Origin: a virus
Strand: one strand, 5' to 3'
IMG/VR virus record: IMGVR_UViG_3300028800_000094
Location: 1 to 64,000 of that record
DNA: 64,000 bases
The position numbers and the translations under genes are program-made. The notes under the pieces were generated by a model, which saw only the letters and a list, made by a program, of their open reading frames with translations, searched no databases and was not told the origin of the DNA. Shown here piece by piece: positions 1 to 64,000 of this stretch (positions are counted from its first letter, which is position 1; each line of letters opens with the position of its first letter).

Positions 1-1
1 C

Positions 2-847
2 GGTTACGACCTACAATGTCAGCCTGGATGGACGCTGGTAGAGACCACCGGGGGGTTACGAAGGCTCGACAAGCTGAACCCTCAATCAGATCGTCTTTTA
101 GCTTATTCTCGTGTCGACGCAATGGTCTACGGAAAAAGAAACGGTGGCTATAAGTTCAAGAAGTCTGTTCGTCCGTACACTGGAGACCTTTACACCATAA
201 AAACGGATCAGCGCGCCACACAATGCACTTATAACCACAAGTGGTTTGTTAAATGGAGTGTGACCGCAGAGATGCGCGCCACTACTTATGTTGTTTATCT
301 AATGAAGAAGGGGGACTGGTTTAGAGTGGGATGGACTAAAATGTTCACCCGCGTCAACTTCCACGTAAACATGCGGGCAAATAATGAGCGTGCCGACGCT
401 GTTTGGATACTGCGAACATTCCACAATAAAAGTGATGCTTATGAGTATGAGCAAATTATATCCTCCCGGTATGGTATTCCAATGCTACCATTTTATCCGG
501 TACGTGGATTAAAGGACGTCACCGACGCCCTAATCAAGCGCGTATTTGATTCAGTCGACAGCATGAGCGGCGCGCTTCGTGCAATAATTGACCACGGTCT
601 TTCCATACAGCATCCATTTATCAATCGACTCAAGGCAAACTATTCGAGATATGGTGGCGCGATAAACGAGGTGGCTGCCTGTAACCTAATCCCATCTATG
701 ATGCTCGTACCCGTCTACACCGGAAATAAGACCCCTCAATGGGTGCCGTTCACAACAGTCAAGAATCCAGTTATCGATCTTCTTGTCTATAGCCTTGACG
801 TTGAAAAGTATCATACATATATCGCGGATAAAATCGTGACACACAAC
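2..847 (+). mobile_element. Intein (C-terminal part) with GIY-YIG-like nuclease domain
   Basis: The C-terminal splice signature is VTHN followed by Ser, with Asn at 845-847 and the extein Ser at 848-850. Just upstream is a block F-like stretch, VYSLDVEKYHTYIADK. Near the left edge is a block B-like segment, YTGDLYTIKT then CTYNHKW. Between them, roughly 281-500, TTYVVYLMKKGDWFRVGWTK and then YEYEQIISSRYGIP resemble the divergent GIY-YIG-type nuclease of some phage inteins. Base composition is clearly more AT-rich than the flanking extein, as expected for a mobile insert. The N-terminal splice junction lies outside the window. Whether the nuclease is active cannot be seen here. Confidence 0.85.
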
Positions 848-1642
848 AGCATCCACCGCTGGGCCGGCGCCGACGAGGATCATTTCCTGGGCCTTCCCTA
901 CGATCGCGAAATCCTCCCCCTGTCCCACCGGCTCTCGAAAGCCGTTTTCGAGGTCGCCGAAGGTATCGCTGCAAGGGTACAACGAAAGCACGTCAAGGAA
1001 TGGCGGCCGTCTGACCGCCCAGGTTCGGTCTCCTGGCTGGCATCTCCAGAGGAAGCCGACCTGGGAGCCGGATCGTGGCTGCTGCTCGCCAGGACTCGCA
1101 CTCAACTAAAGGAGTTGAGCGACGAGGCCCGTAATCAGGGGGTGGTGTATTCCCTAAAGGGCCAGTCCTCGGTAAATGCCGACGACGTCGCCGCAATTAA
1201 AGCCTGGGAGGCCCTAAGAGCCGGCCGCCCTATAGGCGCCGGTGAAGCTTACACGGCCCTCCACGCCGCAGGGCGCCCGGTCCCAAAGGGCTTAGAGGAG
1301 GATCAACTCTACGGTGCCGGCGACCTGGGGCTTAAAGACCTGCCTATATGGCACGACGCCCTTACCCGGATCACGCTCGACGATCGCGAATACTACCTAG
1401 CGTGCCTGCGCCGGAACCAGAGCCTGACGGCCGCCCCAAAAGTTAGGGTCGACACGATCCACGGCTCCAAGGGCATGGAGGCCGAGCACGTGCTGCTCTT
1501 AACCGATTTGACGGGCCGCGTTCAAAAGGGCTTCGAACTGGACGCCGACGCCGAGCATCGCGTTTTCTACGTCGGCGTCACCCGCGCATCTCAGGAGCTG
1601 GTTATCGTTCCGCCGCGTAAAGCAGGGGGGTACATCATATGA
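2..1642 (+). CDS. UvrD/Rep-family helicase interrupted by an intein (5' end outside window)
   Basis: The reading frame is open from the first bases of the window, so the N-terminal helicase part and the intein start lie to the left. Positions 2-847 are intein. Splicing would join the upstream helicase half to the visible C-extein starting with Ser at 848 (SIHRWAGADE), which is the part just after the GDxxQ of helicase motif III. Later superfamily 1 motifs are visible: a motif IV-like LSHRLSKAV, motif V DTIHGSKGMEAEHVLLL and motif VI VFYVGVTRAS. UvrD-like helicases unwind DNA 3' to 5' during replication or recombination. The gene ends by ATGA overlap with the next ORF. A second, intein-free relative lies at 14762-16378. 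The helicase call is firm; the exact role is not known. Confidence 0.88.
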   Translation, partial: GYDLQCQPGWTLVETTGGLRRLDKLNPQSDRLLAYSRVDAMVYGKRNGGYKFKKSVRPYTGDLYTIKTDQRATQCTYNHKWFVKWSVTAEMRATTYVVYLMKKGDWFRVGWTKMFTRVNFHVNMRANNERADAVWILRTFHNKSDAYEYEQIISSRYGIPMLPFYPVRGLKDVTDALIKRVFDSVDSMSGALRAIIDHGLSIQHPFINRLKANYSRYGGAINEVAACNLIPSMMLVPVYTGNKTPQWVPFTTVKNPVIDLLVYSLDVEKYHTYIADKIVTHNSIHRWAGADEDHFLGLPYDREILPLSHRLSKAVFEVAEGIAARVQRKHVKEWRPSDRPGSVSWLASPEEADLGAGSWLLLARTRTQLKELSDEARNQGVVYSLKGQSSVNADDVAAIKAWEALRAGRPIGAGEAYTALHAAGRPVPKGLEEDQLYGAGDLGLKDLPIWHDALTRITLDDREYYLACLRRNQSLTAAPKVRVDTIHGSKGMEAEHVLLLTDLTGRVQKGFELDADAEHRVFYVGVTRASQELVIVPPRKAGGYII

Positions 1643-1842
1643 CAAAAGCAATTCCAGCGAACGTTCGCGCCGATCGCCTGATCGCTGATATCCGAAAGCT
1701 GGAGACCCAGCTTCGCGGCCGGGCGATGACGCCGGAACTTATGGCCGTATTGATCGCGCTGGTCAATTGCCGGACTCTCTTAGCCGAGCACGTTTCCTTT
1801 ATAACCGTAAGAGAGGATCGCACCCGCCGGCTTATCGGCTGA
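1639..1842 (+). CDS. Small conserved-looking protein of unknown function
   Basis: 67 residues, starting at an ATG that overlaps the helicase stop (ATGA), which implies translational coupling. The sequence is mostly helical, with basic and hydrophobic heptad-like spacing (RLIADIRKLETQL) and no cysteine cluster, signal peptide or membrane segment. No family recognised. Confidence 0.6.
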   Translation: MTKAIPANVRADRLIADIRKLETQLRGRAMTPELMAVLIALVNCRTLLAEHVSFITVREDRTRRLIG

Positions 1843-1902
1843 TTTTACCCTTTACTCCTGCTCACGGAGCCTTTATAAACGTACATCCTGATGGGGGCTA
1901 CA

Positions 1903-2163
1903 ATGCCGCGTTACCAAGTCCTGCGTCTTAAAGAAGATCACCCGGTCATGGGTGCCGCTCGCTCGGCCGACGCCGCCGAGCATGGTGATTCCAAACACGA
2001 TGGGGCGAGCGGGCGCCTATCCGATTCCGAAATTGTCGACACGCAATGCCGGTCGCCGTTAGACCGGGTGTTTTGCTTCGCGCCTTATCAAAACGCCGTC
2101 GAGATCGCCGACCTTCTCAACTCAACGGCCATCCCTACAGGAGCCAAATTTAAGTCTTATTAA
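1903..2163 (+). CDS. Hypothetical protein
   Basis: 87 residues if translation starts at 1903. This start is preferred because a G-rich stretch at 1892-1897 sits at ribosome-binding distance. An in-frame ATG at 1891 would add four residues but has no nearby binding site. Charged and soluble, with no recognised domain. The gap before it holds CTTTACTCCTGCTC (about 1851-1864), which recurs near 14690. Confidence 0.5.
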   Translation: MPRYQVLRLKEDHPVMGAARSADAAEHGDSKHDGASGRLSDSEIVDTQCRSPLDRVFCFAPYQNAVEIADLLNSTAIPTGAKFKSY

Positions 2164-2182
2164 CACAGAGTGGGAGAGCAGA

Positions 2183-2881
2183 ATGACCGTCTATTTGCTT
2201 CGCTATAAGCTACCCTTCGTCGATCTCACCGTTTCGCAATACGACAACCGGGCCGACGCCTTTAGCGGCGCCACCATTGCGCAAGAGGGCGGCCATAAGA
2301 CGGCCGTCGTCGAAACGGAGGACGATCTCACCGCCCTCGATAATTCGATTATCCTGGCCGGCTACAACTTCCTCGCCAAGAAGAACATCAGCAAGTTCGA
2401 GAACGCATCAATCGGCCGCAGACGCTTTTTTGACGCTTTGACTGGATCGAAAAAGGATGCTACCGACGCATCTGCCGAGCCTTCCTCGGCCGATGCGATC
2501 GAAACCACCGAAGGAGACACTGACATGGCTACCAAGAAACCCGCGAAAAAGACCAAGACCCCGAATACCCCGAAGGCCCCGAAGGCCCCGCGCGTCAAGA
2601 AGGAAAAGAAGCCCGCGAAGCCAAAGGTCGCGAAAACCGAAGGCGGCACCCGCGAAGGTTCGTCGATGCTCAATCAGGCCATCGAATTGATGCAGCGCCC
2701 GAATGGCGTCACCCGCCACGAGGCCATCGCAGCACTTTCTAAAAAGCACCCCGAAAAGAAGGAGACTGCGGTCGACAACACCTTCCGCAGCTTCCTGAAT
2801 TACATTCCAAACAAGACCAAGCTCAAGATGAAGAAGTCGAAGGAAGAGGGCCGCAAGGGCACCATTTACCGAATCGTCTAA
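2183..2881 (+). CDS. Lysine/alanine/proline-rich protein with probable C-terminal winged-helix-like domain
   Basis: 232 residues in three parts. An N-terminal globular region covers about residues 1-90. A low-complexity linker, very rich in Lys, Pro, Thr and Ala (about 113-155, repeating KAPK-type units like histone H1 tails), follows. The C-terminal domain of about 75 residues (SSMLNQAIELMQRPNGVT...) looks like the helical DNA-binding module seen in DUF3489-like proteins. Preceded by GTGGGAGAGCAG, a variant of the phage's recurrent extended ribosome site. A DNA- or nucleoid-binding role is inferred from composition only. Confidence 0.6.
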   Translation: MTVYLLRYKLPFVDLTVSQYDNRADAFSGATIAQEGGHKTAVVETEDDLTALDNSIILAGYNFLAKKNISKFENASIGRRRFFDALTGSKKDATDASAEPSSADAIETTEGDTDMATKKPAKKTKTPNTPKAPKAPRVKKEKKPAKPKVAKTEGGTREGSSMLNQAIELMQRPNGVTRHEAIAALSKKHPEKKETAVDNTFRSFLNYIPNKTKLKMKKSKEEGRKGTIYRIV

Positions 2882-2909
2882 CCAGCAAATTCGGCGAGGG
2901 GGCCGCCTA

Positions 2910-3668
2910 ATGACGTTTCGTAAAGAAGTGATCGGCGACGCGACGCTCTATAACGGAGACTGTGTTTCCGTTATGGAGCAAATTGAGGCGGATTCGGTTG
3001 ACCTAATCTGGACCGATCCGCCCTATGGCAACGAAAACAACGCGAAGGACGCCAACGCCACCCTGCGGATAAAGCGTGGACTAGAGAACGGCGCAATCAT
3101 AAATGACGACTTGGTCTCCATGAAAACGGTCGTCGCCGGCATGCTCAAGCAGGGTGCCCGCCTGATTAAAAAGGACTGCGGAACTATCGCTGCCTGCTGT
3201 GCAGGGGGTGGGAATACCGGCTCCGATTCCTTTGCGTGGCTGTCCAATACGATGAACGAGCCCCCCCTGACATTCTATCACGCTGTTGTCTGGGACAAGG
3301 TTAATATCGGCATAGGCTGGCGCTGGCGTCGGCAATACGAATTCATTATGGAGTGCCATAGGCTCGGCGGCGATATCGGGTGGTATTCGAACAATAATAA
3401 TAATCGAAACATTATCACGTGGATGCCGTCGCGTGACCGTGAGCATCCGAACGAGAAGCCGTACGAACTAATCAATGTTTTTATCGAGGTTCATACCTTG
3501 CCCGGACATGTAATCATGGATCCGTTTATGGGTTCGGGCTCGACTGGAGTTGCCGCTTTGAAAGCCGGCCGCAAGTTCATAGGCATCGAACTGGATCCCA
3601 AGCACTTCGTCACGGCGTGCCGCCGCATCGAGGAATCCTCTAAGCAGCCAGGGCTGTTTATCGTTTAA
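2910..3668 (+). CDS. DNA methyltransferase (N6-adenine or N4-cytosine class)
   Basis: 252 residues. Catalytic motif IV is DLIWTDPPYGNE (about residues 31-42) and the AdoMet-binding motif lies C-terminal (DPFMGSGSTGVAALKAG, about 208-224), followed by FIGIELD. This order is that of beta-class site-specific methyltransferases such as the YhdJ/CcrM group. DPPY indicates amino-group methylation rather than C5-cytosine. No restriction endonuclease gene is adjacent, so it is an orphan methylase, plausibly for self-protection or regulation. The target sequence cannot be read from the protein. Confidence 0.93.
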   Translation: MTFRKEVIGDATLYNGDCVSVMEQIEADSVDLIWTDPPYGNENNAKDANATLRIKRGLENGAIINDDLVSMKTVVAGMLKQGARLIKKDCGTIAACCAGGGNTGSDSFAWLSNTMNEPPLTFYHAVVWDKVNIGIGWRWRRQYEFIMECHRLGGDIGWYSNNNNNRNIITWMPSRDREHPNEKPYELINVFIEVHTLPGHVIMDPFMGSGSTGVAALKAGRKFIGIELDPKHFVTACRRIEESSKQPGLFIV

Positions 3669-3683
3669 CCAAAGGAGCAGAAT

Positions 3684-3968
3684 ATGATCAAGGAAGCATT
3701 AGGACTACTGGGTGAATCGGGGAAGGACCGCGTGACCGGCTTCAAGGGAACCGTCTCGTCGGTCTGCTTCGACCTTTACGGCTGCGTGCAGCTCGCTATA
3801 ACGCCGCCGGTCGGCAAAGACGGTATGACCAAGGAGGGCCACTGGTTCGATATCGGCCGCGTCGAGATCGCCAAAGGAAAGCGCGTGATGCCCGTACCTA
3901 CATTCGGTGGTGCTACGGTCGCCGAGTTTCAGAAGGGACCGGCCGAGAAGCCGCGCAAGGACATCTGA
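3684..3968 (+). CDS. Conserved phage protein of unknown function
   Basis: 94 residues, start preceded by AAAGGAGCAGAAT. It contains DRVTGFKGTVSSVCFDLYGC and GHWFDIGRVEI. This compact beta-rich pattern is familiar from small proteins of many tailed phages and prophages, none with an assigned role to my knowledge. It ends in a charged proline-rich tail. No catalytic motif seen. Confidence 0.7.
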   Translation: MIKEALGLLGESGKDRVTGFKGTVSSVCFDLYGCVQLAITPPVGKDGMTKEGHWFDIGRVEIAKGKRVMPVPTFGGATVAEFQKGPAEKPRKDI

Positions 3969-4018
3969 ACAGGGAACGCCGGCCCCTGATTCGAAGCCGG
4001 CTAGAGCAGGAGAGCATC

Positions 4019-4156
4019 ATGTTGACGAAAACTGAAAGCGAGAAGCTGGACACCATCCTGGCGAAGATCGCCGCCTTTAAGGAGTCGACCGGCAATCCCT
4101 ACGTCGCCGACCTTCTTACCGAGGCGCAGGCGGTCCTGGCGAAGATCAAACGATGA
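4019..4156 (+). CDS. Small helical protein, 45 aa
   Basis: Starts at ATG 4019 after TAGAGCAGGAGAGC, the full form of the phage's recurrent extended ribosome site. Ends by ATGA overlap with the clamp-like gene. The sequence (MLTKTESEKLDTILAKIAAF...) is amphipathic and helical. The coding call rests on the strong ribosome site and coupled overlap. Function unknown. Confidence 0.6.
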   Translation: MLTKTESEKLDTILAKIAAFKESTGNPYVADLLTEAQAVLAKIKR

Positions 4157-5142
4157 AGGACGCGCTCGATCAGGTTAAAACGGTTCTAGCGGGCAAGGAC
4201 TACGGCGCCCGGCTTAACCACTATTACCTGACGGGCGAGTCGATCATTGCGAGCGACGGCCGTATGACAGCGGCCGTCCCTTTCAAGGCGCCGGTCGAAT
4301 GCGTGGTAGCCGGAGAGGAGCTTGAGGTGGTCGCGGCTCGAATGCCGGCCAATCCGGCATTAGAGCTGCGAACGAACGACGAGACCGGCGCCCTAACCCT
4401 GGTGGTCAAAGCAGGCCGCCTTCGCGGCTCGATCGCCTGCCTGCCGCCCGATTCCGTTTCCTTCCCTACACCGCCACCGGAAGTGGCCCGCATAGCCCTT
4501 CCAGGCTCGTTCGTGGCGGCCCTAAAGGCGGTGCGCCCATTCATAGCGGATACCAGCGTACACGCCTGGGGCCTAGCAGCGTGCGTGCGTGCGGGCCGGG
4601 TTTTGGCGACGAATAACATAGTGCTTATCGAGGGCCTTTGCCCCGAGCTGGAACTTCCTACAGATGCCGAGGTGTTAATACCTTGCTGGGCTGTAGATTA
4701 CATTCTTCGCCGCAAGGACGGGCTTACCCATATGGCCCTGGAGGATAAGACCGCCGCATCCTTTTTCTGGAGCGACGGAAGCTGGATGCGAACCCAGCTT
4801 ATGGCCGGAGCCTATCCGCCGGCCGTCGACCGGCTGCTATCGGAAATGGGCGAAACGCCGTTCCCTATCGAAAAGGCGTTTCGAGGTTACTTCCAAGAAG
4901 TGGTTTCAGCATCGTCGGGGATTATAACAATCGAGCCTGGAAAGATCACCGGCTCCAAGGGCGTGGCCAAGCTGGAGTGCGAAATCGATCTGGTCGGCGC
5001 CACCGAGGCCCTCCATTTTAACCCCCTGTTTATTGCCGACATGATGCAAGTCGCGACGGAATGGGATCCGTCGCTTTGGCCCGCGCCGATTCCATTCAGG
5101 GGGGATGGGGTAAAGGGTTTAATCGTAGGCAGGAAAGCCTAA
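4153..5142 (+). CDS. Probable sliding clamp (DNA polymerase III beta-like)
   Basis: 329 residues, within the usual phage clamp range. Features typical of the bacterial beta-clamp fold are a repeat with LPGSFVAALKAVRPFIAD followed by VLATNNIVLIEG (position of the conserved ATDGHRL-type loop), a WSDGSWMRTQLMAGAYPP segment matching the FPDxxR-P region, and the closing PIPFRGDGVKGLIVGRKA at the position of the terminal PMR strand. It lies directly upstream of, and overlaps by one base (TAATG), the DNA polymerase gene. A clamp would tether that polymerase to DNA. The assignment is from pattern and context, not clear sequence identity. Confidence 0.62.
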   Translation: MKDALDQVKTVLAGKDYGARLNHYYLTGESIIASDGRMTAAVPFKAPVECVVAGEELEVVAARMPANPALELRTNDETGALTLVVKAGRLRGSIACLPPDSVSFPTPPPEVARIALPGSFVAALKAVRPFIADTSVHAWGLAACVRAGRVLATNNIVLIEGLCPELELPTDAEVLIPCWAVDYILRRKDGLTHMALEDKTAASFFWSDGSWMRTQLMAGAYPPAVDRLLSEMGETPFPIEKAFRGYFQEVVSASSGIITIEPGKITGSKGVAKLECEIDLVGATEALHFNPLFIADMMQVATEWDPSLWPAPIPFRGDGVKGLIVGRKA

Positions 5143-7274
5143 TGGCCCAGCGTGCTCAAAACGACACCGGGCTGTTTTGGGACCGTACAATGAACCGGTC
5201 CCGCATCATGCGGCCGGGGGATCGAGATTTCACCGAGTCCAAGCCAAGGGCGCCGGCCGTAGGGAAAACCCGCCGACCAGGAGCGCCCCGACAAGTAGCC
5301 GGGCCGCGCCCGCTAGTCCTGACCAGGGGGGCGAGTGGCTGGCTACCGCCGACCGAGATGCCGATCATTCGGGGCCAGGGCATCAAACGCCTATCGATCG
5401 ACGTCGAGACCAAGGATATCGATCTCAACCGGCTCGGCCCTGGTGTTAGGCGTGGCGCCTATATAGTGGGGATTAGCATCGGGATACAAGATGGACCCCG
5501 ATACTACTTTCCAATGCGTCACGAAGCCGGCGGCAACATGGACGCCGACGCCGTCCTGGCGTGGGCGCGCGACGAGCTAAACGGCTACGAAGGCGAACTG
5601 GTCGGCGCGAATTCGATTTACGACCTAGACTTCCTGGCCGAAGAAAAGATCACATTTCCCCTGGTTAAGTTATTCCACGACGTCCAGGTAGCCGAGCCTA
5701 TCATCGACGAGTGGCGCAAATCGTATTCGCTCGAAGCCATATCACAACTGCATCTCGGCGAGGGCAAGAAGGAAACCCGTATCCGGCAGATCGCTAACGA
5801 TAACGGGTGGTGGTCTGAAAACGAATTGAAAGCGAATCTCTGGCGTCTACCGGGAACCGATGTCGGAGAGTACGCGGAGGGAGATGCAGATCTCCCTCTG
5901 CGTATCCTACCGAAGCAATTCGAACTGCTTGAAGCCGACGAGCAGATGCATATCTACGACCTAGAGCGTCGCCTGATACCGGTGATCCTCGGTATGCAGC
6001 GCCGAGGCGTTCGAGTTGATCTCAACCACGCCGAACACGTGCGCGGCGTCCTGGGACGCGAGGTTGAGAAGTGGCGGGCCGAAGTGAAGCGCCTAGCCGG
6101 GCCGGCGGCCGAGCTGGACCAAGCCGAGTCGCTGGCTCCCGCTTTACGTGAAGCTGGAGTGGTCGTGCCGCTCACTAAGAAGAGCGGCGCCCCGTCGATC
6201 ACGAAAGACCTTTTCCAAAAGAACAAGGGCATCCCCCTGATTGACGCGATCAGCGCCGGTCGCCGGGTGCAGACTCTGAAACGAACCTTCCTCGACGGCC
6301 ATGTCTTTAAACACAATATCAACGGTCGAATACACTGCGAATTCCACCAGCTCAAGGGTGAACGGGGGGGATCGCTATCGAGATTCTCATCGTCGAATCC
6401 AAATCTTCAGAATGTACCCTCGCGCGTAAACGAGGACGTCGACGACCGCGTCGACCTGGGCGCCGACGACGTCGTGAAGGCTGTGCGCGGAATATTTTTG
6501 CCCGATGAGGGCGAGGACTGGTGGCGAGCCGACTATAGCCAAATCGAGTATAGGTTCCTTGCGCACTTCGCACTGGGCGAAGGTGCCGATGAGGTTCGCG
6601 CCAAATACAACGCGGATCCCAAAACGGATTATCATAAACTCTGCGCCGAGATGTTGGGCGCTGATCCCGAAGACAAGATCAAGCGTAAAAGGATCAAATC
6701 GACAAATTTCGCCAAGGGCTACGGAGCCGGTGCGGTTAAGCTCGCAGAAACATATGGCTGTTCACTTGACGAGGCGATTCGCTTCATCGAGGAGTACGAT
6801 TCGAAACTCCCCTTCGCCAAATACACATACGACAAGGCTCAAAAATGGGGTGACGATCACGGCCGTGTTGTAACGATCCTGGGGCGCAAGCAGCGATTTT
6901 CCTTATGGGAGCCGGCATGGAATAAGGACCGGGATAAGAATCCGCCACTCCCCAAGGACGAGGCACTGGTCGCTTATAGCGGCCAGCGCATCGTCCGCGC
7001 CATGACACACGCAGCCCTGAACCGGAAGCTGCAGGGCTCGAACGCCGACATCATAAAGAAGGCGATGGTCGACGGGTACGAAGCGGGGATATGCGACGTG
7101 ATCGGCGCATACCTCCTTACGGTTCATGATGAGCTGGGCAACTCGGTTCCGAAAACCGATATCGGCCGCGAGGCCGCAGCCGAAATGAAGCACCTGATGG
7201 AAATCGCGATTAAGATTAAGGTGCCGGTGCTAGTCGAAACCGATTACGGCGAAAGCTGGGGAGCAACGTCATGA
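5142..7274 (+). CDS. Family A DNA polymerase with 3'-5' exonuclease domain
   Basis: 710 residues from ATG 5142, chosen over an upstream in-frame start because it has GGCAGGAAAG upstream and overlaps the clamp stop. The DEDD exonuclease begins with LSIDVETKDI (about residues 85-94) and continues with DLDFLAEEKI. The polymerase part has motif A DWWRADYSQIEYRFLAHF, the O-helix region KRKRIKSTNFAKGYGAG with Lys/Phe/Tyr-Gly, and motif C LTVHDELGNS. It lacks the 5'-3' exonuclease domain of bacterial Pol I, as is usual for phage polymerases. Replicative enzyme of the phage, presumably working with the neighbouring clamp-like protein. Confidence 0.95.
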   Translation: MAQRAQNDTGLFWDRTMNRSRIMRPGDRDFTESKPRAPAVGKTRRPGAPRQVAGPRPLVLTRGASGWLPPTEMPIIRGQGIKRLSIDVETKDIDLNRLGPGVRRGAYIVGISIGIQDGPRYYFPMRHEAGGNMDADAVLAWARDELNGYEGELVGANSIYDLDFLAEEKITFPLVKLFHDVQVAEPIIDEWRKSYSLEAISQLHLGEGKKETRIRQIANDNGWWSENELKANLWRLPGTDVGEYAEGDADLPLRILPKQFELLEADEQMHIYDLERRLIPVILGMQRRGVRVDLNHAEHVRGVLGREVEKWRAEVKRLAGPAAELDQAESLAPALREAGVVVPLTKKSGAPSITKDLFQKNKGIPLIDAISAGRRVQTLKRTFLDGHVFKHNINGRIHCEFHQLKGERGGSLSRFSSSNPNLQNVPSRVNEDVDDRVDLGADDVVKAVRGIFLPDEGEDWWRADYSQIEYRFLAHFALGEGADEVRAKYNADPKTDYHKLCAEMLGADPEDKIKRKRIKSTNFAKGYGAGAVKLAETYGCSLDEAIRFIEEYDSKLPFAKYTYDKAQKWGDDHGRVVTILGRKQRFSLWEPAWNKDRDKNPPLPKDEALVAYSGQRIVRAMTHAALNRKLQGSNADIIKKAMVDGYEAGICDVIGAYLLTVHDELGNSVPKTDIGREAAAEMKHLMEIAIKIKVPVLVETDYGESWGATS

Positions 7275-7360
7275 CCGCGCGTGAGAGCGTCGACTTCCTG
7301 GCCTGCCTGCTCAACGATTTAATCTGGATCGGTCTTTTGATTGTGGGGATACTGCCGTGA
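7271..7360 (+). CDS. Tiny single-span membrane protein, 29 aa
   Basis: Start ATG overlaps the polymerase stop (ATGA) and its own stop overlaps the GTG of the next gene. The second half (NDLIWIGLLIVGILP) is a good transmembrane segment. Evidence is the coupled overlaps at both ends plus hydrophobicity. A similar tiny membrane ORF lies at 55467-55535. Confidence 0.5.
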   Translation: MTARESVDFLACLLNDLIWIGLLIVGILP

Positions 7361-7590
7361 TCAAGTGGAAGCGCTCTGCAGACCACCATAACTGGCGAGC
7401 GGAGCAGGGGGATCTCCGGGTGATGGTGGCGCGGAATGACTTCTACGATTGGTGCTGGCGACTTGACCGTCTCGATAGGTCGGGAACGATTACGCGAGCG
7501 CAGTGCATCAACTTTTGCGACGGCGGAAAGACGATGCGGGATGCCAAGCAAGAAGCGATGGCCGCGCTGGTAAAGGAGCTGGGGCCATGA
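7357..7590 (+). CDS. Hypothetical protein
   Basis: 77 residues, GTG start overlapping the previous stop. Rich in Trp, Asp and Arg in its first half (HHNWRAEQGDLRVMV, DFYDWCWRLDRLD), soluble, no recognised domain. The ORF is continuous and coupled on both sides (ATGA to the next gene). Confidence 0.6.
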   Translation: MIKWKRSADHHNWRAEQGDLRVMVARNDFYDWCWRLDRLDRSGTITRAQCINFCDGGKTMRDAKQEAMAALVKELGP

Positions 7591-7820
7591 GGCTCACCGC
7601 CGGCCAGCTTCAGTATTTGCTGCTGCACCTACCGCCCGCGAACGACGAGCGCGTCGGCGATACGTGCCGCGTGGCTATCCCCGAACGCGAGCACGTCGTT
7701 GACCTAAATAAAAGAGTGCGTCGACAAGACGCCGAATTAAGTACGGTCATCTTTAGAAGGGTGCGCTTGGTCGTCGATAAAGAAAGCTGGTATGAATGGT
7801 CGCTGGAGGTGGTGCAATGA
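7587..7820 (+). CDS. Hypothetical protein
   Basis: 77 residues, starting at the ATG that overlaps the preceding stop. AAAGGAGCTGGGGCC upstream supplies a ribosome site. Contains a basic stretch (DLNKRVRRQDAELSTVIFRRVRLVVDK). No recognised domain. An upstream in-frame start was rejected because it would overlap the preceding gene by about 90 bases. Confidence 0.6.
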   Translation: MRLTAGQLQYLLLHLPPANDERVGDTCRVAIPEREHVVDLNKRVRRQDAELSTVIFRRVRLVVDKESWYEWSLEVVQ

Positions 7821-8062
7821 GTCGAGCGTGTCTGATTTGGTCGACCGCGCATAACGCTTGGTTTCGGCCGCATGCTGCGGGATATACAAGCGACGTATCG
7901 CAGGCCGGCGTGTTCAACGAGGACTATCCGGTTGATCCCAAGCGTGAGCGCATTATGTATTTTGCGGAGGCCGCGCCGATGATCCTTTCCGCTATCGAGG
8001 AATCACAAATACAAGCAACAGGGCTCACGACACTCATCCGTCAATTCATCGGGAGGTGCTAA
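7817..8062 (+). CDS. Hypothetical protein
   Basis: 81 residues, ATGA overlap with the preceding stop, ending by TAATG overlap with the next gene. Sequence begins MSRACLIWSTAHNAWFRPHA with several aromatic residues. The first half resembles small phage proteins around a WSxxHxxWW-like motif, but I do not recognise a named family. Confidence 0.6.
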   Translation: MSRACLIWSTAHNAWFRPHAAGYTSDVSQAGVFNEDYPVDPKRERIMYFAEAAPMILSAIEESQIQATGLTTLIRQFIGRC

Positions 8063-8472
8063 TGTCGCGTTCAGGCTATGACGAATCAGATTGCTTCGAT
8101 CAATGGCCCTGGATCATGTGGCGCGGTACTGTCGCTAGTGCTTTACGGGGCAAGCGTGGACAAGCCTTCCTAAAGGAGATGCTTACCGCTTTGGATGCGC
8201 TCGAAAACAAACGCCTAGTCGCGGAAGCCCTAGTCGCCGGCACCGAAGTCTGCGCCATGGGTGCCGTAGCAAAGGCACGTGGAATCGACATGGAAATGGT
8301 TGATCCAGAAGATCCGGCAACCGTTGCCGGCATCTTTGGTATCGCCGGTCCTATGGCGCAAGAGATCGCCTATATGAATGACGAAGGCGGCCCGCACAAG
8401 GAAACCCCCGAACATCGCTATCAGCGCATGCGGAAATGGATTGAATCCAAAATAAAGAAGGAGACTCCGTGA
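8062..8472 (+). CDS. Conserved phage protein of unknown function
   Basis: 136 residues from ATG 8062 (ribosome site GGGAGGTG). The pattern MSRSGYDESDC, then WPWIMWRGTVASALRGKRGQ, AFLKEMLTALDAL and a closing ETPEHRYQRMRKWI is shared by many phages and prophages of proteobacteria, to my recollection always without function. All-helical, soluble. Confidence 0.75.
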   Translation: MSRSGYDESDCFDQWPWIMWRGTVASALRGKRGQAFLKEMLTALDALENKRLVAEALVAGTEVCAMGAVAKARGIDMEMVDPEDPATVAGIFGIAGPMAQEIAYMNDEGGPHKETPEHRYQRMRKWIESKIKKETP

Positions 8473-8702
8473 TGGCCCAGCTTACAGCGATTGAGAAACT
8501 GGCGCGGCGTATTTGCTGGGTCGAATTCAGTCCAGCCGGCCGCAAGGGTAAGACCGAGGCGTCCTATTGGAACGCGATCACGCCGGCTATCCGCGCGGAG
8601 ATTATCCGCGAAATCAAGCGCATCCTATGGGTGATCGATAAGGCACCGGTGGAAATTCTCGTCGACGCCTATTCCGAGTATTGCAGGAGGAACGACGGAT
8701 GA
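8472..8702 (+). CDS. Hypothetical protein
   Basis: 76 residues. ATG 8472 overlaps the previous stop by one base; a GTG at 8469 is the alternative. Contains AIEKLARRICWVEF and a helical EIIREIKRILWVIDKAP. No recognised domain. Ends overlapping the start of the exonuclease gene. Confidence 0.55.
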   Translation: MAQLTAIEKLARRICWVEFSPAGRKGKTEASYWNAITPAIRAEIIREIKRILWVIDKAPVEILVDAYSEYCRRNDG

Positions 8703-9370
8703 TTTTAGTTTTCGATACCGAAACGTCAGGGTTCGTCCATAAAGACCTTCCCCCTGAACATGCGGCGCAGCCGCACCTTGTGCAGCTCGCCGCACTCCTA
8801 ATCGAGGAGGATGGAACCGAGCGCGCATCGGTCTCGGTAATCGTGAAGCCGAACGGCTACACGATTCCCGAGGCCGCGTCGAACGTGCATGGGATCACCA
8901 CCGATCTAGCACATCGTTACGGAATCCCGTTAGCCGTCGCAGTTTCGCTCTTTACCAATCTCCGGGCGCGCTCGGACGAACTGGTCGCCCACAACGAGGA
9001 GTTTGATGACCTTGTTCTAAAGGCAGCAATCTCCCGCGTCGGCGCCAAGCCGAAGCACCCTGGACCGATGTTAAGAACCTGTACGATGCGAGCGGCTAGT
9101 CCGGTGGTTCGAATCCCACCGACCGCGAAGATGCGGGCGGCGGGATTTATGCACCATAAGCCGCCGAGCCTAACCGAGTGTGTCGAGTTTTTATTTAAGG
9201 AAAAACTCGACGGCGCACATGACGCCATGGTCGACTGCCGGGCTTGTGCTCGGGTATATTTCGCCCTGCGGGAGCAGGGGGCAATCAAGGTGCGCACGCC
9301 CGGTCAAATCGCCGCCGATCGTATGGCGATCGACGCCTTCATAAAGGAGCAATCCAATGTCACGCCGTAA
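8699..9370 (+). CDS. DnaQ-like 3'-5' exonuclease (DEDDh)
   Basis: 223 residues. Exo I is ILVFDTETSGF at the extreme N-terminus, an HGITTDLAHRYG segment follows, Exo II is LVAHNEEFDDLVL, and Exo III-epsilon is AHDAMVDCRACARVYF with the catalytic His and Asp. This is the proofreading exonuclease fold of DNA polymerase III epsilon; here it is probably a stand-alone proofreader or DNA-degrading enzyme of the phage. GCAGGAGG sits just upstream of ATG 8699. Confidence 0.9.
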   Translation: MILVFDTETSGFVHKDLPPEHAAQPHLVQLAALLIEEDGTERASVSVIVKPNGYTIPEAASNVHGITTDLAHRYGIPLAVAVSLFTNLRARSDELVAHNEEFDDLVLKAAISRVGAKPKHPGPMLRTCTMRAASPVVRIPPTAKMRAAGFMHHKPPSLTECVEFLFKEKLDGAHDAMVDCRACARVYFALREQGAIKVRTPGQIAADRMAIDAFIKEQSNVTP

Positions 9371-9557
9371 AGTAACCGACGATCTTATTACAGAAGTGGT
9401 TAAGGGCGGTCACACTGAAGCCGACCCAGGCCAGATAGCCCTGGTGCGAATCCTTGCCGGCGAAGTTGCCGACGCGCTCGACAACCTCGAACGCATCGCC
9501 ACCGCCCTGGAGCGTATTGCCGATGCCGTTGCGGCAAAGCCGGACGATCACAAATGA
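9357..9557 (+). CDS. Hypothetical helical protein
   Basis: 66 residues overlapping the exonuclease gene end, with AAAGGAGC upstream. The central region (LVRILAGEVADALDNLERIATALERIADAV) is a strong amphipathic coiled-coil candidate. Oligomerisation is likely; function unknown. Confidence 0.6.
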   Translation: MSRRKVTDDLITEVVKGGHTEADPGQIALVRILAGEVADALDNLERIATALERIADAVAAKPDDHK

Positions 9558-9943
9558 AGCTCGCGGCCTTCAAGCTTCTCAAGAAGATGCTCGAAATGAC
9601 TTTCTCGGAGTCGGACGGCGAAGCCCTGAACGCGATTCGGGCCGCGAACCGAATCGTCAAAGAGGCCGACGTTACCTGGACCAGGATCCTCGACCGCGTC
9701 GTAAGTATAGAGGTTGAGGCCGGCTTCGACGCGTCGGACGTCGAGGGCGAGCCCGCGAGCAAGCCCACCCGCGATGCCGCCACGGAAAAGCTCTTCGAAG
9801 ATGCGCTCGACGGCGCCGAGGGATCCTGGCGCGACTTCCTGACGGACGTCTATGCCAAGTGGGAACGCTACGGTCGGCTAACGCCGACCCAGCGCGAAGC
9901 CGTTCAAAAGGGCGCCGCCCGCACTCGGGCTCGGAGGAGATAG
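9554..9943 (+). CDS. Hypothetical protein
   Basis: 129 residues, ATGA overlap with the previous gene. Acidic, helical, ends in an Arg-rich tail (ARTRARRR). No recognised motif. Followed two bases later by a short gene whose ribosome site (GGAGGAGA) lies within this gene's last codons. Confidence 0.6.
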   Translation: MKLAAFKLLKKMLEMTFSESDGEALNAIRAANRIVKEADVTWTRILDRVVSIEVEAGFDASDVEGEPASKPTRDAATEKLFEDALDGAEGSWRDFLTDVYAKWERYGRLTPTQREAVQKGAARTRARRR

Positions 9944-10108
9944 ATGCTGACTGAGGCCGAAGCTAAGAAGATCAAAGAGACGGCGCGGGAATACGCACTG
10001 GCCGAGGGCGTCTGCGGGCAAGACCCAAACATCTCTGCCCGGCATGAAAAGGCGCGGCGACTGTGCCTTGCGTTCCATTCGCTTGTTGATGAACTGACCG
10101 AGAAATAA
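9944..10108 (+). CDS. Small hypothetical protein, 54 aa
   Basis: Starts at ATG 9944 preceded by TCGGAGGAGATAG. Sequence MLTEAEAKKIKETAREYALA... is helical and ends RRLCLAFHSLVDELTEK. The good ribosome site and tight fit between neighbours support coding. Confidence 0.55.
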   Translation: MLTEAEAKKIKETAREYALAEGVCGQDPNISARHEKARRLCLAFHSLVDELTEK

Positions 10109-10119
10109 AGGGAGCCGCC

Positions 10120-10398
10120 GTGACATCTGACCAGAAAGACCTCGCCCGCCATGCACTCGGGCTTCCGAACAAGGCGTGGAAATCTTACCGAAACCACTTC
10201 GTCGCTGGTCCCGGTCATTCTGATTTCGACAACTGGGAAACGATGGTCGCCGCTGGCGAGGCGTGGAAGCGCGGGCCGAGCGCGATGTTCGGTGGAGATT
10301 ACTGTTTCGGCCTGACACGTAAAGGCGCAGATGCCGCTTTGATGCCGCGAGAGAAATTGGACGCGGAGGATTTCCCCGCGCCTGTAACCGTTGGATAA
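10120..10398 (+). CDS. Conserved phage protein of unknown function
   Basis: 92 residues with GTG start after AAAGGGAGCCGCC. Contains RHALGLPNKAWKSYRNHFVAG and GGDYCFGLTRKGADAAL. This arrangement is familiar from small phage proteins without assigned function. Soluble. Confidence 0.65.
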   Translation: MTSDQKDLARHALGLPNKAWKSYRNHFVAGPGHSDFDNWETMVAAGEAWKRGPSAMFGGDYCFGLTRKGADAALMPREKLDAEDFPAPVTVG

Positions 10399-10408
10399 GG
10401 GAGCCGAG

Positions 10409-10798
10409 ATGCACCGATGGGACTGCCCGACAGATTACGAAGCTCGCAGCAAGGCGCGTCGTGATGCTGACTTCGATTCTAGCTATGGGCATCGTAGCTA
10501 TCATACACCGTTCGATGATTGCGATGAATCCAACCGTCGATACCGGCAGGAGTACGACCGCCAGTTTAGCTACCAAGAGAACCGCCGTCAGGAAGAGGCG
10601 GCAGAGCGCCGAGCCGCCCAGCACCGCCGCGAGGAACGGGAATATTGGGAATCTCAGGAGCGCCAATGCTACGAAGAACAGCAGCAGCAATATGATGAAG
10701 AGTATGCAGCCGCCGAAGCCGCATATTACGCAGACCTTTGGCGCGAACAATTCGTTGATGAACCGCGCATGGCAGACGATGGCTGTCCGCATATCTGA
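10409..10798 (+). CDS. Low-complexity Glu/Arg/Gln/Tyr-rich protein
   Basis: 129 residues from ATG 10409, chosen because AGGGAGCC precedes it; an upstream TTG at 10391 is the alternative. About half the protein is a charged helix dominated by E, R, Q and Y (REEREYWESQERQCYEE), a likely long single helix or coiled coil. Function unknown. Confidence 0.6.
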   Translation: MHRWDCPTDYEARSKARRDADFDSSYGHRSYHTPFDDCDESNRRYRQEYDRQFSYQENRRQEEAAERRAAQHRREEREYWESQERQCYEEQQQQYDEEYAAAEAAYYADLWREQFVDEPRMADDGCPHI

Positions 10799-10808
10799 GG
10801 AGGCCAAG

Positions 10809-10982
10809 GTGAACGTACATGAAGTTCGTCAATTCAAGCTCGCCATCCATGCGTTCGCAGACGCCCTAGAAGATTTCTGCGATAGCATCGAACAAGCGCA
10901 GGCTGAGATCGAAGATTTGACCGAGCGTGTCAAAGAGCTTGAGGCGAATCAGGTTAAGCCTGTCGTTGTCACAGATATCTAG
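10809..10982 (+). CDS. Small coiled-coil protein, 57 aa
   Basis: GTG start at 10809 preceded by CTGAGGAGGCCAAG, a strong ribosome site. The sequence FADALEDFCDSIEQAQ and EDLTERVKELEANQ has clear heptad spacing. Only 10 bases separate it from the preceding stop. Confidence 0.55.
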   Translation: MNVHEVRQFKLAIHAFADALEDFCDSIEQAQAEIEDLTERVKELEANQVKPVVVTDI

Positions 10983-10994
10983 GGAGGCCTGACC

Positions 10995-11213
10995 ATGTCT
11001 GACGAAAAATTATGGTGTTGCCATGTGCGGGGTCCCGACGATCTTCTGCCAGCGGCAACCGAACTTGATGCCCATCGGATGGCGAATGAGACGAACCAAA
11101 AATTCGGTGGACCTCAGAGTGATCGGAACATGCCGGTCATTAGCGCCATTGTGATCGAATGGCCTTATGATGCCGCAAGTCACGCCGAAGAGTTAGCAAA
11201 AGCCAAGAAATAA
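10995..11213 (+). CDS. Hypothetical protein
   Basis: 72 residues after AGGGAGGCCTGACC. Sequence WCCHVRGPDDLLPA then THRMAN-like and VISAIVIEWPYDAASHAEEL. Several GGGAGG-type ribosome sites in this stretch (10801-11225) look like a separately acquired cassette ending with rtcB. No recognised domain. Confidence 0.55.
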   Translation: MSDEKLWCCHVRGPDDLLPAATELDAHRMANETNQKFGGPQSDRNMPVISAIVIEWPYDAASHAEELAKAKK

Positions 11214-11227
11214 AGGGAGGGCCAACA

Positions 11228-12448
11228 GTGTCAGACTTCAACGTAGATTCCACGCAGCAGCATCCAATCAAGATGTGGATCAAAGGCGTCCAAGTCGAAG
11301 ATGTTGCCATGACCCAACTCCGAAACATCGCGGGTCTGCCGTTCATCTACAAGCATGTAGCGGCTATGCCGGATGTTCACTGGGGCATGGGGGCAACCAT
11401 CGGCAGCGTTATCGCCACGAAGGGCGCAATCGTTCCGGCTGCGGTCGGGGTTGATATCGGCTGCGGAATGATGGCCCTAAAAACCACACTCCGCGCTGAC
11501 CAGTTACCGGACAATCTGCATCAAACTCGTCTGGATATTGAGGCGGCAGTTCCGCATGGCCGCACCGACAACGGTGGGGCTAATGATCGAGGCGCTTGGC
11601 ATGATCTACCGAATGAAGCGGCAAATCGTTGGGCACCGTTGGCAGATCGTTATGACGCTATAATTGCCAAGCACCCGAAGGCAAAGGCGTACAACTCAGC
11701 GCGACACATTGGCACGCTCGGAACTGGAAATCACTTCATTGAGATTTGCCTAGATGAATCCAGTGCCGTGTGGGTCATGCTGCATTCGGGCTCTCGCGGT
11801 GCTGGCAATAAAATCGGCCAGTATTTCATCGAGCGCGCTAAGGAAGAAATGTGTCGATACTTCATTGACAAATTCCTGCCAGATATCGATCTCTCATATC
11901 TCGTCGAGCATACCGAACTGTTCGATGATTATGTTGGCGCTGTCTCTTGGGCACAGGATTTTGCCTTAGAGAATCGCAAGGCTGTGATGCACGCCACGCT
12001 CAACGCGATGCGCCAGACTCTTCCAGAGTTTGGGGTTACCGATATGGCGGTCAACTGTCACCATAATTATATCAGCCGTGAGAATCATTTCGGGGCGAAC
12101 GTAATCGTCACCCGCAAAGGTGCTGTCCGCGCTCGACCGGGTGATCTCGGGATCATTCCTGGAAGCATGGGAACCGGAAGTTTCATCGTGCGCGGGAAAG
12201 GAAATCCAGAATCGTTTTGTTCATGCTCGCATGGTGCAGGCCGCTCCATGTCTCGTGGCGCAGCCAGGAAGCAGATCAGCCTGCAACAACACGCTGAGGC
12301 GATGAAGGGTATAGAGGCTCGACTGGATGCGGATGTGATCGACGAAAGTCCCGCCGCGTATAAAGACATCGGCTCCGTCATGGCTGCGCAGGAAAGCCTT
12401 GTGGAAATCGTTCATAGGCTGCGGCAAATCGTCAACGTCAAAGGTTAA
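11228..12448 (+). CDS. rtcB: RtcB-type RNA-splicing/repair ligase
   Basis: 406 residues, GTG start after AAGGGAGGGCC, about the length of bacterial RtcB2-type proteins. Conserved blocks in order: MPDVHWGMGATIGSV, VGVDIGCGMMAL (metal-binding Asp/Cys), LGTGNHFIE, LHSGSRGAGN, NCHHNYISRE (metal-binding His), GSMGTGSFIVRGKGN, and CSHGAGRSMSR, which carries the histidine that is guanylylated. RtcB joins 2',3'-cyclic phosphate or 3'-phosphate RNA ends to 5'-OH ends with GTP and Mn2+. In a phage it would plausibly repair tRNAs or other RNAs cut by host anticodon nucleases or toxins; this role is inference. No archease gene is nearby. Confidence 0.95.
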   Translation: MSDFNVDSTQQHPIKMWIKGVQVEDVAMTQLRNIAGLPFIYKHVAAMPDVHWGMGATIGSVIATKGAIVPAAVGVDIGCGMMALKTTLRADQLPDNLHQTRLDIEAAVPHGRTDNGGANDRGAWHDLPNEAANRWAPLADRYDAIIAKHPKAKAYNSARHIGTLGTGNHFIEICLDESSAVWVMLHSGSRGAGNKIGQYFIERAKEEMCRYFIDKFLPDIDLSYLVEHTELFDDYVGAVSWAQDFALENRKAVMHATLNAMRQTLPEFGVTDMAVNCHHNYISRENHFGANVIVTRKGAVRARPGDLGIIPGSMGTGSFIVRGKGNPESFCSCSHGAGRSMSRGAARKQISLQQHAEAMKGIEARLDADVIDESPAAYKDIGSVMAAQESLVEIVHRLRQIVNVKG

Positions 12449-12493
12449 AAGGGAGGCCTTTTTGTGTTTCAAAACTCCAAAGGAGTACGCTAA

Positions 12494-12775
12494 ATGGAAA
12501 AGACCGTAGCCGACCGCGTTCGGGAATTGATCGTGGACTATCAGCCCGAAGGCAAGCAGCAGAGCACCAATGAATGCACCCTAATAGGCAACATCGGTTT
12601 TGACAGCCTCGATATTGTCGAGCTGGTCATGGCCTTCGAAGAGGAATTTCGAATCGAAATCCCCGACGCCGATCTTCCTGACAATCCCGAATTGATCACC
12701 GTTGGATCAATGATTCAGCTTGTCGAAAAGAAGATCGCCACGCGCATGGGTGTCGTAAAGGTGTGCGATCAATGA
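12494..12775 (+). CDS. acpP: Acyl carrier protein
   Basis: 93 residues, acidic. GFDSLDIVELVMAFEEEF (from about residue 35) contains the DSL motif whose serine receives 4'-phosphopantetheine, followed by the FRIEIPDADL helix III region typical of ACP. Expected length for ACP is about 78, so the C-terminus has roughly a dozen extra residues. Preceded by AAAGGAGTACGCTAA. ACP carries acyl chains for fatty-acid or related synthesis. No partner enzyme is in the window, so it presumably acts with host enzymes. Confidence 0.88.
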   Translation: MEKTVADRVRELIVDYQPEGKQQSTNECTLIGNIGFDSLDIVELVMAFEEEFRIEIPDADLPDNPELITVGSMIQLVEKKIATRMGVVKVCDQ

Positions 12776-13188
12776 GCGAGGAAGCCCTTTGGATCCAGGC
12801 CCGAGAAAACCTCGGCCCATTCGGTCGCTTCGTTCGGGTGGAGAACCGCGTCGATGTCGGCTTCCCCGACGTCCTCTACACGCTTGGAGGAACGAAAGGG
12901 CCGCGCACCGGACTGATCGAATTGAAGCACGAAGCCGCCATGGCGAACCCGGTCCTGCTTTCCATCTTAACCCTGGAGCAGGTTCTATGGCACGAGGCAT
13001 GGATAAAGGCAGGGGGGCGGTCTTACTTCCTCTGCCAGTTCGGCCGGGGCTATTACCTATTCGGGGGCTGGGACGCCCGCCGGCTATTTGAGCGGGATAT
13101 CCCGGCCGACCACGCCCCCCTGATTTCCCTGGCCTGCGACCCCTTCCGCTTCCCCACAAACGCGATAATTCGGGAGCTGCGCCGGTGA
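12772..13188 (+). CDS. PD-(D/E)XK nuclease-like protein (VRR-NUC type)
   Basis: 138 residues, ATGA overlap with acpP. RVENRVDVGFPDVLYTLGG followed by TGLIELKHE reproduces the PD ... (D/E)xK catalytic core in the spacing of VRR-NUC and resolvase-like nucleases. A later QVLWHEAWIKAGGRSYFLCQ matches the QxxxhxxhxxxGg segment after the core in this group. Candidate for Holliday-junction or branched-DNA cleavage in replication or packaging. Confidence 0.75.
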   Translation: MSEEALWIQARENLGPFGRFVRVENRVDVGFPDVLYTLGGTKGPRTGLIELKHEAAMANPVLLSILTLEQVLWHEAWIKAGGRSYFLCQFGRGYYLFGGWDARRLFERDIPADHAPLISLACDPFRFPTNAIIRELRR

Positions 13189-13532
13189 TTAGCAAAGACC
13201 TCACGCGACGTACCCCGGCCGAGGATCTCTGGCTGTGGCGCCGCTGGCGGGGCTACACCCAGGCGTTCGCGGCTCAGTGCCTTGCGTGCAGCCGGTCCCG
13301 ATACCAGCGAATGGAATTCGGGCTGTATCCGGCCGACTATGCCCGCACTCGCTTCTTCCCTGCAGAGCCGGGGCTCCTTTGCACGCTAGCGCGGCGTCGG
13401 TCGGGGAAGCCACTGGGCTACTTGGCTCAACGGCTTCGAATCTCGAAGCCGACTCTCATCGCCTGGGAACGTAACGGGCACGAAAAATTAATCGGGTACT
13501 GGCAGTCGAGGGGCTTTACTTTTGCTCACTAA
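13185..13532 (+). CDS. Double helix-turn-helix DNA-binding protein
   Basis: 115 residues, GTG start overlapping the nuclease stop. Two XRE-like HTH segments occur, WRRWRGYTQAFAAQCLACSR (about 18-37) and RSGKPLGYLAQRLRISKPTL (about 72-91), the latter ending with AWERNG, the usual XRE closing pattern. Likely a transcriptional regulator of early genes. The second HTH coding segment contains a perfect 9-bp hairpin (13431-13451). Confidence 0.7.
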   Translation: MISKDLTRRTPAEDLWLWRRWRGYTQAFAAQCLACSRSRYQRMEFGLYPADYARTRFFPAEPGLLCTLARRRSGKPLGYLAQRLRISKPTLIAWERNGHEKLIGYWQSRGFTFAH

Positions 13533-13598
13533 CGGGGGTATTATTCTGATGCGAACGGGAAACCGAATGACCTCGGCCCGAATCCACAGGAGACCAAA

Positions 13599-13862
13599 AT
13601 GACAACCTTCCCAGTGTTTCCAATCTCCCGCCACGATTACACCCGCGATTGCGGATCAATCGGTCGCGCATCAAATGTGCGCGAAGCCGAAGCACTCCTG
13701 ACGCGTTACTTCGCCGGATCGGATGTAGCACCGGATAGCTGGTTCACCGAAGTCGCCGACCGCGATGTACGCGGGCAGAATCAACTCTTTGCATACTGGT
13801 GTGAGCCGATGACGGTCGCCCGGCGTAATTCGGAGAACCAGCTAAAACACTTTAGAGGTTAG
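13599..13862 (+). CDS. Hypothetical protein
   Basis: 87 residues after CACAGGAGACCAAA. Begins with an SRHDYTRDCGSIGRASN segment and ends NSENQLKHFRG. No recognised domain. Its leader (13555-13598) is a diverged copy of the leader repeated before 13964, 14267 and 14762. Confidence 0.55.
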   Translation: MTTFPVFPISRHDYTRDCGSIGRASNVREAEALLTRYFAGSDVAPDSWFTEVADRDVRGQNQLFAYWCEPMTVARRNSENQLKHFRG

Positions 13863-13911
13863 TTTCTAGCACCTTCCTCCGGGCCGCTCGGGTGATGCCG
13901 GCGGCCCTAAA

Positions 13912-13963
13912 GGCGTGAAGGGGAACCGAAGGACATCGGCCCCGGTAGAGCAGGAGAGCAAAA
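13912..13963 (+). repeat. Repeated gene leader, copy A
   Basis: GGCGTGAAGGGG, then CCGAA, GACATCGG and GGTAGAGCAGGAGAGCAAA, ending at the start codon at 13964. A near-identical copy lies at 14216-14266. Weaker relatives end at 13599 (ACCGAATGACCTCGG ... CAGGAGACCAAA) and 14762 (GCCGAATGACGTCGG ... AGGAGATCAAA). These are duplicated 5' leaders carrying the ribosome site. Confidence 0.75.
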
Positions 13964-14167
13964 ATGGCTAGAGCAAAAACGGTTGACGCGCTTACAGCCT
14001 TCGTAGCGAAGAAGGCCCAGATCGACGAGCTGCTGCAAAAGATTTCCGCCGCGAGCGCGGACCATTTCGGCGTCGGGCCGAACCAGATTAACTGGGGCCA
14101 TACAGGTTCAATCGAATACGTACTGGGCCGACTCCGCGACGCTGCGGCGCACCTGAATATCAAATAG
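13964..14167 (+). CDS. Hypothetical protein
   Basis: 67 residues behind leader copy A with GAGCAGGAGAGCAAAA. Helical N-terminal half (VDALTAFVAKKAQIDELLQKI). No recognised domain. Confidence 0.6.
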   Translation: MARAKTVDALTAFVAKKAQIDELLQKISAASADHFGVGPNQINWGHTGSIEYVLGRLRDAAAHLNIK

Positions 14168-14183
14168 GGTAACGGCCCTCCGC

Positions 14184-14212
14184 AAGCGCGCCAGCGAAAG
14201 CTTGGCGCGCTT
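14184..14212 (+). terminator. Stem-loop, terminator- or attenuator-like
   Basis: A perfect 10-bp stem (AAGCGCGCCA at 14184-14193 pairing with TGGCGCGCTT at 14203-14212) with a 9-base loop, between the stop at 14167 and leader copy B. No T-tract follows, so factor-independent termination is uncertain. The same sequence block recurs in diverged form inside the gene at 14467-14709 (about 14624-14672). Confidence 0.45.
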
Positions 14213-14215
14213 ACG

Positions 14216-14266
14216 GGCGTGAAGGGGAGCCGAATGACATCGGTCCTGGTAGAGTAGGAGAGCAAA
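14216..14266 (+). repeat. Repeated gene leader, copy B
   Basis: GGCGTGAAGGGG, then CCGAATGACATCGG and GGTAGAGTAGGAGAGCAAA, ending at the start codon at 14267. It differs from copy A at only a few positions, consistent with a recent duplication of the leader. Confidence 0.75.
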
Positions 14267-14464
14267 ATGACCGCCGGAGCAGTCTACGTCGCTAATATGA
14301 CCGCCACGATTCGCAAGCTTCATAAATGTACCATTCAATATGGGGCGTCGGTTTCTTGCGCGTGCGGCTGGCGTAGCGCAACGTGGTTTGGGAAGGGCGC
14401 ACGGGCAAACGCCTATGCGGAATGGAGATCGCATTTGGAAAAATGCCTAATCGGGGGGAGTTGA
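14267..14464 (+). CDS. Hypothetical protein
   Basis: 65 residues behind leader copy B. Contains HKCTIQYGASVSCACGW and a final HLEKC, a Cys/His distribution that could bind one zinc ion (CxC ... HxxxC). No named family. Confidence 0.6.
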   Translation: MTAGAVYVANMTATIRKLHKCTIQYGASVSCACGWRSATWFGKGARANAYAEWRSHLEKCLIGGS

Positions 14465-14466
14465 GA

Positions 14467-14709
14467 ATGTACAGGCGTTTTCTTCGGTGGTTGCTTTTCC
14501 GCAACTGGCGCGCGTCACTTTCGTTTGGCGACAGGTTACGCCTCGATTATTGGGGCGCAACCGGAAACCCCGATCACCACCCTTTTGCTTGGGCCGACAA
14601 TATTCCCAAAAATGAAAAAAAGACCCTCCGCAAGGCCGCCCGGCGAAAGCTTGGCGCGCTTGCGGGCGTGAAAGCCGACCCTATTAAAGGCTTTACTCCT
14701 GCTCGTTGA
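14467..14709 (+). CDS. Hypothetical basic protein
   Basis: 80 residues from ATG 14467, starting two bases after the preceding stop. A GGGGGGAGTTGAGA ribosome site lies within the previous gene end. Arg/Trp-rich N-terminus (YRRFLRWLLFRNWRA) and basic C-terminus (KKTLRKAARRKLGAL). The segment 14624-14672 is homologous to the stem-loop region at 14176-14221, evidence for local duplication. Confidence 0.5.
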   Translation: MYRRFLRWLLFRNWRASLSFGDRLRLDYWGATGNPDHHPFAWADNIPKNEKKTLRKAARRKLGALAGVKADPIKGFTPAR

Positions 14710-14761
14710 TGGAGCAGTATTTCGACTGAAGGCCGAATGACGTCGGCCATAGGAGATCAAA

Positions 14762-16378
14762 ATGACCAAGCTTTCTTTTGTTCCTTCCATAGCTCAGAAT
14801 CGAATTTTTGACTGGATCGAGTTCGGATCCGGAAACGCGATCGTCAAGGCCCGCGCCGGCTCCGGCAAGTCGACCACGATCGTCCAGGGCGCCCGCTTCA
14901 TACCCGCGAACGAAGACGCCGTCATCCTCGCGTTCAACGCGCCAGTCGCCAAGGAAATGGGTACCAAGATCGAAGCCCTCGGCGAGGAACTCGGTCGCGT
15001 ACTTTCGAACATCCGCGCGAGCACCTTCCACAGCCTGGGCTTCGGCGCCGTCTGCAAGAAGCTCGGGCGCCGCATCGAGATTAAACTCGACGGCGCGAAG
15101 ATGCACAAGCTCTTCCAGCGTATGGTGGTCGAGGAGGGTGGCCTGTTTCCCGATCCCGATTATTCGGAATACGGTACACTCTGCGTAGAGATGACCAGGG
15201 AATTCCGCAGCCGGATGCTGGGTATCTACGGCGAGTTTGTCGTAAAGCTCGCGGAGCTGGCAAAGGGGGTGGGTATCGGGGCCATCAGCCCCGATATCGA
15301 CCAGCGGTGGATTAAGGTTATCGAGCATCACTGCCTGGAGTTGGAATCCACGGACGGCTCCGAGGAAACCGGAATCGCCCTGGCCCAGAAGCTACTCCTC
15401 CGGTCGAACAAGGAGGCCCTGACCGGCTCCCTCGACTTCCACGACCAGCTATACCTCCCGCTGCTCTGGAACCTCCGCCTCAAGCAGTACGACTGGGTGA
15501 TCATCGACGAGGCCCAAGATACGAACGACGTGCGCCGCGAGCTTGCCCGCCGGGCGCTAAAGACAGGGGGGCGCTTTATAGCGGTCGGCGATCCGAACCA
15601 GTCGATCTACGGCTTTACCGGGGCCTCGACGGACGCCATGGACCTGATCGCAACCGAATTTAACACGGTTGAATTCCCCCTCTCCGTATCCTACCGGTGC
15701 AGCCGGGCCGCTATTAAGTACGCCCAGGAAATCGTCCCCGACATCGAGGCGGCGCCGAACGCCAGGGAAGGGCTGGTGGTCAATATCCCGATGATCGAAG
15801 CCCTCAAGCGCCTTACCTCGACGGACGTCGTAATCTGCCGCAACACCGCCCCCCTGGTTAATCTGGCCTTTAGCCTGATCGCTTCGGGGCGGGGATGTAC
15901 TATCTTAGGCCGCGATATCGGCGCCGGCCTCGTCTCCCTGATTAAAAAGCGTAACGCGCGGGGAATCGAAGACCTCTCGACCAAGCTTGATCAATATCTG
16001 AACCGCGAAACCCAGAAGCTGAAGGATAAGGGGGAAGATGCTCGGGCGGCCTCCCTGGCCGACCGAGTGAATTGCATCACCACGGTTATTAGCAACCTCC
16101 ACGAAAAGGACCGCACGATCCCGGCGCTGCTGCGCTGGCTGGAGAAGATGTTCGACGACAAAACCGGCGTACTCTCGCTCTGCACCGGCCATAAGGCCAA
16201 GGGCAAGGAGTGGGACCGGGTGGCGATCCTCCGCCCCGACCTGATGCCTTCAAAATGGGCCAAGGCCGGCTGGCAGGCCGACCAAGAGGAAAATCTGCAG
16301 TACGTCGTTCGCACCCGTACCCGCGACGAGCTTTACATCACCGAATCCCCGGAAGTCCGCGAAGGATGCCGGGCATGA
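14762..16378 (+). CDS. UvrD/Rep-family DNA helicase
   Basis: 538 residues. Walker A is ARAGSGKSTTI (about 33-43), motif Ia AFNAPVAKEM, motif II DWVIIDEAQD, motif III FIAVGDPNQSIYGFTGA, motif IV FPLSVSYRCS, motif V LCTGHKAKGKEWDRV, and a shortened motif VI QYVVRTRTRDELYIT. Superfamily 1A 3'-5' helicase. Its motif III is intact at exactly the point where the relative at 2-1642 carries an intein. Preceded by AGGAGATCAAA in a repeated leader. Confidence 0.93.
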   Translation: MTKLSFVPSIAQNRIFDWIEFGSGNAIVKARAGSGKSTTIVQGARFIPANEDAVILAFNAPVAKEMGTKIEALGEELGRVLSNIRASTFHSLGFGAVCKKLGRRIEIKLDGAKMHKLFQRMVVEEGGLFPDPDYSEYGTLCVEMTREFRSRMLGIYGEFVVKLAELAKGVGIGAISPDIDQRWIKVIEHHCLELESTDGSEETGIALAQKLLLRSNKEALTGSLDFHDQLYLPLLWNLRLKQYDWVIIDEAQDTNDVRRELARRALKTGGRFIAVGDPNQSIYGFTGASTDAMDLIATEFNTVEFPLSVSYRCSRAAIKYAQEIVPDIEAAPNAREGLVVNIPMIEALKRLTSTDVVICRNTAPLVNLAFSLIASGRGCTILGRDIGAGLVSLIKKRNARGIEDLSTKLDQYLNRETQKLKDKGEDARAASLADRVNCITTVISNLHEKDRTIPALLRWLEKMFDDKTGVLSLCTGHKAKGKEWDRVAILRPDLMPSKWAKAGWQADQEENLQYVVRTRTRDELYITESPEVREGCRA

Positions 16379-16611
16379 GCGACAAAAAGCACGGAATTAT
16401 TGACGCCGACTACGCCGCGCTGGAAAAGCGGCTCCTCGCGGTCTACGAAAGTATGCCCCCAGGCTTCTATGGGGTGAAAGATTTTTGGAAGGTGAAAGCG
16501 GCCGAGCTGTTCGGAATCGAATACGATGCGGTGACCGCCGAGCAGCGCGACGCCGCAAAGAAGCTGGGCTATATGGACGCCTATATGCCGGGCAAAAAGG
16601 TGCAGCCATGA
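16375..16611 (+). CDS. Hypothetical protein
   Basis: 78 residues, ATGA overlap with the helicase. Sequence MSDKKHGIIDADYAALEKRL then FWKVKAAELFGIEYDAVTAEQRDAAKKLGY. Helical, soluble. The ATG 16375 start gives coupling; a longer upstream frame lies inside the helicase gene and was rejected. Confidence 0.6.
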   Translation: MSDKKHGIIDADYAALEKRLLAVYESMPPGFYGVKDFWKVKAAELFGIEYDAVTAEQRDAAKKLGYMDAYMPGKKVQP

Positions 16612-16931
16612 AATGCTTAAATGGGCCGTGCCGGGCGCCGGTCGCCTGCGGGGGATTCCGGTACTGCCGGCAATGGAACGCGGGGAAAGCTATCGGCCTC
16701 TCGGCCGAAGCTTTCGCCGCAAAAGCCCCCATCGGCACCCCGATCAAATACTACCCGATAGCCGGCGAGGAATTCTTCGTCCATAGCAAGGTGCGATCCG
16801 AGCCGTGGAATCTAGGCCACGGCGCGCTCGTCGTTCTAATCGAGGACCGGACGGGCTGCGTCGACGTAACCCATATCGAAATCATGGAGGCGGTAAATGA
16901 CGACGTGTCAGATTTGCGGGCGCGAGATTAA
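16608..16931 (+). CDS. Hypothetical Cys-containing protein
   Basis: 107 residues, ATG overlapping the preceding stop. N-terminus CLNGPCRAPVACGGFRYC has four cysteines that could form a metal site; the rest is beta-rich (FFVHSKVRSEPWNLGHGALVVLIEDRTGCVDV). A 13-bp hairpin with one bulge lies in the coding sequence at 16685-16715. Confidence 0.6.
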   Translation: MKCLNGPCRAPVACGGFRYCRQWNAGKAIGLSAEAFAAKAPIGTPIKYYPIAGEEFFVHSKVRSEPWNLGHGALVVLIEDRTGCVDVTHIEIMEAVNDDVSDLRARD

Positions 16932-17340
16932 GACAGTTCGTGGCCGCATCGCGCGCCACAAATATAAGCGTCCAGAGTACGCATGGAAATCATCTGATTG
17001 TGAAGGCGCTGGTTATCCGCCCTATGAAGAATCGAAAGATCGTCTCGTCGACTACATCGCTATTTGTACTCGTGAAAACGACGACAAGCTTAAACTTGAT
17101 GCATACTTTCGTAGCAATCCACCACCCACGCTAGTTCGAGAAGGTAGCTGGACTCTTTACGCGCCGGAAATACTGAAGCGCCCCAAAAATTTCAATCCGG
17201 CAACGGAGGAAATGTTTGGGAGGCTCCCCTATTCGAGACTGTTTTTCAGGTATGTTAGAATATCGTATATCCGCGCAAAAAGTGACGCTGCGTTAATTGA
17301 TAGGCTACAGCAACACCTAAAAGCGTGGAAAGCGCCATGA
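16897..17340 (+). CDS. Small zinc-finger-like protein
   Basis: 147 residues, overlapping the previous gene by 35 bases. N-terminal CQICGREIKTVRGRIARHKY ... DCEG fits a CxxC-H-C type zinc ribbon as in small phage HNH/ROS-type proteins. Base use is noticeably more AT-rich than its neighbours, which suggests separate acquisition. Function unknown. Confidence 0.6.
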   Translation: MTTCQICGREIKTVRGRIARHKYKRPEYAWKSSDCEGAGYPPYEESKDRLVDYIAICTRENDDKLKLDAYFRSNPPPTLVREGSWTLYAPEILKRPKNFNPATEEMFGRLPYSRLFFRYVRISYIRAKSDAALIDRLQQHLKAWKAP

Positions 17341-17462
17341 TCTTCCGGGTTCGGTTTACGGTAGCCGGCGGTCATGTTCACTGTCGACTATTCTCCGCGC
17401 GAGGCGCTAATATGACCTTTTTCAAATGCGGTGATTTTTTGCGTCGCGGGAGAGCAGAATGA
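17337..17462 (+). CDS. Small conserved-looking protein, 41 aa
   Basis: ATG overlaps the preceding stop and the stop overlaps the next start (ATGA both sides). Sequence FRVRFTVAGGHVHCRLFSAR then ANMTFFKCGDF resembles short beta-strand proteins I have seen annotated as hypothetical in other phages. Too short for domain assignment. Confidence 0.6.
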   Translation: MIFRVRFTVAGGHVHCRLFSARGANMTFFKCGDFLRRGRAE

Positions 17463-18712
17463 TCGTCTTCGAGAACCCAGGCGAAATCGATATCGACGCC
17501 CTAACCACGTTCGGCGTGAGCGTGAAGGGCACCGACCACCCGATCGGCAAATTCGGCACCGGCTTTAAGTACGCGATAGCCGTCCTGCTTCGGGAGGGCT
17601 GCGCAGTCAAGATCGAAAGCGGATCGCGCGTCTATTACTTTGAATTATATAAAAGAGAGATTCGCGGAAAAGATTTTTCGATCGTATACCTGCGTGAGGA
17701 TAGCTATCCAAACGACAAATCAGTCTGTTCCCTTGGATTCACTACCGAGCTGGGGAAGAACTGGAAATTGTGGATGGCGTATCGCGAACTATACTGCAAC
17801 GCCAAGGACGAAGATGGGTGGGTATATTCTACCGGGCCGGAAGGCCTGCATAATATGCCCGATGGAATGATGGGCACTCGGGTTCTCGTTCACGGCGACG
17901 CTTTTGAAGAAGTCCACAAGCTGCAGCATGAGTTTATCCTGACGGGCGAACCTTTCGCCCGTCTGGAAGGCGCGAACGTCTATCGCCGCGAAGGCAAGTC
18001 GGTATTCTACCGGGGCATCAAGGTCGGCGAGCACGACGGCGGCAAGATCGGCCAGTTTACATACGACCTGACCGGCGACGTGCGCTTAACCGAGGACCGC
18101 ACCCTGGCGCACTCCTGGATGATTCCGGTCTACCTCTCGAAGGCCATTCTCACGGCCGACGATACGAATACCATCGGCGAAATTCTAACCGCGCGCCATG
18201 ATTCTTACGAGCACCGCTTCCGCTACGCCGATCACGTCGAGGCCCCCAGCGACGCCTTCCTTGGGGCGGTAAGCAAGCTTGTGGCGGGCAAGGTCGAACA
18301 GATCAACGACAGCGCCGTAACCGTTATGAAGCGCGAGGCCCGCAAAAAGATCGCCGGCCTCGGCGCCGATATCCTGGTGGACGGGCGAGGCGATTCTAGA
18401 TTAATCCGCGCACTTCGCATCTGCCGCAAAGCGGGCTTTGCGATAGACGCGGAGATTGTCGTCGCGAGCCAGCTCGAAGAAAACGATGGGATAATTGCCG
18501 AGGACGGCCGCATCTATATCCCAAGCCCGCTGCCGGATATGACCGACGCCGACTACGCCGAGCGGCTCGTCGAGGCCTGGGAGCAAATCGACCACCCGGA
18601 CTGGAACGACAAGCAGCGCGCCGATCACTACCTAACCCGCCTAATCCGCCGGGGCGCCGAGGAGATCAAGGATTTCGAAACCAAACTTGCGGGAGGGCCA
18701 AATGAAAGGTGA
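17459..18712 (+). CDS. GHKL-ATPase-like conserved phage protein
   Basis: 417 residues, preceded by CGCGGGAGAGCAGA. The N-terminus contains IDIDALTTFGVSV and HPIGKFGTGFKYAIAVLLREG, which resembles the N/G1-box of the Hsp90/GyrB/MutL ATP-binding fold (IGxFGxGFKxA). Further segments ELGKNWKLWMAYRELYCNAKD and MGTRVLVHGDAF are consistent with the same domain (a G2-like GTR). The C-terminal half (about 230-417) is unassigned and helical. If it binds ATP it could be a MORC- or topoisomerase-like DNA-remodelling ATPase or an anti-defence factor; that is inference. A perfect 10-bp hairpin lies at 17941-17963. Confidence 0.6.
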   Translation: MIVFENPGEIDIDALTTFGVSVKGTDHPIGKFGTGFKYAIAVLLREGCAVKIESGSRVYYFELYKREIRGKDFSIVYLREDSYPNDKSVCSLGFTTELGKNWKLWMAYRELYCNAKDEDGWVYSTGPEGLHNMPDGMMGTRVLVHGDAFEEVHKLQHEFILTGEPFARLEGANVYRREGKSVFYRGIKVGEHDGGKIGQFTYDLTGDVRLTEDRTLAHSWMIPVYLSKAILTADDTNTIGEILTARHDSYEHRFRYADHVEAPSDAFLGAVSKLVAGKVEQINDSAVTVMKREARKKIAGLGADILVDGRGDSRLIRALRICRKAGFAIDAEIVVASQLEENDGIIAEDGRIYIPSPLPDMTDADYAERLVEAWEQIDHPDWNDKQRADHYLTRLIRRGAEEIKDFETKLAGGPNER

Positions 18713-18848
18713 TCTGCGCTGCGTGGAGGGCCGCCTGATGCGGCACGACCCACAATTCGACGACCCCGAACTTGAAACCGATATCGGGGAGTGCCCCGAC
18801 TGTTCAGGGAAGGGATGCGACGACGACCCAAACGACAAATATAACTAG
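18702..18848 (+). CDS. Small zinc-knuckle-like protein, 48 aa
   Basis: ATG 18702 lies inside the end of the previous gene, preceded by GGGAGGGCCAA. C-terminal CPDCSGKGCDDDPND carries a CxxC..C cluster like a DnaJ-type zinc repeat. Only ten bases separate it from the next gene. Function unknown. Confidence 0.55.
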   Translation: MKGDLRCVEGRLMRHDPQFDDPELETDIGECPDCSGKGCDDDPNDKYN

Positions 18849-18858
18849 GGAGGCTTCC

Positions 18859-19158
18859 ATGAAAATCTTAAAGACGCTCGTCCTTCTAGCCGGCCTGATT
18901 TTCGCCCTTATGGTTATGATCGCCGGGGCATTCGCCAATCCGACGCAAGATATTCGCGATCAACACGCGGCAACGCCACCGCGTGTTGATCGCGGCGACG
19001 GCAGGATATACCTCTGCGCCACCTATACCCACCAGCGAAATGATGGCATCCCACCGGCCTGCCTTCCATTACCGGCACCAGACGGCTTCTGGGTCTACGC
19101 CGGCCTCTCCGGGGGCGCCGTCGCCCTGGCCTGGAGCTTTACCCGGAGGCGCCAATGA
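18859..19158 (+). CDS. Exported/membrane protein of unknown function
   Basis: 99 residues from ATG 18859 (CTAGGGAGGCTTCC upstream). N-terminal signal-like hydrophobic stretch (LKTLVLLAGLIFALMVMIAG, then AFA-N cleavage-like site) and a second hydrophobic segment near the C-terminus (FWVYAGLSGGAVALAW) followed by basic residues. Likely an inner-membrane protein with a periplasmic loop holding two cysteines. A perfect 16-bp inverted repeat lies inside the coding sequence (18955-18994). Confidence 0.6.
   Translation: MKILKTLVLLAGLIFALMVMIAGAFANPTQDIRDQHAATPPRVDRGDGRIYLCATYTHQRNDGIPPACLPLPAPDGFWVYAGLSGGAVALAWSFTRRRQ
18955..18994. repeat. Perfect 16-bp inverted repeat inside a gene
   Basis: Arms at 18955-18970 (CGCGATCAACACGCGG) and 18979-18994, loop of 8 bases. 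Very stable if formed in mRNA or single-stranded DNA. No T-tract follows. It lies within the coding sequence just after the putative signal-peptide cleavage region of 18859-19158. Confidence 0.85.
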
Positions 19159-19457
19159 ACCCGCCGCTTGTCGTCAAAGTCGAGTTCGAAACCACCCCCC
19201 TGCGCCCCCTGGCTTGCCGTCCGCCCCAGCGCATCCGCATTAGCGACGCTAATACGGATATGCTGGTGACCTGGGCTCTCTTTCGGGGAGGACAGGGGGT
19301 GGGGTTGGCCGCCGGTCAATGGCTGGAAAAGAACGGCTATAGAACAACCGGCGTCGCCGGGCTATGGGTACGCCGTCAAACCCCAGGCGAATGGCTACGG
19401 AGCCTTACAAAACGCCGCGACACGCGCCCGGAAGGGATCGTCGGGCTCCCGGCGTAG
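19155..19457 (+). CDS. Hypothetical protein
   Basis: 100 residues, ATGA overlap with the preceding gene. Begins with a beta-like PLVVKVEFETTPLRPLA and ends LRSLTKRRDTRPEGIVG. No recognised domain. Two CAGGGGG/CCCCCTG heptamers in opposite orientation and a third copy lie within about 110 bases here. Confidence 0.55.
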   Translation: MNPPLVVKVEFETTPLRPLACRPPQRIRISDANTDMLVTWALFRGGQGVGLAAGQWLEKNGYRTTGVAGLWVRRQTPGEWLRSLTKRRDTRPEGIVGLPA

Positions 19458-19516
19458 CCCAAGACGGCAAAAGGCCCTAGAAACCGAAGTTTTCAACCGA
19501 GAGCAGGAGAGCGGAG

Positions 19517-19918
19517 ATGCTTAAATACAAACAGATTGAGATTGATTCGGGCTACGTAGGCAAAGACCTTAGTATGCTTTGCTGCCCAAGATGCGGTGAG
19601 ATTTACTTACACCACGAAGGTGTTATTAGTTATGATCGCAGTGAAGATGCGGAAAAGGTGGTTAAAACAACCACTCTAAGCCCCGTTACTGATGCAGAAG
19701 ATGTTAAGGCGACAACCACTTCCGTCGAAGTCACAGACGGCATAGGCAACCCCAGCGACCGTAGACATGGTCTTGCAATTGCTTTCTGGTGCGAATGCTG
19801 CAGTTTCGACGACGATCCGAATGATTTAGGTAATGCGATTAGAAGCGGACGTCGTATCGAGCTAACAATTGCGCAGCATAAAGGGTCGACACATATAGGC
19901 TGGCGATTCGATGACTAG
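19517..19918 (+). CDS. Putative zinc-binding protein, last gene of the plus-strand block
   Basis: 133 residues after CCGAGAGCAGGAGAGCGGAG. Two paired-Cys motifs, MLCCPRCGEIY (about 20-30) and FWCECCSFDD (about 90-99), could bind a metal. The middle is Thr/Val-rich. AT-richer than its neighbours. Stops just before the convergent terminator. Confidence 0.65.
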   Translation: MLKYKQIEIDSGYVGKDLSMLCCPRCGEIYLHHEGVISYDRSEDAEKVVKTTTLSPVTDAEDVKATTTSVEVTDGIGNPSDRRHGLAIAFWCECCSFDDDPNDLGNAIRSGRRIELTIAQHKGSTHIGWRFDD

Positions 19919-19924
19919 AAGCAA

Positions 19925-19956
19925 AAGGCCCCCGACACTTTCGTATCGAGGGCCTT
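19925..19956. terminator. Convergent (bidirectional) transcription terminator
   Basis: AAGGCCC (19925-19931) pairs with GGGCCTT (19950-19956), with an inner CGA/TCG extension. The stem begins with AAAA on one side and ends CCTTCC on the other. It sits between the last plus-strand gene and the last minus-strand gene, exactly where both transcription units end. Confidence 0.7.
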
Positions 19957-20022
19957 CCTCCAATGGCACAGTCGTCTGGAGCACACCATGCCCGGCTATA
20001 CTAGCCGAGCCGGGTGCTTGCT

Positions 20023-20226
20023 TCAAGCGACCGGAATCGGCTTGCCCGCTGCCTGGAGCCGGGCATGTGCCGTATCAAGGGCGAGATCGATCGCCGCCTG
20101 CTGCTCGGGCGTCGGATCGACGCCCTTGCCGGTCGAGTTGAGAATCGCCGCGATGCCGGCCTCGATTTGAGGCGCGTCCTCGACGAGGCCCGCGAGCGCG
20201 GATAGAAGTGCTAGGGCTGCGCCCAT
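20023..20226 (-). CDS. Small hypothetical protein at the end of the late block
   Basis: 67 residues, helical, Ala-rich (MGAALALLSALAGLVEDAPQ and PEQQAAIDLALDTAHARLQAAGK). Could associate with membranes through its N-terminal helix, but no clear transmembrane segment. Located in the lysis-region cluster directly after a lipoprotein gene. Confidence 0.6.
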   Translation of the reverse strand: MGAALALLSALAGLVEDAPQIEAGIAAILNSTGKGVDPTPEQQAAIDLALDTAHARLQAAGKPIPVA

Positions 20227-20227
20227 G

Positions 20228-20581
20228 TTATGATCCTTTCGTCGGAAGGGTTGCGACGTATGCCTTAAACACCGAATAGGCGGTGTCGAAGGCTACCATC
20301 GACGGAGTCTTACCGGCTTCGGCGTCCTTGCGGGCGACGACCAGCGCGGCATAGGCATCGTTGTCGTATGCCTTTGCCTGGGCGACGAGCGACGGGTTCG
20401 AGCAGACCGTCGCGTCGGCGCCGACCGATCCGCAGGCCGGGAGCGAAGCGTAGGTCGCCGCGCCCTCCTCAACGGCGGCAAGCGAACCCTGGGCGATATT
20501 GACGACGCCCATCGGCGTGAGGGACGCGCAAGCGACCGTCAAGCCGATGGCGGCGAGCGCGAAGAATCGAAGTGTCCTCAT
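20228..20581 (-). CDS. Probable lipoprotein
   Basis: 117 residues. N-terminus MRTLRFFALAAIGLTVACAS has the positive-hydrophobic-lipobox layout (LTVAC) of a signal peptidase II substrate. The mature part is helical. A lipoprotein near the endolysin could be an outer-membrane spanin partner (o-spanin), but it is longer than typical and no matching inner-membrane spanin was recognised. ATGA overlap with the preceding gene. Confidence 0.6.
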   Translation of the reverse strand: MRTLRFFALAAIGLTVACASLTPMGVVNIAQGSLAAVEEGAATYASLPACGSVGADATVCSNPSLVAQAKAYDNDAYAALVVARKDAEAGKTPSMVAFDTAYSVFKAYVATLPTKGS

Positions 20582-21099
20582 GGTGCGGCCTCCGCTGCGG
20601 GTTCGACTGCGGCAACGGCTTCCGGCTGGGCGCCGGGGGATTCCGCTGCAGGCTGGGTGGCGGACGCCGGTTCGACGGGCGCCGGATCGGGCTCCGGCTT
20701 CGCTACCGGGGCTGGCTCGGACACTGGTTCGGGCGCGGCTGGCTCGGGCGTCGCCAGACTTGCGTGGATCCCGGCGATCACTTCCTCGACGGCCGTAACC
20801 GAGATGGTCGAAAGGTCTTTGCCAAGGCTCGGCAATACCTTCAGGGCGGCGTCGCGGGCCGCAACGACGCGCTCTTCGGGCGTGCCGGTGCCGCTATATG
20901 CCGCCAGGGCTGCGGCCTGCACCACAGCCAAGCCGTCCGTCTTGAGGGCGCTGGCGATGTGGATTGCCGTCTCGTCGGCGATGGGGCCGACAAGGACGGC
21001 CTTAATACGATCGATGTCGGGCTGGAGCACAACCTCGACCGCCTTCAGCTCGCCTTCGAAGAACGAAAGCACGCCGGCAAAATAAGATGCGAGTTTCAT
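20578..21099 (-). CDS. Protein with Pro/Ala/Glu-rich C-terminal tail
   Basis: 173 residues from the ATG at 21099, chosen because AAAGGAGAGCAA precedes it. A longer frame starting at 21186 overlaps the neighbouring gene. The first ~110 residues are helical (FAGVLSFFEGELKAVEVVL...), then a low-complexity Pro/Ala/Glu/Val tail (about 115-173) reminiscent of TonB-like or cell-wall-spanning linkers. Role in lysis or envelope interaction is a guess from position. Confidence 0.6.
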   Translation of the reverse strand: MKLASYFAGVLSFFEGELKAVEVVLQPDIDRIKAVLVGPIADETAIHIASALKTDGLAVVQAAALAAYSGTGTPEERVVAARDAALKVLPSLGKDLSTISVTAVEEVIAGIHASLATPEPAAPEPVSEPAPVAKPEPDPAPVEPASATQPAAESPGAQPEAVAAVEPAAEAAP

Positions 21100-21109
21100 T
21101 TGCTCTCCT

Positions 21110-21328
21110 TTAAGTGTTGCCCAGTAGCCGGTCGACCACGTCGTGCGGAACCTTCCACACGAAAAGAAGAACGACCACGGCGACAATTGCGTCGTGCGCG
21201 GAGTCCGGTAGTTTCTGGGGAAGATAGGAATTAAGGATCTGCGTCAGGGCCGACGCGATCGGAGACGCGAAAAACACGGCGATGAGCTTTCCATTGCCGG
21301 GCTTCTGAGGTGCTTGATCGTCGGCCAT
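21110..21328 (-). CDS. Small membrane protein, holin candidate
   Basis: 72 residues from ATG 21328. One clear transmembrane segment (HDAIVAVVVLLFVWKVPHD) and a moderately hydrophobic stretch earlier (LIAVFFASPIASALTQIL), with a charged N-terminus. Size and location next to the endolysin fit a holin, but no family signature is visible. Confidence 0.5.
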   Translation of the reverse strand: MADDQAPQKPGNGKLIAVFFASPIASALTQILNSYLPQKLPDSAHDAIVAVVVLLFVWKVPHDVVDRLLGNT

Positions 21329-21545
21329 AAAGTAGATCCCCACTGAAGCACCCGGCTCGATGGCCGGGTGCAAAAGATGATTGTTCCTGGGGTAATTCAG
21401 GAATAAAAGTTATGAGGCTTGCTGAGTCTTAGATCCGCTTGCAGGCCCTTTCGGACCATCGGGATCGCATGGCACCTCCTCGGTCAAGGAACTGGCACAG
21501 CACTTTATGTAGTGACCGAAGCCTAGCGCCTTTTCCCGGCGGTGT
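21329..21545 (-). other. Intergenic region with stem-loops and a 13-codon ORF
   Basis: 217 bases between the endolysin stop and the holin candidate. A 9-bp perfect hairpin lies at 21348-21371 (GCACCCGGC with GCCGGGTGC). On the minus strand a GAGGAGG ribosome site precedes a 13-codon ORF (MRSRWSERACKRI), which would be read just before a second small hairpin (TTCCTG/CAGGAA). The upstream part contains CGGTCA...TGACCG pairing. It looks like a structured leader rather than a gene, possibly controlling holin expression. No tRNA cloverleaf found. Confidence 0.4.
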
Positions 21546-22028
21546 CTAGTCGACTGACGGCTCGAATGAAGATAGCAAGGCGATGTTAATTACACGCTTG
21601 AACCAGCCATGCTCGAATATCGACGCGTTTTGACGCGTCGCATATTCGAGGCATCTTAGAGCCAAGAAGTCCTCAAAGCAATCCCGCGACGCCGCCCTCA
21701 TCATTGCCAGGGTATGGTCGCCGATCAATCCGTCCTCAAACACGCCCAGCGCTCGCTGGGCTAGTTTAAGGACATCCCCCTGATTCACTTCCCCGTCGAA
21801 TACCGCGAGCGCCCAGCACCAGGGCATCTCGTCGCAGCGATGATTATCGTAATACTTTTCGCGATAAACGGCTAGGGCCGCTTCCCGCGACGGTGGCCAG
21901 GGGGTGACGTCGGGATTGAACTTGCGGGCTAACCCGAACCAAGTGTCGCCGCCGGGATCTTTGGGATCATTCGAGTGCTGCCCTTCTTCGGGGAGCACGA
22001 CGTCGGCTGCGGCCTTGAAATAGCTCAC
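21546..22028 (-). CDS. Endolysin (GH108-type muramidase)
   Basis: 160 residues if the GTG at 22028 is used; AGAAGG lies eight bases upstream and the start directly follows the preceding stop. N-terminal AAADVVLPEEGQHSNDPKDP continuing GGDTWFGLARKFNP is the signature of glycosyl hydrolase family 108, with the catalytic Glu in the EEG. It cleaves the peptidoglycan glycan backbone. No signal peptide, so it needs a holin. A longer frame to 22196 overlaps the neighbouring gene and was not chosen. Confidence 0.9.
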   Translation of the reverse strand: MSYFKAAADVVLPEEGQHSNDPKDPGGDTWFGLARKFNPDVTPWPPSREAALAVYREKYYDNHRCDEMPWCWALAVFDGEVNQGDVLKLAQRALGVFEDGLIGDHTLAMMRAASRDCFEDFLALRCLEYATRQNASIFEHGWFKRVINIALLSSFEPSVD

Positions 22029-22029
22029 G

Positions 22030-22353
22030 CTAAACACCTTCTGGTGGGGCGAAACAATACAACTGATCGCCGGCCGACCAGAGTACGGCCGAGCCGGTCG
22101 GGTTGCGCGCGTTGTGGAGGACAATCTCTTCGGGAATATCGATGGGCGCTCCGTCGACAAGAGCGACGTAGTGCCCATCCCTAATTTCGGCCTCAACGAG
22201 CCTTCCGTCTGATTCGCCGCAGCACGACCTACTGGTGCCGGGGATGAGCTGGGAATTGAACCACGCGGAATACTGCCCGGAGCTTCCGGGCGGAGGCGCG
22301 GCAGACGCCGAAACGGATATGGCGAATAGAGCGAGTCCGATCAGCCTGTACAT
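22030..22353 (-). CDS. Secreted protein of the lysis region
   Basis: 107 residues from ATG 22353 (AGGAGG five bases upstream). A signal peptide (YRLIGLALFAISVSASAAPP) with an ASA-A cleavage-like site is clear. The mature part has a CC pair (TSRSCCGESDGRLVEAEI) and a final Cys. Similar small exported proteins occur beside phage endolysins. Periplasmic location is likely, function unknown. Confidence 0.65.
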   Translation of the reverse strand: MYRLIGLALFAISVSASAAPPPGSSGQYSAWFNSQLIPGTSRSCCGESDGRLVEAEIRDGHYVALVDGAPIDIPEEIVLHNARNPTGSAVLWSAGDQLYCFAPPEGV

Positions 22354-22362
22354 CACAGCCTC

Positions 22363-22797
22363 CTATTTACCGGTGAGCAAATGAATCCCTTCGACAATGA
22401 GGCCGCCGATTCCGGTTAAGCCGACGCCGGCCATCCATATGGCGCCCTGCCCGCGTGCGCGTGCGAGATCGAATCCGGCCATCTTTGCGTCGGTTGCATC
22501 AGCACGAGATTCAAGGCTGTCATTTCGTTTTGAGAGAACGTCATTCTCTCGCGAGACCGCCTTGAACTGGACGGTGTCCTCGTTGAAGTGAGCCTGCATC
22601 TTACTGGTCAGGTTATGGTGCTGCTGGTCGACCCGTTCCACCAGCGTGGCCATACCGACCTTGATGTCACCGACCACCCCGACAATTCCGTCAAGCTTTA
22701 CACTGACCGTTTTAACGAGATCATTAACCTTTGTATCGATCGCGTCAACACGCTTATCATAATCACGTCGCTCACTCGTCATTTCGTCCTCGCGCAT
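22363..22797 (-). CDS. Coiled-coil protein with C-terminal membrane segment
   Basis: 144 residues. A long coiled coil covers most of the protein, including KVNDLVKTVSVKLDGIVGVV and LVERVDQQHHNLTSKM. A C-terminal transmembrane segment (IWMAGVGLTGIGGLIVEGIH) follows. This layout, soluble coiled coil plus C-terminal anchor, resembles hemolysin XhlA-like or DUF1515-like lysis-accessory proteins. A second in-frame ATG lies at 22782. Overlaps the fibre gene end. Confidence 0.6.
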   Translation of the reverse strand: MREDEMTSERRDYDKRVDAIDTKVNDLVKTVSVKLDGIVGVVGDIKVGMATLVERVDQQHHNLTSKMQAHFNEDTVQFKAVSRENDVLSKRNDSLESRADATDAKMAGFDLARARGQGAIWMAGVGLTGIGGLIVEGIHLLTGK

Positions 22798-24446
22798 CAG
22801 CCGATCTTCTCGACCATAACCTGGGTGTATATTTCGCTCGTACCCGACGAGATCGCGATACCACCCGCCTGGGTCGAGCTAACCCAGTGTCCGATTTCGA
22901 ACGTCTTGGAGCCGGTGATTGTAAAAGCGCAATCGATAATCGAGTTCGTGGTGTTGGCTATCGGAGACGTCGAATTCGACCCGAGGGCGGTAGCCGCAGA
23001 ATCCGTCACGTTGTAAAGGCGAATCTGATGGTTGCAGTTTACTGCGCTCGCCGATGCCCGAAGGACGTAAATACCAGCCGGGAGCGTAAAGGTGTTTGAA
23101 GAAAGTACGCTGCCGATGCTGTCGACGACCTTCTGGTTTAGGACGCGCGTGTTCCAGGTCGTACCCGTAAGGTTCCCTGGTCCGGTTCCCGACGGCTCCT
23201 GATCCTGGAGGAACAAGACGCCGCCATTCGCAAGCGCGCCGCCCGAGGACGAGATGACCGGTCCCTGGCCAAGCGCTGTATCCGTGAGCGCCGTAAAGGT
23301 TCCGGCCGCCGCGCTCGATCCGCCGATAACAGCGCCATTGATAGTACCGCCGATAACAGCGCCATTGATAGTACCGCCGGTAATCGCGACGGCGCCTGCA
23401 GCCTGCGTCGACATAGTCCCGAGGCCAAGGTTGCTGCGCGCGGTGCCGGCATTCGCCACATCGGAAAGGTTATTTGCGACCAGCAGCAAGCCAGTGACGG
23501 CAGTGCCGCCAACGTATTGCGCATTTAAGCCCGCGACTAGAGTCGTGGAGGTAACGACAAAGGGGGCATTTCCCTGCGCAAGAGTAGACGTAATCTGTCC
23601 AGTTGCGCTAATAGTTGTGAACGCACCAGAGCCCGGCGTCGTGCCGCCAATCGCTCCGGGAATCGCCCAGGTCTGTCCAAGAAGCAGCGACGCGTTGAGA
23701 TTCGCGACCGCTGTAGTCGAAGCGACGACCAGGGGGGCGGTGCCGGTGGTAACAGTCGAGGTAAACTGCCCAGAGGCTGACAGCGTCGTAAAGGCGCCGG
23801 CCGCCGTCGCGGATCCGCCGATCGGCGCCCCGTTAATCGTACCGCCGGTGATCGCAACTGCGCTCGCGTCCTGCACCGACATCGTGCCGAGGGACGTCGC
23901 GTCGAGCTGGAATTGCGTACCGTTGTATCGGATGACGTAGAGTGATCCGGCATTAACCTCACCCCCTGCAAGGGCAACCGGGCCGCCGGAGCCCGCCTTA
24001 TAGACGCTCTTCGCCCCGAGCGCAGAGACGTTGATCGTCAACGCACCGGAGTTTGAGAAGCCGGCGATGAAAGAAAAGGATTCTCCGGCGACGTAGGATG
24101 TCGCCGGAATCGACGGCGTCAGCGTCTGTGTATTCGCCGATCCGCCCGATGTCCCGGACCATTTTGCGCCCGAAGAAACGGTTGCGCGTATGGCTGCGAA
24201 GAACTGCGAGATCGCCGTCGAGAGGTCACCGTCGTCGAGGACGTCGGCGTTCAGTGCTTGCGAAACAAAGTTGGCGACGACGGCCGCCTGGAAGGACGAC
24301 TGGCGCCACGTCTTATTAAGCTGCTCGGAGATCGCGGTCCCGGCAACGTAGCCGGTCGAAACCGCCGGCAGCGCCGCATAGTCGGCCTGATCGAGGACAT
24401 TGGCCCCGCCACCGATTGCAAATGGGAGGAAATCTACGGTAGCCAT
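22797..24446 (-). CDS. Tail fibre protein
   Basis: 549 residues. The N-terminal ~110 residues (MATVDFLPFAIGGGANVLDQ, KTWRQSSFQAAVVANFVSQ) are shared with the paralogue at 24829-26070 and are probably the baseplate attachment domain. The shaft is made of repeated Gly/Ala/Thr-rich units (AITGGTINGAPIGGSATAAGAFTTL-like, quoted only in part) typical of trimeric fibres. The C-terminal ~120 residues, without repeats, are the likely receptor-binding tip. A 27-bp perfect tandem duplication lies in the shaft (23320-23373). Confidence 0.8.
   Translation of the reverse strand: MATVDFLPFAIGGGANVLDQADYAALPAVSTGYVAGTAISEQLNKTWRQSSFQAAVVANFVSQALNADVLDDGDLSTAISQFFAAIRATVSSGAKWSGTSGGSANTQTLTPSIPATSYVAGESFSFIAGFSNSGALTINVSALGAKSVYKAGSGGPVALAGGEVNAGSLYVIRYNGTQFQLDATSLGTMSVQDASAVAITGGTINGAPIGGSATAAGAFTTLSASGQFTSTVTTGTAPLVVASTTAVANLNASLLLGQTWAIPGAIGGTTPGSGAFTTISATGQITSTLAQGNAPFVVTSTTLVAGLNAQYVGGTAVTGLLLVANNLSDVANAGTARSNLGLGTMSTQAAGAVAITGGTINGAVIGGTINGAVIGGSSAAAGTFTALTDTALGQGPVISSSGGALANGGVLFLQDQEPSGTGPGNLTGTTWNTRVLNQKVVDSIGSVLSSNTFTLPAGIYVLRASASAVNCNHQIRLYNVTDSAATALGSNSTSPIANTTNSIIDCAFTITGSKTFEIGHWVSSTQAGGIAISSGTSEIYTQVMVEKIG
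23320..23373 (-). repeat. 27-bp tandem duplication in the fibre shaft
   Basis: Two identical 27-base units (23320-23346 and 23347-23373) each encode a nine-residue GTINGAVIG unit; a third, diverged unit follows. In-frame, so it lengthens the fibre shaft. Likely recent slippage. Confidence 0.9.
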
Positions 24447-24447
24447 T

Positions 24448-24819
24448 TTATTTTACCTCTGCTCCACGTGCAGCTATCCGATCTGCGACTCGCTTCGCAC
24501 GGACTATCTCTGCGGCCCTCGCGGAGTCTAGTTTAGCCTGATGCGAGGCGACAACGTCGGAGGTGTGATGCTTATCGACATGTCTGTGCACGATGGCCCA
24601 GTGGTCGTCCGCAATTTCAGGCCAGCCCATATTCACCAGATCATGGTGTATCTGCCGTTTAATGTAATCCTTCGTATTAATCGGGGAAAATACGAAGATA
24701 TGCCCGTCTGGAGGAACGCGATGATTACCGTTTTCATCGGTGTCTTGCTTCACAAAAAAGAACAAAAGCGACTTATCCTCAAGAATTTTAACGCTACTAT
24801 AGACAACCGATTTAGTCAT
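24448..24819 (-). CDS. Hypothetical protein between two fibre genes
   Basis: 123 residues. Begins MTKSVVYSSVKILEDKSLLF and includes PPDGHIFVFSPINTKDYI and a His-rich ADDHWAIVHRHVDKHH; the C-terminal part is charged and helical. Position between two tail fibres suggests a fibre accessory or assembly protein, but no known chaperone family is recognised. Somewhat AT-rich. Confidence 0.6.
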   Translation of the reverse strand: MTKSVVYSSVKILEDKSLLFFFVKQDTDENGNHRVPPDGHIFVFSPINTKDYIKRQIHHDLVNMGWPEIADDHWAIVHRHVDKHHTSDVVASHQAKLDSARAAEIVRAKRVADRIAARGAEVK

Positions 24820-24828
24820 GATGACCCC

Positions 24829-26070
24829 TCAGAGAACAGGGAAGAACCCGTTTATTTTGAAATCGTTCGCAGTGCATTGCGCGTTAGTCAACGCCGCGAA
24901 TGTAGTCCCGAGTCGGAGTGCCATAGCCGCCGTACCAGATGCGGGCGTAAAAAGAATGTGGCAAGTTGCCGAAATAGCACTATCACAAGCACCGTGCATA
25001 CAGGGTTGATCACCAGTTCCTTGAGTGCCGGGTAGTGATAGCGATGCCGTCGCCCCGCTAGCTGTTGATGGATAAGAAAAGCCCCCAGCTATAAACCAAT
25101 ACGGTCCAATCAGCATAATCCGAAGGTTAATGCCCGTTATAACAAGGCTCGCCCCACTCTGATCAGTAATTGAATACGTCGCACTCGTAATCGCTGTGAC
25201 AGCAGCCGACCCGCTAGTGGCGTTCCCAAGGATCGAGTACGCAGCCTGACTCTGAAAAGTCGAAACCGGGATAGTCCCAGCTCCTGCCACTGTTCCGGTA
25301 AATGTCGGAGAGGCAAGCGTTGGGCTTGTTCCAAAGACAAGCAGATTTGTCCCGGTCGCGCCCGTCGAAGTCACACCCTCGAAAGTAACGTGCCCGGTCG
25401 CCTGCAGCGTCGTAAAGTGACCAGCCGCCGGGGTTGACCCTCCGACAACCGCTCCATCGATCGTCCCGCCAGATATCGTGACCGCATTCGCATTCTGCTG
25501 CGCCATCGTTCCAAGGTCGGTGTCGCTCAACTGGAATTGCGTCCCGTCGTAGCGAACGGTGATGACGTTCCCGAGGAATATCTCCCCCCCTGTCAAGGGA
25601 ATCGGGCCGGCCGGCGAGTCCTTATATATGTTCTTCGCGCCGAGCCCGGATACGTTGAGGGTCGTCGCGCCAATGTTCGTCGTCCCTGCCACAAAGGCAT
25701 AGGCCGCGCCGGTAGCATAAGACGCCGACGCTGGGTTCGGTGTGATCGTCATAGCACCGGCGGTGCCGGCAGACGTACCCGACCAGCGGGCGCCCGCCGC
25801 GACGAGGTTTGTAACCGCCGTGGTCAGATTCGTAACAGCCGCCGAGAGGTTGCCGTTATCGAGGACGTCGGCATTAATTTGCTGGGAGACAAAATTGGCG
25901 AGCACAGCGGCCTGGAAGGCCGACTGGCGCCACGCTTTATTAAGCGCGGACGGATCTGCGATACCCACCTGAAAGCCGTTCGTGACGTAGCTTGAGGCCG
26001 CATAGGTAGCCTGCGAGGCCACCAGCGCGCTACCGCCCGTTGCGAATGGGAGAAAATCAACTGTGGGCAT
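24829..26070 (-). CDS. Tail fibre protein, paralogue
   Basis: 413 residues. The N-terminal ~200 residues align with those of the fibre at 22797-24446: VDFLPFATGG, NKAWRQSAFQAAVLANFVSQ, RWSGTSAGTAGAMT and FQLSDTDLGTM all have direct counterparts. The shaft is shorter and the C-terminus (about 290-413, MLIGPYWFIAGGFSYPST..., NDFKINGFFPVL) is unrelated. This is duplication followed by tip divergence. The coding sequence of the tip is more AT-rich than the shared part, which suggests an acquired receptor-binding module. Confidence 0.8.
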   Translation of the reverse strand: MPTVDFLPFATGGSALVASQATYAASSYVTNGFQVGIADPSALNKAWRQSAFQAAVLANFVSQQINADVLDNGNLSAAVTNLTTAVTNLVAAGARWSGTSAGTAGAMTITPNPASASYATGAAYAFVAGTTNIGATTLNVSGLGAKNIYKDSPAGPIPLTGGEIFLGNVITVRYDGTQFQLSDTDLGTMAQQNANAVTISGGTIDGAVVGGSTPAAGHFTTLQATGHVTFEGVTSTGATGTNLLVFGTSPTLASPTFTGTVAGAGTIPVSTFQSQAAYSILGNATSGSAAVTAITSATYSITDQSGASLVITGINLRIMLIGPYWFIAGGFSYPSTASGATASLSLPGTQGTGDQPCMHGACDSAISATCHILFTPASGTAAMALRLGTTFAALTNAQCTANDFKINGFFPVL

Positions 26071-26076
26071 GAGTCC

Positions 26077-26748
26077 TCATGTCAGGTAGTCGGCCCAAAC
26101 GCCGGTGCCGAAGCCGGCGATGGCCGAATTGTCGAGTCCGAAGCCGAACAGGGGGGAGTCGGGAACTGATGGGATAATGTAATGAGCGACTCCGACGCCG
26201 GCTGGGACGAGGTTAAGGTAGCCGCCCTCAAGCAGCGCCAGCGTTAGTGCGTCGGGTGCTGGCCCGAACAGCACCAAATCCATCGTCATATCCTGGTTGT
26301 CGACGATCCCGATCGTAAAGCCGGTGCCGGCAAAGAAGATATCCCAGACGCGATAGGCGTCGGGGATCGAGCCATTCCAGGCGTTCGCAGCTGCGGAAGC
26401 CCGCAGCAGCGTCCGAAAAGCGTCGTCGGGGAGCAGTACGATTTCGCTGATCGGGTTGAACGGCCCGAACCACGTGCCCTGGTCGAAGCCCAGGCCCACG
26501 GTATCGAAGGCGAAATAAACGTCGGTGATCGGCTCGCTGACCGCGCGAGTCTTTCCGATCCAGAGGCCGACCGAATCCAACTGGACGCCCACGGCGGTGT
26601 CCAGATCGTAGCCTTGCGGCATCGCCTGAAGAACGACCTGCTCGTCGGCCGAACCCTGCGTCAGCGTATTGATCACCGATACGAAGTTCGGAGCGAGCGC
26701 GTGCTCGCTTGTAATTAAGGCGAGATAGGGTGCGGTCGATCCGCTCAC
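26077..26748 (-). CDS. Baseplate-region protein, DUF2612 type
   Basis: 223 residues. Segments EQVVLQAMPQGYDLDTAVGV, QLDSVGLWIGKTRAV and FRTLLRASAAANAWNGSIPD match the DUF2612 family found between baseplate J and fibre genes of myophages. The C-terminal PLFGFGLDNSAIAGFGTGVW has the usual glycine-rich ending. Probably a tail/fibre connector. Overlaps baseplate J by a few bases. Confidence 0.8.
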   Translation of the reverse strand: MSGSTAPYLALITSEHALAPNFVSVINTLTQGSADEQVVLQAMPQGYDLDTAVGVQLDSVGLWIGKTRAVSEPITDVYFAFDTVGLGFDQGTWFGPFNPISEIVLLPDDAFRTLLRASAAANAWNGSIPDAYRVWDIFFAGTGFTIGIVDNQDMTMDLVLFGPAPDALTLALLEGGYLNLVPAGVGVAHYIIPSVPDSPLFGFGLDNSAIAGFGTGVWADYLT

Positions 26749-28151
26749 GTGACATTTACCGTGACGTCGCCGGTGATACCCTGCGCCGCTTCGTTAAAGG
26801 CGATGTCGACGTCGGAGACTAAGTAAACATTACTCGGAACCGGAACACTGCGCGCGGTAGGAACGCCCGGCGTGAAGGTGATGGCGTTCGACGTAACCGA
26901 CGTGACGGTCGGCTGGAAGGCCGCCGCGTTGTCGAGTACGAATCCGATCACCTGCCCTTTGTAGATATCCGTAGCGCTGGCGACGTCGATTACCGTGGCG
27001 CCCGCATTGTAGGGGCCGCCGGTCGTAACCGTATTGACGATCGGCGACGCGCGGGATTGCGAGAGCGACGCGATGGTATAGGTCGACCCAAGCGGAGCTG
27101 GAAGAGTTGCCGCAGCCTGCAGCGCCGCCAGATAGCTGATCCGACCAATCGGAAGCGCGTTGAGATATGCAACGATCGATGCCATGATAGCGGCCGTCGT
27201 CGTCGACGCGTAACCCGGAAATTGCTTGATCGTCAGCGTAACCGTGACCGCAACTTCGGCAAGCCGATAGAAGTTGATTGCGTTCGGTATCCCGACCGAG
27301 TCGGTAATAGTTTCCGTCGTCGTCCCATAGGTTCCGGTGCCTGGGGTGACCGTTTCGGCGATAGCTGTTGCTACCGCCACGGCATCCCCGCCCTCAACGA
27401 CGATCGATATGTTATGCGCTGGAATACCATTGGCATCAGCGGATACGGTCGGATTATTATATCCGAAATAGCGCTGCACGCCTGTCACGTCTGCGACGTT
27501 ACCGATAATGGACTCCATCACTGTCAGCGCCGGCAGCGCGGTCGAAACAGCCTGCCGCTGACGAAGCGCCGAATCAGTCTCCACAGGCGCCCCAGCCGTC
27601 GCCGCAGCCACGTTATTCGAAGACTGCCAGCCCAGGGTCGGCGTCAGGATGTTGACCAGCGTCGCCGCGTCGGCCGTAACGGCGCCGGGCGTCGTACAGG
27701 TTGCGGTCTCTACAATCGAGCCGCCACCGGGGATTGTAACGGTCGCCGGCAGCGCCCACTGGGTGTTGAGGCTTTGGTTATCCCCCACGATCCCATTCGT
27801 GATCGTCGTTCCGGCTTGCCCCACGATAGTAAGATCAGCCGTAGAATTCGTCGGAATATCCCGCGCGATGCCGTTGATCTTAACCACCGACGACAGCCCC
27901 ACCCCCTGACTCGTTGCGGGCGAGAACTGGTTGTAAACGAAGATGGCGACCTGATTGCTATCGTATTGCGCCTGGGCGAAGATCGCCAGCATCTGACCGT
28001 CTTGCGAATCGGCCGGGATAACAACGTCAGACCCATAAATTGACTGCATACTCGCTTGCAACGACGCGTAGATATCCGCATAACTCGGCGACGTGATTCC
28101 GAATTCGTCGACGGTGCATGCAAGCGTGGCCAGGGGGTACGGGCCGCTCAT
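26745..28151 (-). CDS. Baseplate J-like protein
   Basis: 468 residues. N-terminal TSPSYADIYASLQASMQSIY, SQDGQMLAIFAQAQYDSN and YNQFSPATSQGVGLSSVVKI form the typical start of baseplate J proteins, with the wedge-forming beta domain in the middle (ETDSALRQRQAVSTALP). Gene order gp25-like, J, DUF2612 is standard. It forms the baseplate wedges that surround the spike. Confidence 0.9.
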   Translation of the reverse strand: MSGPYPLATLACTVDEFGITSPSYADIYASLQASMQSIYGSDVVIPADSQDGQMLAIFAQAQYDSNQVAIFVYNQFSPATSQGVGLSSVVKINGIARDIPTNSTADLTIVGQAGTTITNGIVGDNQSLNTQWALPATVTIPGGGSIVETATCTTPGAVTADAATLVNILTPTLGWQSSNNVAAATAGAPVETDSALRQRQAVSTALPALTVMESIIGNVADVTGVQRYFGYNNPTVSADANGIPAHNISIVVEGGDAVAVATAIAETVTPGTGTYGTTTETITDSVGIPNAINFYRLAEVAVTVTLTIKQFPGYASTTTAAIMASIVAYLNALPIGRISYLAALQAAATLPAPLGSTYTIASLSQSRASPIVNTVTTGGPYNAGATVIDVASATDIYKGQVIGFVLDNAAAFQPTVTSVTSNAITFTPGVPTARSVPVPSNVYLVSDVDIAFNEAAQGITGDVTVNVT

Positions 28152-28507
28152 AGGGGCAGACTCGCGTTGATGGGAACGACGCCGTAAACTGATTTAACCG
28201 TCGCCGTGATATTCAGCTTTCGGATGGGGCCATCGAGCGTGCTTTGATAAGAGGTAATCTCGATCACTCCCTGCGTTTCGAGGATGCGCTGCTGAATAGC
28301 CGCGTCGTAAGTATTCGTGGTGCCCTTGCCGACCACTTCGGATCCGTAAGGCGTACCCTCGATAAAGTCGAGGAACCATTCGCCGGCAAGAAGCCGCAAG
28401 CGCGTCAGAACGGCCTGCGCGACGGTCGCCGGTATGTTGACCAGGAACGCGGTCGAGCCCGAGCAAAACGTGGAGTCGCCATCGGCGGTGAGAGCGCGGT
28501 AGCGCAT
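28148..28507 (-). CDS. Baseplate wedge protein, gp25/lysozyme-fold-like
   Basis: 119 residues. LTRLRLLAGEWFLDFIEGTP and AAIQQRILETQGVIEITSYQ correspond to the conserved core of small baseplate wedge proteins related to T4 gp25, here in the form common beside DUF2612 modules. It initiates sheath polymerisation at the baseplate in related systems. Overlaps baseplate J by ATGA. Confidence 0.75.
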   Translation of the reverse strand: MRYRALTADGDSTFCSGSTAFLVNIPATVAQAVLTRLRLLAGEWFLDFIEGTPYGSEVVGKGTTNTYDAAIQQRILETQGVIEITSYQSTLDGPIRKLNITATVKSVYGVVPINASLPL

Positions 28508-28512
28508 TGATC

Positions 28513-29289
28513 TTATCCTGTCGGTGTAGCGGTGCTGCCGCCACCCGTTGTGACGCCGCCGTGGATATGCGCGGAAACCGTATGGCCGCCGTTTGCGGTA
28601 ACTTCGCCGGTGGCGATAATCGCGCCGTCGAAGTTTGCGGTGTGGCCGCCGCCAACGCCGGATGTCAAATTGCCGTCAATTTGCGTATCCGGCGTGTTTA
28701 ACTCGATCTTGGTCGAAGCGTTCATTGTGATCGTCGGCGCCGTTATGTTGAGGCCACCCGGCGCCACGATATTCATTACGTGGCTGCCGGCCAGCTCGAC
28801 ATACATCGAACCGTCGTCGCTTCGAAGCTGGGTCGTCGTAGTCGATACCGCGTGCGGAAGATCCGTTTGCGAATAAACTCGCGGCAGGCAAAATCCGTCC
28901 GAGAGATCGTGCATACGAAGCTCGACCTGCTTTTGTGGAGTTGGCTTGCCCGACTTCCACCCGCCGGATTGCCACCAGCCGTCGATACAGCGGGAGGCAA
29001 AGATAACCAGCATGTCGTCGCCGGCAGCGAGCGGGAAGGTCAGCGAGAAGCCGCCACCACCCGGAAAGATGACCGGGCAGTTAATAAGCACCGGAAGATT
29101 GACGTTATTCCATTCGCCGGCAAGGTTTTGAAACTGCCCTAGAATGGAGGGCTGCAGCGATGCGACAAGCTTTATCGGATCGAAGGATAGAAGGTTGCAA
29201 GGCATCGCCGTCCAGAGCCCAGCGAGGCGGCCATCGAAGGCCATGCGCAGCGATTCCTGCGGGTCGTTGATTCGTTCGCGCGGATCCAT
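28513..29289 (-). CDS. Membrane-puncturing spike (Gp138-type / baseplate V-like)
   Basis: 258 residues. The N-terminal OB-like region (LWTAMPCNLLSFDPIKLVAS, VFPGGGGFSLTFPLAAGDD, ASRCIDGWWQSGG) is that of the Gp138 N-terminal family of central spikes. The C-terminal half is a Gly/Thr/Asn-rich beta-helix (APTITMNASTKIELNTPDTQ), ending HTVSAHIHGGVTTGGGSTAT. The HIH sits where spike tips bind iron with histidines. It pierces the outer membrane on sheath contraction. Confidence 0.88.
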   Translation of the reverse strand: MDPRERINDPQESLRMAFDGRLAGLWTAMPCNLLSFDPIKLVASLQPSILGQFQNLAGEWNNVNLPVLINCPVIFPGGGGFSLTFPLAAGDDMLVIFASRCIDGWWQSGGWKSGKPTPQKQVELRMHDLSDGFCLPRVYSQTDLPHAVSTTTTQLRSDDGSMYVELAGSHVMNIVAPGGLNITAPTITMNASTKIELNTPDTQIDGNLTSGVGGGHTANFDGAIIATGEVTANGGHTVSAHIHGGVTTGGGSTATPTG

Positions 29290-30338
29290 TATTGCGATCC
29301 CGATGGAACGGCTTGATTAACCGGAGCCGTAGCGTCAAGCTGCAGGCATACAAGGTTAGACGACCATTCCTCGCCACGCGTATCGCCCTCGTGCTCGATC
29401 ACAATTACACGGTAAATTCCGCTCGGCGTGGTGTTGGCGAAATTACGATCAGCAATAGGGGTAACGTTCGGGAACGCCTGCTCCTGTACCTGACTCGTCG
29501 TAATCAGCTCTTGGTTGATTTGCACTCGGCGCCCGACCTTGATCTTCGGATTAAGTAGACAACGGGCCTGGAGGCCGTCGATCGTAGCCTCGGGGAAATC
29601 GAGAAGACCGGTGCGTGGGTCGAGCTTAACTATCTCATCGGGCAAGTAGCCCGTCTGCTTCACCAGAGTTACCTGACCATTTTCAACGAACCACGTCAGA
29701 TTCTGTGATTTGGTAAGACTGCGCATATGATCGCGGTACATACCGAACATCACTTTTCCGCGCGGTAGTATACCGCCCTGCGCCACCAGATCAGTCTGCT
29801 GGTCGGAAATCGTGCCGCCGTACTGAGCGACTTCTTTCGATAGCCTTGCCAGAATATCGGCCGGGCTACTCGCTATCGGATCAAGCGTTGCGTTAATGGT
29901 GGCGTAATTTAGAAACGCATCACCGTCGCCAGCATAGATCTCGAGAAACGTGTCGGTGCCGCTATCGCGGCCGGTGCGGAGCTGGGTGATTGTACCGTCG
30001 AAGATCTTGCCGTACTGATTGCTGTTTTCGTAGCCGGCCTGCAGCACCACCCTAGTGAATTCGGTTTGGATCAGGCGTACCGTCGACGGCGAAAGATTGA
30101 AGATGCGAGCCACCAGCGATTTCGGCGTCTGCACGTCCGGTGCGCGAACCGAAAACTGGATGTGCATATTCGAAAGGTCGATGCCGCCGTTTCCGTTTTT
30201 TACTACCGTCGTCATCGCAAACGGAGAAGTAAGGTCATAGCCAAGCGGTACAAGCGAAGACGCCGGAGGCTTGCCGTAAATAATCAGTGAAATTCGACGC
30301 TTAAATAGCGTCTGTGACGGCGTCGGAGATTCGCTCAT
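29289..30338 (-). CDS. Baseplate hub / tail protein (gp27/gpD-like)
   Basis: 349 residues. Contains FSVRAPDVQTPKSLVARIFN, GYENSNQYGKIFDGTITQLR and TFLEIYAGDGDAFLNY, followed by QNLTWFVENGQVTLVKQTGY, the pattern of hub proteins that sit on top of the spike. Context between spike and tape-measure-proximal genes supports this. ATG overlaps the preceding gene. Confidence 0.75.
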   Translation of the reverse strand: MSESPTPSQTLFKRRISLIIYGKPPASSLVPLGYDLTSPFAMTTVVKNGNGGIDLSNMHIQFSVRAPDVQTPKSLVARIFNLSPSTVRLIQTEFTRVVLQAGYENSNQYGKIFDGTITQLRTGRDSGTDTFLEIYAGDGDAFLNYATINATLDPIASSPADILARLSKEVAQYGGTISDQQTDLVAQGGILPRGKVMFGMYRDHMRSLTKSQNLTWFVENGQVTLVKQTGYLPDEIVKLDPRTGLLDFPEATIDGLQARCLLNPKIKVGRRVQINQELITTSQVQEQAFPNVTPIADRNFANTTPSGIYRVIVIEHEGDTRGEEWSSNLVCLQLDATAPVNQAVPSGSQ

Positions 30339-30658
30339 GGGTTCGGGGATACAAAGAAAAGATGCCCTGTTGATCCAAGCGTCGTAAAGCTAGGAACGAG
30401 CGCCGGATCGTTATCGCTTTGAACGACCATTGCACCACCGTTTCCGATGCTCAAGTACGCAAGCTGCGCGAGAAGATCCGCGCCCGTAATCAGGGGGATG
30501 CCTAGAGCGATCGGAGTGTCGCCCTGGTCGGCTATGTCCATCATCCAGCATTGCGCTGGAATGCACCACGTCAAGCGTATCGTGTAGGTCGTTCCGTTGA
30601 GCGCGATAGTAAAGGTCTGCGGCGCCGGGATCGTGGGGATTTCGACTACGCTAACCAT
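30335..30658 (-). CDS. Small tail protein (DUF6983-like)
   Basis: 107 residues. FTIALNGTTYTIRLTWCIPA and WMMDIADQGDTPIALGIPLI are the hallmarks of a small beta-rich tail protein family that recurs between the hub and Dit-like genes. Exact role unknown. Confidence 0.7.
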   Translation of the reverse strand: MVSVVEIPTIPAPQTFTIALNGTTYTIRLTWCIPAQCWMMDIADQGDTPIALGIPLITGADLLAQLAYLSIGNGGAMVVQSDNDPALVPSFTTLGSTGHLFFVSPNP

Positions 30659-31386
30659 TACCCACCGAGCCCATGCAAATCGTCGGGAAGAACCGCGTTC
30701 AGCGCCGGGATATTCGCGTTATTACCGGGCGTTGTATTGAGGGCGCCAAGATCCGTTGTCGCCGCGTTGGCGCTTGGATTCTTCATCACCGTAGCGTCGG
30801 GAACAGTAATGATCGTCGTCTGCGCGAAGATAACCTCTTGAAAGACCGCTGTGATCATCAGCGCGTTTTCGGACTTCTCGTCGGTGGTAAGCCCGAGGCG
30901 CTCCAGCAGCATATTGGTATAGTTGCGCTTCCCAGTAACGAGGGAGACGACCGATCGGTTTACTTGCAGGCCCTGCAGCGTGGTGTAGATATCACGCAGG
31001 GCATTCCCGTTGCCGAAGTTTGGGACCAGCGAAGATATCGCGCCCAGGAGACCGGGATTCGACGGGCTGTTCGACCACCCCGCGCGAAGCTCCACGGTCG
31101 CCGGCATCTTAAAGGCGTGATCCGTAATAGCCGCCCCCTGTTCAACAGGGTGCTGGGTTATGCGGAGCACATCCTCGTGCTTCTCTTCGATGACGACCTG
31201 GGGATACAGTACGGTCGACGTCGGGCGCCCAAAGGAATCAATGGCTGGGGTTCCAGACGTATCGGTCGTCTGCCAAAGAATTTGGCGCGGAGGCGAGCCA
31301 CCCAGGATGCTATTAAGGAATGCAGCCCCACCGCGTGCGGCGCCCTGAAGCGCAAACGTAGCCGCGAAATTACCGATGCTTGCCAT
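30658..31386 (-). CDS. Dit-like tail/baseplate protein
   Basis: 242 residues. The central part (VIEEKHEDVLRITQHPVEQG then AITDHAFKMPATVELRAGWS, YTTLQGLQVNRSVVSLVTGK) is the N-terminal domain seen in Dit-like baseplate proteins of myophages, where it joins tail tube and hub. Located directly after the tape measure, as expected. Confidence 0.75.
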   Translation of the reverse strand: MASIGNFAATFALQGAARGGAAFLNSILGGSPPRQILWQTTDTSGTPAIDSFGRPTSTVLYPQVVIEEKHEDVLRITQHPVEQGAAITDHAFKMPATVELRAGWSNSPSNPGLLGAISSLVPNFGNGNALRDIYTTLQGLQVNRSVVSLVTGKRNYTNMLLERLGLTTDEKSENALMITAVFQEVIFAQTTIITVPDATVMKNPSANAATTDLGALNTTPGNNANIPALNAVLPDDLHGLGG

Positions 31387-33125
31387 TACTGCGTGGCCCC
31401 GACCATACCGCGTGCGATTTCGTCATTAACCCGTTTTTGCTCCTGCAGCACTCGGGTACTGACCGCCTTCGGATCGCCGGTTCCGATCACGTTGACCGTG
31501 GTGCTTTGATTCAGCGTTACGTCCGGTCGACCCTCCTTAATCGCGGCGACAAGCATTTCGTGCGAGTAGGGGTTCTGGCCACGGTTCTCATGCTGAATCA
31601 TCGACCGCGTTAGGGCTTCGGCTACCTTTGGATCGTTAAAATCCAGGTGCTGATCGCGCCCAAACCCGGTCTTCTGAACCAAGTCCCTAATATAACCTTC
31701 GACCGTGGCGACGCTGTTGCCGGCACCTTTCGCGGGCGCATACGTGTTGATGATTTTTTCAATCGTATCAATACCCCTTGACGCGTACCGGCGAAGCTGC
31801 CCCACCATTGCGACGATGCCTTTATAGGCGGTGTCGTAGTAGCGCTCGTGGGATACACCATCAGAGTCCGTGTATTGGATATTGCCAGGATTGTTATTCC
31901 GAATCCCTTTCGCCGGGTTCAGGAGCAGCGGCTCCGAATAAGGTGCGGTCTGCGGGATCGCTAGCTCGACCTTGCTGGGGTTCGGTTTATAAGGGGCCGT
32001 GGGCTCCACAGGCGCGGCCGTGGCAGGCGCTTCGGGGCCGCCGGGGGTGCCAGGGGGCAACTCGGGCTTCGGGGCACCAGAGCGCCTATTTGCCCATTCC
32101 AAAAGGTCGGGAATGTTAGCCGACCAGCCCTGCTTGATTCCGAGCTTGTCGGCGAGCCAGCCCTTCTTGAGCCCCAGGGCTTCATTGGCCTTTTCGCCGG
32201 CTGCTTGATTAAGACCGTGAATGAGGCCGACGTTGGCTGCGGCCCCAGCGAGGGGGAAAATCTTAGCAATGAACCCTAGATAGGGAATCCTCGAAATGGC
32301 CCCCAGCAGCGCAAAGACTCCGCCCAGTGCGACGACCACTTCGGTGGCCATGGCCGGGGTGTTATGCATCTCTTTATTAAAAGCGGCAAACTCGTTAGTG
32401 AGAGCCTGCGTTTTACCAATCATTTTATCGGTAATCGGGAACCAGCCGACGTTCGCCAGATCGGCCAGGGTCTTAAAGCTGGCCTCTAGCGCGTTGATGC
32501 TTTTTGCAAGGTCTTTACCCTTGTTAGAGGCGTCGTCGACGTTGAGCCCGTACTGCTCCTGAATTTTGGCTAGATCCTGCTGGGCCTTGATAAAAGCAGC
32601 CGGGTTATTCATAGCCTGATTGGCGACGTCTGGATTCAGGCCGTAAGTTTCAGACGCTATCCGAAGCGCCAAGGCGCGAGACTTCATTTCAGAAAGTTTG
32701 ACAATGAGGCCGTCGAGCAGCAGCGTTGTGCTAAGGACATTCCCTTTGGCGTCCTTTGTCTGGACGCCCAGAGCCTCTAAATAGCCCAGTTTTTGGGGCT
32801 GCTCGCGTAGAGCGCGCGCGAGATCGGCGACCATATCTGCGCCCTGGCCGGCCTCAAGGCCGATCTGCTTGGCGCCGAAAGCAACTTGCTGAAGGCCCGA
32901 TGCCGTGGACCGCGAATTCTGAGCGGCGTAATAGAGGTGCTCGAATTGCCGGGCGGTCTTTTCGACCATAACCTCGACGGCCGTCGCCGTGGCAACGACT
33001 GCGGCGCCTAGCTTGAGCACCGGAACGGTGGTCGAAGCCACCGCCGAATTGAATTTCCGAAAGCTACTCTCGTCGACGTTAAAGCCGAGGGTGACCAGGA
33101 ATTCCTTGATGGTCTCGCCGGCCAA
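31386..33125 (-). CDS. Tail tape measure protein with lytic (muramidase-like) domain
   Basis: 579 residues from a TTG at 33125 with AAAGGAG upstream, directly after the frameshifted chaperone's stop. N-terminal FLVTLGFNVDESSFRKFNSA and coiled coil are tape-measure features; hydrophobic stretches follow at about 270-310. Then a Pro-rich linker, and GIRNNNPGNIQYTDSDGVSH ... YKGIVAMVGQLRRYASRG, the NNPGNI-type peptidoglycan-degrading domain found in phage structural proteins. It is short for a tape measure, implying a short tail. The lytic domain would open the cell wall during DNA injection. Confidence 0.85.
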   Translation of the reverse strand: MAGETIKEFLVTLGFNVDESSFRKFNSAVASTTVPVLKLGAAVVATATAVEVMVEKTARQFEHLYYAAQNSRSTASGLQQVAFGAKQIGLEAGQGADMVADLARALREQPQKLGYLEALGVQTKDAKGNVLSTTLLLDGLIVKLSEMKSRALALRIASETYGLNPDVANQAMNNPAAFIKAQQDLAKIQEQYGLNVDDASNKGKDLAKSINALEASFKTLADLANVGWFPITDKMIGKTQALTNEFAAFNKEMHNTPAMATEVVVALGGVFALLGAISRIPYLGFIAKIFPLAGAAANVGLIHGLNQAAGEKANEALGLKKGWLADKLGIKQGWSANIPDLLEWANRRSGAPKPELPPGTPGGPEAPATAAPVEPTAPYKPNPSKVELAIPQTAPYSEPLLLNPAKGIRNNNPGNIQYTDSDGVSHERYYDTAYKGIVAMVGQLRRYASRGIDTIEKIINTYAPAKGAGNSVATVEGYIRDLVQKTGFGRDQHLDFNDPKVAEALTRSMIQHENRGQNPYSHEMLVAAIKEGRPDVTLNQSTTVNVIGTGDPKAVSTRVLQEQKRVNDEIARGMVGATQ

Positions 33126-33769
33126 TTAAGTCTCCTTTGAGGCTTCGTAGACTCGGCGCTCGTTCTCAGCCACCGCGTCCAGCTCGTCGTTCATTCGAGC
33201 GATATCGGCGAGATCAAGCGTACCGTCCGTCAAGCTTTCGTAGCGGCACATGCCGGAGCGCACCGGGCGCAGTACCCAGGAGTGCTTTGTCGAGACCAGC
33301 TCGACGTTTATTTCGTGGCCTCTCCCGATGAAGTCTCGGGAGGGCCTAAAGTAAAATTTAAGAGCGAAAGCTCGACCACCTTCCAGATAAGCTGGATGAT
33401 GATTCGGAGATCGTTGAGTTCGGTGTACTGCAACACCCCACTCGACGCCATCACCCCCTGCCAGCCCTGGCCGGCCTTGCGCGCGGTATTACGCAGGCAG
33501 GTCTTTATGATCATGTCGCGGGTGTCTTTCGGCATATCCGCGATCGCCCTGAGCAGGGGGGTGAGAGTATCAGTGGCCTTCAGCTTCAAAAGGTCGGCGA
33601 TCGTCGTGACTTCGCCGGCCTGCTGCTGGCGCAGCAGGCTGAACACGATGTCGGCGGATCCCGCTACGACCGGAAGCAACGGGAAGGCTACGTCGAATTG
33701 TTCGAAGACGTTGAGCTTCGTTGCCCGGTAGGTCTCGCCTGCCAGCTCGAATTCGATGGTGTCGGTCAT
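33126..33769 (-). CDS. Tail assembly chaperone, -1 frameshift fusion product
   Basis: A second reading frame without its own credible start runs to the stop at 33126-33128 and encodes NVELVSTKHSWVLRPVRSGM, CRYESLTDGTLDLADIARMN, DELDAVAENERRVYEASKET. This is typical of the T part of G/GT tail chaperones. A -1 shift on AAATTTT (33359-33353) joins it to the zero frame after residue 139, giving about 214 residues. G and GT proteins wrap the tape measure during tail assembly and are absent from the virion. The fusion is inferred from the signal and conserved gene position. Confidence 0.8.
33308..33769 (-). CDS. Tail assembly chaperone, zero-frame product
   Basis: 153 residues from ATG 33769, which overlaps the tube gene stop. 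An upstream in-frame start at 33826 lies inside the tube gene. Contains FELAGETYRATKLNVFEQFD then VAFPLLPVV and LLRAIADMPKDTRDMIIKTC, the layout of myophage chaperones encoded between tube and tape measure. The C-terminus ends in GPPETSSGEATK just past a frameshift signal. Confidence 0.82.
   Translation of the reverse strand: MTDTIEFELAGETYRATKLNVFEQFDVAFPLLPVVAGSADIVFSLLRQQQAGEVTTIADLLKLKATDTLTPLLRAIADMPKDTRDMIIKTCLRNTARKAGQGWQGVMASSGVLQYTELNDLRIIIQLIWKVVELSLLNFTLGPPETSSGEATK
33317..33359 (-). promoter_or_regulatory. Programmed -1 ribosomal frameshift signal
   Basis: On the minus-strand mRNA: slippery heptamer A AAT TTT at 33359-33353 in the correct phase, then a 6-base spacer. The stem-loop at 33346-33317 follows, with GGCC plus CTCCCGA pairing with TCGGGAG plus GGCC (11 bp, one bulged A, 7-base loop). 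All three canonical elements are present with normal spacing. Confidence 0.85.
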
Positions 33770-34224
33770 TACGCCGACGCCAATCCGATACCGAGCAGTT
33801 CGTCGAGCACGCCTTCGAACATCCATTCGTTGAATTTACCGGCCTTGTCGTAGGTCGGGGCGGTGTTGCGGACGAAGGCGGCCTGCGAGAGTGTAATTAC
33901 GTCGCCGCGCTGGACGTCGGTGATCACAACCGTATTCTGTCCCCAGTTCGCCGATGACGCCGACTGGAATGCGAAGGCGGCCGAGAGTACGGCGTTGATC
34001 GGTGACGTCTTGAGCAGGCGAATGGTAGCCCGTCCAGGCGCAGCCGCGTGGAGCGTCTGCATCGCAGATCCGTCAGCGCCGAAGGTCATTGTGTTGCGAT
34101 CTTCCTTCGGTTCGACCGAAATACCCTCTTCGGTCGGGCCGGAAGATGCGCCGATGGACGTCGCGATGCCGGGGCCAGTGACCGAGGCAACGACGTCCGT
34201 GAAGCTATATGCGCCGAGCGCCAT
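33769..34224 (-). CDS. Tail tube protein (DUF3277 type)
   Basis: 151 residues. MALGAYSFTDVVASVTGPGI, EGISVEPKEDRNTMTFGADG, HAAAPGRATIRLLKTSPINA and KFNEWMFEGVLDELLG are characteristic of DUF3277 tube proteins, which follow the sheath gene in myophages. It polymerises into the inner tube through which DNA passes. Confidence 0.88.
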   Translation of the reverse strand: MALGAYSFTDVVASVTGPGIATSIGASSGPTEEGISVEPKEDRNTMTFGADGSAMQTLHAAAPGRATIRLLKTSPINAVLSAAFAFQSASSANWGQNTVVITDVQRGDVITLSQAAFVRNTAPTYDKAGKFNEWMFEGVLDELLGIGLASA

Positions 34225-34236
34225 TGTGGTCTCCTG

Positions 34237-36069
34237 TTACTGATTGACTGTGACGTTGATCTGAACGTCGTTGACGGCGCCGGCCTCTTTCGCTGCCACC
34301 TGGAACAGCACCGACTTGCGCGCGGCGCGATCCGAGAGCGCTTGCGAACTGATGGGAGGCTGGTAAATGTAATAGCCCTGTTTGAGGAAATCGCCCTCGG
34401 AGAGCTGACCGAAGCCGCCCGAATTCCAAACACCGGGCGCCAGGAATCCGTTGACGACGCCCTGCTGGCACGAGCCGGCGATCGTGGTGCCGATAAGGTG
34501 CATGCCGGCGTCGGTCTGCGGGATCTTCGTCCCGGCGGTGTAAAGCAGATTGAACACATCCGTCTGGATGCGATTGCCGAGCCAGTCCGAGTTCCAGACT
34601 TCGTCGATATAATGACCGTCGGCAACGTAACCGTTGACGATGATCGCGGTATCGTTCGCGAACTGCGCGGTGTAATTGTAGCGGTTCGAGTCGAGGTTCG
34701 CCGACTGGCTCGTGGTGAGGATTTCTGACGCGATGCCCGGAGTCTGCTGCCACTGGAAATTGATCGTCGTATTCGAGCCGTTGTAATTGACCGTAACGCC
34801 CCGGCCGAAGTAAGAGGCCGCCGCATAGGGATCGGTGCTCGAATAGACCGCGAAGGACCGCAGATAGTTCAGATGCTTGAGCTGATACCCGATCGACGTG
34901 GTATCGTTCGACGTAATCGCGGCGCCCTCATTGGTCGTTACGCCAAACAAGTGCTTTTGTGTCGATGCCTCGACATAGGCTGCGATCGTCAGGGCATAGG
35001 CATCAGTGAAGTCGACGTTTGCCGTGCCTGCGGCAAACATCACACCGTAAAAAGAAACCATCCCGTCGAGGATAGTGAGCGCGGCCAGGGGGGTCTCTGC
35101 CGCAATACCATTGGCGACATAGGCGCCGGAAGAAGTCGAGAGGCCCGCGAGCATCGCGGAGACGTCGGTACCCGTACCGCCCGAGAGGGTGGCGCCGGAG
35201 AGCGCCGGGTAGGTCGCGGAGTGCGCCAGCGTATAGGCGTTGCCGGCGGTGCCGGTCGCAACCGACGTGATGTATATCTTGGTCCCGACCGACGTATAGG
35301 TCATCTTGACCAAATTGGCATCGGAGGATGCCGAGAGAAGGGCGAGGGTGGACGCCTGGGTAATCGCGGCCGTCCCACCGATGTTGACTTGGTTCCCGGT
35401 CGCGCCCGAGGCTACGAACGTGACGACCGTACCCTGGATCGTCATAGTGTCGTTTGCGGTCGGCTGGCCGGTAAAGTTGATAAAGCCGGTCGCGCGGGGC
35501 GCCGTCAGGAAGCCCATGGACGACGACGTCCCGGTCGTACCCGACTGGAATTCGAAGTTGCCGGTCGTTGCGTTGAACGTGCAGGTCGCACCGGACGACG
35601 CGGAATTGAGCGCCGTCGCGATAACCGTTGCGACGCCGTTCATATTCGTGATCGCACCGAAGTTCAGGCCGGTAATCGAAGTCGGAACCCCGTCGATCGT
35701 AATGAAGAACGCACCGGATGTAACGGGCGTCCAGGCTCCCGCGAGGAGGTTCGCGGCGGAGACCGGCCCACCATAGAGCTGGCCCGGCGTCGCCGCTTGA
35801 GCCCAGCGCCCGATATATAGCTGAGTCGGGCTCGGGTTCTGTGCGAAGAAGTCCGTGGCCGCGAGCGTCTCGGGAGCAGTCGTACCGAAGTCGGTCTCGA
35901 CCGCCGTCAAGCCGGAATATGACTTGTAGCGCGTCACGACATCGATAACCGCCGAGTCGCCGACGATCATGCAGGAGTTGAGGTTCGTTCCCTGAGCCGC
36001 GCTCGGCGTCAACGTAACGCTAACGCTGATCAGCTTCGAAACGGGAAGCCCTTGAATGGTGCTGGTCAT
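34237..36069 (-). CDS. Tail sheath protein (DUF3383 type)
   Basis: 610 residues. N-terminal MTSTIQGLPVSKLISVSVTL, YKSYSGLTAVETDFGTTAPE and SPTQLYIGRW are standard DUF3383 features. The C-terminal YNYTAQFANDTAIIVNGYVA and YIYQPPISSQALSDRAARKS form the conserved polymerisation domain. The middle (about 110-290) holds an inserted Gly/Thr/Ala-rich region likely exposed on the sheath surface. Contractile sheath confirms myovirus morphology. Confidence 0.93.
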   Translation of the reverse strand: MTSTIQGLPVSKLISVSVTLTPSAAQGTNLNSCMIVGDSAVIDVVTRYKSYSGLTAVETDFGTTAPETLAATDFFAQNPSPTQLYIGRWAQAATPGQLYGGPVSAANLLAGAWTPVTSGAFFITIDGVPTSITGLNFGAITNMNGVATVIATALNSASSGATCTFNATTGNFEFQSGTTGTSSSMGFLTAPRATGFINFTGQPTANDTMTIQGTVVTFVASGATGNQVNIGGTAAITQASTLALLSASSDANLVKMTYTSVGTKIYITSVATGTAGNAYTLAHSATYPALSGATLSGGTGTDVSAMLAGLSTSSGAYVANGIAAETPLAALTILDGMVSFYGVMFAAGTANVDFTDAYALTIAAYVEASTQKHLFGVTTNEGAAITSNDTTSIGYQLKHLNYLRSFAVYSSTDPYAAASYFGRGVTVNYNGSNTTINFQWQQTPGIASEILTTSQSANLDSNRYNYTAQFANDTAIIVNGYVADGHYIDEVWNSDWLGNRIQTDVFNLLYTAGTKIPQTDAGMHLIGTTIAGSCQQGVVNGFLAPGVWNSGGFGQLSEGDFLKQGYYIYQPPISSQALSDRAARKSVLFQVAAKEAGAVNDVQINVTVNQ

Positions 36070-36070
36070 A

Positions 36071-36685
36071 TCATTGACTCACATGGATTGTTTCGGAGAT
36101 GATGTCGGTCGCCGCATTATTGACGTCCAGTTCGATATCGGCCGACTCGACCGAGAGCACCGGATAGTTGCGCACAACGATGCGACGCAGATGAAGCGAG
36201 AGATCAACGCGGTAAAGCCAGCGCTGTTTAAGCAGGCTCGGCACCGTCACCATTTCGTTGCAGGCGACGAAGGCGAACCCATTCTGCTGCAGCAGCTCAA
36301 GGTTTTGCGGGATGGCCGTCCCATCCCTGAGCAACGAAGACAGCGCATCGGCTTCGCTATTGCCGGTCGCGCCTAGATCATAAAAGCTGCAGAGCACGTG
36401 CAGATTTTCGTGGCGCTGGAGCTGAGTGCCAAGCTCGTCGCTGATAAACGCCGTGTAGGGATAAACGTCGGATTCGCGCGACGCGATTCCGAAGGCCATC
36501 CAGGCGACTCCAGCGTCCGGGATATTCGGAGGCTCCGGTTGCCAGCGCGGGCGCACCAGCTTGCCGTCCATTCCCGTAATGCCGACCATCCAGCCCTGGA
36601 GGAAGTTTAGGAGGGCCTGACCTTCAAGCGGCGCTGGGGAAGCCGCTGGCCGAAGCGGGCCTCCGGTCGCTGAAGTGTTGCCCAT
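36071..36685 (-). CDS. Neck/tail terminator-like protein (gp12-like)
   Basis: 204 residues. PRWQPEPPNIPDAGVAWMAF, YPYTAFISDELGTQLQRHEN and SFYDLGATGNSEADALSSLL match the LIC_12616/gp12-like neck terminator group found immediately upstream of DUF3383 sheath genes. It probably caps the tail tube or joins it to the neck. Confidence 0.75.
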   Translation of the reverse strand: MGNTSATGGPLRPAASPAPLEGQALLNFLQGWMVGITGMDGKLVRPRWQPEPPNIPDAGVAWMAFGIASRESDVYPYTAFISDELGTQLQRHENLHVLCSFYDLGATGNSEADALSSLLRDGTAIPQNLELLQQNGFAFVACNEMVTVPSLLKQRWLYRVDLSLHLRRIVVRNYPVLSVESADIELDVNNAATDIISETIHVSQ

Positions 36686-36686
36686 C

Positions 36687-37031
36687 TTACTGGCTTAGAT
36701 CGGTCGACCACTCAAGGCAGTGGAACTTATCCCCGGTTGTCCCAGAGATATTCCAGGCTGCGGTCGTCAGGGGGAAACCAGGGGGTGGAAAATGCTCGCC
36801 GGGCTCGACTACCCAGCCATCGGCTGTCGCGTCGCCGCCGAGCACATTGATGCGCATGGCATTCGAGCCCTGGTTCTGAAAGACCACGCCAGCGCGATCG
36901 GTGTTCGCCGCGAGAAGGACTTCGCTATCGCCGGTGGTGGCGATAGCGGCCGACGCGGACGACGGCGACTCCTGCCCGGCTACAATGATGAGCTGGGCGA
37001 CGCCGTTTCCGTCTTTGACGTAGATCAGCAT
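36687..37031 (-). CDS. Structural protein of unknown role
   Basis: 114 residues. Beta-rich; VLLANTDRAGVVFQNQGSNA-type motif (strand-loop with FQN) followed by DGWVVEPGEHFPPPGFPLTT resembles small virion decoration or neck proteins. Located within the neck gene cluster. No firm family. Confidence 0.6.
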   Translation of the reverse strand: MLIYVKDGNGVAQLIIVAGQESPSSASAAIATTGDSEVLLAANTDRAGVVFQNQGSNAMRINVLGGDATADGWVVEPGEHFPPPGFPLTTAAWNISGTTGDKFHCLEWSTDLSQ

Positions 37032-37032
37032 T

Positions 37033-37482
37033 TCATAAGATTCCGATTAAGCCTGATTGTAGCGGGCCTATGAACACAAGCTCGCCGGGCGCGGGGAGAT
37101 CCGTCTGGGGCTGCACGTCGATGAAGTCCATCGAGGTTGCTTCGGCCTGGACGAATCCGCGTCCGAATTGCGGGTAAGGATCGACCTTGCTGATAACGAA
37201 ACGGTCGCCGGCCCATACTACGATGTCGGGCTGGTAGCCGGGCGCCGGGCCGCGAAGCGCGAATCGCGTCACGATCGTAAGGCTGCGCCCCATCGTCTGC
37301 TGGTCGTCTTTACGGTCCAGATCGTCGGGGGTGGAGTCGGTAACGACGCCGATGGCGGAAAGAGCGAGGGTGGTAATGGAGGCCACTCCATTACTGCCCA
37401 TCGTCTGTGTCCGACGCAACACCGGAAACTGCGTCGCCAGTAACGGATCGATCAACACTTCGGCGACGTCGAGCTGGGCCAT
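37033..37482 (-). CDS. Head-tail connection/neck protein candidate
   Basis: 149 residues. PLLATQFPVLRRTQTMGSNG, SLTIVTRFALRGPAPGYQPD and IVVWAGDRFVISKVDPYPQF, then GFVQAEATSMDFID, are conserved in the neck clusters of DUF3383-sheath phages; I know no assigned function. Position between connector and terminator genes suggests a head-completion or adaptor role. Confidence 0.65.
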   Translation of the reverse strand: MAQLDVAEVLIDPLLATQFPVLRRTQTMGSNGVASITTLALSAIGVVTDSTPDDLDRKDDQQTMGRSLTIVTRFALRGPAPGYQPDIVVWAGDRFVISKVDPYPQFGRGFVQAEATSMDFIDVQPQTDLPAPGELVFIGPLQSGLIGIL

Positions 37483-37585
37483 GGAGTTTGCTTTCGAGGA
37501 GCGCGATCTCGCGCTTCAGACGATTGGCGACGTCGCTGCCTTTGGCTTCAACGAGTTGATCCCGAAGCCCGGCAACCGCAGACAC
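37391..37585 (-). CDS. Possible small overlapping gene
   Basis: 64 residues from a GTG at 37585 with AAGGA upstream. AGLRDQLVEAKGSDVANRLK then REIALLESKLHGP looks like a real amphipathic helix, but the last third overlaps the next gene's start by 92 bases in another frame. It fills the otherwise empty 37483-37547. Weak call. Confidence 0.3.
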   Translation of the reverse strand: MSAVAGLRDQLVEAKGSDVANRLKREIALLESKLHGPARRRRSVDRSVTGDAVSGVASDTDDGQ

Positions 37586-37829
37586 GATGGTCCTTCGAAC
37601 CGCCCGCGCGCTTCGTCGCTTTCCAGGCATCATTCACACCGAGTTTTTCGCGGCCGACCTTCACAGCTTCAGCACGGCTGGATGCCTCCGAAGCGTCGAA
37701 TCTGATATCGCGCTTCGGTGGTATCTTTTCGAATACGTACCACTCGTCGCTTTCGCGCCTAGCGTCCCAGTCTTTCAGGGTGTCTTGAATCAGGCGGCCA
37801 GCGCGGAGGTGGATATGGACTTCGCGCAA
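37548..37829 (-). CDS. Hypothetical protein of the HIHV family, diverged copy
   Basis: 93 residues. Begins MREVHIHLRAGRLIQDTLKD, matching the N-terminus of the next two genes, then diverges (DEWYVFEKIPPKRDIRFDAS). Third member of a tandem set of short proteins sharing a His-rich N-terminus. Function unknown. Confidence 0.55.
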   Translation of the reverse strand: MREVHIHLRAGRLIQDTLKDWDARRESDEWYVFEKIPPKRDIRFDASEASSRAEAVKVGREKLGVNDAWKATKRAGGSKDHRVCGCRASGSTR

Positions 37830-38207
37830 TTACATCCGACCAATCTTGTTAACCGGCTTGCCGCCGAGGATCTGGGGCGTGACGCGAACCGTCGACGCAC
37901 CGGACTCACGTGCGGCGATCTCGGCCTCCATCTTTTTCTTCGTCTCGGGATCCGATTCCTTCTTCACGAATTCCTTTAACTGGACAGTCGTGTAGCCCGG
38001 ATACATCCGGGCATCTTTTGCCTTGTTTCGGTTGAGCCACGCCTGGGCTTCTTCCTTCGAACTGAACCGGCCGCTGATCGGCGTGTCGCTCGATCCCCGA
38101 ACGACGAACCAGCCGCCGAGCATCTTGTTCTGAACGATCCGAACTTCGCCGGCATCGCGCGTCGCGCGTGGGTGGTTATGGACGTGGATATGGACTTCGC
38201 GCATCAT
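37830..38207 (-). CDS. Hypothetical protein with HIHVHNHP N-terminus
   Basis: 125 residues (two consecutive ATG codons at the start). REVHIHVHNHPRATRDAGEV is identical over 12 residues to the next gene's N-terminus. The remainder includes WFVVRGSSDTPISGRFSSKE (a small beta domain) and a charged helix. Similar short proteins beginning with alternating His/hydrophobic strands occur among phage head genes. Metal binding by the HxHxHxH strand is plausible. Confidence 0.6.
   Translation of the reverse strand: MMREVHIHVHNHPRATRDAGEVRIVQNKMLGGWFVVRGSSDTPISGRFSSKEEAQAWLNRNKAKDARMYPGYTTVQLKEFVKKESDPETKKKMEAEIAARESGASTVRVTPQILGGKPVNKIGRM
38153..38195. repeat. 43-bp direct repeat, copy 1
   Basis: Identical to 38374-38416, 221 bases away. 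Encodes the VHIHVHNHPRATRD start of the two neighbouring genes on the minus strand. Perfect nucleotide identity at synonymous positions shows a recent duplication or gene conversion. Confidence 0.9.
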
Positions 38208-38428
38208 TACCCGACTTCAGCTTTCGCCTTGCGCAGTGCTTCAGACGCGTTGTGCGCGATCACGTAAATAGGGCGGTATGCACCGACTCCGCCGTTCAGA
38301 ATCCAATGCTCGACCGTCCAGTGACCTGTCTGAGCTTCCTTGGCCTGCCCCCAGCGGTGTGCAATATCCTTAACATCGCGCGTCGCGCGTGGGTGGTTAT
38401 GGACGTGGATATGGACCGCGCGAGCCAT
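38207..38428 (-). CDS. Hypothetical protein with HIHVHNHP N-terminus
   Basis: 73 residues from ATG 38428 (GAAAGG upstream); a longer frame to 38482 overlaps the neighbour. ARAVHIHVHNHPRATRDVKD then GHWTVEHWILNGGVGAYRPI. Paralogue of 37830-38207 at its N-terminus. The TAA overlaps the next ATG. Confidence 0.6.
   Translation of the reverse strand: MARAVHIHVHNHPRATRDVKDIAHRWGQAKEAQTGHWTVEHWILNGGVGAYRPIYVIAHNASEALRKAKAEVG
38374..38416. repeat. 43-bp direct repeat, copy 2
   Basis: Second perfect copy of the 43-base sequence at 38153-38195. Weaker relatives (GTGGATATGGAC) occur at about 37810 and 43335, where they also encode His-rich strands. Confidence 0.9.
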
Positions 38429-38429
38429 T

Positions 38430-38918
38430 CTATACCTTTCGGATGACGTAATTGACCGCACCCTGCATTTGGGCCGTGTCAACGAGGGTGTTTGTCCGCG
38501 TCACCCCCCTGCGCTTGCGAGCGGCCAAGGTCTTGGGTGACAGGGGGGGCGGTGTATTGGACCCGATTTTGGCCTTGACCGAGTCGCGGCCCTTTATGCC
38601 GGCCGCGTTCAAAGCCTTTTCTGTGGCCCCAGGCTTACCTTCTAGGGCGTAGCCGGCTGCTTGCTTTAAGTAGCCGGCAATGGGGTCTTTTGCCTCGCGC
38701 ACGCCCGGCGCAAGGGTCGGGCGCGCGGGGATATTGACTTCCGGCGCTCCATGCTCGTGGATATAGAGCAGAGCAGCCGAGTTGATCGGATCGCCTTTGC
38801 GGTAATTCTTTTCCTGCGGAATCCCGACCATCACCTTTTGGGAGGCCAGGAGCTTCACGCCTTCAGCTATGCGGGCAAGATGATCAAGGGTTTTAACGAC
38901 GCCGGATTTAATAGGCAT
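38430..38918 (-). CDS. Neck/tail completion protein (HK97 gp10-like)
   Basis: 162 residues from ATG 38918, overlapping the preceding stop. KVMVGIPQEKNYRKGDPINS then AALLYIHEHGAPEVNIPARP, TLAPGVREAKD is the classic pattern of gp10-type head-tail completion proteins (IPxRPF-like loop). The C-terminus LSPKTLAARKRRGVTRTNTL, VDTAQMQGAVNYVIRK also fits the family. Confidence 0.8.
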   Translation of the reverse strand: MPIKSGVVKTLDHLARIAEGVKLLASQKVMVGIPQEKNYRKGDPINSAALLYIHEHGAPEVNIPARPTLAPGVREAKDPIAGYLKQAAGYALEGKPGATEKALNAAGIKGRDSVKAKIGSNTPPPLSPKTLAARKRRGVTRTNTLVDTAQMQGAVNYVIRKV

Positions 38919-39388
38919 TAGTTGCTTCCAAACTGCTGCCCGCCCCAGACTACGGCGCCCGAGAGGCCGAAGCCCTCGCAATTGGAGCCGGAAACGTTGA
39001 TCGGCCCGGCTCCGAAGAGTCGGATCATATATTTGTAGCGGGTTCCGTACACCGTCGTGTTCCAATGGCTGGAATCGGGATCCGCGCCGGCACCGGTGTC
39101 GTAATTGACGGAAACCTTGTCGACCGACTTGGCCGAGACCGGGCCTCCAGCGACGCCGGGGGCGCCGCCGAAGCTTGCCGCGTCGGCGGCCTGCTTCTCA
39201 AGGACGAGGTTGTGGCAAGTGAACAGCTCGACGCCGATATTAAGGCTTGAGCCCCAGCGCAGCGCGTTGACGAACTTATAGGCCACCGTCAGCCAAAAAT
39301 TGATCTGGCTATCGGTGTACACCCCCCTGTCTCCAAACTCGGGGAAGTCCGACCGAAGCTGCGATGGGGTTACGACCGGAAGCGTCAT
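38918..39388 (-). CDS. Head-tail adaptor protein (DUF4054 type)
   Basis: 156 residues. VTPSQLRSDFPEFGDRGVYT, DSQINFWLTVAYKFVNALRW and GVELFTCHNLVLEKQAADAA match DUF4054 head-tail adaptors; the tail has YKYMIRLFGAGPINVSG. Attaches to the portal ring. Confidence 0.85.
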   Translation of the reverse strand: MTLPVVTPSQLRSDFPEFGDRGVYTDSQINFWLTVAYKFVNALRWGSSLNIGVELFTCHNLVLEKQAADAASFGGAPGVAGGPVSAKSVDKVSVNYDTGAGADPDSSHWNTTVYGTRYKYMIRLFGAGPINVSGSNCEGFGLSGAVVWGGQQFGSN

Positions 39389-39576
39389 TTCCCAAACTTC
39401 GACTTCATATCGGCGATTGTAAAGGCGGCCGGGAGGCCGGTAGGGGCCTCGTCACGGCCGTGCGTGCCGCCGAAAGGGTCGCCGGGGCGGTCGTAGGGTA
39501 GCAAGGGTGAATCGGCGCTACGACGCGCCTGTGCGAGCCCGGTGTCGACGGTTTGGGCCTTGGGATCAGGCGGCAT
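39385..39576 (-). CDS. Small hypothetical head-region protein
   Basis: 63 residues from ATG 39576. Pro/Arg/Asp-rich and likely disordered (PPDPKAQTVDTGLAQARRSA, DRPGDPFGGTHGRDE). Overlaps both neighbours slightly. Function unknown. Confidence 0.5.
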   Translation of the reverse strand: MPPDPKAQTVDTGLAQARRSADSPLLPYDRPGDPFGGTHGRDEAPTGLPAAFTIADMKSKFGK

Positions 39577-40072
39577 CGGCGCCCTTTGCAGCGGCTTTCG
39601 CCGGTTGCGGCACAACGGTAACACCGTTGCGACGCAGCCAGTCGTTCATAGGCTGCTTCTTGCCGTCACCGGCCAAGCTGATAGGCACCTCGGCGTAGCC
39701 CTTTTTGAACAGCGCCCGGCTGTGGTCCTTTAACGTCAAAAGGACATCGCGGGGGAAGTTCAGGACAACGACCGGCTCCTGAGCCAGAGCGACCAGCTCC
39801 TTCGCCGATTTCGCCGTCTGCGCCGAAAGCTGGAGCGCCCGAGCGACTTCCTCGGACGGGACCGGCTTCGACTCGTTGATCCGTACGCCCGGTGCCGCCG
39901 CGACCATACCCTCGGTCGCCTTGGCTACGGCCGCAGCAACTGCAGCGGCGATCGCGGCCTTGACCGTCGGATCCTCTAGGTCGAGGGAAGCAGGGGGGGC
40001 TGTGGGATCGGTGGCCGGGGCTGTAGCGGCGTCGGCGTCGGTTGCGCTGGTCTTGTCGTTCTTCGGCGGCAT
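39566..40072 (-). CDS. Head-region protein with Ala-rich N-terminus
   Basis: 168 residues. A Lys/Asp/Ala/Thr-rich disordered N-terminus is followed by a strongly Ala-rich helix (AAIAAAVAAAVAKATEGMVA). The C-terminal domain has VVVLNFPRDVLLTLKDHSRA, LFKKGYAEVPISLAGD. Conserved position after the capsid gene suggests a structural or assembly role. Confidence 0.6.
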   Translation of the reverse strand: MPPKNDKTSATDADAATAPATDPTAPPASLDLEDPTVKAAIAAAVAAAVAKATEGMVAAAPGVRINESKPVPSEEVARALQLSAQTAKSAKELVALAQEPVVVLNFPRDVLLTLKDHSRALFKKGYAEVPISLAGDGKKQPMNDWLRRNGVTVVPQPAKAAAKGADAA

Positions 40073-40082
40073 TCAGGGTCTC

Positions 40083-40712
40083 CTATCTAGAGGTAAGCCA
40101 CTCGTCCATCGTCTTTGTCGCCTTTGAGGCGTTACAAGGACGGCACATCAATTGGATATTGGCCGGGAAGTTCGAACCACCGCGCGAGAGCGGGACGATG
40201 TGCTCGATCTCAAAGGTCTTTCGGATATCCTTGCCGCACCCGGTGCAGAGCCCATTCTGCTCAACGAAGATGCGCTCGATATCGTCTTTCGTGAAGGATC
40301 CCTCGGCGCCTATAACGCGAGCGCGGCGATTTTCGGATGCGCGCTGGTAGTTTCGTTTGTAGCGTTCGGGGTTTCGTTTCGCCCATTCGGCGAGGTACTC
40401 GTTGAAATAGTCGGGGTTCCGTTTCTTCCATGCCAGGAACCACTGGCGAGCGCGTTCAGGATTCTTGTCGTGGTAGCGTTTTCGACGCTGCTTTGCACTT
40501 TCGGGATTTGCCAATTCCCATTTTTGCGTTGCCCGCTTGTGACTCTCACTTTGGCCGTGTAGCTTCGCGCAATCTACGCATCCGAACGATGTAACGAAGC
40601 GTTCGGCGATATGGCCGTGAGGACAAGGATTGCCGGTAAAGTAACGCTTGAGCCCTTGGGCGAGAGCTTCTTGACGGGTGACCTGTTTTCGGTTTACGAC
40701 TTGCTCAACCAT
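40083..40712 (-). CDS. HNH homing endonuclease
   Basis: 209 residues from the second ATG (40712), which has GGAAGGG six bases upstream. N-terminal CPHGHIAERFVTSFGCVDCA is a zinc-binding part, followed by a highly charged tryptophan-rich repeat region (NPERARQWFLAWKKRNP), and the HNH core CTGCGKDIRKTFEIEHIVPL, SRGG ... NIQLMCRPCNASKA. Free-standing HNH genes of this type insert between phage head genes. It sits just downstream of the capsid terminator, probably a mobile insertion. Confidence 0.9.
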   Translation of the reverse strand: MVEQVVNRKQVTRQEALAQGLKRYFTGNPCPHGHIAERFVTSFGCVDCAKLHGQSESHKRATQKWELANPESAKQRRKRYHDKNPERARQWFLAWKKRNPDYFNEYLAEWAKRNPERYKRNYQRASENRRARVIGAEGSFTKDDIERIFVEQNGLCTGCGKDIRKTFEIEHIVPLSRGGSNFPANIQLMCRPCNASKATKTMDEWLTSR

Positions 40713-40740
40713 TGGCATCCCTTCCGATGCTGTGTGGTTA

Positions 40741-40774
40741 GAGCCCCCTGAGCGGTGACACGCTTTGGGGGCTC
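40741..40774 (-). terminator. Terminator after the capsid gene
   Basis: GAGCCCCC (40741-40748) pairs with GGGGGCTC (40767-40774), 8 bp. It lies 45 bases downstream of the capsid stop on the minus strand. The T-run is poor, so partial termination is more likely than complete, which would set capsid above downstream genes. One arm contains a CCCCCTG heptamer. Confidence 0.55.
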
Positions 40775-40818
40775 GACTCTGAGCGGACTATACCAAAGCG
40801 GCTCGATAGCCGCCTTAG

Positions 40819-41967
40819 TTAAATTCCATCATAAAATCCGATGGTTTGTGTGTAGACAACTTCCACAACACCCAAACGGCCGTAGTAGGTTGCCTTAAGG
40901 TAAAGCCCATCATATTGGATCGGCGTCCGCGAAAGCAGCGTCATCGGGAAACGAATCCGATCGTAATTCTTCCGGTAAACGACCATACGGTCGCCAGTCC
41001 CGAGAGTGCCGATCGTTCCGCCGGCCGCTGCGCCGATACACCACTTCGACGCGAGGATGTCCAAAGAGCCGCCCTGCTTGATCACGATATTGTTTTCAAG
41101 CAGGTAGGTCAGGATCGAGGTGTTGCCGGCAGACGACACGAGCTGGGTTGAAATATACCCATACTGCGCGGGCGGAATCAGAATGCGATCGGGCAAATCG
41201 TCCCATGCCGCATTCTGCCAGTTCGTTTGCAGCGCGGTGTTGACGTCGGCCAGGATCTCGTTCGGAGTCTTGGTCGTCCACTGGGTTCCACCAGCGAGGC
41301 CCTGCGCAACGTTCGTCGCCGTGACGCCCGATGCGTTGACGAGACCGGTATCACCGGTGGTGGTATCACCGATATAAACCTGTTCGTCGGTGTCCATCTG
41401 GTGCTTGAGCTGAAGCACCTTATATTTCTGCTCATCGATCGGGCGGCCGATGCGGGCCGAGCTTTCGAGTTCGAGCAGGTCGTACTTGATTTCCAGAGCC
41501 CAGGGCCGCAAGGGGTGCGGAGTCTTGTCGATATCGACGCCGACGCCGGAAATCTGGGTGGAGTTTTTGCCGACCCAGGCTTTGCCGGTTCCGATGCCGT
41601 TACCGTCGCCCGCGCCACCGGCCGACCCGAAGGCGGAGGTGGTGTAAGACGAAATTTCGTCCGCGATCGTCACGTCTTCGCGGAGCGGCATGTCCCGAAG
41701 GTACTTGATCGAGACCAGCGGCTCGTGGAGCGTGTAATCGAGGCGCTCCAATTCGCCGACGAGGAACGCGCCGGTCGAGTCATAAACTCGATCGCCGGTG
41801 AAGCTCTTATCGGGCCGGCGATAGCCCGGAAGCTTCGCGGTGAAGTCGAATTTCTTCCCCACCGCATTGGTACGCCCCTGCGAATCCAGGACGAAGCCAG
41901 TGGCCGCGTCCATGGTCATCAGACCGTCGCGCGTATAGCGACGTCCGAAGTTACGATTGATGAACAT
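40819..41967 (-). CDS. Major capsid protein (DUF2184 type)
   Basis: 382 residues. GRRYTRDGLMTMDAATGFVL, VGELERLDYTLHEPLVSIKY then LRDMPLREDVTIADE, ELESSARIGRPIDEQKYKVL and IRFPMTLLSRTPIQYDGLYL are the DUF2184 major-capsid signatures (HK97 fold). Flanked by a cement-like protein upstream and a terminator downstream. Confidence 0.92.
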   Translation of the reverse strand: MFINRNFGRRYTRDGLMTMDAATGFVLDSQGRTNAVGKKFDFTAKLPGYRRPDKSFTGDRVYDSTGAFLVGELERLDYTLHEPLVSIKYLRDMPLREDVTIADEISSYTTSAFGSAGGAGDGNGIGTGKAWVGKNSTQISGVGVDIDKTPHPLRPWALEIKYDLLELESSARIGRPIDEQKYKVLQLKHQMDTDEQVYIGDTTTGDTGLVNASGVTATNVAQGLAGGTQWTTKTPNEILADVNTALQTNWQNAAWDDLPDRILIPPAQYGYISTQLVSSAGNTSILTYLLENNIVIKQGGSLDILASKWCIGAAAGGTIGTLGTGDRMVVYRKNYDRIRFPMTLLSRTPIQYDGLYLKATYYGRLGVVEVVYTQTIGFYDGI

Positions 41968-41985
41968 TCTGAGGTGTCTCCGGTA

Positions 41986-42624
41986 TTACGGGTGGAAGAT
42001 AATCTCGACGATGCCGGCGGAATCGGACGGCCCGTTGAAGGTGCAGGTGCCCGGCAGCGCGATCGTGTTGCTACCGGAAGACGCGGCCTCGACGAAGCCC
42101 TGGACGTGAAGTCCGCTCGTCGCTGCGATCCAGATATTGATGGTGCCGCCCTTTACCACGTTCGCCGCAGCGAAGTTGTTCAGGGTGGTCATTATATAGC
42201 CCGAGCGCATGACGTCGAGCTTGCCAATCGTGCCCGGCGCGCCATTACCGATCGACGCCGCACCGTAATTCGTTCCAGACGATTGCTGGAAGGGATACGG
42301 GCGAACGGCGAAGCCGTAGACGTCGGTGATCGCCGTGTCGCCGGCCTGAACGAGTCGGAACAAGTGCGAGGTGGCGTCGATAATGCCGGCCTGTCCGAAC
42401 AGCGTGATCGGATTGGTAGGATCCATCGAGACCGGCTCGATCGCCACCGGATGCGTCCGATTGACGTCGCCCGAGAAACCGGCGGGCATGCGGAACTGGT
42501 AAGCCTGCCCAGTATCCTTGGTATAACGGCGGCCGAAGCGGCGAAGCTGCAGCTCGCTATCGCGAGTGATGATCGCCGGAGCCTGACGCCCGAGCAGGCG
42601 TCCAAACTGATCAAAAAGTTTCAT
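41986..42624 (-). CDS. Capsid cement/decoration protein
   Basis: 212 residues directly upstream of the capsid gene. AYQFRMPAGFSGDVNRTHPV, IEPVSMDPTNPITLFGQAGI and GDTAITDVYGFAVRPYPFQQ match the structural cement (Gp24-like) proteins that precede DUF2184 capsids. The first 40 residues, including FGRRYTKD, resemble the capsid N-terminus (FGRRYTRDG), perhaps a shared targeting segment. Confidence 0.8.
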   Translation of the reverse strand: MKLFDQFGRLLGRQAPAIITRDSELQLRRFGRRYTKDTGQAYQFRMPAGFSGDVNRTHPVAIEPVSMDPTNPITLFGQAGIIDATSHLFRLVQAGDTAITDVYGFAVRPYPFQQSSGTNYGAASIGNGAPGTIGKLDVMRSGYIMTTLNNFAAANVVKGGTINIWIAATSGLHVQGFVEAASSGSNTIALPGTCTFNGPSDSAGIVEIIFHP

Positions 42625-42648
42625 CGGAGTGAGTTCCTTGCGTTGCGG

Positions 42649-44025
42649 TTAGCGGGTGGAAGTCCGCGCGGGGTAAAGTTCGGCTGCGCGACGGTTGAGA
42701 TCCGCGATTGAACGAATCACACCATCGGGCTGGGTGCCGGCGTCTTGCTGCTGGCGGGATCCACCGGCATTATTGATGCGCTTCATCGCGGCGCCGGCCG
42801 CAAGGAAGGTTGAACGCACGCGCGAGCAGTCCATCGCCTTGAAGTCGATGGTGGTCTTGCCGCCCATAACGTCGCTGATCACACCTCGGCTCGCCGGAAC
42901 GTTCCAGGCAAGGTCGAGCGCGGTCTTGCGGTGCTGGCACATGGCCTTGAAAGTTGCGGCTGGCTTCGCCTTGGCGTCGAAGGTCGGATGGCTCAGGCCG
43001 GGGGCCAGAATCTCGGCGACGGCGATGGTCGTCTGGAACGAAGCGGCCAGGGGGGCAGAGTCTTTCGCGCCCTTGTCCATGCCTTCCTCTTCCATCTCTT
43101 CCTCGGAGGCGTCCTTGGACTCTTTTTCCTCCTTCTTTTCCTCTTCGCCCTCGGCGTCTTTGGCTTCCTTTTCGGTTTTTTCTTTTTCCTCGGCGTCCTT
43201 CGCGGCCTTGTCCTTCATATCTTTGAAGTACCCGGCGACGTCTTTCATCATGTCTTCGAGCGCACCGACGCGCTGGCCCATCGCGGTCATTGGATCGGCG
43301 GGCTCTTCGTCGGCGCCCATCGCAGGGCTATGGTTGTGGATATGGACGGCCAGCGGCTCTACGCCGGTCGCGCCTTCCTCGGCTTCGGCGTCGAGCGCGG
43401 CCTTGAATGCGGCCTCGTCCTTCACACCGATGAGGTTCATCAGTTTCTGCTTGTAGGTCATCTTCATAACGGGAATCTCCTGAATTTGCTGGTCGCCTAT
43501 GGCACAGCGCGGGCCGCAGCGACCTTCCTCGACGAGCGCGACATGGTTTCCGATAATGTTCGTCTGCTTGACTTTCCCTGGTTCAAATTCCTCGTACTCA
43601 GGGTTATATCCGCAGGAGAGTTCGACCTTTCCTGCATCGATGAGCATAATCAGGCCCTGGTCCTGCACGACCAAATCGGCCAGCAGCAGATCCCCCTGAT
43701 CCCCTTTGCCCTGGCGCGGATTTAGAACCGTACCAAGCGACAAGAGGCGCCAGTTAAAGGTGTTGACCATCTCCGAGGGATGGTCGTTCGTAATCGGCTT
43801 GCCGTTCCACGATGCAACCGAGACTGGGTCGAATACGTCCTCGGGCTTCCGGTGAACGTGGACCATGCCATCGGCTTCGGGCTCGACGTCCGCAGGCAGA
43901 TCCAACTCTTTTGGATCGTAGGCTTGCGTCCCGGTGCGTGCGATCGGGGTTCCCTCGATTACGAGGAAGCCCTCGGGCGTCTTGCGGCGTTTGCCGCTAA
44001 TTTTTTCCGGTGTGAAAAACTTCAT
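42649..44025 (-). CDS. Prohead protease fused to scaffold (DUF2213 type)
   Basis: 458 residues from ATG 44025, which overlaps the preceding stop (ATGA). The N-terminal ~190 residues (FLVIEGTPIARTGTQAYDPK, SWNGKPITNDHPSEMV, IDAGKVELSCGYNPEYEEFE, NHVALVEEGRCG) are the DUF2213 herpes-like serine protease with the conserved H and S. The rest is a scaffold: VHIHNHSPAMGADEEPADP, a coiled coil and a Lys/Glu run (about 270-330). The protease matures the prohead and degrades the scaffold. Confidence 0.85.
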   Translation of the reverse strand: MKFFTPEKISGKRRKTPEGFLVIEGTPIARTGTQAYDPKELDLPADVEPEADGMVHVHRKPEDVFDPVSVASWNGKPITNDHPSEMVNTFNWRLLSLGTVLNPRQGKGDQGDLLLADLVVQDQGLIMLIDAGKVELSCGYNPEYEEFEPGKVKQTNIIGNHVALVEEGRCGPRCAIGDQQIQEIPVMKMTYKQKLMNLIGVKDEAAFKAALDAEAEEGATGVEPLAVHIHNHSPAMGADEEPADPMTAMGQRVGALEDMMKDVAGYFKDMKDKAAKDAEEKEKTEKEAKDAEGEEEKKEEKESKDASEEEMEEEGMDKGAKDSAPLAASFQTTIAVAEILAPGLSHPTFDAKAKPAATFKAMCQHRKTALDLAWNVPASRGVISDVMGGKTTIDFKAMDCSRVRSTFLAAGAAMKRINNAGGSRQQQDAGTQPDGVIRSIADLNRRAAELYPARTSTR

Positions 44026-44267
44026 CGGGTTATGCCACAAAGACGATCGGCTTCGGCCGAGAGATTTTGATGTAACGCGAATTTACAAAACGTGACCGCG
44101 TACTTATGGCCGGCATTCCGAAGATTCCGATCAAACGGAAAACGATGGCCCCAAATAAACAGCTTCGCGTAAACATCAAACGGGCTGTGATAATGACCAT
44201 CGGTGAGCGTGGCACCAATCTCGATCTCGCTGGTCAGGTTCACTCCTGAGTAAACGATCGCGAGCAC
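44022..44267 (-). CDS. Small membrane-associated protein overlapping the O-antigen polymerase-like gene
   Basis: 81 residues if started at GTG 44267; the frame is open further upstream inside the neighbouring gene, so the start is uncertain. The N-terminal part is hydrophobic (LAIVYSGVNL, continuing upstream as RRWLWAACTVLAIVY). The remainder DGHYHSPFDVYAKLFIWGHR, FPFDRNLRNAGHKYAVTFCK looks folded. It ends by ATGA overlap with the protease gene. It probably works with the Wzy/WaaL-like protein encoded just upstream. Confidence 0.55.
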   Translation of the reverse strand: MLAIVYSGVNLTSEIEIGATLTDGHYHSPFDVYAKLFIWGHRFPFDRNLRNAGHKYAVTFCKFALHQNLSAEADRLCGITR

Positions 44268-45255
44268 CGTACAGGCGGCCCAGAGCCAGCGCCGTAGCGA
44301 AGAGCGTGACCGGCTCGTGGAGGGGGAAACTGACGAGCCCTTCGGCAAGGACAGCGACGAGAACAAGTCGCTCTGCGAGTAGCTTGCCTCGGAAGGCAAC
44401 CACGATGAAGGCGACAAAAGTGATCGAACCGATACCAAGGTCAAAGACGGCCTCCATCAAATCATTATGGGCGTGATCCCACGGAAGCACGCTGCCGTAA
44501 CTGGCGAAACCCCACCCGAACGGCTTTAGGTTCGCCAGCGTCCATGCCCAGAAGTCGAAGCGGTTCGTTACCGAGGCCGAGCGCCACGCGTCCTGTGAGT
44601 CGAGCCAAATAAGGGCGCCAGCCGCGAGAACCAGGGGGGTGGCTATCATGAGCCATTGCCGGAAAGGCCGGCCGTGCATAGCGTAAAAGAAGACCACGGC
44701 GCCTAGTGCAAGTAAGGCCCCGCGCGAGCCTGAGCAAGCGAGCATGATGAAGCAACTCAGCATCGCTAGACATTCGAGATGGTTTTTATTCTTGACGCTC
44801 AGGATACCAGCCAATGCGACTACGAGAGCCTCGGCGAAATTATCTCGGTTCAAGAAGAGGCCGGCAATACCACCGAGCGGCGCTGCTATACGGGATCCGA
44901 ATAGCTGCATCACTACGAACGGCACCGAGGTTACGAACCCCAGTGCCAGCCCGAGCCATACCCGGCGAAGATCCTGGGCTTCGGATGCGATCTGGAAGAT
45001 CAAAGCAAGTGCTGCGAATTGAACGAGGGCGCCGATGCCTTGAAGCGGATCGAAGGCCCAGAGCAGCGACGTCGCGGCATAGATAAGGAACGTGAGCCCG
45101 AGAAGGTGCCCGACCGTCCATCGGATTGGAACGGTCGAGCGAAGTGCCATCAACACAGGCGCGGCAATTAAGATCGCCCACCACCTCGGCGCTACACTTG
45201 CAGAGACGAGCCCTGGTATGTAGATCGCCGAGGTTATGAAGGCGAGGATCGGCAT
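44176..45255 (-). CDS. O-antigen polymerase/ligase-like membrane protein (Wzy/WaaL family)
   Basis: 359 residues with about nine to ten transmembrane segments (ILAFITSAIYIPGLVSA, LLGLTFLIYAATSLLWAF, LIFQIA, VWLGLALGFVTSVPFVVMQL, ALVVALAGILSV, and more). The diagnostic periplasmic loop is present: GSRGALLALGAVVFFYAM, later NLKPFGWGFASYGSVLPWDHAHNDLMEA (quoted in part), with HAHNDLMEA matching the HNxxLE-like motif of O-antigen ligases/polymerases. Such an enzyme could modify host lipopolysaccharide and block superinfection. Its place inside the head operon is unusual for a conversion gene. Membrane topology and family call are firm; substrate unknown. Confidence 0.8.
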   Translation of the reverse strand: MPILAFITSAIYIPGLVSASVAPRWWAILIAAPVLMALRSTVPIRWTVGHLLGLTFLIYAATSLLWAFDPLQGIGALVQFAALALIFQIASEAQDLRRVWLGLALGFVTSVPFVVMQLFGSRIAAPLGGIAGLFLNRDNFAEALVVALAGILSVKNKNHLECLAMLSCFIMLACSGSRGALLALGAVVFFYAMHGRPFRQWLMIATPLVLAAGALIWLDSQDAWRSASVTNRFDFWAWTLANLKPFGWGFASYGSVLPWDHAHNDLMEAVFDLGIGSITFVAFIVVAFRGKLLAERLVLVAVLAEGLVSFPLHEPVTLFATALALGRLYGARDRLLRSEPDQRDRDWCHAHRWSLSQPV

Positions 45256-45257
45256 TT

Positions 45258-45818
45258 TTAGATCAACAGGTCGCAGCCGACGACGCCGGTATGCGCCGGG
45301 CTAAACGATGCGCCGGTCGAGGTGATCTGTTGGATGCGGAAGAACCGTGGCACGTGAAGGCTGACGCCGGTCATTCCGGTCGGGAGCCCGGAGACCGCGA
45401 TGCCGGGATAAACCTGAAGCACGGTCGGTACATTGAGCGCAGTGCCCGTACCCGTCGCCGAAGTAAACGAAACACCCGATGTCGCAATCGTAAAGTACGT
45501 CTGCGATGCAGTGTCGTATTCCTGGACGTTGATCGAAACCGAGGGCGAACCGGAATCGGCGGTCTGGGTAATCGAGCAGATGACGCCCTTATAGGCAAGG
45601 GCGTTGATCAGGTTCGAATTGACGGTGCCGGGCGTTGCGGACTGATTGACAATCAGGATCTGCTTCGTCGGCGTACTGGCAGTCGGCGCCGGCACCGGCG
45701 TATTGTAAGGCGGAGGCGGGATCGAGGGAACCTGGGCCTGCGCGAAGGGGAGCACTCCGATCGACAGGACTGCGGCCATAATGGTCGCGGCGAAAAGGCT
45801 GTAACGGCGAAAACGCAT
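45258..45818 (-). CDS. Secreted or virion protein with signal peptide
   Basis: 186 residues. Signal peptide RRYSLFAATIMAAVLSIGVL, PFAQAQ with an AQA-Q cleavage-like site, then a Pro-rich linker (VPSIPPPPYNTPVPAP) and a beta-rich domain (ILIVNQSATPGTVNSNLINA, GVICSITQTADSGSPSVSIN). Unexpected among head genes. Together with the Wzy-like and small membrane genes it forms an envelope-directed cassette. Confidence 0.65.
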   Translation of the reverse strand: MRFRRYSLFAATIMAAVLSIGVLPFAQAQVPSIPPPPYNTPVPAPTASTPTKQILIVNQSATPGTVNSNLINALAYKGVICSITQTADSGSPSVSINVQEYDTASQTYFTIATSGVSFTSATGTGTALNVPTVLQVYPGIAVSGLPTGMTGVSLHVPRFFRIQQITSTGASFSPAHTGVVGCDLLI

Positions 45819-45829
45819 GGTGATCTCCT

Positions 45830-47407
45830 TCAGTCGAAATGATCGGGCAGGACTACTTCAGCCCAGCACCTGCAGTTTTTGGATACCAATCGCTGGTCTG
45901 TCGTTGTATAGTATCCGCGACCAGTAGAAAGGGTGAACACATGGCCGGCAAAACGATGGCGTCCAAGCGACTCCACACGGAGACGTCGAAAGTAATCGCT
46001 GCCTATACAGGGGGGGAAAGCGAACTCTCCCTCTCCAAACGCTACGGCGTGAACCGATGGACGATCACGCGCCTGCTCGAAAAAGCTGGTATTGAAAGGC
46101 GTGGTCGAAGTGCCGGCATGTTCGCGCGCATGGCGCAAGCCAACATCGAAACTCGGCGCAGCCTCATAGCGAAGGCCCGCGCGACTCGCATCGCCAATAT
46201 GGCTGCTGCCGCCGAAGAAGATCGGCCTCGCTACGATATCGGATTCGGCGAAGTCGAAATTGCCCAGGCTATGGCCGCGCGAGGTTTTGAAATCGTCAAG
46301 CAACGAATAGTCGGACCATATATCATCGACCTGACCATCAATGGCGTCGCCATAGAAGTTCGTCTCGGCGCTCGATCGCTTAAAGTGGCGTTTGCCAGCG
46401 AGCGCGATAAAAAGCTCATCGAAGCTTACGGTGAGCGGCTGGTCAGTATTCATTTCAGCCGGGCGATCCCCCTGACTGATTGTTTGGATCAAGTAGTCGC
46501 CCTCCTGGAGAGCGCCTGCCGCAACCCACCCCCGGTCGGTGAGCATTGGATGATTAAGTGTTACCGTCAGCGGCTTCGCTGCCCCGGCCATTACTACGCT
46601 AACCAGATCACCCTGGTAAAAGGCACGCCACAAGCGGTGAGCGTCGCGCGTTAGCTGGATAACGGTGTCGCCGGTGAAGCAGTTATAAATCTGGCCGGCG
46701 TGCGTCGTCGTACCATCGGAAAGCGTGGGAACCTCGTCCCATTTTACATACTTCCCATTCATTTCACGATGCGATGGCCTTGTATCGCTGTCAGTCTGCG
46801 AACGCCAAATGTAGCCGAGACTGCCTATGTGCTCTGCGCGGGCCTGAACCAGCCCCGACGACGTCCGCGCCACTTCAGTCCGCGCGATTAAGTCAGCCCT
46901 GGATTTAGACACGTGCCCCGAGCGATAGATCTCTTTGCTGATCTCCTTCGCGCGGGTGGAATTCGATATGTTCTCAAGCGTCAGCTTGTGGACGCGCTTG
47001 GCGGCATCGGTTGGCAGCGACGTGATGTAGTGCACGCTCTCCGCCATAAACTTCCGCAGCATCTCGCCGGTCGGTGCGGTCTGAATCTCTTGGCGCAACG
47101 AAGCGCCCATCTCTTTGCCGAGCTGCGCCCATACGCTCTCGTCCCGGCGCGCTACCTCAAGTACCATGCGGCGGGCGACAGTGCCCGCCCATGGCCGTAT
47201 CAAGTCGGAATAGGATCGCAGCGCGATGCTAATCTGGCTCAGGAACGCTGGATCGTCTTGATCGAAACCGTTAATGATGGTTCCGATATGCGTAGAGACT
47301 TTGCGAAGCTGCCGCGCGTACTGAACCTCGACCCGACGCGAATAGGCGAAATTCTTCCGCTGCTGGGGAGTGTCGCGGTGCTTATCCTGAATATGGCCAA
47401 GCATCAC
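45830..47407 (-). CDS. MuF-like minor head protein interrupted by an intein
   Basis: 525 residues. The extein is residues 1-242 plus 512-525 (about 256 total), the usual size of Mu gpF / SPP1 gp7-like proteins. ADLIARTEVARTSSGLVQAR, then SDTRPSHREMNGKYVKWDEV, ends at AGQIYN, and the C-extein restarts CRCWAEVVLPD. Without the intein this reads GQIYNCRCWAE, the conserved terminal motif of MuF. MuF proteins bind the portal inside the head. The gene follows the portal gene, as expected. Confidence 0.92.
   Translation of the reverse strand: MMLGHIQDKHRDTPQQRKNFAYSRRVEVQYARQLRKVSTHIGTIINGFDQDDPAFLSQISIALRSYSDLIRPWAGTVARRMVLEVARRDESVWAQLGKEMGASLRQEIQTAPTGEMLRKFMAESVHYITSLPTDAAKRVHKLTLENISNSTRAKEISKEIYRSGHVSKSRADLIARTEVARTSSGLVQARAEHIGSLGYIWRSQTDSDTRPSHREMNGKYVKWDEVPTLSDGTTTHAGQIYNCFTGDTVIQLTRDAHRLWRAFYQGDLVSVVMAGAAKPLTVTLNHPMLTDRGWVAAGALQEGDYLIQTISQGDRPAEMNTDQPLTVSFDELFIALAGKRHFKRSSAETNFYGDAIDGQVDDIWSDYSLLDDFKTSRGHSLGNFDFAESDIVARPIFFGGSSHIGDASRAGLRYEAAPSFDVGLRHAREHAGTSTTPFNTSFFEQARDRPSVHAVAFGEGEFAFPPCIGSDYFRRLRVESLGRHRFAGHVFTLSTGRGYYTTTDQRLVSKNCRCWAEVVLPDHFD
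45875..46681 (-). mobile_element. Intein in the MuF-like gene, 269 aa
   Basis: Begins at Cys (46681-46679, CFTGDTVIQLT, block A), with block B TVTLNHPMLTDRGWV. Ends with block F/G HVFTLSTGRGYYTTTDQRLVSKN, final Asn at 45877-45875 followed by extein Cys. All residues needed for splicing are present. There is no LAGLIDADG or in-frame HNH; the central ~180 residues include FYGDAIDGQVDDIWSDYS, a linker seen in other phage inteins to my recollection. The central DNA also encodes a different protein on the opposite strand (45941-46654). Confidence 0.9.
45941..46654 (+). CDS. Vsr/EDxHD-like homing endonuclease encoded antisense inside the intein
   Basis: 237 residues on the plus strand, entirely inside the intein (45875-46681) encoded on the minus strand. 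Start ATG 45941 has AGAAAGGGTG at ribosome distance. The N-terminus has a resolvase-type HTH (LSLSKRYGVNRWTITRLLEK, AGIERRGRSAG). The C-terminal domain has GFGEVEIAQAMAARGFEIVK, QRIVGPYIIDLTINGVAIEV then HFSRAIPL, the layout of Vsr-related homing endonucleases (E near the helix, D in YIIDL, ExR/ExK-like strand). Two recognisable domains in logical order make chance antisense ORF unlikely. Presumably it spreads the intein; activity is not shown. Confidence 0.78.
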   Translation: MAGKTMASKRLHTETSKVIAAYTGGESELSLSKRYGVNRWTITRLLEKAGIERRGRSAGMFARMAQANIETRRSLIAKARATRIANMAAAAEEDRPRYDIGFGEVEIAQAMAARGFEIVKQRIVGPYIIDLTINGVAIEVRLGARSLKVAFASERDKKLIEAYGERLVSIHFSRAIPLTDCLDQVVALLESACRNPPPVGEHWMIKCYRQRLRCPGHYYANQITLVKGTPQAVSVAR

Positions 47408-48885
47408 TCCTCCGTTTTTTCTTTGGCCTCACCTTCGGCGGGCTCTTCGCCCGGTTCCTCGCCACCAGCGCCCCCCTGCATCTCGGAAGGGTCTGGCGGA
47501 TCCTGATCGGCCGAGTCGATATCCTCATCCGTAATGTTTGTCCAAAGACCGGTCTCCTTCGAAGTCGACCGCAGCTCTTTAAGCGCGATCGCAGCCGAAA
47601 TGATTCCCTCTTGATAGACCGACGTAACCGAGCGCGTGGTCGCTTCCGCGATCTCCGACTTCTCCTTGGCCGACGCCTGCCATAGCGGCCGGAAGTCGTA
47701 TGAGAAACCAGGGGGGAGGGTGATTCCCTCCGAGCGCGCGGCGACCTGGATCGTGGTGTTCATCGGGAGCCGGAATTCAAGCTCCTGGCAATTCGAAACA
47801 TTGTCATAGTAGTTCCGCATGTCGGATTCGCCGGTGGCATTTAGCCCCGCCGGGCTCTGCCCGAACAGACGAGTCAATGGGATTCCTGTGGCGCCCGATA
47901 GCTGCTGCGCGAATTGGATCAGCACGTCGGAGAGGCCGGCGAACGAGTATGCGACGGTCTCAAATTCGTCCTTCATATCGATGAGGTTGACGCCCTCATT
48001 CGACTGGAACATACGCATCGTGTTGACTTGCTTGATCAGGCCGGCATAGGCGTCGCCACCCGCCGCGATAATGTCCCGCAAGCCGTCGATCTTGTACGTC
48101 CGCAAATACGCCTTATAGACGAGCTGCGCGGCGCCCTGCGTCGACGAGTCGAACGCAACGAGCCGATCGTAGAGGGGCTCGAATACCGAGCAGCCCCAGA
48201 GGTTCAGATTGAGCGCCTGCCAGTAAGGCTGCTTGACGCCCAGCAGCCGGAAGCACCGGCTGTGGTGGATGCGCTGCTGCCGAATCCCCGGCGCCTGCGC
48301 GACCACGTCGTAGAATTTCGGGTTGCCCAGCTCCGGACCAAGCTCGGTCACCAGATCGTTTAGGCTCGGGTTGACCATCCAGCGGTCGAACACCGCCAAG
48401 CCCTTAAACGCTCCGCGCCCCACGGTATCCACGTTGAGCGGCGTCGCCATATCCTGGCCGTCGACGAGGATCACGGCGATCGCCCCACCGTACAGGCGCG
48501 ACATCTTTTTGGCTTCGTTGAGCTTCGGCCAGACGCCGGTCATTTGTATGGCGGTCTGGATCTTCTCGATGGCGTCGGGCTTCAGGGTGGAGTGTAGCTC
48601 GATGCCTTCGCGCGTCATATCCTCGGCGGCGCAGTCGACTGACTTCTGGGCGATCCACGATCCCCGGTACATCCATTCGAGCAGCGAGCGCTCGTTTGTG
48701 ATCGGGTTGAAGCCGTAGGTCGAACCGGACGATTGATTGTTCGTTCCGATGCCGACGTTCGATATGAAGTTCTGAAACGAGTCCTTCGTGACGGGGCTCG
48801 CCTTCGCCCGCGCGTCCAGCACCTTCTTTTCCTGCGCCTTCGACGCACGCGCTATGCCGGCGACCGATACCTTCTTGCGGGCCAT
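47404..48885 (-). CDS. Portal protein (DUF1073 type)
   Basis: 493 residues. NERSLLEWMYRGSWIAQKSV, AKKMSRLYGGAIAVILVDGQ, FDRWMVNPSLNDLV, SRCFRLLGVKQPYWQ and SGATGIPLTRLFGQSPAGLN are signature blocks of DUF1073 portal proteins. The C-terminal tail is Glu/Gly/Pro-rich and disordered. Forms the dodecameric DNA gate of the head. Overlaps MuF by ATGATG. Confidence 0.95.
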   Translation of the reverse strand: MARKKVSVAGIARASKAQEKKVLDARAKASPVTKDSFQNFISNVGIGTNNQSSGSTYGFNPITNERSLLEWMYRGSWIAQKSVDCAAEDMTREGIELHSTLKPDAIEKIQTAIQMTGVWPKLNEAKKMSRLYGGAIAVILVDGQDMATPLNVDTVGRGAFKGLAVFDRWMVNPSLNDLVTELGPELGNPKFYDVVAQAPGIRQQRIHHSRCFRLLGVKQPYWQALNLNLWGCSVFEPLYDRLVAFDSSTQGAAQLVYKAYLRTYKIDGLRDIIAAGGDAYAGLIKQVNTMRMFQSNEGVNLIDMKDEFETVAYSFAGLSDVLIQFAQQLSGATGIPLTRLFGQSPAGLNATGESDMRNYYDNVSNCQELEFRLPMNTTIQVAARSEGITLPPGFSYDFRPLWQASAKEKSEIAEATTRSVTSVYQEGIISAAIALKELRSTSKETGLWTNITDEDIDSADQDPPDPSEMQGGAGGEEPGEEPAEGEAKEKTEE

Positions 48886-49103
48886 TAGCAGTGGCCTGCG
48901 ACGGGGGCCTGCCCGAGGATGTCGAGCGCCTTCATGATGCGGTTGTAAATCTCGATAGGCGGCAGCACATATTGCGTATCCTGATTAAAGTGGAGCAGCT
49001 CCTCGGTCGTATAAAACATGAGCCCAGGCTCTGCTGAGAAGGAGACGCAAATTAGCCTATCGGTGGGGCCTCGCGTAGCGAAGACGTTGTTTGGGCCGAT
49101 CAT
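48885..49103 (-). CDS. Small hypothetical protein between terminase and portal
   Basis: 72 residues. TRGPTDRLICVSFSAEPGLM then FYTTEELLHFNQDTQYVLPP. Coupled by overlap to genes on both sides. Function unknown. Confidence 0.6.
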   Translation of the reverse strand: MIGPNNVFATRGPTDRLICVSFSAEPGLMFYTTEELLHFNQDTQYVLPPIEIYNRIMKALDILGQAPVAGHC

Positions 49104-49492
49104 ACATCCCGTCGTGCGCTCGCATCAATGTGCTTGGCGTACCAGGGCCACACGTAATTGACGCCGAACGCAACCTCCTGCGCCGTAACCTTTGGGTGCT
49201 TGACCGTGATGTTGACGATCGTCTGCTGCACGCCGGCAAGGTCGAGATCGCGGCGCACCAGTTCGATGCGCCCCTGCTTTACGAGAGGCAGGGGGAGCAA
49301 TTCGGGAAACTCGGAGAGGCCGTTGTTGAGCGCCTTCGTCCGGTGGTTCTGAACGATGTAGGTCACCTCACCGAGGAGGTGCAGCGTGATCCGCTTTCCA
49401 TAGGCGTGCTTTAGGACCAGCCGAGCCAGCACTTCGGCCGCCGCGTGCATTCGACGCTCGGTTTCGGTTCCCTGCATCTGACTCGTATCCAT
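49100..49492 (-). CDS. Hypothetical protein between terminase and portal
   Basis: 130 residues. An N-terminal helical part (RRMHAAAEVLARLVLKHAYG) and a C-terminal VNITVKHPKVTAQEVAFGVN then YVWPWYAKH. Overlaps TerL stop/start and the next gene by ATGA. No recognised family. Confidence 0.6.
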   Translation of the reverse strand: MDTSQMQGTETERRMHAAAEVLARLVLKHAYGKRITLHLLGEVTYIVQNHRTKALNNGLSEFPELLPLPLVKQGRIELVRRDLDLAGVQQTIVNITVKHPKVTAQEVAFGVNYVWPWYAKHIDASARRDV

Positions 49493-50742
49493 TACGGCGC
49501 CCTTCCAAGCTTGGCCCAGACTTCAAGATTCGTGCGGTGCTTACGATGCAATGCAGCCAAAGCTAGGCTGCACACCGTATCGTCGTGCATGCCCTCGGGA
49601 GCCGAGTAGCGCACGCCGCGTTTCGTGTATTCGTATTCGAACTGCTCCAGCTCAAGGCGTACCACATCGTTTGCGTAGAATACCTTGCGGCTTTGGATGT
49701 CGACCGCGAGGTTCTCCATCAGCTTCTGCTTCGATTGCTGCGAGAAGTGATAACCCTCGATGTTCGTGCCGACCTTCTTTTGCAGCATCTCAACGATCGG
49801 ATCGCCCACGCCGGTGGAGTCGATTAGCGTCGGGATATAGCCTACGATCGAGTGGATCTCTTTGATCGTATCTTCCCAGGGCTTCTGGAAGCGACGGAAC
49901 AGGCAGGTGCGGCCGTCCTCGTCGAGCCCGGTAATTACGGTCCAGTCAACGCTCTTAGCCAGATCGATACCGATGCTGATAGGCTTCTTCGTCGACAGCG
50001 GCGCCAAGCACGACTTGATGTATTGCAGGCCGAATGGGTTTCCACCATCGTCGCTGGGCTCGGCAAGGTATAGCTCCTTGAAAACCTGCTCAGGCAGTAT
50101 CCGCTTGGCGTCTGCGATTTCCGAGGCCGACAAGATGCCTGCGGCAACGGCGTCGGCGGCAATGATCTTGTAGTAAGCCATCCCGGCTTCGCCGGCTTCG
50201 GCGCGACGCGCCAGCTTATAGAACCACCCGACTCTTCCCTTGACGTTCCCGATGATACGCATCGGGCCTTTCGTCGCGGTTAGCGTCGATCGTACCGCGT
50301 GGAAGCCTTCTTCCTTGGCGCGGCTGGCCTCGTCGACGACTGCTGAGTAAACGTCCTCGCCGTATAGCGAGTCGGGATTCTCGGATCCCTTAAACCAAAT
50401 GATGCTATCATTCGGCATCGTCAGCGTGAGCTTCGACGCGTTCGAAGATAGCAGCATCCCCTTAAAATTCTTTTTGATGCGCGTAAAGGCAATCGCAGCC
50501 TGCGGGTAGATAGGAGCTACCCACCAATGATTCACGCCAGGCGGCCCGGTGATTGCGTTCTCAACGATCCAGACGCTGCAGCCGTCCGTCTTTCCGGTCT
50601 TGGTCGATGCCTCGATCATTGAGTAACGCGCCGGCCCACCGAAAGCATCCTTCGGTTCGAAGATCGCGACGCGCTGCTTTTCGTAAAGCCACGGCCTCTT
50701 AAACGTGATGCGGCGAGTAACCCGCTCGGTAACGACCGGCAT
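49492..50742 (-). CDS. terL: Terminase large subunit
   Basis: 416 residues. Walker A-like MIEASTKTGKTDGCSVW (about 42-58), Walker B SAVVDEASRAKEEG, and nuclease-domain acidic residues in SIGIDLAKSVDWTVITGLDE, TLIDSTGVGDPIVEML and a final HDDTVCSLALAAL. It is shorter than average but has both ATPase and RNase H-like nuclease parts. Packages DNA into proheads through the portal. The start lacks a strong ribosome site; translation may be coupled to the 21-codon ORF upstream. Confidence 0.93.
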   Translation of the reverse strand: MPVVTERVTRRITFKRPWLYEKQRVAIFEPKDAFGGPARYSMIEASTKTGKTDGCSVWIVENAITGPPGVNHWWVAPIYPQAAIAFTRIKKNFKGMLLSSNASKLTLTMPNDSIIWFKGSENPDSLYGEDVYSAVVDEASRAKEEGFHAVRSTLTATKGPMRIIGNVKGRVGWFYKLARRAEAGEAGMAYYKIIAADAVAAGILSASEIADAKRILPEQVFKELYLAEPSDDGGNPFGLQYIKSCLAPLSTKKPISIGIDLAKSVDWTVITGLDEDGRTCLFRRFQKPWEDTIKEIHSIVGYIPTLIDSTGVGDPIVEMLQKKVGTNIEGYHFSQQSKQKLMENLAVDIQSRKVFYANDVVRLELEQFEYEYTKRGVRYSAPEGMHDDTVCSLALAALHRKHRTNLEVWAKLGRAP

Positions 50743-50745
50743 GCG

Positions 50746-50811
50746 TCATACAACTTCGCCCGGAGCAGGGTCGAAGAATTCCTCATCAAGCGAAAGCAAC
50801 ACAACGGTCAT
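50746..50811 (-). CDS. Tiny ORF linking the terminase genes, 21 aa
   Basis: Starts by ATGA overlap with the TerS stop and ends three bases before the TerL start. MTVVLLSLDEEFFDPAPGEVV is acidic. It may serve only to carry ribosomes to TerL, whose own ribosome site is poor. Weak call as a protein, stronger as a coupling device. Confidence 0.35.
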   Translation of the reverse strand: MTVVLLSLDEEFFDPAPGEVV

Positions 50812-51296
50812 TGGACTGCAGCCTCCTCGGCCGTCTCGTTCTCGATCACCGTACTACCACGCAACTGCGCCTGCCTAATATGCTCAGGCGGCTCGGAGCC
50901 GATCTCCACGGTGACGATAATCTCCTCGTCGACCGGCGGCTTGTCCACGGTGATCGAAGCTAGGCGCGGGTGGCAATACGGAGCGGCGTCGACCGCGCAG
51001 CTCTGCGATTGCTCGCGGGCATAAAACATCTTGCTCATCAGCTTATTAAGCAGGGCGACTTCGCCGCTCAGGTCTTCGAGCTTATTAAGATCCATATCCA
51101 GAAGCCGAGCCATCATCTTCTCGGTGTCGCGCGTGAGCTTTTCGCTCTGGCGCTTCCAATAGATCATATTATTGACCATCGTATCGAGCGGCGTGTCGCC
51201 GTCCCGATTGATGCGATTGGCTACCTCACGTGTTAGGCGCGTCGCCTTTCCGGCGGCGTGCGTTCGCTTGCGCGTTCCCGCAACTCCGCGTGCCAT
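50808..51296 (-). CDS. Terminase small subunit candidate
   Basis: 162 residues immediately upstream of TerL. Basic N-terminus (GVAGTRKRTHAAGKATRLTR), a central coiled coil (RDTEKMMARLLDMDLNKLED then LSGEVALLNKLMSKMFYARE) and an acidic tail: the usual TerS order of DNA-binding, oligomerisation and TerL contact. Assignment rests on layout and position. Confidence 0.7.
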   Translation of the reverse strand: MARGVAGTRKRTHAAGKATRLTREVANRINRDGDTPLDTMVNNMIYWKRQSEKLTRDTEKMMARLLDMDLNKLEDLSGEVALLNKLMSKMFYAREQSQSCAVDAAPYCHPRLASITVDKPPVDEEIIVTVEIGSEPPEHIRQAQLRGSTVIENETAEEAAVQ

Positions 51297-51307
51297 AGTT
51301 TTCGCAT

Positions 51308-51808
51308 CTAAGCCATTGAAACGGCGGAAATGGGCAGATCAACGACGGTCGGGCGCCCAAACATGCGCAAAAGAACGCGCACTCGATCGTTTCCTGATGC
51401 CTCACATCGTCCCAGCCAGCCGGCCAAAGGCCCGGCTTCGATGGACAATTTTGTCCCGATTTTGATTAAATGTTGTCCCTCGACTTCGCTAAGCGGGCCA
51501 CCCGCTCCGCGTGAGACCAGCTCGTCGGCTACCGCGTAAGGCAGGGGGAAGGGGTCGCCATCGGAGTCGCAAAGGATGCGCTTTACCCCCAGCGTCCCGT
51601 TGATCGAGCCCCAGGAATCGCGGGCCGTATCGATCTGAATAAACAGGTAGCGCGCGAACAGCGGCTGCTCGAAGTCCACCGGCCGGCCGCGCACGATGCG
51701 GCGACGCAGTACCGTCAGAAACAGCACATCGAAAGCCTGACGCCGAAGATGCTCGACGGCCAAGCGCTCGCAGGACGGCTTCGTTTCGACGACATACCAT
51801 CGCGCCAC
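51308..51808 (-). CDS. NusG/RfaH-like transcription antitermination factor
   Basis: 166 residues. WYVVETKPSCERLAVEHLRR then QAFDVLFLTVLRRRIVRGRP, PLFARYLFIQID and GVKRIL are the NGN domain of NusG/RfaH (WY.. at the start, PLFxxYLFV-like core). The C-terminal GTKLSIEAGPLAGWLGRCEA, SGNDRVRVLLRMFGRPTVVD is the KOW domain (G-P-x-G/W-x-G pattern). It is the first gene of the whole minus-strand late block. It probably binds host RNA polymerase and prevents premature termination over about 31 kb of late genes; this role is inferred from position. Confidence 0.88.
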   Translation of the reverse strand: MARWYVVETKPSCERLAVEHLRRQAFDVLFLTVLRRRIVRGRPVDFEQPLFARYLFIQIDTARDSWGSINGTLGVKRILCDSDGDPFPLPYAVADELVSRGAGGPLSEVEGQHLIKIGTKLSIEAGPLAGWLGRCEASGNDRVRVLLRMFGRPTVVDLPISAVSMA

Positions 51809-52284
51809 GACGTTCTCCGGGTTTAGGGTTTTGGAGTGCTACCGCACTCGGGGAGAATCCCGAGTTCCGACGACGAAAAGCCCCGCGACCCCTTCAGGTG
51901 CGGTTGAGATAGCCTTTCGACTGCTCGGAGATGAGCGTCTGGGTCGATGCGATAATGAGATAAGCACTAAGATGCAACGATTGTCCCCAAATGCTCGTGC
52001 GGCGGCTCTAATATGCTCTGCCGACCCTTATATCAGATATCCGCCCCGCTAGTCCAGGGGGTTGAGCAAAGTATTTATTCCATCACCCCCAGAATCTGGC
52101 CCGTCTCTTGCACTCGCGCATGCACACGCACCTATGCGCGCGACCCACACAATTCTTTTCGATTGTTTTGTTTTCTTTGTGTATGTTGCTACAACGAAAG
52201 CAAAACAATCGAAAAGAATTATCCTCATGCGTACAGGCGCACCCGCGCGCGATTCTATATAGGAAACCTAAACAGGAGTTAATA
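51809..52284. promoter_or_regulatory. Divergent control region between early and late blocks
   Basis: 476 bases without a gene, between the minus-strand NusG-like gene and the plus-strand gene at 52285. It contains a perfect 7-bp hairpin (51846-51865, ACTCGGG/CCCGAGT), a CAGGGGG heptamer at about 52056, alternating GC/CA-rich tracts (CGCGCATGCACACGCACC, about 52112), and the AT-rich inverted repeat at 52151-52220. A weak sigma70-like pair for the minus strand is TTGCAT with TATCGC 17 bases on, around 51940-51970. Both main promoters, and possibly the replication origin, should lie here. Confidence 0.6.
52151..52220. repeat. Perfect 20-bp AT-rich inverted repeat
   Basis: Arms 52151-52170 (AATTCTTTTCGATTGTTTTG) and 52201-52220 are exact reverse complements, separated by 30 bases. 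About 30 percent GC in a clearly GC-rich genome, in the only long intergenic region. Candidate operator, replication origin element or bidirectional terminator. Confidence 0.9.
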
Positions 52285-52743
52285 ATGGGACGCCACCCGG
52301 ATCTTACCCCCCCTGACCTAGACTTCGTCGACTACACCCTCACGATTCAGGGCTCCATTTACGTGGAGGGCTTTAACGATGAAAAGAAGCGCGATATCGA
52401 CACCGCGCGCCAACTTCTCATGCCCTACGGTATCGTGTTCGCCCGAACCAAGCCTAATGGCACTCAGAAAAATTATACCCATATCCGCATTCCGAGCTGG
52501 TGGATGCTTAGTTACGTTAAAGCCACCCCTGGAATGACCGTCGAGGAATTCGCCAAGCGAATCTATTGGCATCAAGAGCCTGACGCGAAGCCCTGGGAAG
52601 GTGTGTTCAAACTAAAAACCATCGCCAAGGCGCGGACGGCCGTAAACCGGCTCCGAACGGCTGGGGATGTAAAGATCATTTATAACGAACAGGGGGAAGC
52701 TCGCATTTACCCTGGCACCTGGACCGACGCCGATTTTGTATAG
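52285..52743 (+). CDS. First gene of the rightward block, unknown function
   Basis: 152 residues from ATG 52285 (AACAGGAGTTAATA upstream); an upstream frame runs through the control region and was rejected. DFVDYTLTIQGSIYVEGFND then KTIAKARTAVNRLRTAGDVK. The latter could be a helix-turn-helix-like pair of helices. First gene after the divergent promoter, so an early regulator is plausible, but no family is recognised. Confidence 0.65.
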   Translation: MGRHPDLTPPDLDFVDYTLTIQGSIYVEGFNDEKKRDIDTARQLLMPYGIVFARTKPNGTQKNYTHIRIPSWWMLSYVKATPGMTVEEFAKRIYWHQEPDAKPWEGVFKLKTIAKARTAVNRLRTAGDVKIIYNEQGEARIYPGTWTDADFV

Positions 52744-52756
52744 TCCAGTGATCTAA

Positions 52757-52785
52757 ATAGGTCGAGCCCGGCGCCCTCGACCTAT
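52757..52785 (+). terminator. Stem-loop after the first early gene
   Basis: Perfect 10-bp stem, ATAGGTCGAG (52757-52766) with CTCGACCTAT (52776-52785), loop of 9 bases, 14 bases after the preceding stop. Followed by AATTCG rather than a T-run, so an attenuator or processing site is as likely as a terminator. Confidence 0.5.
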
Positions 52786-52873
52786 AATTCGCACAATGAT
52801 GTAACGTGTAGGGTTTACTCCCGAGTCTGCTTTCATTACAGTCCCTCCCCTAGAGCGGGGAGAGCAGCCGGCC

Positions 52874-54436
52874 TTGACGTACATTCCCAAGACAATTCCG
52901 TGGAAACATCAGGCCGACGCTTTTGAGCGCTCGCGCGATCAGCGCCTAGCCGCCTTGTTTTTCGAAATGCGCACCGGCAAGACCAAGGTCGTCATCGACA
53001 CGGCCGGCTATCAATACACCCGATTCATAGAGGCCGGGGGCTGGGGGGCTCGCCCGCGACCACTAGTAGGCTTAGACGCCTTACTAGTGGTCGCGATGCC
53101 CTCTGGCGTACCCGCGAACTGGGCCGAGGAAATCGAAACCCACCTCCCCGACAATATCCCGCGCCAGACCCTCGTATGGAAGGCCACGCAGGCTAACACA
53201 AAACGCTTTCTAGCCCGATTCACCGACCTATGCGCGTTCCAGGGCCTCGCCTGCCTTCTCGCCAACGGTGAGGCAACGACGACCCCTGCCTTTAAGGCTC
53301 TAGCGTATAAATTCCTGAGGCGTCGTCGCGCCCTCGTAGTCGCGGACGAGACGACGCTCCTTATGGCGAAGCCTGGGAACAAACGGGCAATCACCTTACT
53401 AGCGGTCTCTCGCCAACAGGGGGCCGTCATGCGTCGCATTTTAGACGGCACCCCTGTCGGCGACGGTGGCCCCTTCGATTACTACACCCAGTTCAAGTTC
53501 CTCTCCCCAAAGATTCTAGGTTTCGATCGCTTCGAAACCTTTAAGACCTACCACGGCGAATTCGAGCCGGGCTTTAACCACAATACCAATACTGAATACA
53601 AAACACTCATCGGATACCGCAACGTGCCCGAGCTGCAGGAGAAGATCGCGCCGTATGTCTACCGGGTTCGGCGGCAGGATTGCTTCGACCTTCCTCCGAA
53701 GATTTACCAAAAGATCCGATTCCCTTTATCCGATGCGCAACGCGAGGTCTATGACGATCTCAAGACCAAATACCAAGCTGAAATCGACGGAGTCGGAAAG
53801 GTTAGCGCCCCCATGGTGCTAACCCGACTCCTTCGACTCCAGCAAATCGCATCCAACTTCTGGCCCGAGACCAAGCACCTCACCCCCTGCTCCATATGCC
53901 AGGGGGGTGGCTGCGAGGATTGCGACGGCCTCGGCGACTACGTAGAAACGCGCGCTGCCAAGCCGATCGCCCAAAAGGATCCACGCTACGAAACCCTGCG
54001 CGACACCCTGAAGAAGGGCGAGCCTACTCTCGTCTGGGCGCGGTTCACTCGGGACGTCGACGTCATCTTAACACTAGGAGCCGAGCTTGGCCTTTCTCCC
54101 GTTAGATACGATGGTAAAGCTTCTGCTGACGACAAGATTGCTGCAAAACACGCCTTCACGAAAGGCGAAGCAGGACTCCTGGTGGGCAATGAAAGATCGG
54201 GTGGCCGGGGCCTCAAGCTCCCCGCTAAGACTATTATCTATTACACCAATCAGTTTTCGCTCCTCACCCGATTACAGTCTGAAGACCGGGCCGAGTTTGA
54301 GGGAATGGCTGGATCAACGGGAGTGCTTGATTTCATCGCTGAGGACACCATCGACGAACAAATCGTCGAATCCCACCGCCGAAAGATGAAAGTCGTCGAC
54401 TACATCATGAACGAAAGCTCGGGGCGCTTCCTATGA
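52874..54436 (+). CDS. SNF2-type DNA helicase/translocase
   Basis: 520 residues, TTG start at 52874 (GGGGAGAG eleven bases upstream). Q-motif-like PKTIPWKHQADAF, motif I FEMRTGKTKVVID, motif II ALVVADETTLL, motif III-like GTPVGDGGPFDYY, motif V LLVGNERSGGRGLKL and motif VI RLQSEDRAEF give a superfamily 2 SNF2-like engine. A CSICQGGGCEDCDGLGDYVE zinc segment (about 336-355) is inserted in the second RecA domain. Common in phage replication modules. A 14-bp perfect inverted repeat lies inside the gene (53055-53095). Confidence 0.9.
   Translation: MTYIPKTIPWKHQADAFERSRDQRLAALFFEMRTGKTKVVIDTAGYQYTRFIEAGGWGARPRPLVGLDALLVVAMPSGVPANWAEEIETHLPDNIPRQTLVWKATQANTKRFLARFTDLCAFQGLACLLANGEATTTPAFKALAYKFLRRRRALVVADETTLLMAKPGNKRAITLLAVSRQQGAVMRRILDGTPVGDGGPFDYYTQFKFLSPKILGFDRFETFKTYHGEFEPGFNHNTNTEYKTLIGYRNVPELQEKIAPYVYRVRRQDCFDLPPKIYQKIRFPLSDAQREVYDDLKTKYQAEIDGVGKVSAPMVLTRLLRLQQIASNFWPETKHLTPCSICQGGGCEDCDGLGDYVETRAAKPIAQKDPRYETLRDTLKKGEPTLVWARFTRDVDVILTLGAELGLSPVRYDGKASADDKIAAKHAFTKGEAGLLVGNERSGGRGLKLPAKTIIYYTNQFSLLTRLQSEDRAEFEGMAGSTGVLDFIAEDTIDEQIVESHRRKMKVVDYIMNESSGRFL
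53055..53095. repeat. Perfect 14-bp inverted repeat inside the helicase gene
   Basis: Arms 53055-53068 (CGCGACCACTAGTA) and 53082-53095, with a further 3-bp GGC/GCC pairing inside after a one-base bulge. It encodes ARPRPLVGLDALLVVAMPS between helicase motifs I and Ia, a stretch that looks like a loop insertion. Confidence 0.85.
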
Positions 54437-54786
54437 AGCAATACAAACCATCGATACATTACAATCCAGATAGATGGCGTACTTACGCCCACCACGGCGA
54501 CGAGACGAGCTTTAACGATCTCGCATACAGGCGCGCGTGCAACCGGCGCAACTATCTGGTGTTGACGGGTAGGATGGGTGGCCTGACTCTTCGCTACCTA
54601 GCTGGGTGGCTTGGCATCACCGTTGCATACGCCCGGCTAATGGAATTTCGCGCCGTTCGACGCGATCGGTGGTTGAGGGAGCGCTGGCCGTGGCGCCGCC
54701 CGGAACGCGAAATCCAGATGTGCCAGGAATTGACTCCGCACCTCCGCGATCAATGGATCGAGACCGACTGGACCGAAGCATGCTAG
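54433..54786 (+). CDS. Hypothetical protein with HTH-like segment
   Basis: 117 residues, ATGA overlap with the helicase. LTLRYLAGWLGITVAYARLM, EFRAVRRDRW resembles a helix-turn-helix with a basic extension, as in small phage regulators. Trp/Arg-rich. Not a confirmed family. Confidence 0.6.
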   Translation: MKQYKPSIHYNPDRWRTYAHHGDETSFNDLAYRRACNRRNYLVLTGRMGGLTLRYLAGWLGITVAYARLMEFRAVRRDRWLRERWPWRRPEREIQMCQELTPHLRDQWIETDWTEAC

Positions 54787-54965
54787 GCCACCGCGTCGAG
54801 ATTCAGCTCGCGAACCCCATCGAGACGGTACACGGTATGTTACAAAAGCAAACGCCCGAAGGCGTAACCGTATATGTAGCCCCTACCGTCGCCAGCGCAC
54901 GCAACGTCTTTTATCCTTTTCACCGCATCCTATCCATAGCCGACAAGGGCGACGTATACCGATGA
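54780..54965 (+). CDS. Small hypothetical protein, 61 aa
   Basis: Starts at ATG 54780, overlapping the previous gene by 7 bases. HRVEIQLANPIETVHGMLQK then VTVYVAPTVASARNVFYPFH: beta-rich. ATGA overlap with the next gene. Unknown function. Confidence 0.55.
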   Translation: MLGHRVEIQLANPIETVHGMLQKQTPEGVTVYVAPTVASARNVFYPFHRILSIADKGDVYR

Positions 54966-55225
54966 ACCCCGACGCCACCATCATTAAAGACTTCCCACGT
55001 GGCGCGGTGCTTGTTTGGCACCACAACGATTTGCGGCTACCTGGGCAATTGATGCGCGACCTTGACCGCCGCGATATCGAGCTGGTGGGACCGCGCGACC
55101 TGGATCATATCGCCCGGCTCGCCGGCATCCATTGGCCGTCGATTAGGTTGCACCCCGATACGAAACTAGATAAGCGGCAGCTTGAAACGCTCATCCATCT
55201 TCGTGCGAATTGGACTAAACCATGA
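54962..55225 (+). CDS. Hypothetical protein
   Basis: 87 residues, ATGA overlaps at both ends. GAVLVWHHNDLRLPGQLMRD, then LDRRDIELVGPRDLDHIARL. Soluble, charged; no recognised domain. Confidence 0.55.
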   Translation: MNPDATIIKDFPRGAVLVWHHNDLRLPGQLMRDLDRRDIELVGPRDLDHIARLAGIHWPSIRLHPDTKLDKRQLETLIHLRANWTKP

Positions 55226-55467
55226 AGCCGAAGCTCGCCGACTACGACCTTCGCCAAATGCCCGCGTCCTTCTCGGGCCTGCGCGTCGAGACCGGCCCCG
55301 TCCAATTCGGGGAGGACCACCCCGGAGTCTTCCTCCGGGGCGACGCCGCCTTCGCGTATGCCCAGGCACTCTCGCAGATCCTTACCACCCATCAGAACCC
55401 CGACGCCATTGCCGGCCCCGTTTGTATCGGCCTCGTTAAGCTCCTTCAGAGCGCGAGGGTCGGCTAG
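55222..55467 (+). CDS. Hypothetical protein
   Basis: 81 residues, coupled by ATGA to the previous gene and ending TAGTG into the next. FSGLRVETGPVQFGEDHPGV, FLRGDAAFAYAQALSQIL is reminiscent of small phage proteins of unknown role. An 8-bp hairpin (55320-55340) lies in the coding sequence. Confidence 0.6.
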   Translation: MKPKLADYDLRQMPASFSGLRVETGPVQFGEDHPGVFLRGDAAFAYAQALSQILTTHQNPDAIAGPVCIGLVKLLQSARVG

Positions 55468-55535
55468 TGCGCTCCTGGCTCGCCTTCGTATGGTCGACCG
55501 TCCTTTTCTTAGTAACCGGGAAGGAGCCGGAATGA
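55467..55535 (+). CDS. Tiny membrane peptide, 22 aa
   Basis: GTG start overlaps the preceding stop and its stop overlaps the next ATG. Sequence RSWLAFVWSTVLFLVTGK is a single hydrophobic span with basic ends. Same architecture as the 29-residue ORF at 7271-7360. Coding is plausible but unproven. Confidence 0.4.
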   Translation: MRSWLAFVWSTVLFLVTGKEPE

Positions 55536-55765
55536 CGATCGAACTGAGCCCGTCCCTAACCAAAACGAAGTGCGGGACCACTGTTATAAAGGCACCGACC
55601 TATGCCGAAATTCTACAGCATTTCAGGGAGTTCGGGGCATCGATATACTCGAAAAAGGAAAATGCTGAGAACGAGCAGATCTACGTGATATTTGCGCAAG
55701 CTATATTCGACGCGAATAAAACGCTCTCTTCGCACTCCCGGTCACGACGGCTGAATCTCAGGTGA
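55532..55765 (+). CDS. Hypothetical protein
   Basis: 77 residues from ATG 55532 with GGGAAGGAGCCGGA upstream. KTKCGTTVIKAPTYAEILQH then FREFGASIYSKKENAENEQI. Lower GC than its neighbours. No recognised domain. Confidence 0.55.
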   Translation: MTIELSPSLTKTKCGTTVIKAPTYAEILQHFREFGASIYSKKENAENEQIYVIFAQAIFDANKTLSSHSRSRRLNLR

Positions 55766-55772
55766 CCTAGCG

Positions 55773-55952
55773 ATGGCGATCGTCTATCACGTCCAAAAGC
55801 TCGACGGCTATACGGACGGTCGTCCGTCCTGGCGAAAATATGGCGCCGCGTGGACGAGGGACGCCGCAGCTATAAAAATGGATTCCTTTAGGAAGCAGCA
55901 TCCGCACCTGACATTTCGTATTCGCAAAATAAGGCGCCGGGGGAGATCATGA
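55773..55952 (+). CDS. Small basic protein, 59 aa
   Basis: ATG 55773 to a stop overlapping the next ATG. IVYHVQKLDGYTDGRPSWRK, then Arg/Lys-rich end (TFRIRKIRRRGRS). Possibly nucleic-acid binding from composition only. A 6-bp hairpin (ACGGAC/GTCCGT) lies near its start. Confidence 0.5.
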   Translation: MAIVYHVQKLDGYTDGRPSWRKYGAAWTRDAAAIKMDSFRKQHPHLTFRIRKIRRRGRS

Positions 55953-56236
55953 TCGGGGTTCGCATTCGACATTGGAAGCGCGTCGACGACATAAACCACC
56001 ACGAAGTGCTCGACACTCCGGCCGATCCGATTATCAACGCCGAGGCCGCGAAGCGCCACGAAGTCGAGTATCATACCGTCGATTATCCCGGCAAGAAGCG
56101 TGGCTCCATCGAGCTTAAATTCCCGTCGCTTTTTATGGCGGAAATAGTTGCCCGCGCCCTGATACTTGCTTACAGTCAGGGCCGGCGAGACAAGGTTTCT
56201 GAATTCCGTCGAGCACTAGAATTCGATCCATCATAG
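55949..56236 (+). CDS. Hypothetical protein
   Basis: 95 residues, ATGA overlap, GGGGGAGATC upstream as ribosome site. VRIRHWKRVDDINHHEVLDT then VDYPGKKRGSIELKFPSLFM. No family recognised. Confidence 0.55.
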   Translation: MIGVRIRHWKRVDDINHHEVLDTPADPIINAEAAKRHEVEYHTVDYPGKKRGSIELKFPSLFMAEIVARALILAYSQGRRDKVSEFRRALEFDPS

Positions 56237-56247
56237 GTGGGGGCACC

Positions 56248-56592
56248 ATGAGACGCGTTATAATCGAGTCTCCTTTTGCGGGTAAAACGCAAAAGGAAAT
56301 CGACCGAAATACAGATTATGCTCGCGCGTGCATGCTGCACTCGCTAGGGCTGGGTGAGGCGCCTTTTTTATCGCACCTTTTATACACAAGAGTTCTCGAC
56401 GACAACGTTGAGAAGGAAAGAAAACTCGGAATCCTCGCAGGATTTGCATGGGCGCAAGTTGCCCACGCTACAGTAGTTTACGTCAATCTCGGTATTACCA
56501 TCGGAATGATGCGTGGTGCCGAAGCCGCTTCAATGGCAGGCCGCACCGTCGAATTTCGTTACCTCGCGCTCGACTGGGAGAAAACAGTATGA
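56248..56592 (+). CDS. DUF7768-like protein, possible nucleotide hydrolase fold
   Basis: 114 residues. RRVIIESPFAGKTQKEIDRN, DYARACMLHSLGLGEAPFLS, HLLYTRVLDDNVEKERKLGI and YVNLGITIGMMRGAEAASMA correspond to a phage family whose fold resembles nucleoside 2-deoxyribosyltransferases. A role in nucleotide metabolism is family-based inference. A perfect 10-bp hairpin is at 56271-56297 near the 5' end of the gene. Confidence 0.7.
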   Translation: MRRVIIESPFAGKTQKEIDRNTDYARACMLHSLGLGEAPFLSHLLYTRVLDDNVEKERKLGILAGFAWAQVAHATVVYVNLGITIGMMRGAEAASMAGRTVEFRYLALDWEKTV

Positions 56593-56969
56593 GCGCACAT
56601 CGTGTTTTCGTCGTAAACGAGCCGATGCGGTACAATCCGAACGACGGCCACCGCTCCATCGATTTAAGCCCCGCCTATGAATTCGGCGATCTCGTATTCC
56701 TATCGCCGCCCGGCAATCCCCCCCTGGATCCTGATTACATCACCCAGCGGATGCGGGAGTTGCTCGTCGACTTCACTTCAAACGATTTCCTTTTGCCTAT
56801 AGGCCACCCCGTACTTATCGGGTGGGCTACAGCCCTGGCCGCGCAGCGGGCAGGGGGGCGTATCAAGATGCTGCACTGGCTTCGGCAGTATCTGCGATAT
56901 ACCGTTATCGAGGCCATCTTATGGATACCAGAGCAGGAGAGCAGAGATGAACCAGTTACGCAATGCTAA
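56589..56969 (+). CDS. Conserved phage protein of unknown function
   Basis: 126 residues from ATG 56589 (overlaps the preceding stop). RVFVVNEPMRYNPNDGHRSI, DLSPAYEFGDLVFLSPPGNP, HPVLIGWATALAAQRAGGRI match a small phage protein pattern seen upstream of SSB-like genes. No function known to me. The C-terminal coding part overlaps the next gene's ribosome site and start. Confidence 0.6.
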   Translation: MSAHRVFVVNEPMRYNPNDGHRSIDLSPAYEFGDLVFLSPPGNPPLDPDYITQRMRELLVDFTSNDFLLPIGHPVLIGWATALAAQRAGGRIKMLHWLRQYLRYTVIEAILWIPEQESRDEPVTQC

Positions 56970-57579
56970 AACACCTGAAGAGGCTTTAGACATCGAAGCC
57001 GCGCCGGAGGCGGGCGCCTCCGATGTCCAGCGTGCCAAGGATATGGCCGACAAGGCCATAGCTATCGAGGCCGAGATAGCCGCGCTCGAAGAACAGATCA
57101 AAGGCAAGCGCGCGGCGTTGTCAGCGATCGTCGAGGGCTCGCTCGTCGAACTGATGAAGAGTGCGAACCTCAACGACTTCACCCTTGACGACAAAACGAA
57201 GGTGAAGCTCAACCGCATCATTCGGGCCTCGGTTCCAAAGAACGACGAGACCGGGCAGGCCGACCAAACCAGGTATCAGGCCGGCCTCGACTACATTATC
57301 TCGCTCGGCCAAGACGGAATGATCAAGCGCACATTCACCATTTTCTTCGGCAGGGCCGATGTCGCCTGGGCTAAGAAGTTCCAGCGCGATATGGCGCAGC
57401 GCAAGAAGCCGCTCGACTATGAGATGGCCGAGTGGGTCGAGCCCGGCACGCTGTCGAAGTTCGTACGCGACACCATCCTGGCCGGCGGCGAAATCGATAA
57501 GACCAAGCTGTCGATCCTCGATAAGACAGTGGTCGAGATCAAGCCGCCACGCGCGAAGAAGGCCGACTCAATCGAATAA
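56947..57579 (+). CDS. Coiled-coil protein of the replication module
   Basis: 210 residues after CCAGAGCAGGAGAGCAG, the full recurrent ribosome site. Helical N-terminal part with DKAIAIEAEIAALEEQIKGK then RAALSAIVEGSLVELMKS, an acidic coiled coil; the remainder is a folded domain (TKVKLNRIIRASVPKNDETG). Coiled-coil proteins of this kind next to an SSB-like gene are often Gam-like or recombination-associated, but the family is not established. Confidence 0.6.
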   Translation: MNQLRNAKTPEEALDIEAAPEAGASDVQRAKDMADKAIAIEAEIAALEEQIKGKRAALSAIVEGSLVELMKSANLNDFTLDDKTKVKLNRIIRASVPKNDETGQADQTRYQAGLDYIISLGQDGMIKRTFTIFFGRADVAWAKKFQRDMAQRKKPLDYEMAEWVEPGTLSKFVRDTILAGGEIDKTKLSILDKTVVEIKPPRAKKADSIE

Positions 57580-57643
57580 CGGAATCGTTGATCGCTGGCG
57601 CAACGCTAAATAATGCCAGCACCACATATGAAGGAAAAGCACT

Positions 57644-58636
57644 ATGAATAACCCGAACAAAAAGCACGATGACAAGCAGACCGAAACGAAGGAAGAAACC
57701 CATATCGAACCGCCGGCTCCCGAAGCAGCCAGCGCTCCCCCTGCCACCGTCGAAGAGTCGGCGACAGGGACAGCGCTCGCCGCCTACGATTTCGGCGACG
57801 ACGCCGGATCGGGAATGGAGAACGTCACGCGGGACGAATACAAGATCCCGTTCATTCGCGTGCTCCAGCAGATGTCGCCGCAATGCGCACCGCCGATCAA
57901 CGGCGGCGTCGAGGGCGCCAAGCCCGGCATGTTCTTTAACACCGCTACCGGCGAGATTCACGACGCGCTGATCGTGGTGCCGACCAGCCGCGATCATAAC
58001 TTCGTGAAGTATAACCGGCGCAAGGAAGACGGCGGAAACAACGAGGGCTTTATTCAGATCTACGCGCCCGACGATCCGATCATTCTTATGCTCCGCGAGA
58101 AGCAGGGCAAGTTCGGGAAGCTGCTGCCGGGCGACACGCCGCCGACCGAAATCGCCGAGACTATGTATCTCTATAGCCTCGTCGCTCCCGCGACCAAGGA
58201 AGGCAAGGCCCTCGGAACCTTCTTCCGGTGCATCCTGGCGTTCACGTCGACGCAGATCCCGAAATACCAGACTTTCGTGTCGCGCTATATGGGCATCCAG
58301 TATGAGGTTCGGCCGAACGAGTTTGTTCGGCCACCGCTCTGGGCGCACAAATGGTTCTTCACCACGGTCTACGAGACCAAGAAGAAGGGCTCGATCTACG
58401 GCTACCGCATCACCCTGTTCGGCCGTAACGAGGACAATACGGAATCGAAGGAGAAGTCGCTGATCAAGCGTACCGATCCGCTCTACCTCGACGGCAAAGC
58501 CTTTTACGAGTCGATCAAGAAGGGCGACGTCAAGGCCGACTACTCGCAGGCCGGCGCCGGGCAGGACGAACCGGGCGCGTCGGAGCCGAACAACGGCTCG
58601 GGCGCGGCCAATCCTGACGACGACGTGCCGTTCTAG
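57644..58636 (+). CDS. Probable single-stranded DNA-binding protein
   Basis: 330 residues. A disordered Lys/Glu/Pro N-terminus (1-60), a core domain (PFIRVLQQMSPQCAPPINGG, IHDALIVVPTSRDHNFVKYN, TQIPKYQTFVSRYMGIQYEV), and a Gly/Ala/Asn-rich linker ending NPDDDVPF. That last motif is the conserved acidic tip (DDDIPF-like) of SSB proteins that recruits other replication proteins. Gene position between a coiled-coil protein and the primase supports ssDNA binding. Confidence 0.65.
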   Translation: MNNPNKKHDDKQTETKEETHIEPPAPEAASAPPATVEESATGTALAAYDFGDDAGSGMENVTRDEYKIPFIRVLQQMSPQCAPPINGGVEGAKPGMFFNTATGEIHDALIVVPTSRDHNFVKYNRRKEDGGNNEGFIQIYAPDDPIILMLREKQGKFGKLLPGDTPPTEIAETMYLYSLVAPATKEGKALGTFFRCILAFTSTQIPKYQTFVSRYMGIQYEVRPNEFVRPPLWAHKWFFTTVYETKKKGSIYGYRITLFGRNEDNTESKEKSLIKRTDPLYLDGKAFYESIKKGDVKADYSQAGAGQDEPGASEPNNGSGAANPDDDVPF

Positions 58637-58654
58637 CCCGTAATAAGTAAGGCC

Positions 58655-58682
58655 GCCACAGCCCTAAAAACGGGGCTGTGGC
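58655..58682 (+). terminator. Stem-loop before the primase gene
   Basis: Perfect 10-bp stem, GCCACAGCCC (58655-58664) with GGGCTGTGGC (58673-58682). It follows the SSB-like stop by 19 bases. Only TTT occurs ten bases downstream, so a partial terminator or mRNA stabiliser is likely. Confidence 0.5.
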
Positions 58683-58709
58683 GAACGCTTTAAGGGTAGG
58701 GACGGGCCA

Positions 58710-60269
58710 GTGGTAGAGCCAAGCGCAGACGCACAACGATTGCACCAGCTATTCGCCGGGCTTGAGCGCGCGCACGGCTACTATTCGGTCGACGGCAAGC
58801 CTAACGAAAAGGGAAAGATCGAGGGCACCCGTTATACGGTTAAAGAGCCCGTTACCGATGAGAAGTGGCAGCGCCACCTCGACGGAATCTATAACACCTT
58901 TCCCTACGGCCTGGGCATCGTTCCGGTGCGGGACGACGGCACCGTTATGTTCGGTGCGATCGATATCGACGTCTATAAGGGGCTCGACCTTAAAAAGCTG
59001 GCGCAGCGGAGCAAGGAATTCGGCCTCCCGCTAATCGTATGCCGTACGAAATCAGGGGGGGCGCATCTCTACCTGTTCCTGAGCGAGCCGGCTCCGGCCG
59101 CCCTGGTGCGCGCCAAGCTGGCGGCATGGGCGGAGGCACTCGACCACAAGGGCGTCGAAATCTTCCCTAAGCAGGACTCGCCCGGCGACTCCGAGGACAA
59201 GCGCTACGGCAACTGGATCAACATACCCTATCAGGCGGGCGAGAAGACCACCCGCTTCGCCGTAAAGGACGGAAAGCGATTAACCCTCGCCGACTTCTTC
59301 GACTACGTCGACGCGATGAAGGTAAGCCCCGAGGAACTGGAGGGCATCGACCCCATAATTCAAGGCGAGGACGACGATCTCTTTTGGGGCGCACCCCCCT
59401 GCCTCAAGGCGCTGGTCGCGCGTGGCCCCATAGTGGACTTCCGCAATAATTTTATGTTTAGCATCGCCGTTTACCTCAAACGGCGATACGGCCCGGATGC
59501 CGTCGTCGAAAAGGCCCGACTCTACAATTCGCTCTTTTGCTCTCCTCCTCTGGATGGAACGGAACTTGATCAGCTCGCACTGTCGGCTACGAAAAAGAGT
59601 TATTCGTACAAGTGCAAAGACAATCCGATCCTCCCCGTTTGCGATAAGAAGGTCTGCTGCACTGTTGAGTTTGGCGTCGGCGGCGAACGCGGCGCCGACT
59701 CAACCGAATTGCAATTCGGTAAACTCCAGAAGCTGCTAACCGACCCCCCGCTCTACATATGGGAGATCAACGAGGCGCGGGTGGAGCTATCGGCATCTGA
59801 TCTCTTGACGCAGCGCGCGTTTCAGGTTCGCGCGTTTGAGGCCACCGATAAGATCATGCCGCCGCTCAAGCCGAAGGTGTGGCGCGAGTATTTGGAGGCC
59901 GCCGTTTCCGCAATGACGACCATAGAAGTCCCGGACGACGCCACGCGATCAGGCTTGGTCTGGGTACATTTGCATCAGTGGTGCACTTCCCGAGTAACTG
60001 CTCGTTCTAAGGATGAGCTTTTACTTGGTAAGCCCTGGACTGAAGAAGGTCGAACCTTCTTCAGTCCACTGGGTTTTTTATCGCATCTTTCGTCGCATAA
60101 GGTTGCCTGCGGCGAGCGTGATCTATATCGTTTCCTCCTAGAGCGCGGGGTTCAAAGCCATACCGAGACGATCAAGGGAAAGAGGATCAGCTTCTGGTCA
60201 ATCCCCGAATTTACGCTCCAGGTCGAGCCATTTGAGGTTCCCCGAGTTGAACCCGAGGGACAAATGTGA
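58710..60269 (+). CDS. Archaeo-eukaryotic-type primase (TOTE/PriS-like)
   Basis: 519 residues, GTG start. The catalytic region is VMFGAIDIDVYKGLDLKKLA (paired acidic residues), followed by VCRTKSGGAHLYLFLSEPAP and the His-containing EIFPKQDSPGD ... YGNWINIPYQAGEK, as in the AEP primase fold. A Cys cluster (YKCKDNPILPVCDKKVCC, about 310-327) would bind zinc. The C-terminal ~180 residues are a helical accessory domain. It primes DNA synthesis for the family A polymerase. It carries three strong internal hairpins (59463-59487, 59703-59720, 60033-60073). Confidence 0.88.
   Translation: MVEPSADAQRLHQLFAGLERAHGYYSVDGKPNEKGKIEGTRYTVKEPVTDEKWQRHLDGIYNTFPYGLGIVPVRDDGTVMFGAIDIDVYKGLDLKKLAQRSKEFGLPLIVCRTKSGGAHLYLFLSEPAPAALVRAKLAAWAEALDHKGVEIFPKQDSPGDSEDKRYGNWINIPYQAGEKTTRFAVKDGKRLTLADFFDYVDAMKVSPEELEGIDPIIQGEDDDLFWGAPPCLKALVARGPIVDFRNNFMFSIAVYLKRRYGPDAVVEKARLYNSLFCSPPLDGTELDQLALSATKKSYSYKCKDNPILPVCDKKVCCTVEFGVGGERGADSTELQFGKLQKLLTDPPLYIWEINEARVELSASDLLTQRAFQVRAFEATDKIMPPLKPKVWREYLEAAVSAMTTIEVPDDATRSGLVWVHLHQWCTSRVTARSKDELLLGKPWTEEGRTFFSPLGFLSHLSSHKVACGERDLYRFLLERGVQSHTETIKGKRISFWSIPEFTLQVEPFEVPRVEPEGQM
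60033..60079 (+). terminator. Intrinsic terminator-like structure inside the primase gene
   Basis: TGGACTGAAGAAGGT (60036-60050) pairs perfectly with 60054-60068 around a 3-base loop. CCC (60033-60035) pairs with GGG (60071-60073) after a 2-base bulge, immediately followed by TTTTTT (60074-60079). Everything expected of a factor-independent terminator is present, but it lies in the middle of an open coding frame, 190 bases before the stop. Confidence 0.75.
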
Positions 60270-61327
60270 TGGATGATTTCGGACCACCTCCAGAGTTAAT
60301 ATGGATCGACGTTGAGGATCTCTTTATCGATCCGCGATTCCAGCGTTCGATTGCGGAAGCGCGAGGAGAGCGGCTCGTCGCTCGCATCGCGGCAAACTTT
60401 CGCTGGAGCGTATTCGGGGCGATCCTCGTCACCCGCCTGGAAGATGGTCGCTATTCGGTAATCGACGGCCAGCACCGCATCGCTGCCGCCAAGAAGCGTG
60501 GGATCCGCCAAGTGCCGGCGGTCGTCGTGGCGCTTTTAAACCTAGCCGAGCAGGCCGAGTCCTTCGTTCGGGCGAACGCCGACCGTGTCCAGGTAAACCC
60601 CTACGCGCTATGGAAGGCCCGGCTTGCGGCCGGGGAGCCTGAGTGGATTGACTTCAAGGCAGCGCTCGATAAGGCCAAGATTGACGTGCCTTTTTATACT
60701 ATGGCCAAGCGCGAATTAAAACCTAACCAGACGCTGTCGCTCACGACGCTTAAAACGATTTTCGACACCCACGGCGATGAAACATTTCAGCTCATTGTTA
60801 CCGCAGTGCGGGAAGGCTTTCGGGGGTGCAGGGGGGAGTTAGGCGTCAGCGTGATCACGGCTGCGGCGATGCTGATTACCAGCCCGGTGGTCTTTGCGCT
60901 TCGGAAAAAGATGGCGATCGAGGTGCAGGCTTCTTTACAGAAGATGGGGCCGGAAGTTTTTAACAAAATAATGCGGGAACGGCGCCCTTTTGAGTCGACA
61001 TATATCGACGCCGCAGTTTACGCTATTAAAGCCGGGATGCAGATGCCGGTAAAGAATAGGGTCGAGCCACGCGCACCGGAGCCGATTTCACACTCCGAGC
61101 AGTCGAAGCCGCCGGTCCAGGCTCGGCCCTTACCTCCACATCATGAATGCCTTAGCACCCTAAAAGAATTCGGGCACTGGGTTGTCCGCGCGAAGTATCC
61201 GCGTGGCAGCAATATCTGGCAAATGAATGGTGGAGCCCTCATCACTACCCTTGAGTTATACCGGCGCGCGAACACCGAATTGGAGCGTCGTGGTCGTCCC
61301 AAGCTTTCCATAGGAGCCTCCAAATGA
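60269..61327 (+). CDS. ParB-like protein (ParB/Srx fold)
   Basis: 352 residues from ATG 60269 (a GTG one codon upstream overlaps the primase stop). IWIDVEDLFIDPRFQRSIAE then ILVTRLEDGRYSVIDGQHRI, AAAKKRG is the ParB/sulfiredoxin-like domain with its DGQHR motif (residues about 65-72). The remaining ~230 residues contain helices (ITAAAMLITSPVVFALRKKM) and a Pro-rich linker (about 270-300) before a C-terminal domain. ParB folds act as CTP-dependent DNA clamps or nucleases; here a replication or partition-like role is possible. Confidence 0.78.
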   Translation: MDDFGPPPELIWIDVEDLFIDPRFQRSIAEARGERLVARIAANFRWSVFGAILVTRLEDGRYSVIDGQHRIAAAKKRGIRQVPAVVVALLNLAEQAESFVRANADRVQVNPYALWKARLAAGEPEWIDFKAALDKAKIDVPFYTMAKRELKPNQTLSLTTLKTIFDTHGDETFQLIVTAVREGFRGCRGELGVSVITAAAMLITSPVVFALRKKMAIEVQASLQKMGPEVFNKIMRERRPFESTYIDAAVYAIKAGMQMPVKNRVEPRAPEPISHSEQSKPPVQARPLPPHHECLSTLKEFGHWVVRAKYPRGSNIWQMNGGALITTLELYRRANTELERRGRPKLSIGASK

Positions 61328-63606
61328 ATTTATCGAAAATAGCCCAGCGCATCTGGGACGAAAAATATCGTTTCAAACGTCTTACCGACAACGGCGATTT
61401 CGTCGTTGTCGATAAGACATTGCAGGACACCTGGGGACGTGTCGCCCGCGCCCTGGCTTCCGCCGAGCTGCCCAGCGTAAGAGACCATTACGAAACTGAA
61501 TTCTTTAAGGCCATGGAGGACTTCAAAGTCTTGCCGGCGGGCCGAATTATTGCCGGCGCCGGAACTGGTCGCCAAGTCACTTTGATGAATTGTTTTGTAA
61601 ACGGTGACATCCCCGACGATCTCGCAGGTATCTTTGAGCATTTGAAAGAAGCCGCAATTACTATGCAGCAGGGTGGCGGCATAGGGTACGACTTTAGTAC
61701 CTTACGCCCTAAAGGCGCTCCCGTTCGCGGTGTCGAAGCCGACGCGTCTGGACCGATCAGTTTTATGGACGTCTGGGATTCGATGTGCAGGACTATTATG
61801 AGCGCCGGCACACGGCGCGGCGCAATGATGGCTACCATGCGCTGTGACCACCCGGATATCGAAGCCTTTATCGATGCCAAGCAAGACGCCGGCCGCCTGC
61901 GGATGTTCAATCTCTCGGTCCTCTGCACCGATCCTTTCATGGACGCGGTCGGAGACGGAAGAGCCTTCGACCTTGTATTTGGTGGAAAGGTTTACAAGAC
62001 GATCCATGCCCGCGATCTCTGGGACCGTATTATGCGGGCGACCTACGCAGCGGCCGAGCCCGGCGTGATCTTCATCGATCAAATCAATCATCGCAATAAC
62101 CTCCATTACTGCGAAACAATCCGGTCGACGAATCCATGCGGCGAGCAGCCGTTGCCGCCCTATGGCACGTGCCTGCTGGGCTCGCTCAATCTGGCTCGAC
62201 TGGTACGGGAGCCTTTTACGAGAGAGGCCCACATTAAAGCCGGCGATATCGAGGATCTCGTCACCACGGCCGTTCGTATGCTTGACAACGTCATCGATAT
62301 TTCCGGCTACCCGCACCCGAAACAACGCCAGGAGGCATTCGACAAGCGTCGCATCGGCCTCGGCGTAACCGGCCTCGCCGACGCCCTCGCTATGTGCGGG
62401 GTTCGCTACGGATCCAGTGGGGCCATCACTCTTACTTCATCGTGGATGACGCTATTCGAGTGTGCCGCTTATAGAGCGTCGGCGATGCTCGCCAAAGAAA
62501 AAGGAAGATTCCCACTTTTTATCGAGAAAGAATATCTCGAAGGCGTCCACATCAAGCATCTTCCGACCGAGATTCGTGAGCTTATTCACAAGCACGGTAT
62601 TCGCAACGCACTCCTCACATCGATCGCACCGACCGGAACCATTTCACTATTCGCCGACAACCCGTCCTCTGGCATCGAGCCGATCTTCGACTTCGGTTAC
62701 AGTCGAACCATCTTAAAACCGGACGGCTCCAAAGATGTTGAGCAGGTCATGGACTACGCGGTTCGCCTTTACGAGGAGGCGAACCCCATAGGCCCCCTCC
62801 CCCCTGCCTTCGTGACCGCAGCCCAGCTTACTCCGGCCGACCACCTCGGCATGCAGGCCGTCGTGCAGGAGCACATTGACTCCTCGATTTCGAAGACCAT
62901 AAACCTACCGGAAAACATCACCTTCGAATCTTTCAAGGATATCTACCGGCAGGCTTACCTCCTGGGATGCAAGGGCTGCACAACTTACCGCCCGAACGAT
63001 ATCACCGGCTCGATCCTTTCTTCTTCCTCGATGACTATGGACGAAGCCGTTGAGCCGACCGGCACGCTTCCTGATATCATAGAGCCAATCACTCGCGGCG
63101 ACGTCGTTCCCGGCGAGACCTATAAACTGACGTGGCCCGAATCCGAGCACGCCCTATACCTTACGATCAACGACGTTGTCGTTGACGGAATCAAAAGACC
63201 GATCGAGGTCTTCGTAAACTCCAAAAATATGGAGCACTTCACGTGGACGGTCGCCCTTACCCGAATGATCTCAGCTATCTTTAGGCAGGGGGGTGACGTC
63301 GCTTTCGTGGCCGAAGAGCTGAAAAATGTTTTCGATCCTCGCGGTGGTGCTTGGATTGAAAAGAAGTACGTCCCGTCCATCGTTGCTTTGATCGGCGAGA
63401 AGATCGAGGATCACTTGCGGAAGATCGGGTGGTACGAGGACGTCGAAGCCGAGGTAATGGCCGACAAGGCTGTAGCGTTTGAAGACAAGCACCGCGAGCT
63501 TACCGGCCGCCCCGGCGACTGGTGTCCGAAGTGCCACCGCCCGACGCTCGTCCACAAGGAAGGGTGCGCCGAGTGCACCGGTTGCGATTATTCAAAGTGT
63601 TCTTAA
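61324..63606 (+). CDS. nrdJ: Class II (adenosylcobalamin-dependent) ribonucleotide reductase
   Basis: 760 residues, ATGA overlap with the previous gene. Conserved blocks: LPAGRIIAGAGTGRQVTLMN, MQQGGGIGYDFSTLRPKGAP, STNPCGEQPLPPYGTCLLGS (active-site Cys and the CGE), LLTSIAPTGTISLFADNPSS and YLLGCKGCTTYRPN. The C-terminus carries a CPKCHR ... CAECTGCDYSKC zinc-type tail, typical of NrdJ and used for re-reduction. It makes dNTPs from NTPs independent of oxygen, with B12 as radical source, feeding phage DNA synthesis. No intein or intron in it, unlike many phage RNRs. Confidence 0.95.
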   Translation: MNLSKIAQRIWDEKYRFKRLTDNGDFVVVDKTLQDTWGRVARALASAELPSVRDHYETEFFKAMEDFKVLPAGRIIAGAGTGRQVTLMNCFVNGDIPDDLAGIFEHLKEAAITMQQGGGIGYDFSTLRPKGAPVRGVEADASGPISFMDVWDSMCRTIMSAGTRRGAMMATMRCDHPDIEAFIDAKQDAGRLRMFNLSVLCTDPFMDAVGDGRAFDLVFGGKVYKTIHARDLWDRIMRATYAAAEPGVIFIDQINHRNNLHYCETIRSTNPCGEQPLPPYGTCLLGSLNLARLVREPFTREAHIKAGDIEDLVTTAVRMLDNVIDISGYPHPKQRQEAFDKRRIGLGVTGLADALAMCGVRYGSSGAITLTSSWMTLFECAAYRASAMLAKEKGRFPLFIEKEYLEGVHIKHLPTEIRELIHKHGIRNALLTSIAPTGTISLFADNPSSGIEPIFDFGYSRTILKPDGSKDVEQVMDYAVRLYEEANPIGPLPPAFVTAAQLTPADHLGMQAVVQEHIDSSISKTINLPENITFESFKDIYRQAYLLGCKGCTTYRPNDITGSILSSSSMTMDEAVEPTGTLPDIIEPITRGDVVPGETYKLTWPESEHALYLTINDVVVDGIKRPIEVFVNSKNMEHFTWTVALTRMISAIFRQGGDVAFVAEELKNVFDPRGGAWIEKKYVPSIVALIGEKIEDHLRKIGWYEDVEAEVMADKAVAFEDKHRELTGRPGDWCPKCHRPTLVHKEGCAECTGCDYSKCS

Positions 63607-63622
63607 CCAAGGAGTTTAAGAT

Positions 63623-63952
63623 ATGACCAAGGCATCCCCGACTCGTATTGCCAAGCGCACCGTCGCCGACGAGGCCGGCGTAAATAAAGATCCGGCGCCC
63701 GATGCTGCTGCGAAAACCATACCGGCCAATGACGTGAAAGAAGCTTCGCCGGTGGCTCCTACGAAGGAGCCACCGCCGTTTATGATGCTCGACGTCGATC
63801 GGAGTCGGGCGTTGTTCGACTGGGCTATGATCAAGCAGATTGCCGGCGAGGTTCAGCGGCTTCCCCCTGACTTCCCGGTCACTGGACCGGCGCAGACGGC
63901 GCTGGTACTCTGGCTCGCCCACCAGCAGCTCTCGGTCCACTTCCAAAAGTAG
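63623..63952 (+). CDS. Hypothetical protein
   Basis: 109 residues. A disordered N-terminal half (Pro/Ala/Lys-rich) and a helical C-terminal part (RSRALFDWAMIKQIAGEVQR). Start has AACCAAGGAGTTTAAG upstream. An 11-bp perfect hairpin with a 4-base loop (63750-63775) lies in the coding sequence. Confidence 0.55.
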   Translation: MTKASPTRIAKRTVADEAGVNKDPAPDAAAKTIPANDVKEASPVAPTKEPPPFMMLDVDRSRALFDWAMIKQIAGEVQRLPPDFPVTGPAQTALVLWLAHQQLSVHFQK

Positions 63953-63982
63953 GAGCCATCATGGAACGGATAGGAGGCCACT

Positions 63983-64000
63983 GTGATCGTCACGATTAAA
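63983..64000 (+). CDS. Start of a gene cut by the window end
   Basis: GTG at 63983 preceded at five bases by AGGAGG, reading VIVTIK to the edge. The ribosome site is the best evidence; too little sequence for any other statement. Confidence 0.45.

Follow-up and report, generated by a model that had tools for sequence, protein, structure and literature searches.

A phage gene for a MuF (head morphogenesis) protein is interrupted by an intein whose DNA carries, on its other strand, a second gene of the homing-endonuclease kind. It is highly likely that this locus belongs to a mobile intein family whose homing endonuclease is encoded by a gene of its own, antisense to the intein and covering almost all of it, with splicing, cleavage and homing inferred. 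What is observed, at the level of the family, is that the genes are nested and conserved, that their product has a nuclease fold, that the nuclease frame is under selection, and that there are precise empty sites and lateral spread; splicing, cleavage and homing remain inferences, and there are no cleavage, splicing or expression data. We hold with good confidence that these elements form a widespread class of phage inteins, with hundreds of members in MuF and one or more in a gene for uracil-DNA glycosylase. In this class most of the intein is overlapped, on the opposite strand and in codon register, by the homing endonuclease gene; the complement of block F supplies that gene with its ribosome-binding site and start codon, and mobility and splicing are dual-coded. 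The same DNA very probably makes both an insert that is spliced out and the enzyme that spreads the insert.

The window, i.e., the whole stretch of 64,000 nucleotides that was analysed, is part of a 65.2-kb virus record. Its features are listed in Table 1. The MuF gene starts with a GTG codon at 47407 and runs on the minus strand to 45830. The intein begins with Cys1 at 46681 and ends with its terminal Asn at 45875, the junctions reading IYN followed by CFTGDT at one end and RLVSKN followed by CRCWAE at the other. Block B (TLNHPMLTDRGWV) carries the TxxH-type motif expected of this block (TLNHPMLT), and block F reads GHVFTL. The insertion point lies immediately before the Cys of the conserved MuF NCRC motif, and the same site is empty in intein-less relatives. 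For example, the match to the MuF gene of Bordetella phage IFTN9, which is uninterrupted and 726 bp long, stops at the start of the window intein. The HINT match of the window MuF product is only sub-threshold in Pfam and PHROGs. An earlier note on this DNA had described a minus-strand MuF intein with its splicing residues and with no endonuclease in its own frame, and this description stands: Cys1, block B, block F, Asn and Cys+1 are all present, and searches of the MuF product against Pfam, PHROGs and NCBIfam found no endonuclease domain in the intein reading frame. The intact splicing residues suggest that the intein splices out of the MuF protein, an inference made without splicing data. 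Scans of the window for Rfam families and tRNAs gave no hits, and thus no intron is indicated. Elsewhere in the window, a 359-aa protein with multiple membrane spans, O-antigen ligase/polymerase-like by eye, is encoded on the minus strand at 44176-45255 between phage structural genes.

Table 1. Features of the MuF locus in the window, with strand and supporting evidence.
Feature	Position	Strand	Evidence or remark
MuF / phage head morphogenesis protein, 525 aa, intein-interrupted	45830..47407	-	PF04233 E 9e-15; phrog_324 E 5e-56
Intein, 269 aa, Cys1 (CFTGDT) to terminal Asn (SKN), then Cys+1 (CRC)	45875..46681	-	
Homing-endonuclease-like gene of 237 codons inside the intein, antisense	45941..46654	+	In codon register with the intein
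Putative ribosome-binding site and start codon (AAGGGTGAACACATG)	45929..45943	+	Reverse complement of block-F codons H-V-F-T-L
HTH DNA-binding segment (SLSKRYGVNRWTITRLLEKAG)	46028..46090	+	PHROGs, family profile; model helices 28-35 and 39-48
Vsr/I-Bth0305I-like nuclease core with E104, Y127, D130, E139; LGARS for GGxWH	46250..46366	+	
Sense linker motif NFYGDAIDGQVDDIW (family DFHGDGxDGEVxVV)	46316..46360	-	Mirror image of nuclease core YIIDLTINGVAIEV
Overlap of intein blocks A-B (minus) with C-terminal tail of nuclease ORF (plus)	46523..46654	both	

The antisense gene with its own ribosome site that the earlier note had proposed is present, with AAAGGG preceding its ATG. The codons of the two strands coincide, such that position 3 of a sense codon is position 1 of an antisense codon. 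The ATG is exactly complementary to the His codon of block F, and the stop codon to a Leu codon just past block A. The start lies opposite a block-F motif of the HVY/FxL type in about 30 of 40 relatives, usually with a GAGGT/GGAGG-like sequence. Across the family, the sense motif DFHGDGxDGEVxVV mirrors the nuclease core YNxDFAxGxVAVEV. No sigma-70-like promoter was found near the plus-strand ORF.

An open frame opposite a conserved gene could be a mere mirror of the intein codons in a stop-poor register, with the sense intein as the only gene. The exact register and the inclusion of the conserved blocks A-B and F in the overlap are compatible with this, the antisense frame in question is often open by chance in high-GC DNA, and one Pseudomonas locus has an unrelated open antisense frame of 1097 codons. 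In the window overlap, sense codons that would be antisense stops number 0 against 3.95 expected (P about 0.015), and the fact that the window ORF is open is, by itself, modest evidence beyond chance. Homology and the selection tests across relatives are decisive.

The plus-strand product was predicted in the earlier note to have a resolvase-type HTH followed by a Vsr/EDxHD-like nuclease fold, and three lines of search support these domains. PHROGs finds the HTH in the window product. A family profile matches the structures of I-Bth0305I (3R3P, E 1.6e-5) and NGO0050 (3HRL, E 1e-5) and the HTH of gamma-delta resolvase. A structure model of the window product (mean pLDDT 80) has 3HRL (probability 1.00) and 3R3P (probability 0.99, TM by target 0.61) as its leading Foldseek matches, although the Foldseek E-values are around 0.01-0.03 despite probabilities of 0.99-1.00. 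The model of a relative with the GGxWH motif matches Vsr as well (probability 1.00). By profile and fold search, the family product is an HTH joined to a Vsr/I-Bth0305I-like nuclease, for which there are no cleavage data.

Homing endonucleases of the EDxHD / I-Bth0305I kind combine a Vsr-like catalytic fold and acidic residues with an active-site His and an appended DNA-binding domain. The window product, with its N-terminal HTH as the appended domain, satisfies all of these except the His. D130 and E139 occur in 175 of 175 family members and E104 in 169, and the window has all three, with Y127 also intact. The His of GGxWH is found in 146 of the 175 members and the Trp in 132; the window has S for the His and R for the Trp. 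Since the active-site His is absent, the window copy is not filed as an active EDxHD enzyme, and because Trp and His are both missing, its own nuclease activity is uncertain.

There could be a real family of which the window copy is a decaying remnant, with an open frame, an inactive nuclease and only the intein functional. This is a serious possibility, which we lean slightly against. The LGARS in place of GGxWH speaks for it, the window copy has no close relatives that could show constraint, and stops at other loci represent decay. The window frame nevertheless has no stops, its fold is predicted with confidence, and the four residues E104, Y127, D130 and E139 are retained. Moreover, members of the Salmonella/E. 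coli clade have GGGWA, likewise without the His, and yet are under strong purifying selection; therefore, a missing His is by itself no proof of decay, and the motif is variable.

The arrangement proved to be far more widespread than the earlier note reported and occurs in hundreds of phage genomes. A tblastn search of 50,697 phage records with the window protein gave 21 matches, all inside annotated genes and, wherever the gene was named, in MuF/head genes. They come from phages of Gordonia, Mycobacterium, Cronobacter, Edwardsiella, Klebsiella, Vibrio, Pantoea and Haemophilus/Aggregatibacter, and from a Helicobacter prophage. At the 10 loci that were read out (9 tblastn records and 1 IMG/VR contig) the nuclease frame has no stops and faces a sense ORF in codon register with it, and this holds also for the Helicobacter prophage locus with its 33% GC; at locus L022r, the antisense ORF is at 2594-3295. 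Two relatives used as queries retrieved 121 and 105 records, about 63 Salmonella phages among them, and sensitive searches recovered 469 relatives in IMG/VR (with one alignment) and 23 in bacterial genomes. Relatives were retrieved with alignments of closer subsets, and the broad family alignment had no conserved stretch; a genome scan with one family alignment (A2) found no relatives.

Among 101 loci selected through the nuclease, 100 show codon-register nesting opposite a long sense ORF, and 17 have one or two stops in the nuclease frame, which is consistent with the ordinary decay of homing nucleases. Grouping of 139 nested loci by N-extein placed 131 in one MuF cluster. A census was also made in the reverse direction, in which the sole criterion for an intein was its N-terminal splicing region (pattern TPNHP[IV]LT) and the best 80 loci were taken; this sample is the set nearest to the query set and not a random draw of all inteins. 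A profile search found the antisense nuclease in all 80, intact over more than 170 profile positions in 74 and with stops in the match in 2. It had been stated beforehand that inteins keeping the minus-strand protein while freely accumulating stops in the plus-strand frame would refute the dual-coding proposal. Such inteins were not what the census found, given the frame in 80 of 80 and stops in only 2. In Gordonia phage Barsten, the same MuF site does hold an intein without a homing endonuclease gene (HEG), and the sense motif DFHGDG is also absent there. Sedona, Sampson and KMB36, which a pairwise search had suggested as HEG-less, were rejected as such: they have divergent nuclease frames by profile, and only Barsten lacked one.

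In one IMG/VR genome (L217, UViG 3300037264_000873), an intein with an antisense nuclease lies in a gene of the uracil-DNA glycosylase superfamily, inserted between NTVK and CRPP with PF03167 on both sides, and the arrangement is thus not limited to MuF. Antisense-nuclease inteins are found at other sites of MuF-like proteins in Mycobacterium phage Sejanus (L007) and at two further loci (L197 and L212). In two phages, part or all of the antisense ORF is annotated as a hypothetical protein (2724-3125 in Salmonella phage vB_StyS-sam, L014; 455-1348 in Acinetobacter phage IME285, L015), and neither annotation draws a connection to an intein.

The synonymous-substitution check on each strand, which the earlier note had suggested, identifies the nuclease strand as the better-conserved reading of the linker. 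It was done on relatives only, since the window copy has no close relative and hence lies outside these tests. In the overlap of 13 pairs of relatives, the ratio of substitutions at sense positions 1 and 3 is 1.1-2.6, versus 0.10-0.68 in the flanking extein. When 22 independent pairs were pooled, each locus being used once, substitutions in the overlap at HEG codon positions 1, 2 and 3 numbered 1344, 744 and 1906, with an excess at the third position of the nuclease gene in 21 of the 22 pairs. HEG-synonymous substitution in the overlap is 0.43 versus 0.28 for sense-synonymous, the reverse of the flanking extein (sense-synonymous 0.43, antisense 0.22). In the linker alone the values are 0.50 (HEG) and 0.28 (sense, with a neutral expectation of about 0.24), whereas in blocks A-B they are 0.29 and 0.47; the region of blocks A-B is where the sense frame is the more constrained one in relatives. 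As judged from these substitutions, the linker is set mainly by the nuclease frame and the splicing blocks mainly by the sense frame. Three sense codons (TTA, CTA and TCA) would read as stops on the antisense strand; they occur 22 times in the 139 nested loci against 937 expected from the codon usage of those loci, a contrast that is inflated in that the nuclease had served to select most of them.

That the antisense frame merely mirrors the intein is hardly conceivable in the light of these results. Substitutions track the third codon position of the HEG, stop-generating sense codons are depleted as stated, the product matches known nucleases by fold and profile, the HEG-less Barsten intein has no such signal, and standalone copies (see below) persist where the sense strand is full of stops. 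For the family, the standalone copies and the substitution test led us to reject it. A different objection would be that the sense linker, whose DFHGDG motif is strongly conserved in the sense translations, is a functional domain that constrains the DNA while the nuclease rides along. This is very improbable: the sense-synonymous value of the linker lies near the neutral expectation while the HEG-synonymous value is 0.50, and the motif is missing from the Barsten intein.

The nuclease gene is kept without the intein in three standalone cases, i.e., in Acinetobacter phages, in the IMG/VR locus L046 and in a Thermoleophilia locus (L133). The copy in Acinetobacter phages IME285 and P1068 is 32.5% identical to the antisense ORF of Aaphi23 over 299 aa (E 2e-33). 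It is convergent to an intein-less MuF gene ending in CKCRAKLIIEIPDNLINQ, with a 7-nt overlap, and the strand opposite to it is full of stops with apparent traces of intein blocks. L046 and L133 have the same layout, convergent to the 3' end of an intein-less MuF gene and with no open frame on the opposite strand. At L015/L016 (the Acinetobacter phages), L046 and L133, this closed strand shows apparent traces of blocks B and F, and because these traces persist, the standalone copies probably arose by intein loss. Together with homology, fold and selection, the standalone copies support the central proposal of the earlier note, namely that the same ~700 bases encode an intein core on one strand and an endonuclease on the other.

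Exact empty sites are found in close relatives of phages that carry the element. E. coli phage Snoke carries it, and fEg-Eco19, with 93.6% extein identity, has the empty site between CATCCGAAC and TGTCGA (HPN and CRS). Similarly, Gordonia phage Vivi2 has the element, and Brandonk123, at 96% identity, has the empty site (between VVN and CRC). Between Snoke and Salmonella phage LSPA1, the overlap has diverged by 2.5% but the extein by 12.4%, which points to lateral transfer. The MuF site of Gordonia Vividuovirus is occupied by a Vivi2-type, Sedona-type or Barsten-type intein or is empty. Near-identical phages of this genus (L003, L150, L152 and L157) thus offer a natural allelic series of two nuclease-bearing inteins, a nuclease-less intein and nothing.

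The main role of a real nuclease could lie elsewhere, in the attack on competing phages (marker exclusion) or in regulation of the MuF transcript. The standalone copies beside intein-less MuF, which persist without an intein like free-standing phage homing nucleases, would fit such a role. Almost all copies, on the other hand, lie within an intein at the MuF NCRC site, and the intein-nuclease unit as a whole is polymorphic for presence and is transferred laterally; we regard another main role as unlikely. In the homing model that we prefer, the minus strand would encode a MuF precursor from which the intein splices out, leaving a MuF that still works. The plus strand would give the nuclease from an antisense transcript, with its own ribosome site and start from the complement of block F. 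In a co-infected cell, cleavage by the nuclease would fall on the conserved NCRC codons of an intein-less MuF allele, and the entire element would be copied in as the break is repaired from the intein-bearing one. With its start signal in block F and its frame dual-coded, the nuclease may, by inference, be difficult to discard without damage to the intein.

The endonuclease of an intein has been viewed either as an in-frame domain or as lost. Many seemingly nuclease-free inteins, those of Salmonella Jerseyvirus and Gordonia phages among them, have a nuclease on the other strand, which is missed or unnamed in nearly all annotations examined. These loci are a clean natural case of two unrelated proteins encoded antisense over about 700 bases, in tractable phages and with selection separable by segment. 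They allow a direct test of how dual-coded genes evolve and of whether overlap protects selfish genes from loss, and they bear on how often element-borne nucleases hide in antisense.

The present element shares with canonical inteins the splicing blocks, insertion at a conserved site and, by inference, spread by homing. In canonical inteins, however, the nuclease is a domain of the intein (in-frame LAGLIDADG or HNH), whereas here it is a separate antisense gene; a canonical intein was rejected as the identity for want of any such domain in Pfam, PHROGs or NCBIfam. Group I introns with antisense homing endonuclease genes occur in nuclear rDNA of protists, and there too the nuclease gene and its host element lie on opposite strands. 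That host element is RNA and its sense strand need not encode protein, whereas both strands are coding here. Fractured genes, reportedly described by Dassa et al. in 2009, are said to be split inteins with a free-standing EDxHD endonuclease gene between the halves. They resemble the present element in having a Vsr-like endonuclease as its own gene at an intein locus and differ in that the intein is split; here it is in one piece, and the nuclease gene occupies the other strand of the same DNA. The likeness to EDxHD homing endonucleases (type member I-Bth0305I, PDB 3R3P) extends to the nuclease fold, the acidic residues and the extra DNA-binding domain, although I-Bth0305I is intron-encoded and the present gene is antisense to an intein, its window copy lacking the active-site His. 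Extra DNA-binding domains joined to the catalytic domain are known in the EDxHD family (PMC3943268), and a large outgroup of EDxHD/Vsr nucleases occurs in phage group II introns (PMC12350094, which also cites Dassa et al.).

The ShiLan domain is an HNH endonuclease that lies hidden, out of frame, within the gene of an actinophage methylase (PMC11855218, 2025). As in the present case, a homing-type nuclease overlaps a coding insertion that is open in the host frame, and its distribution is that of a mobile element. The ShiLan nuclease is of the HNH type, lies on the same strand in another frame and has no splicing domain, in contrast to a Vsr-type nuclease opposite a complete intein; an insertion of the ShiLan type was rejected as the identity in view of the Vsr-type fold, the opposite strand and the splicing residues. 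For the view that overlapping frames are frequent, the same paper (PMC11855218) refers to a 2025 preprint on actinophage inteins of non-canonical architecture, and this preprint may describe part of the present arrangement. A full-text literature search found no description of an antisense intein endonuclease; it did not cover the 2025 preprint (doi 10.1101/2025.01.02.630785), and priority is left open. The arrangement works like an EDxHD homing endonuclease serving an intein, with activity inferred, and its closest published counterparts are the ShiLan insertion and the fractured genes.
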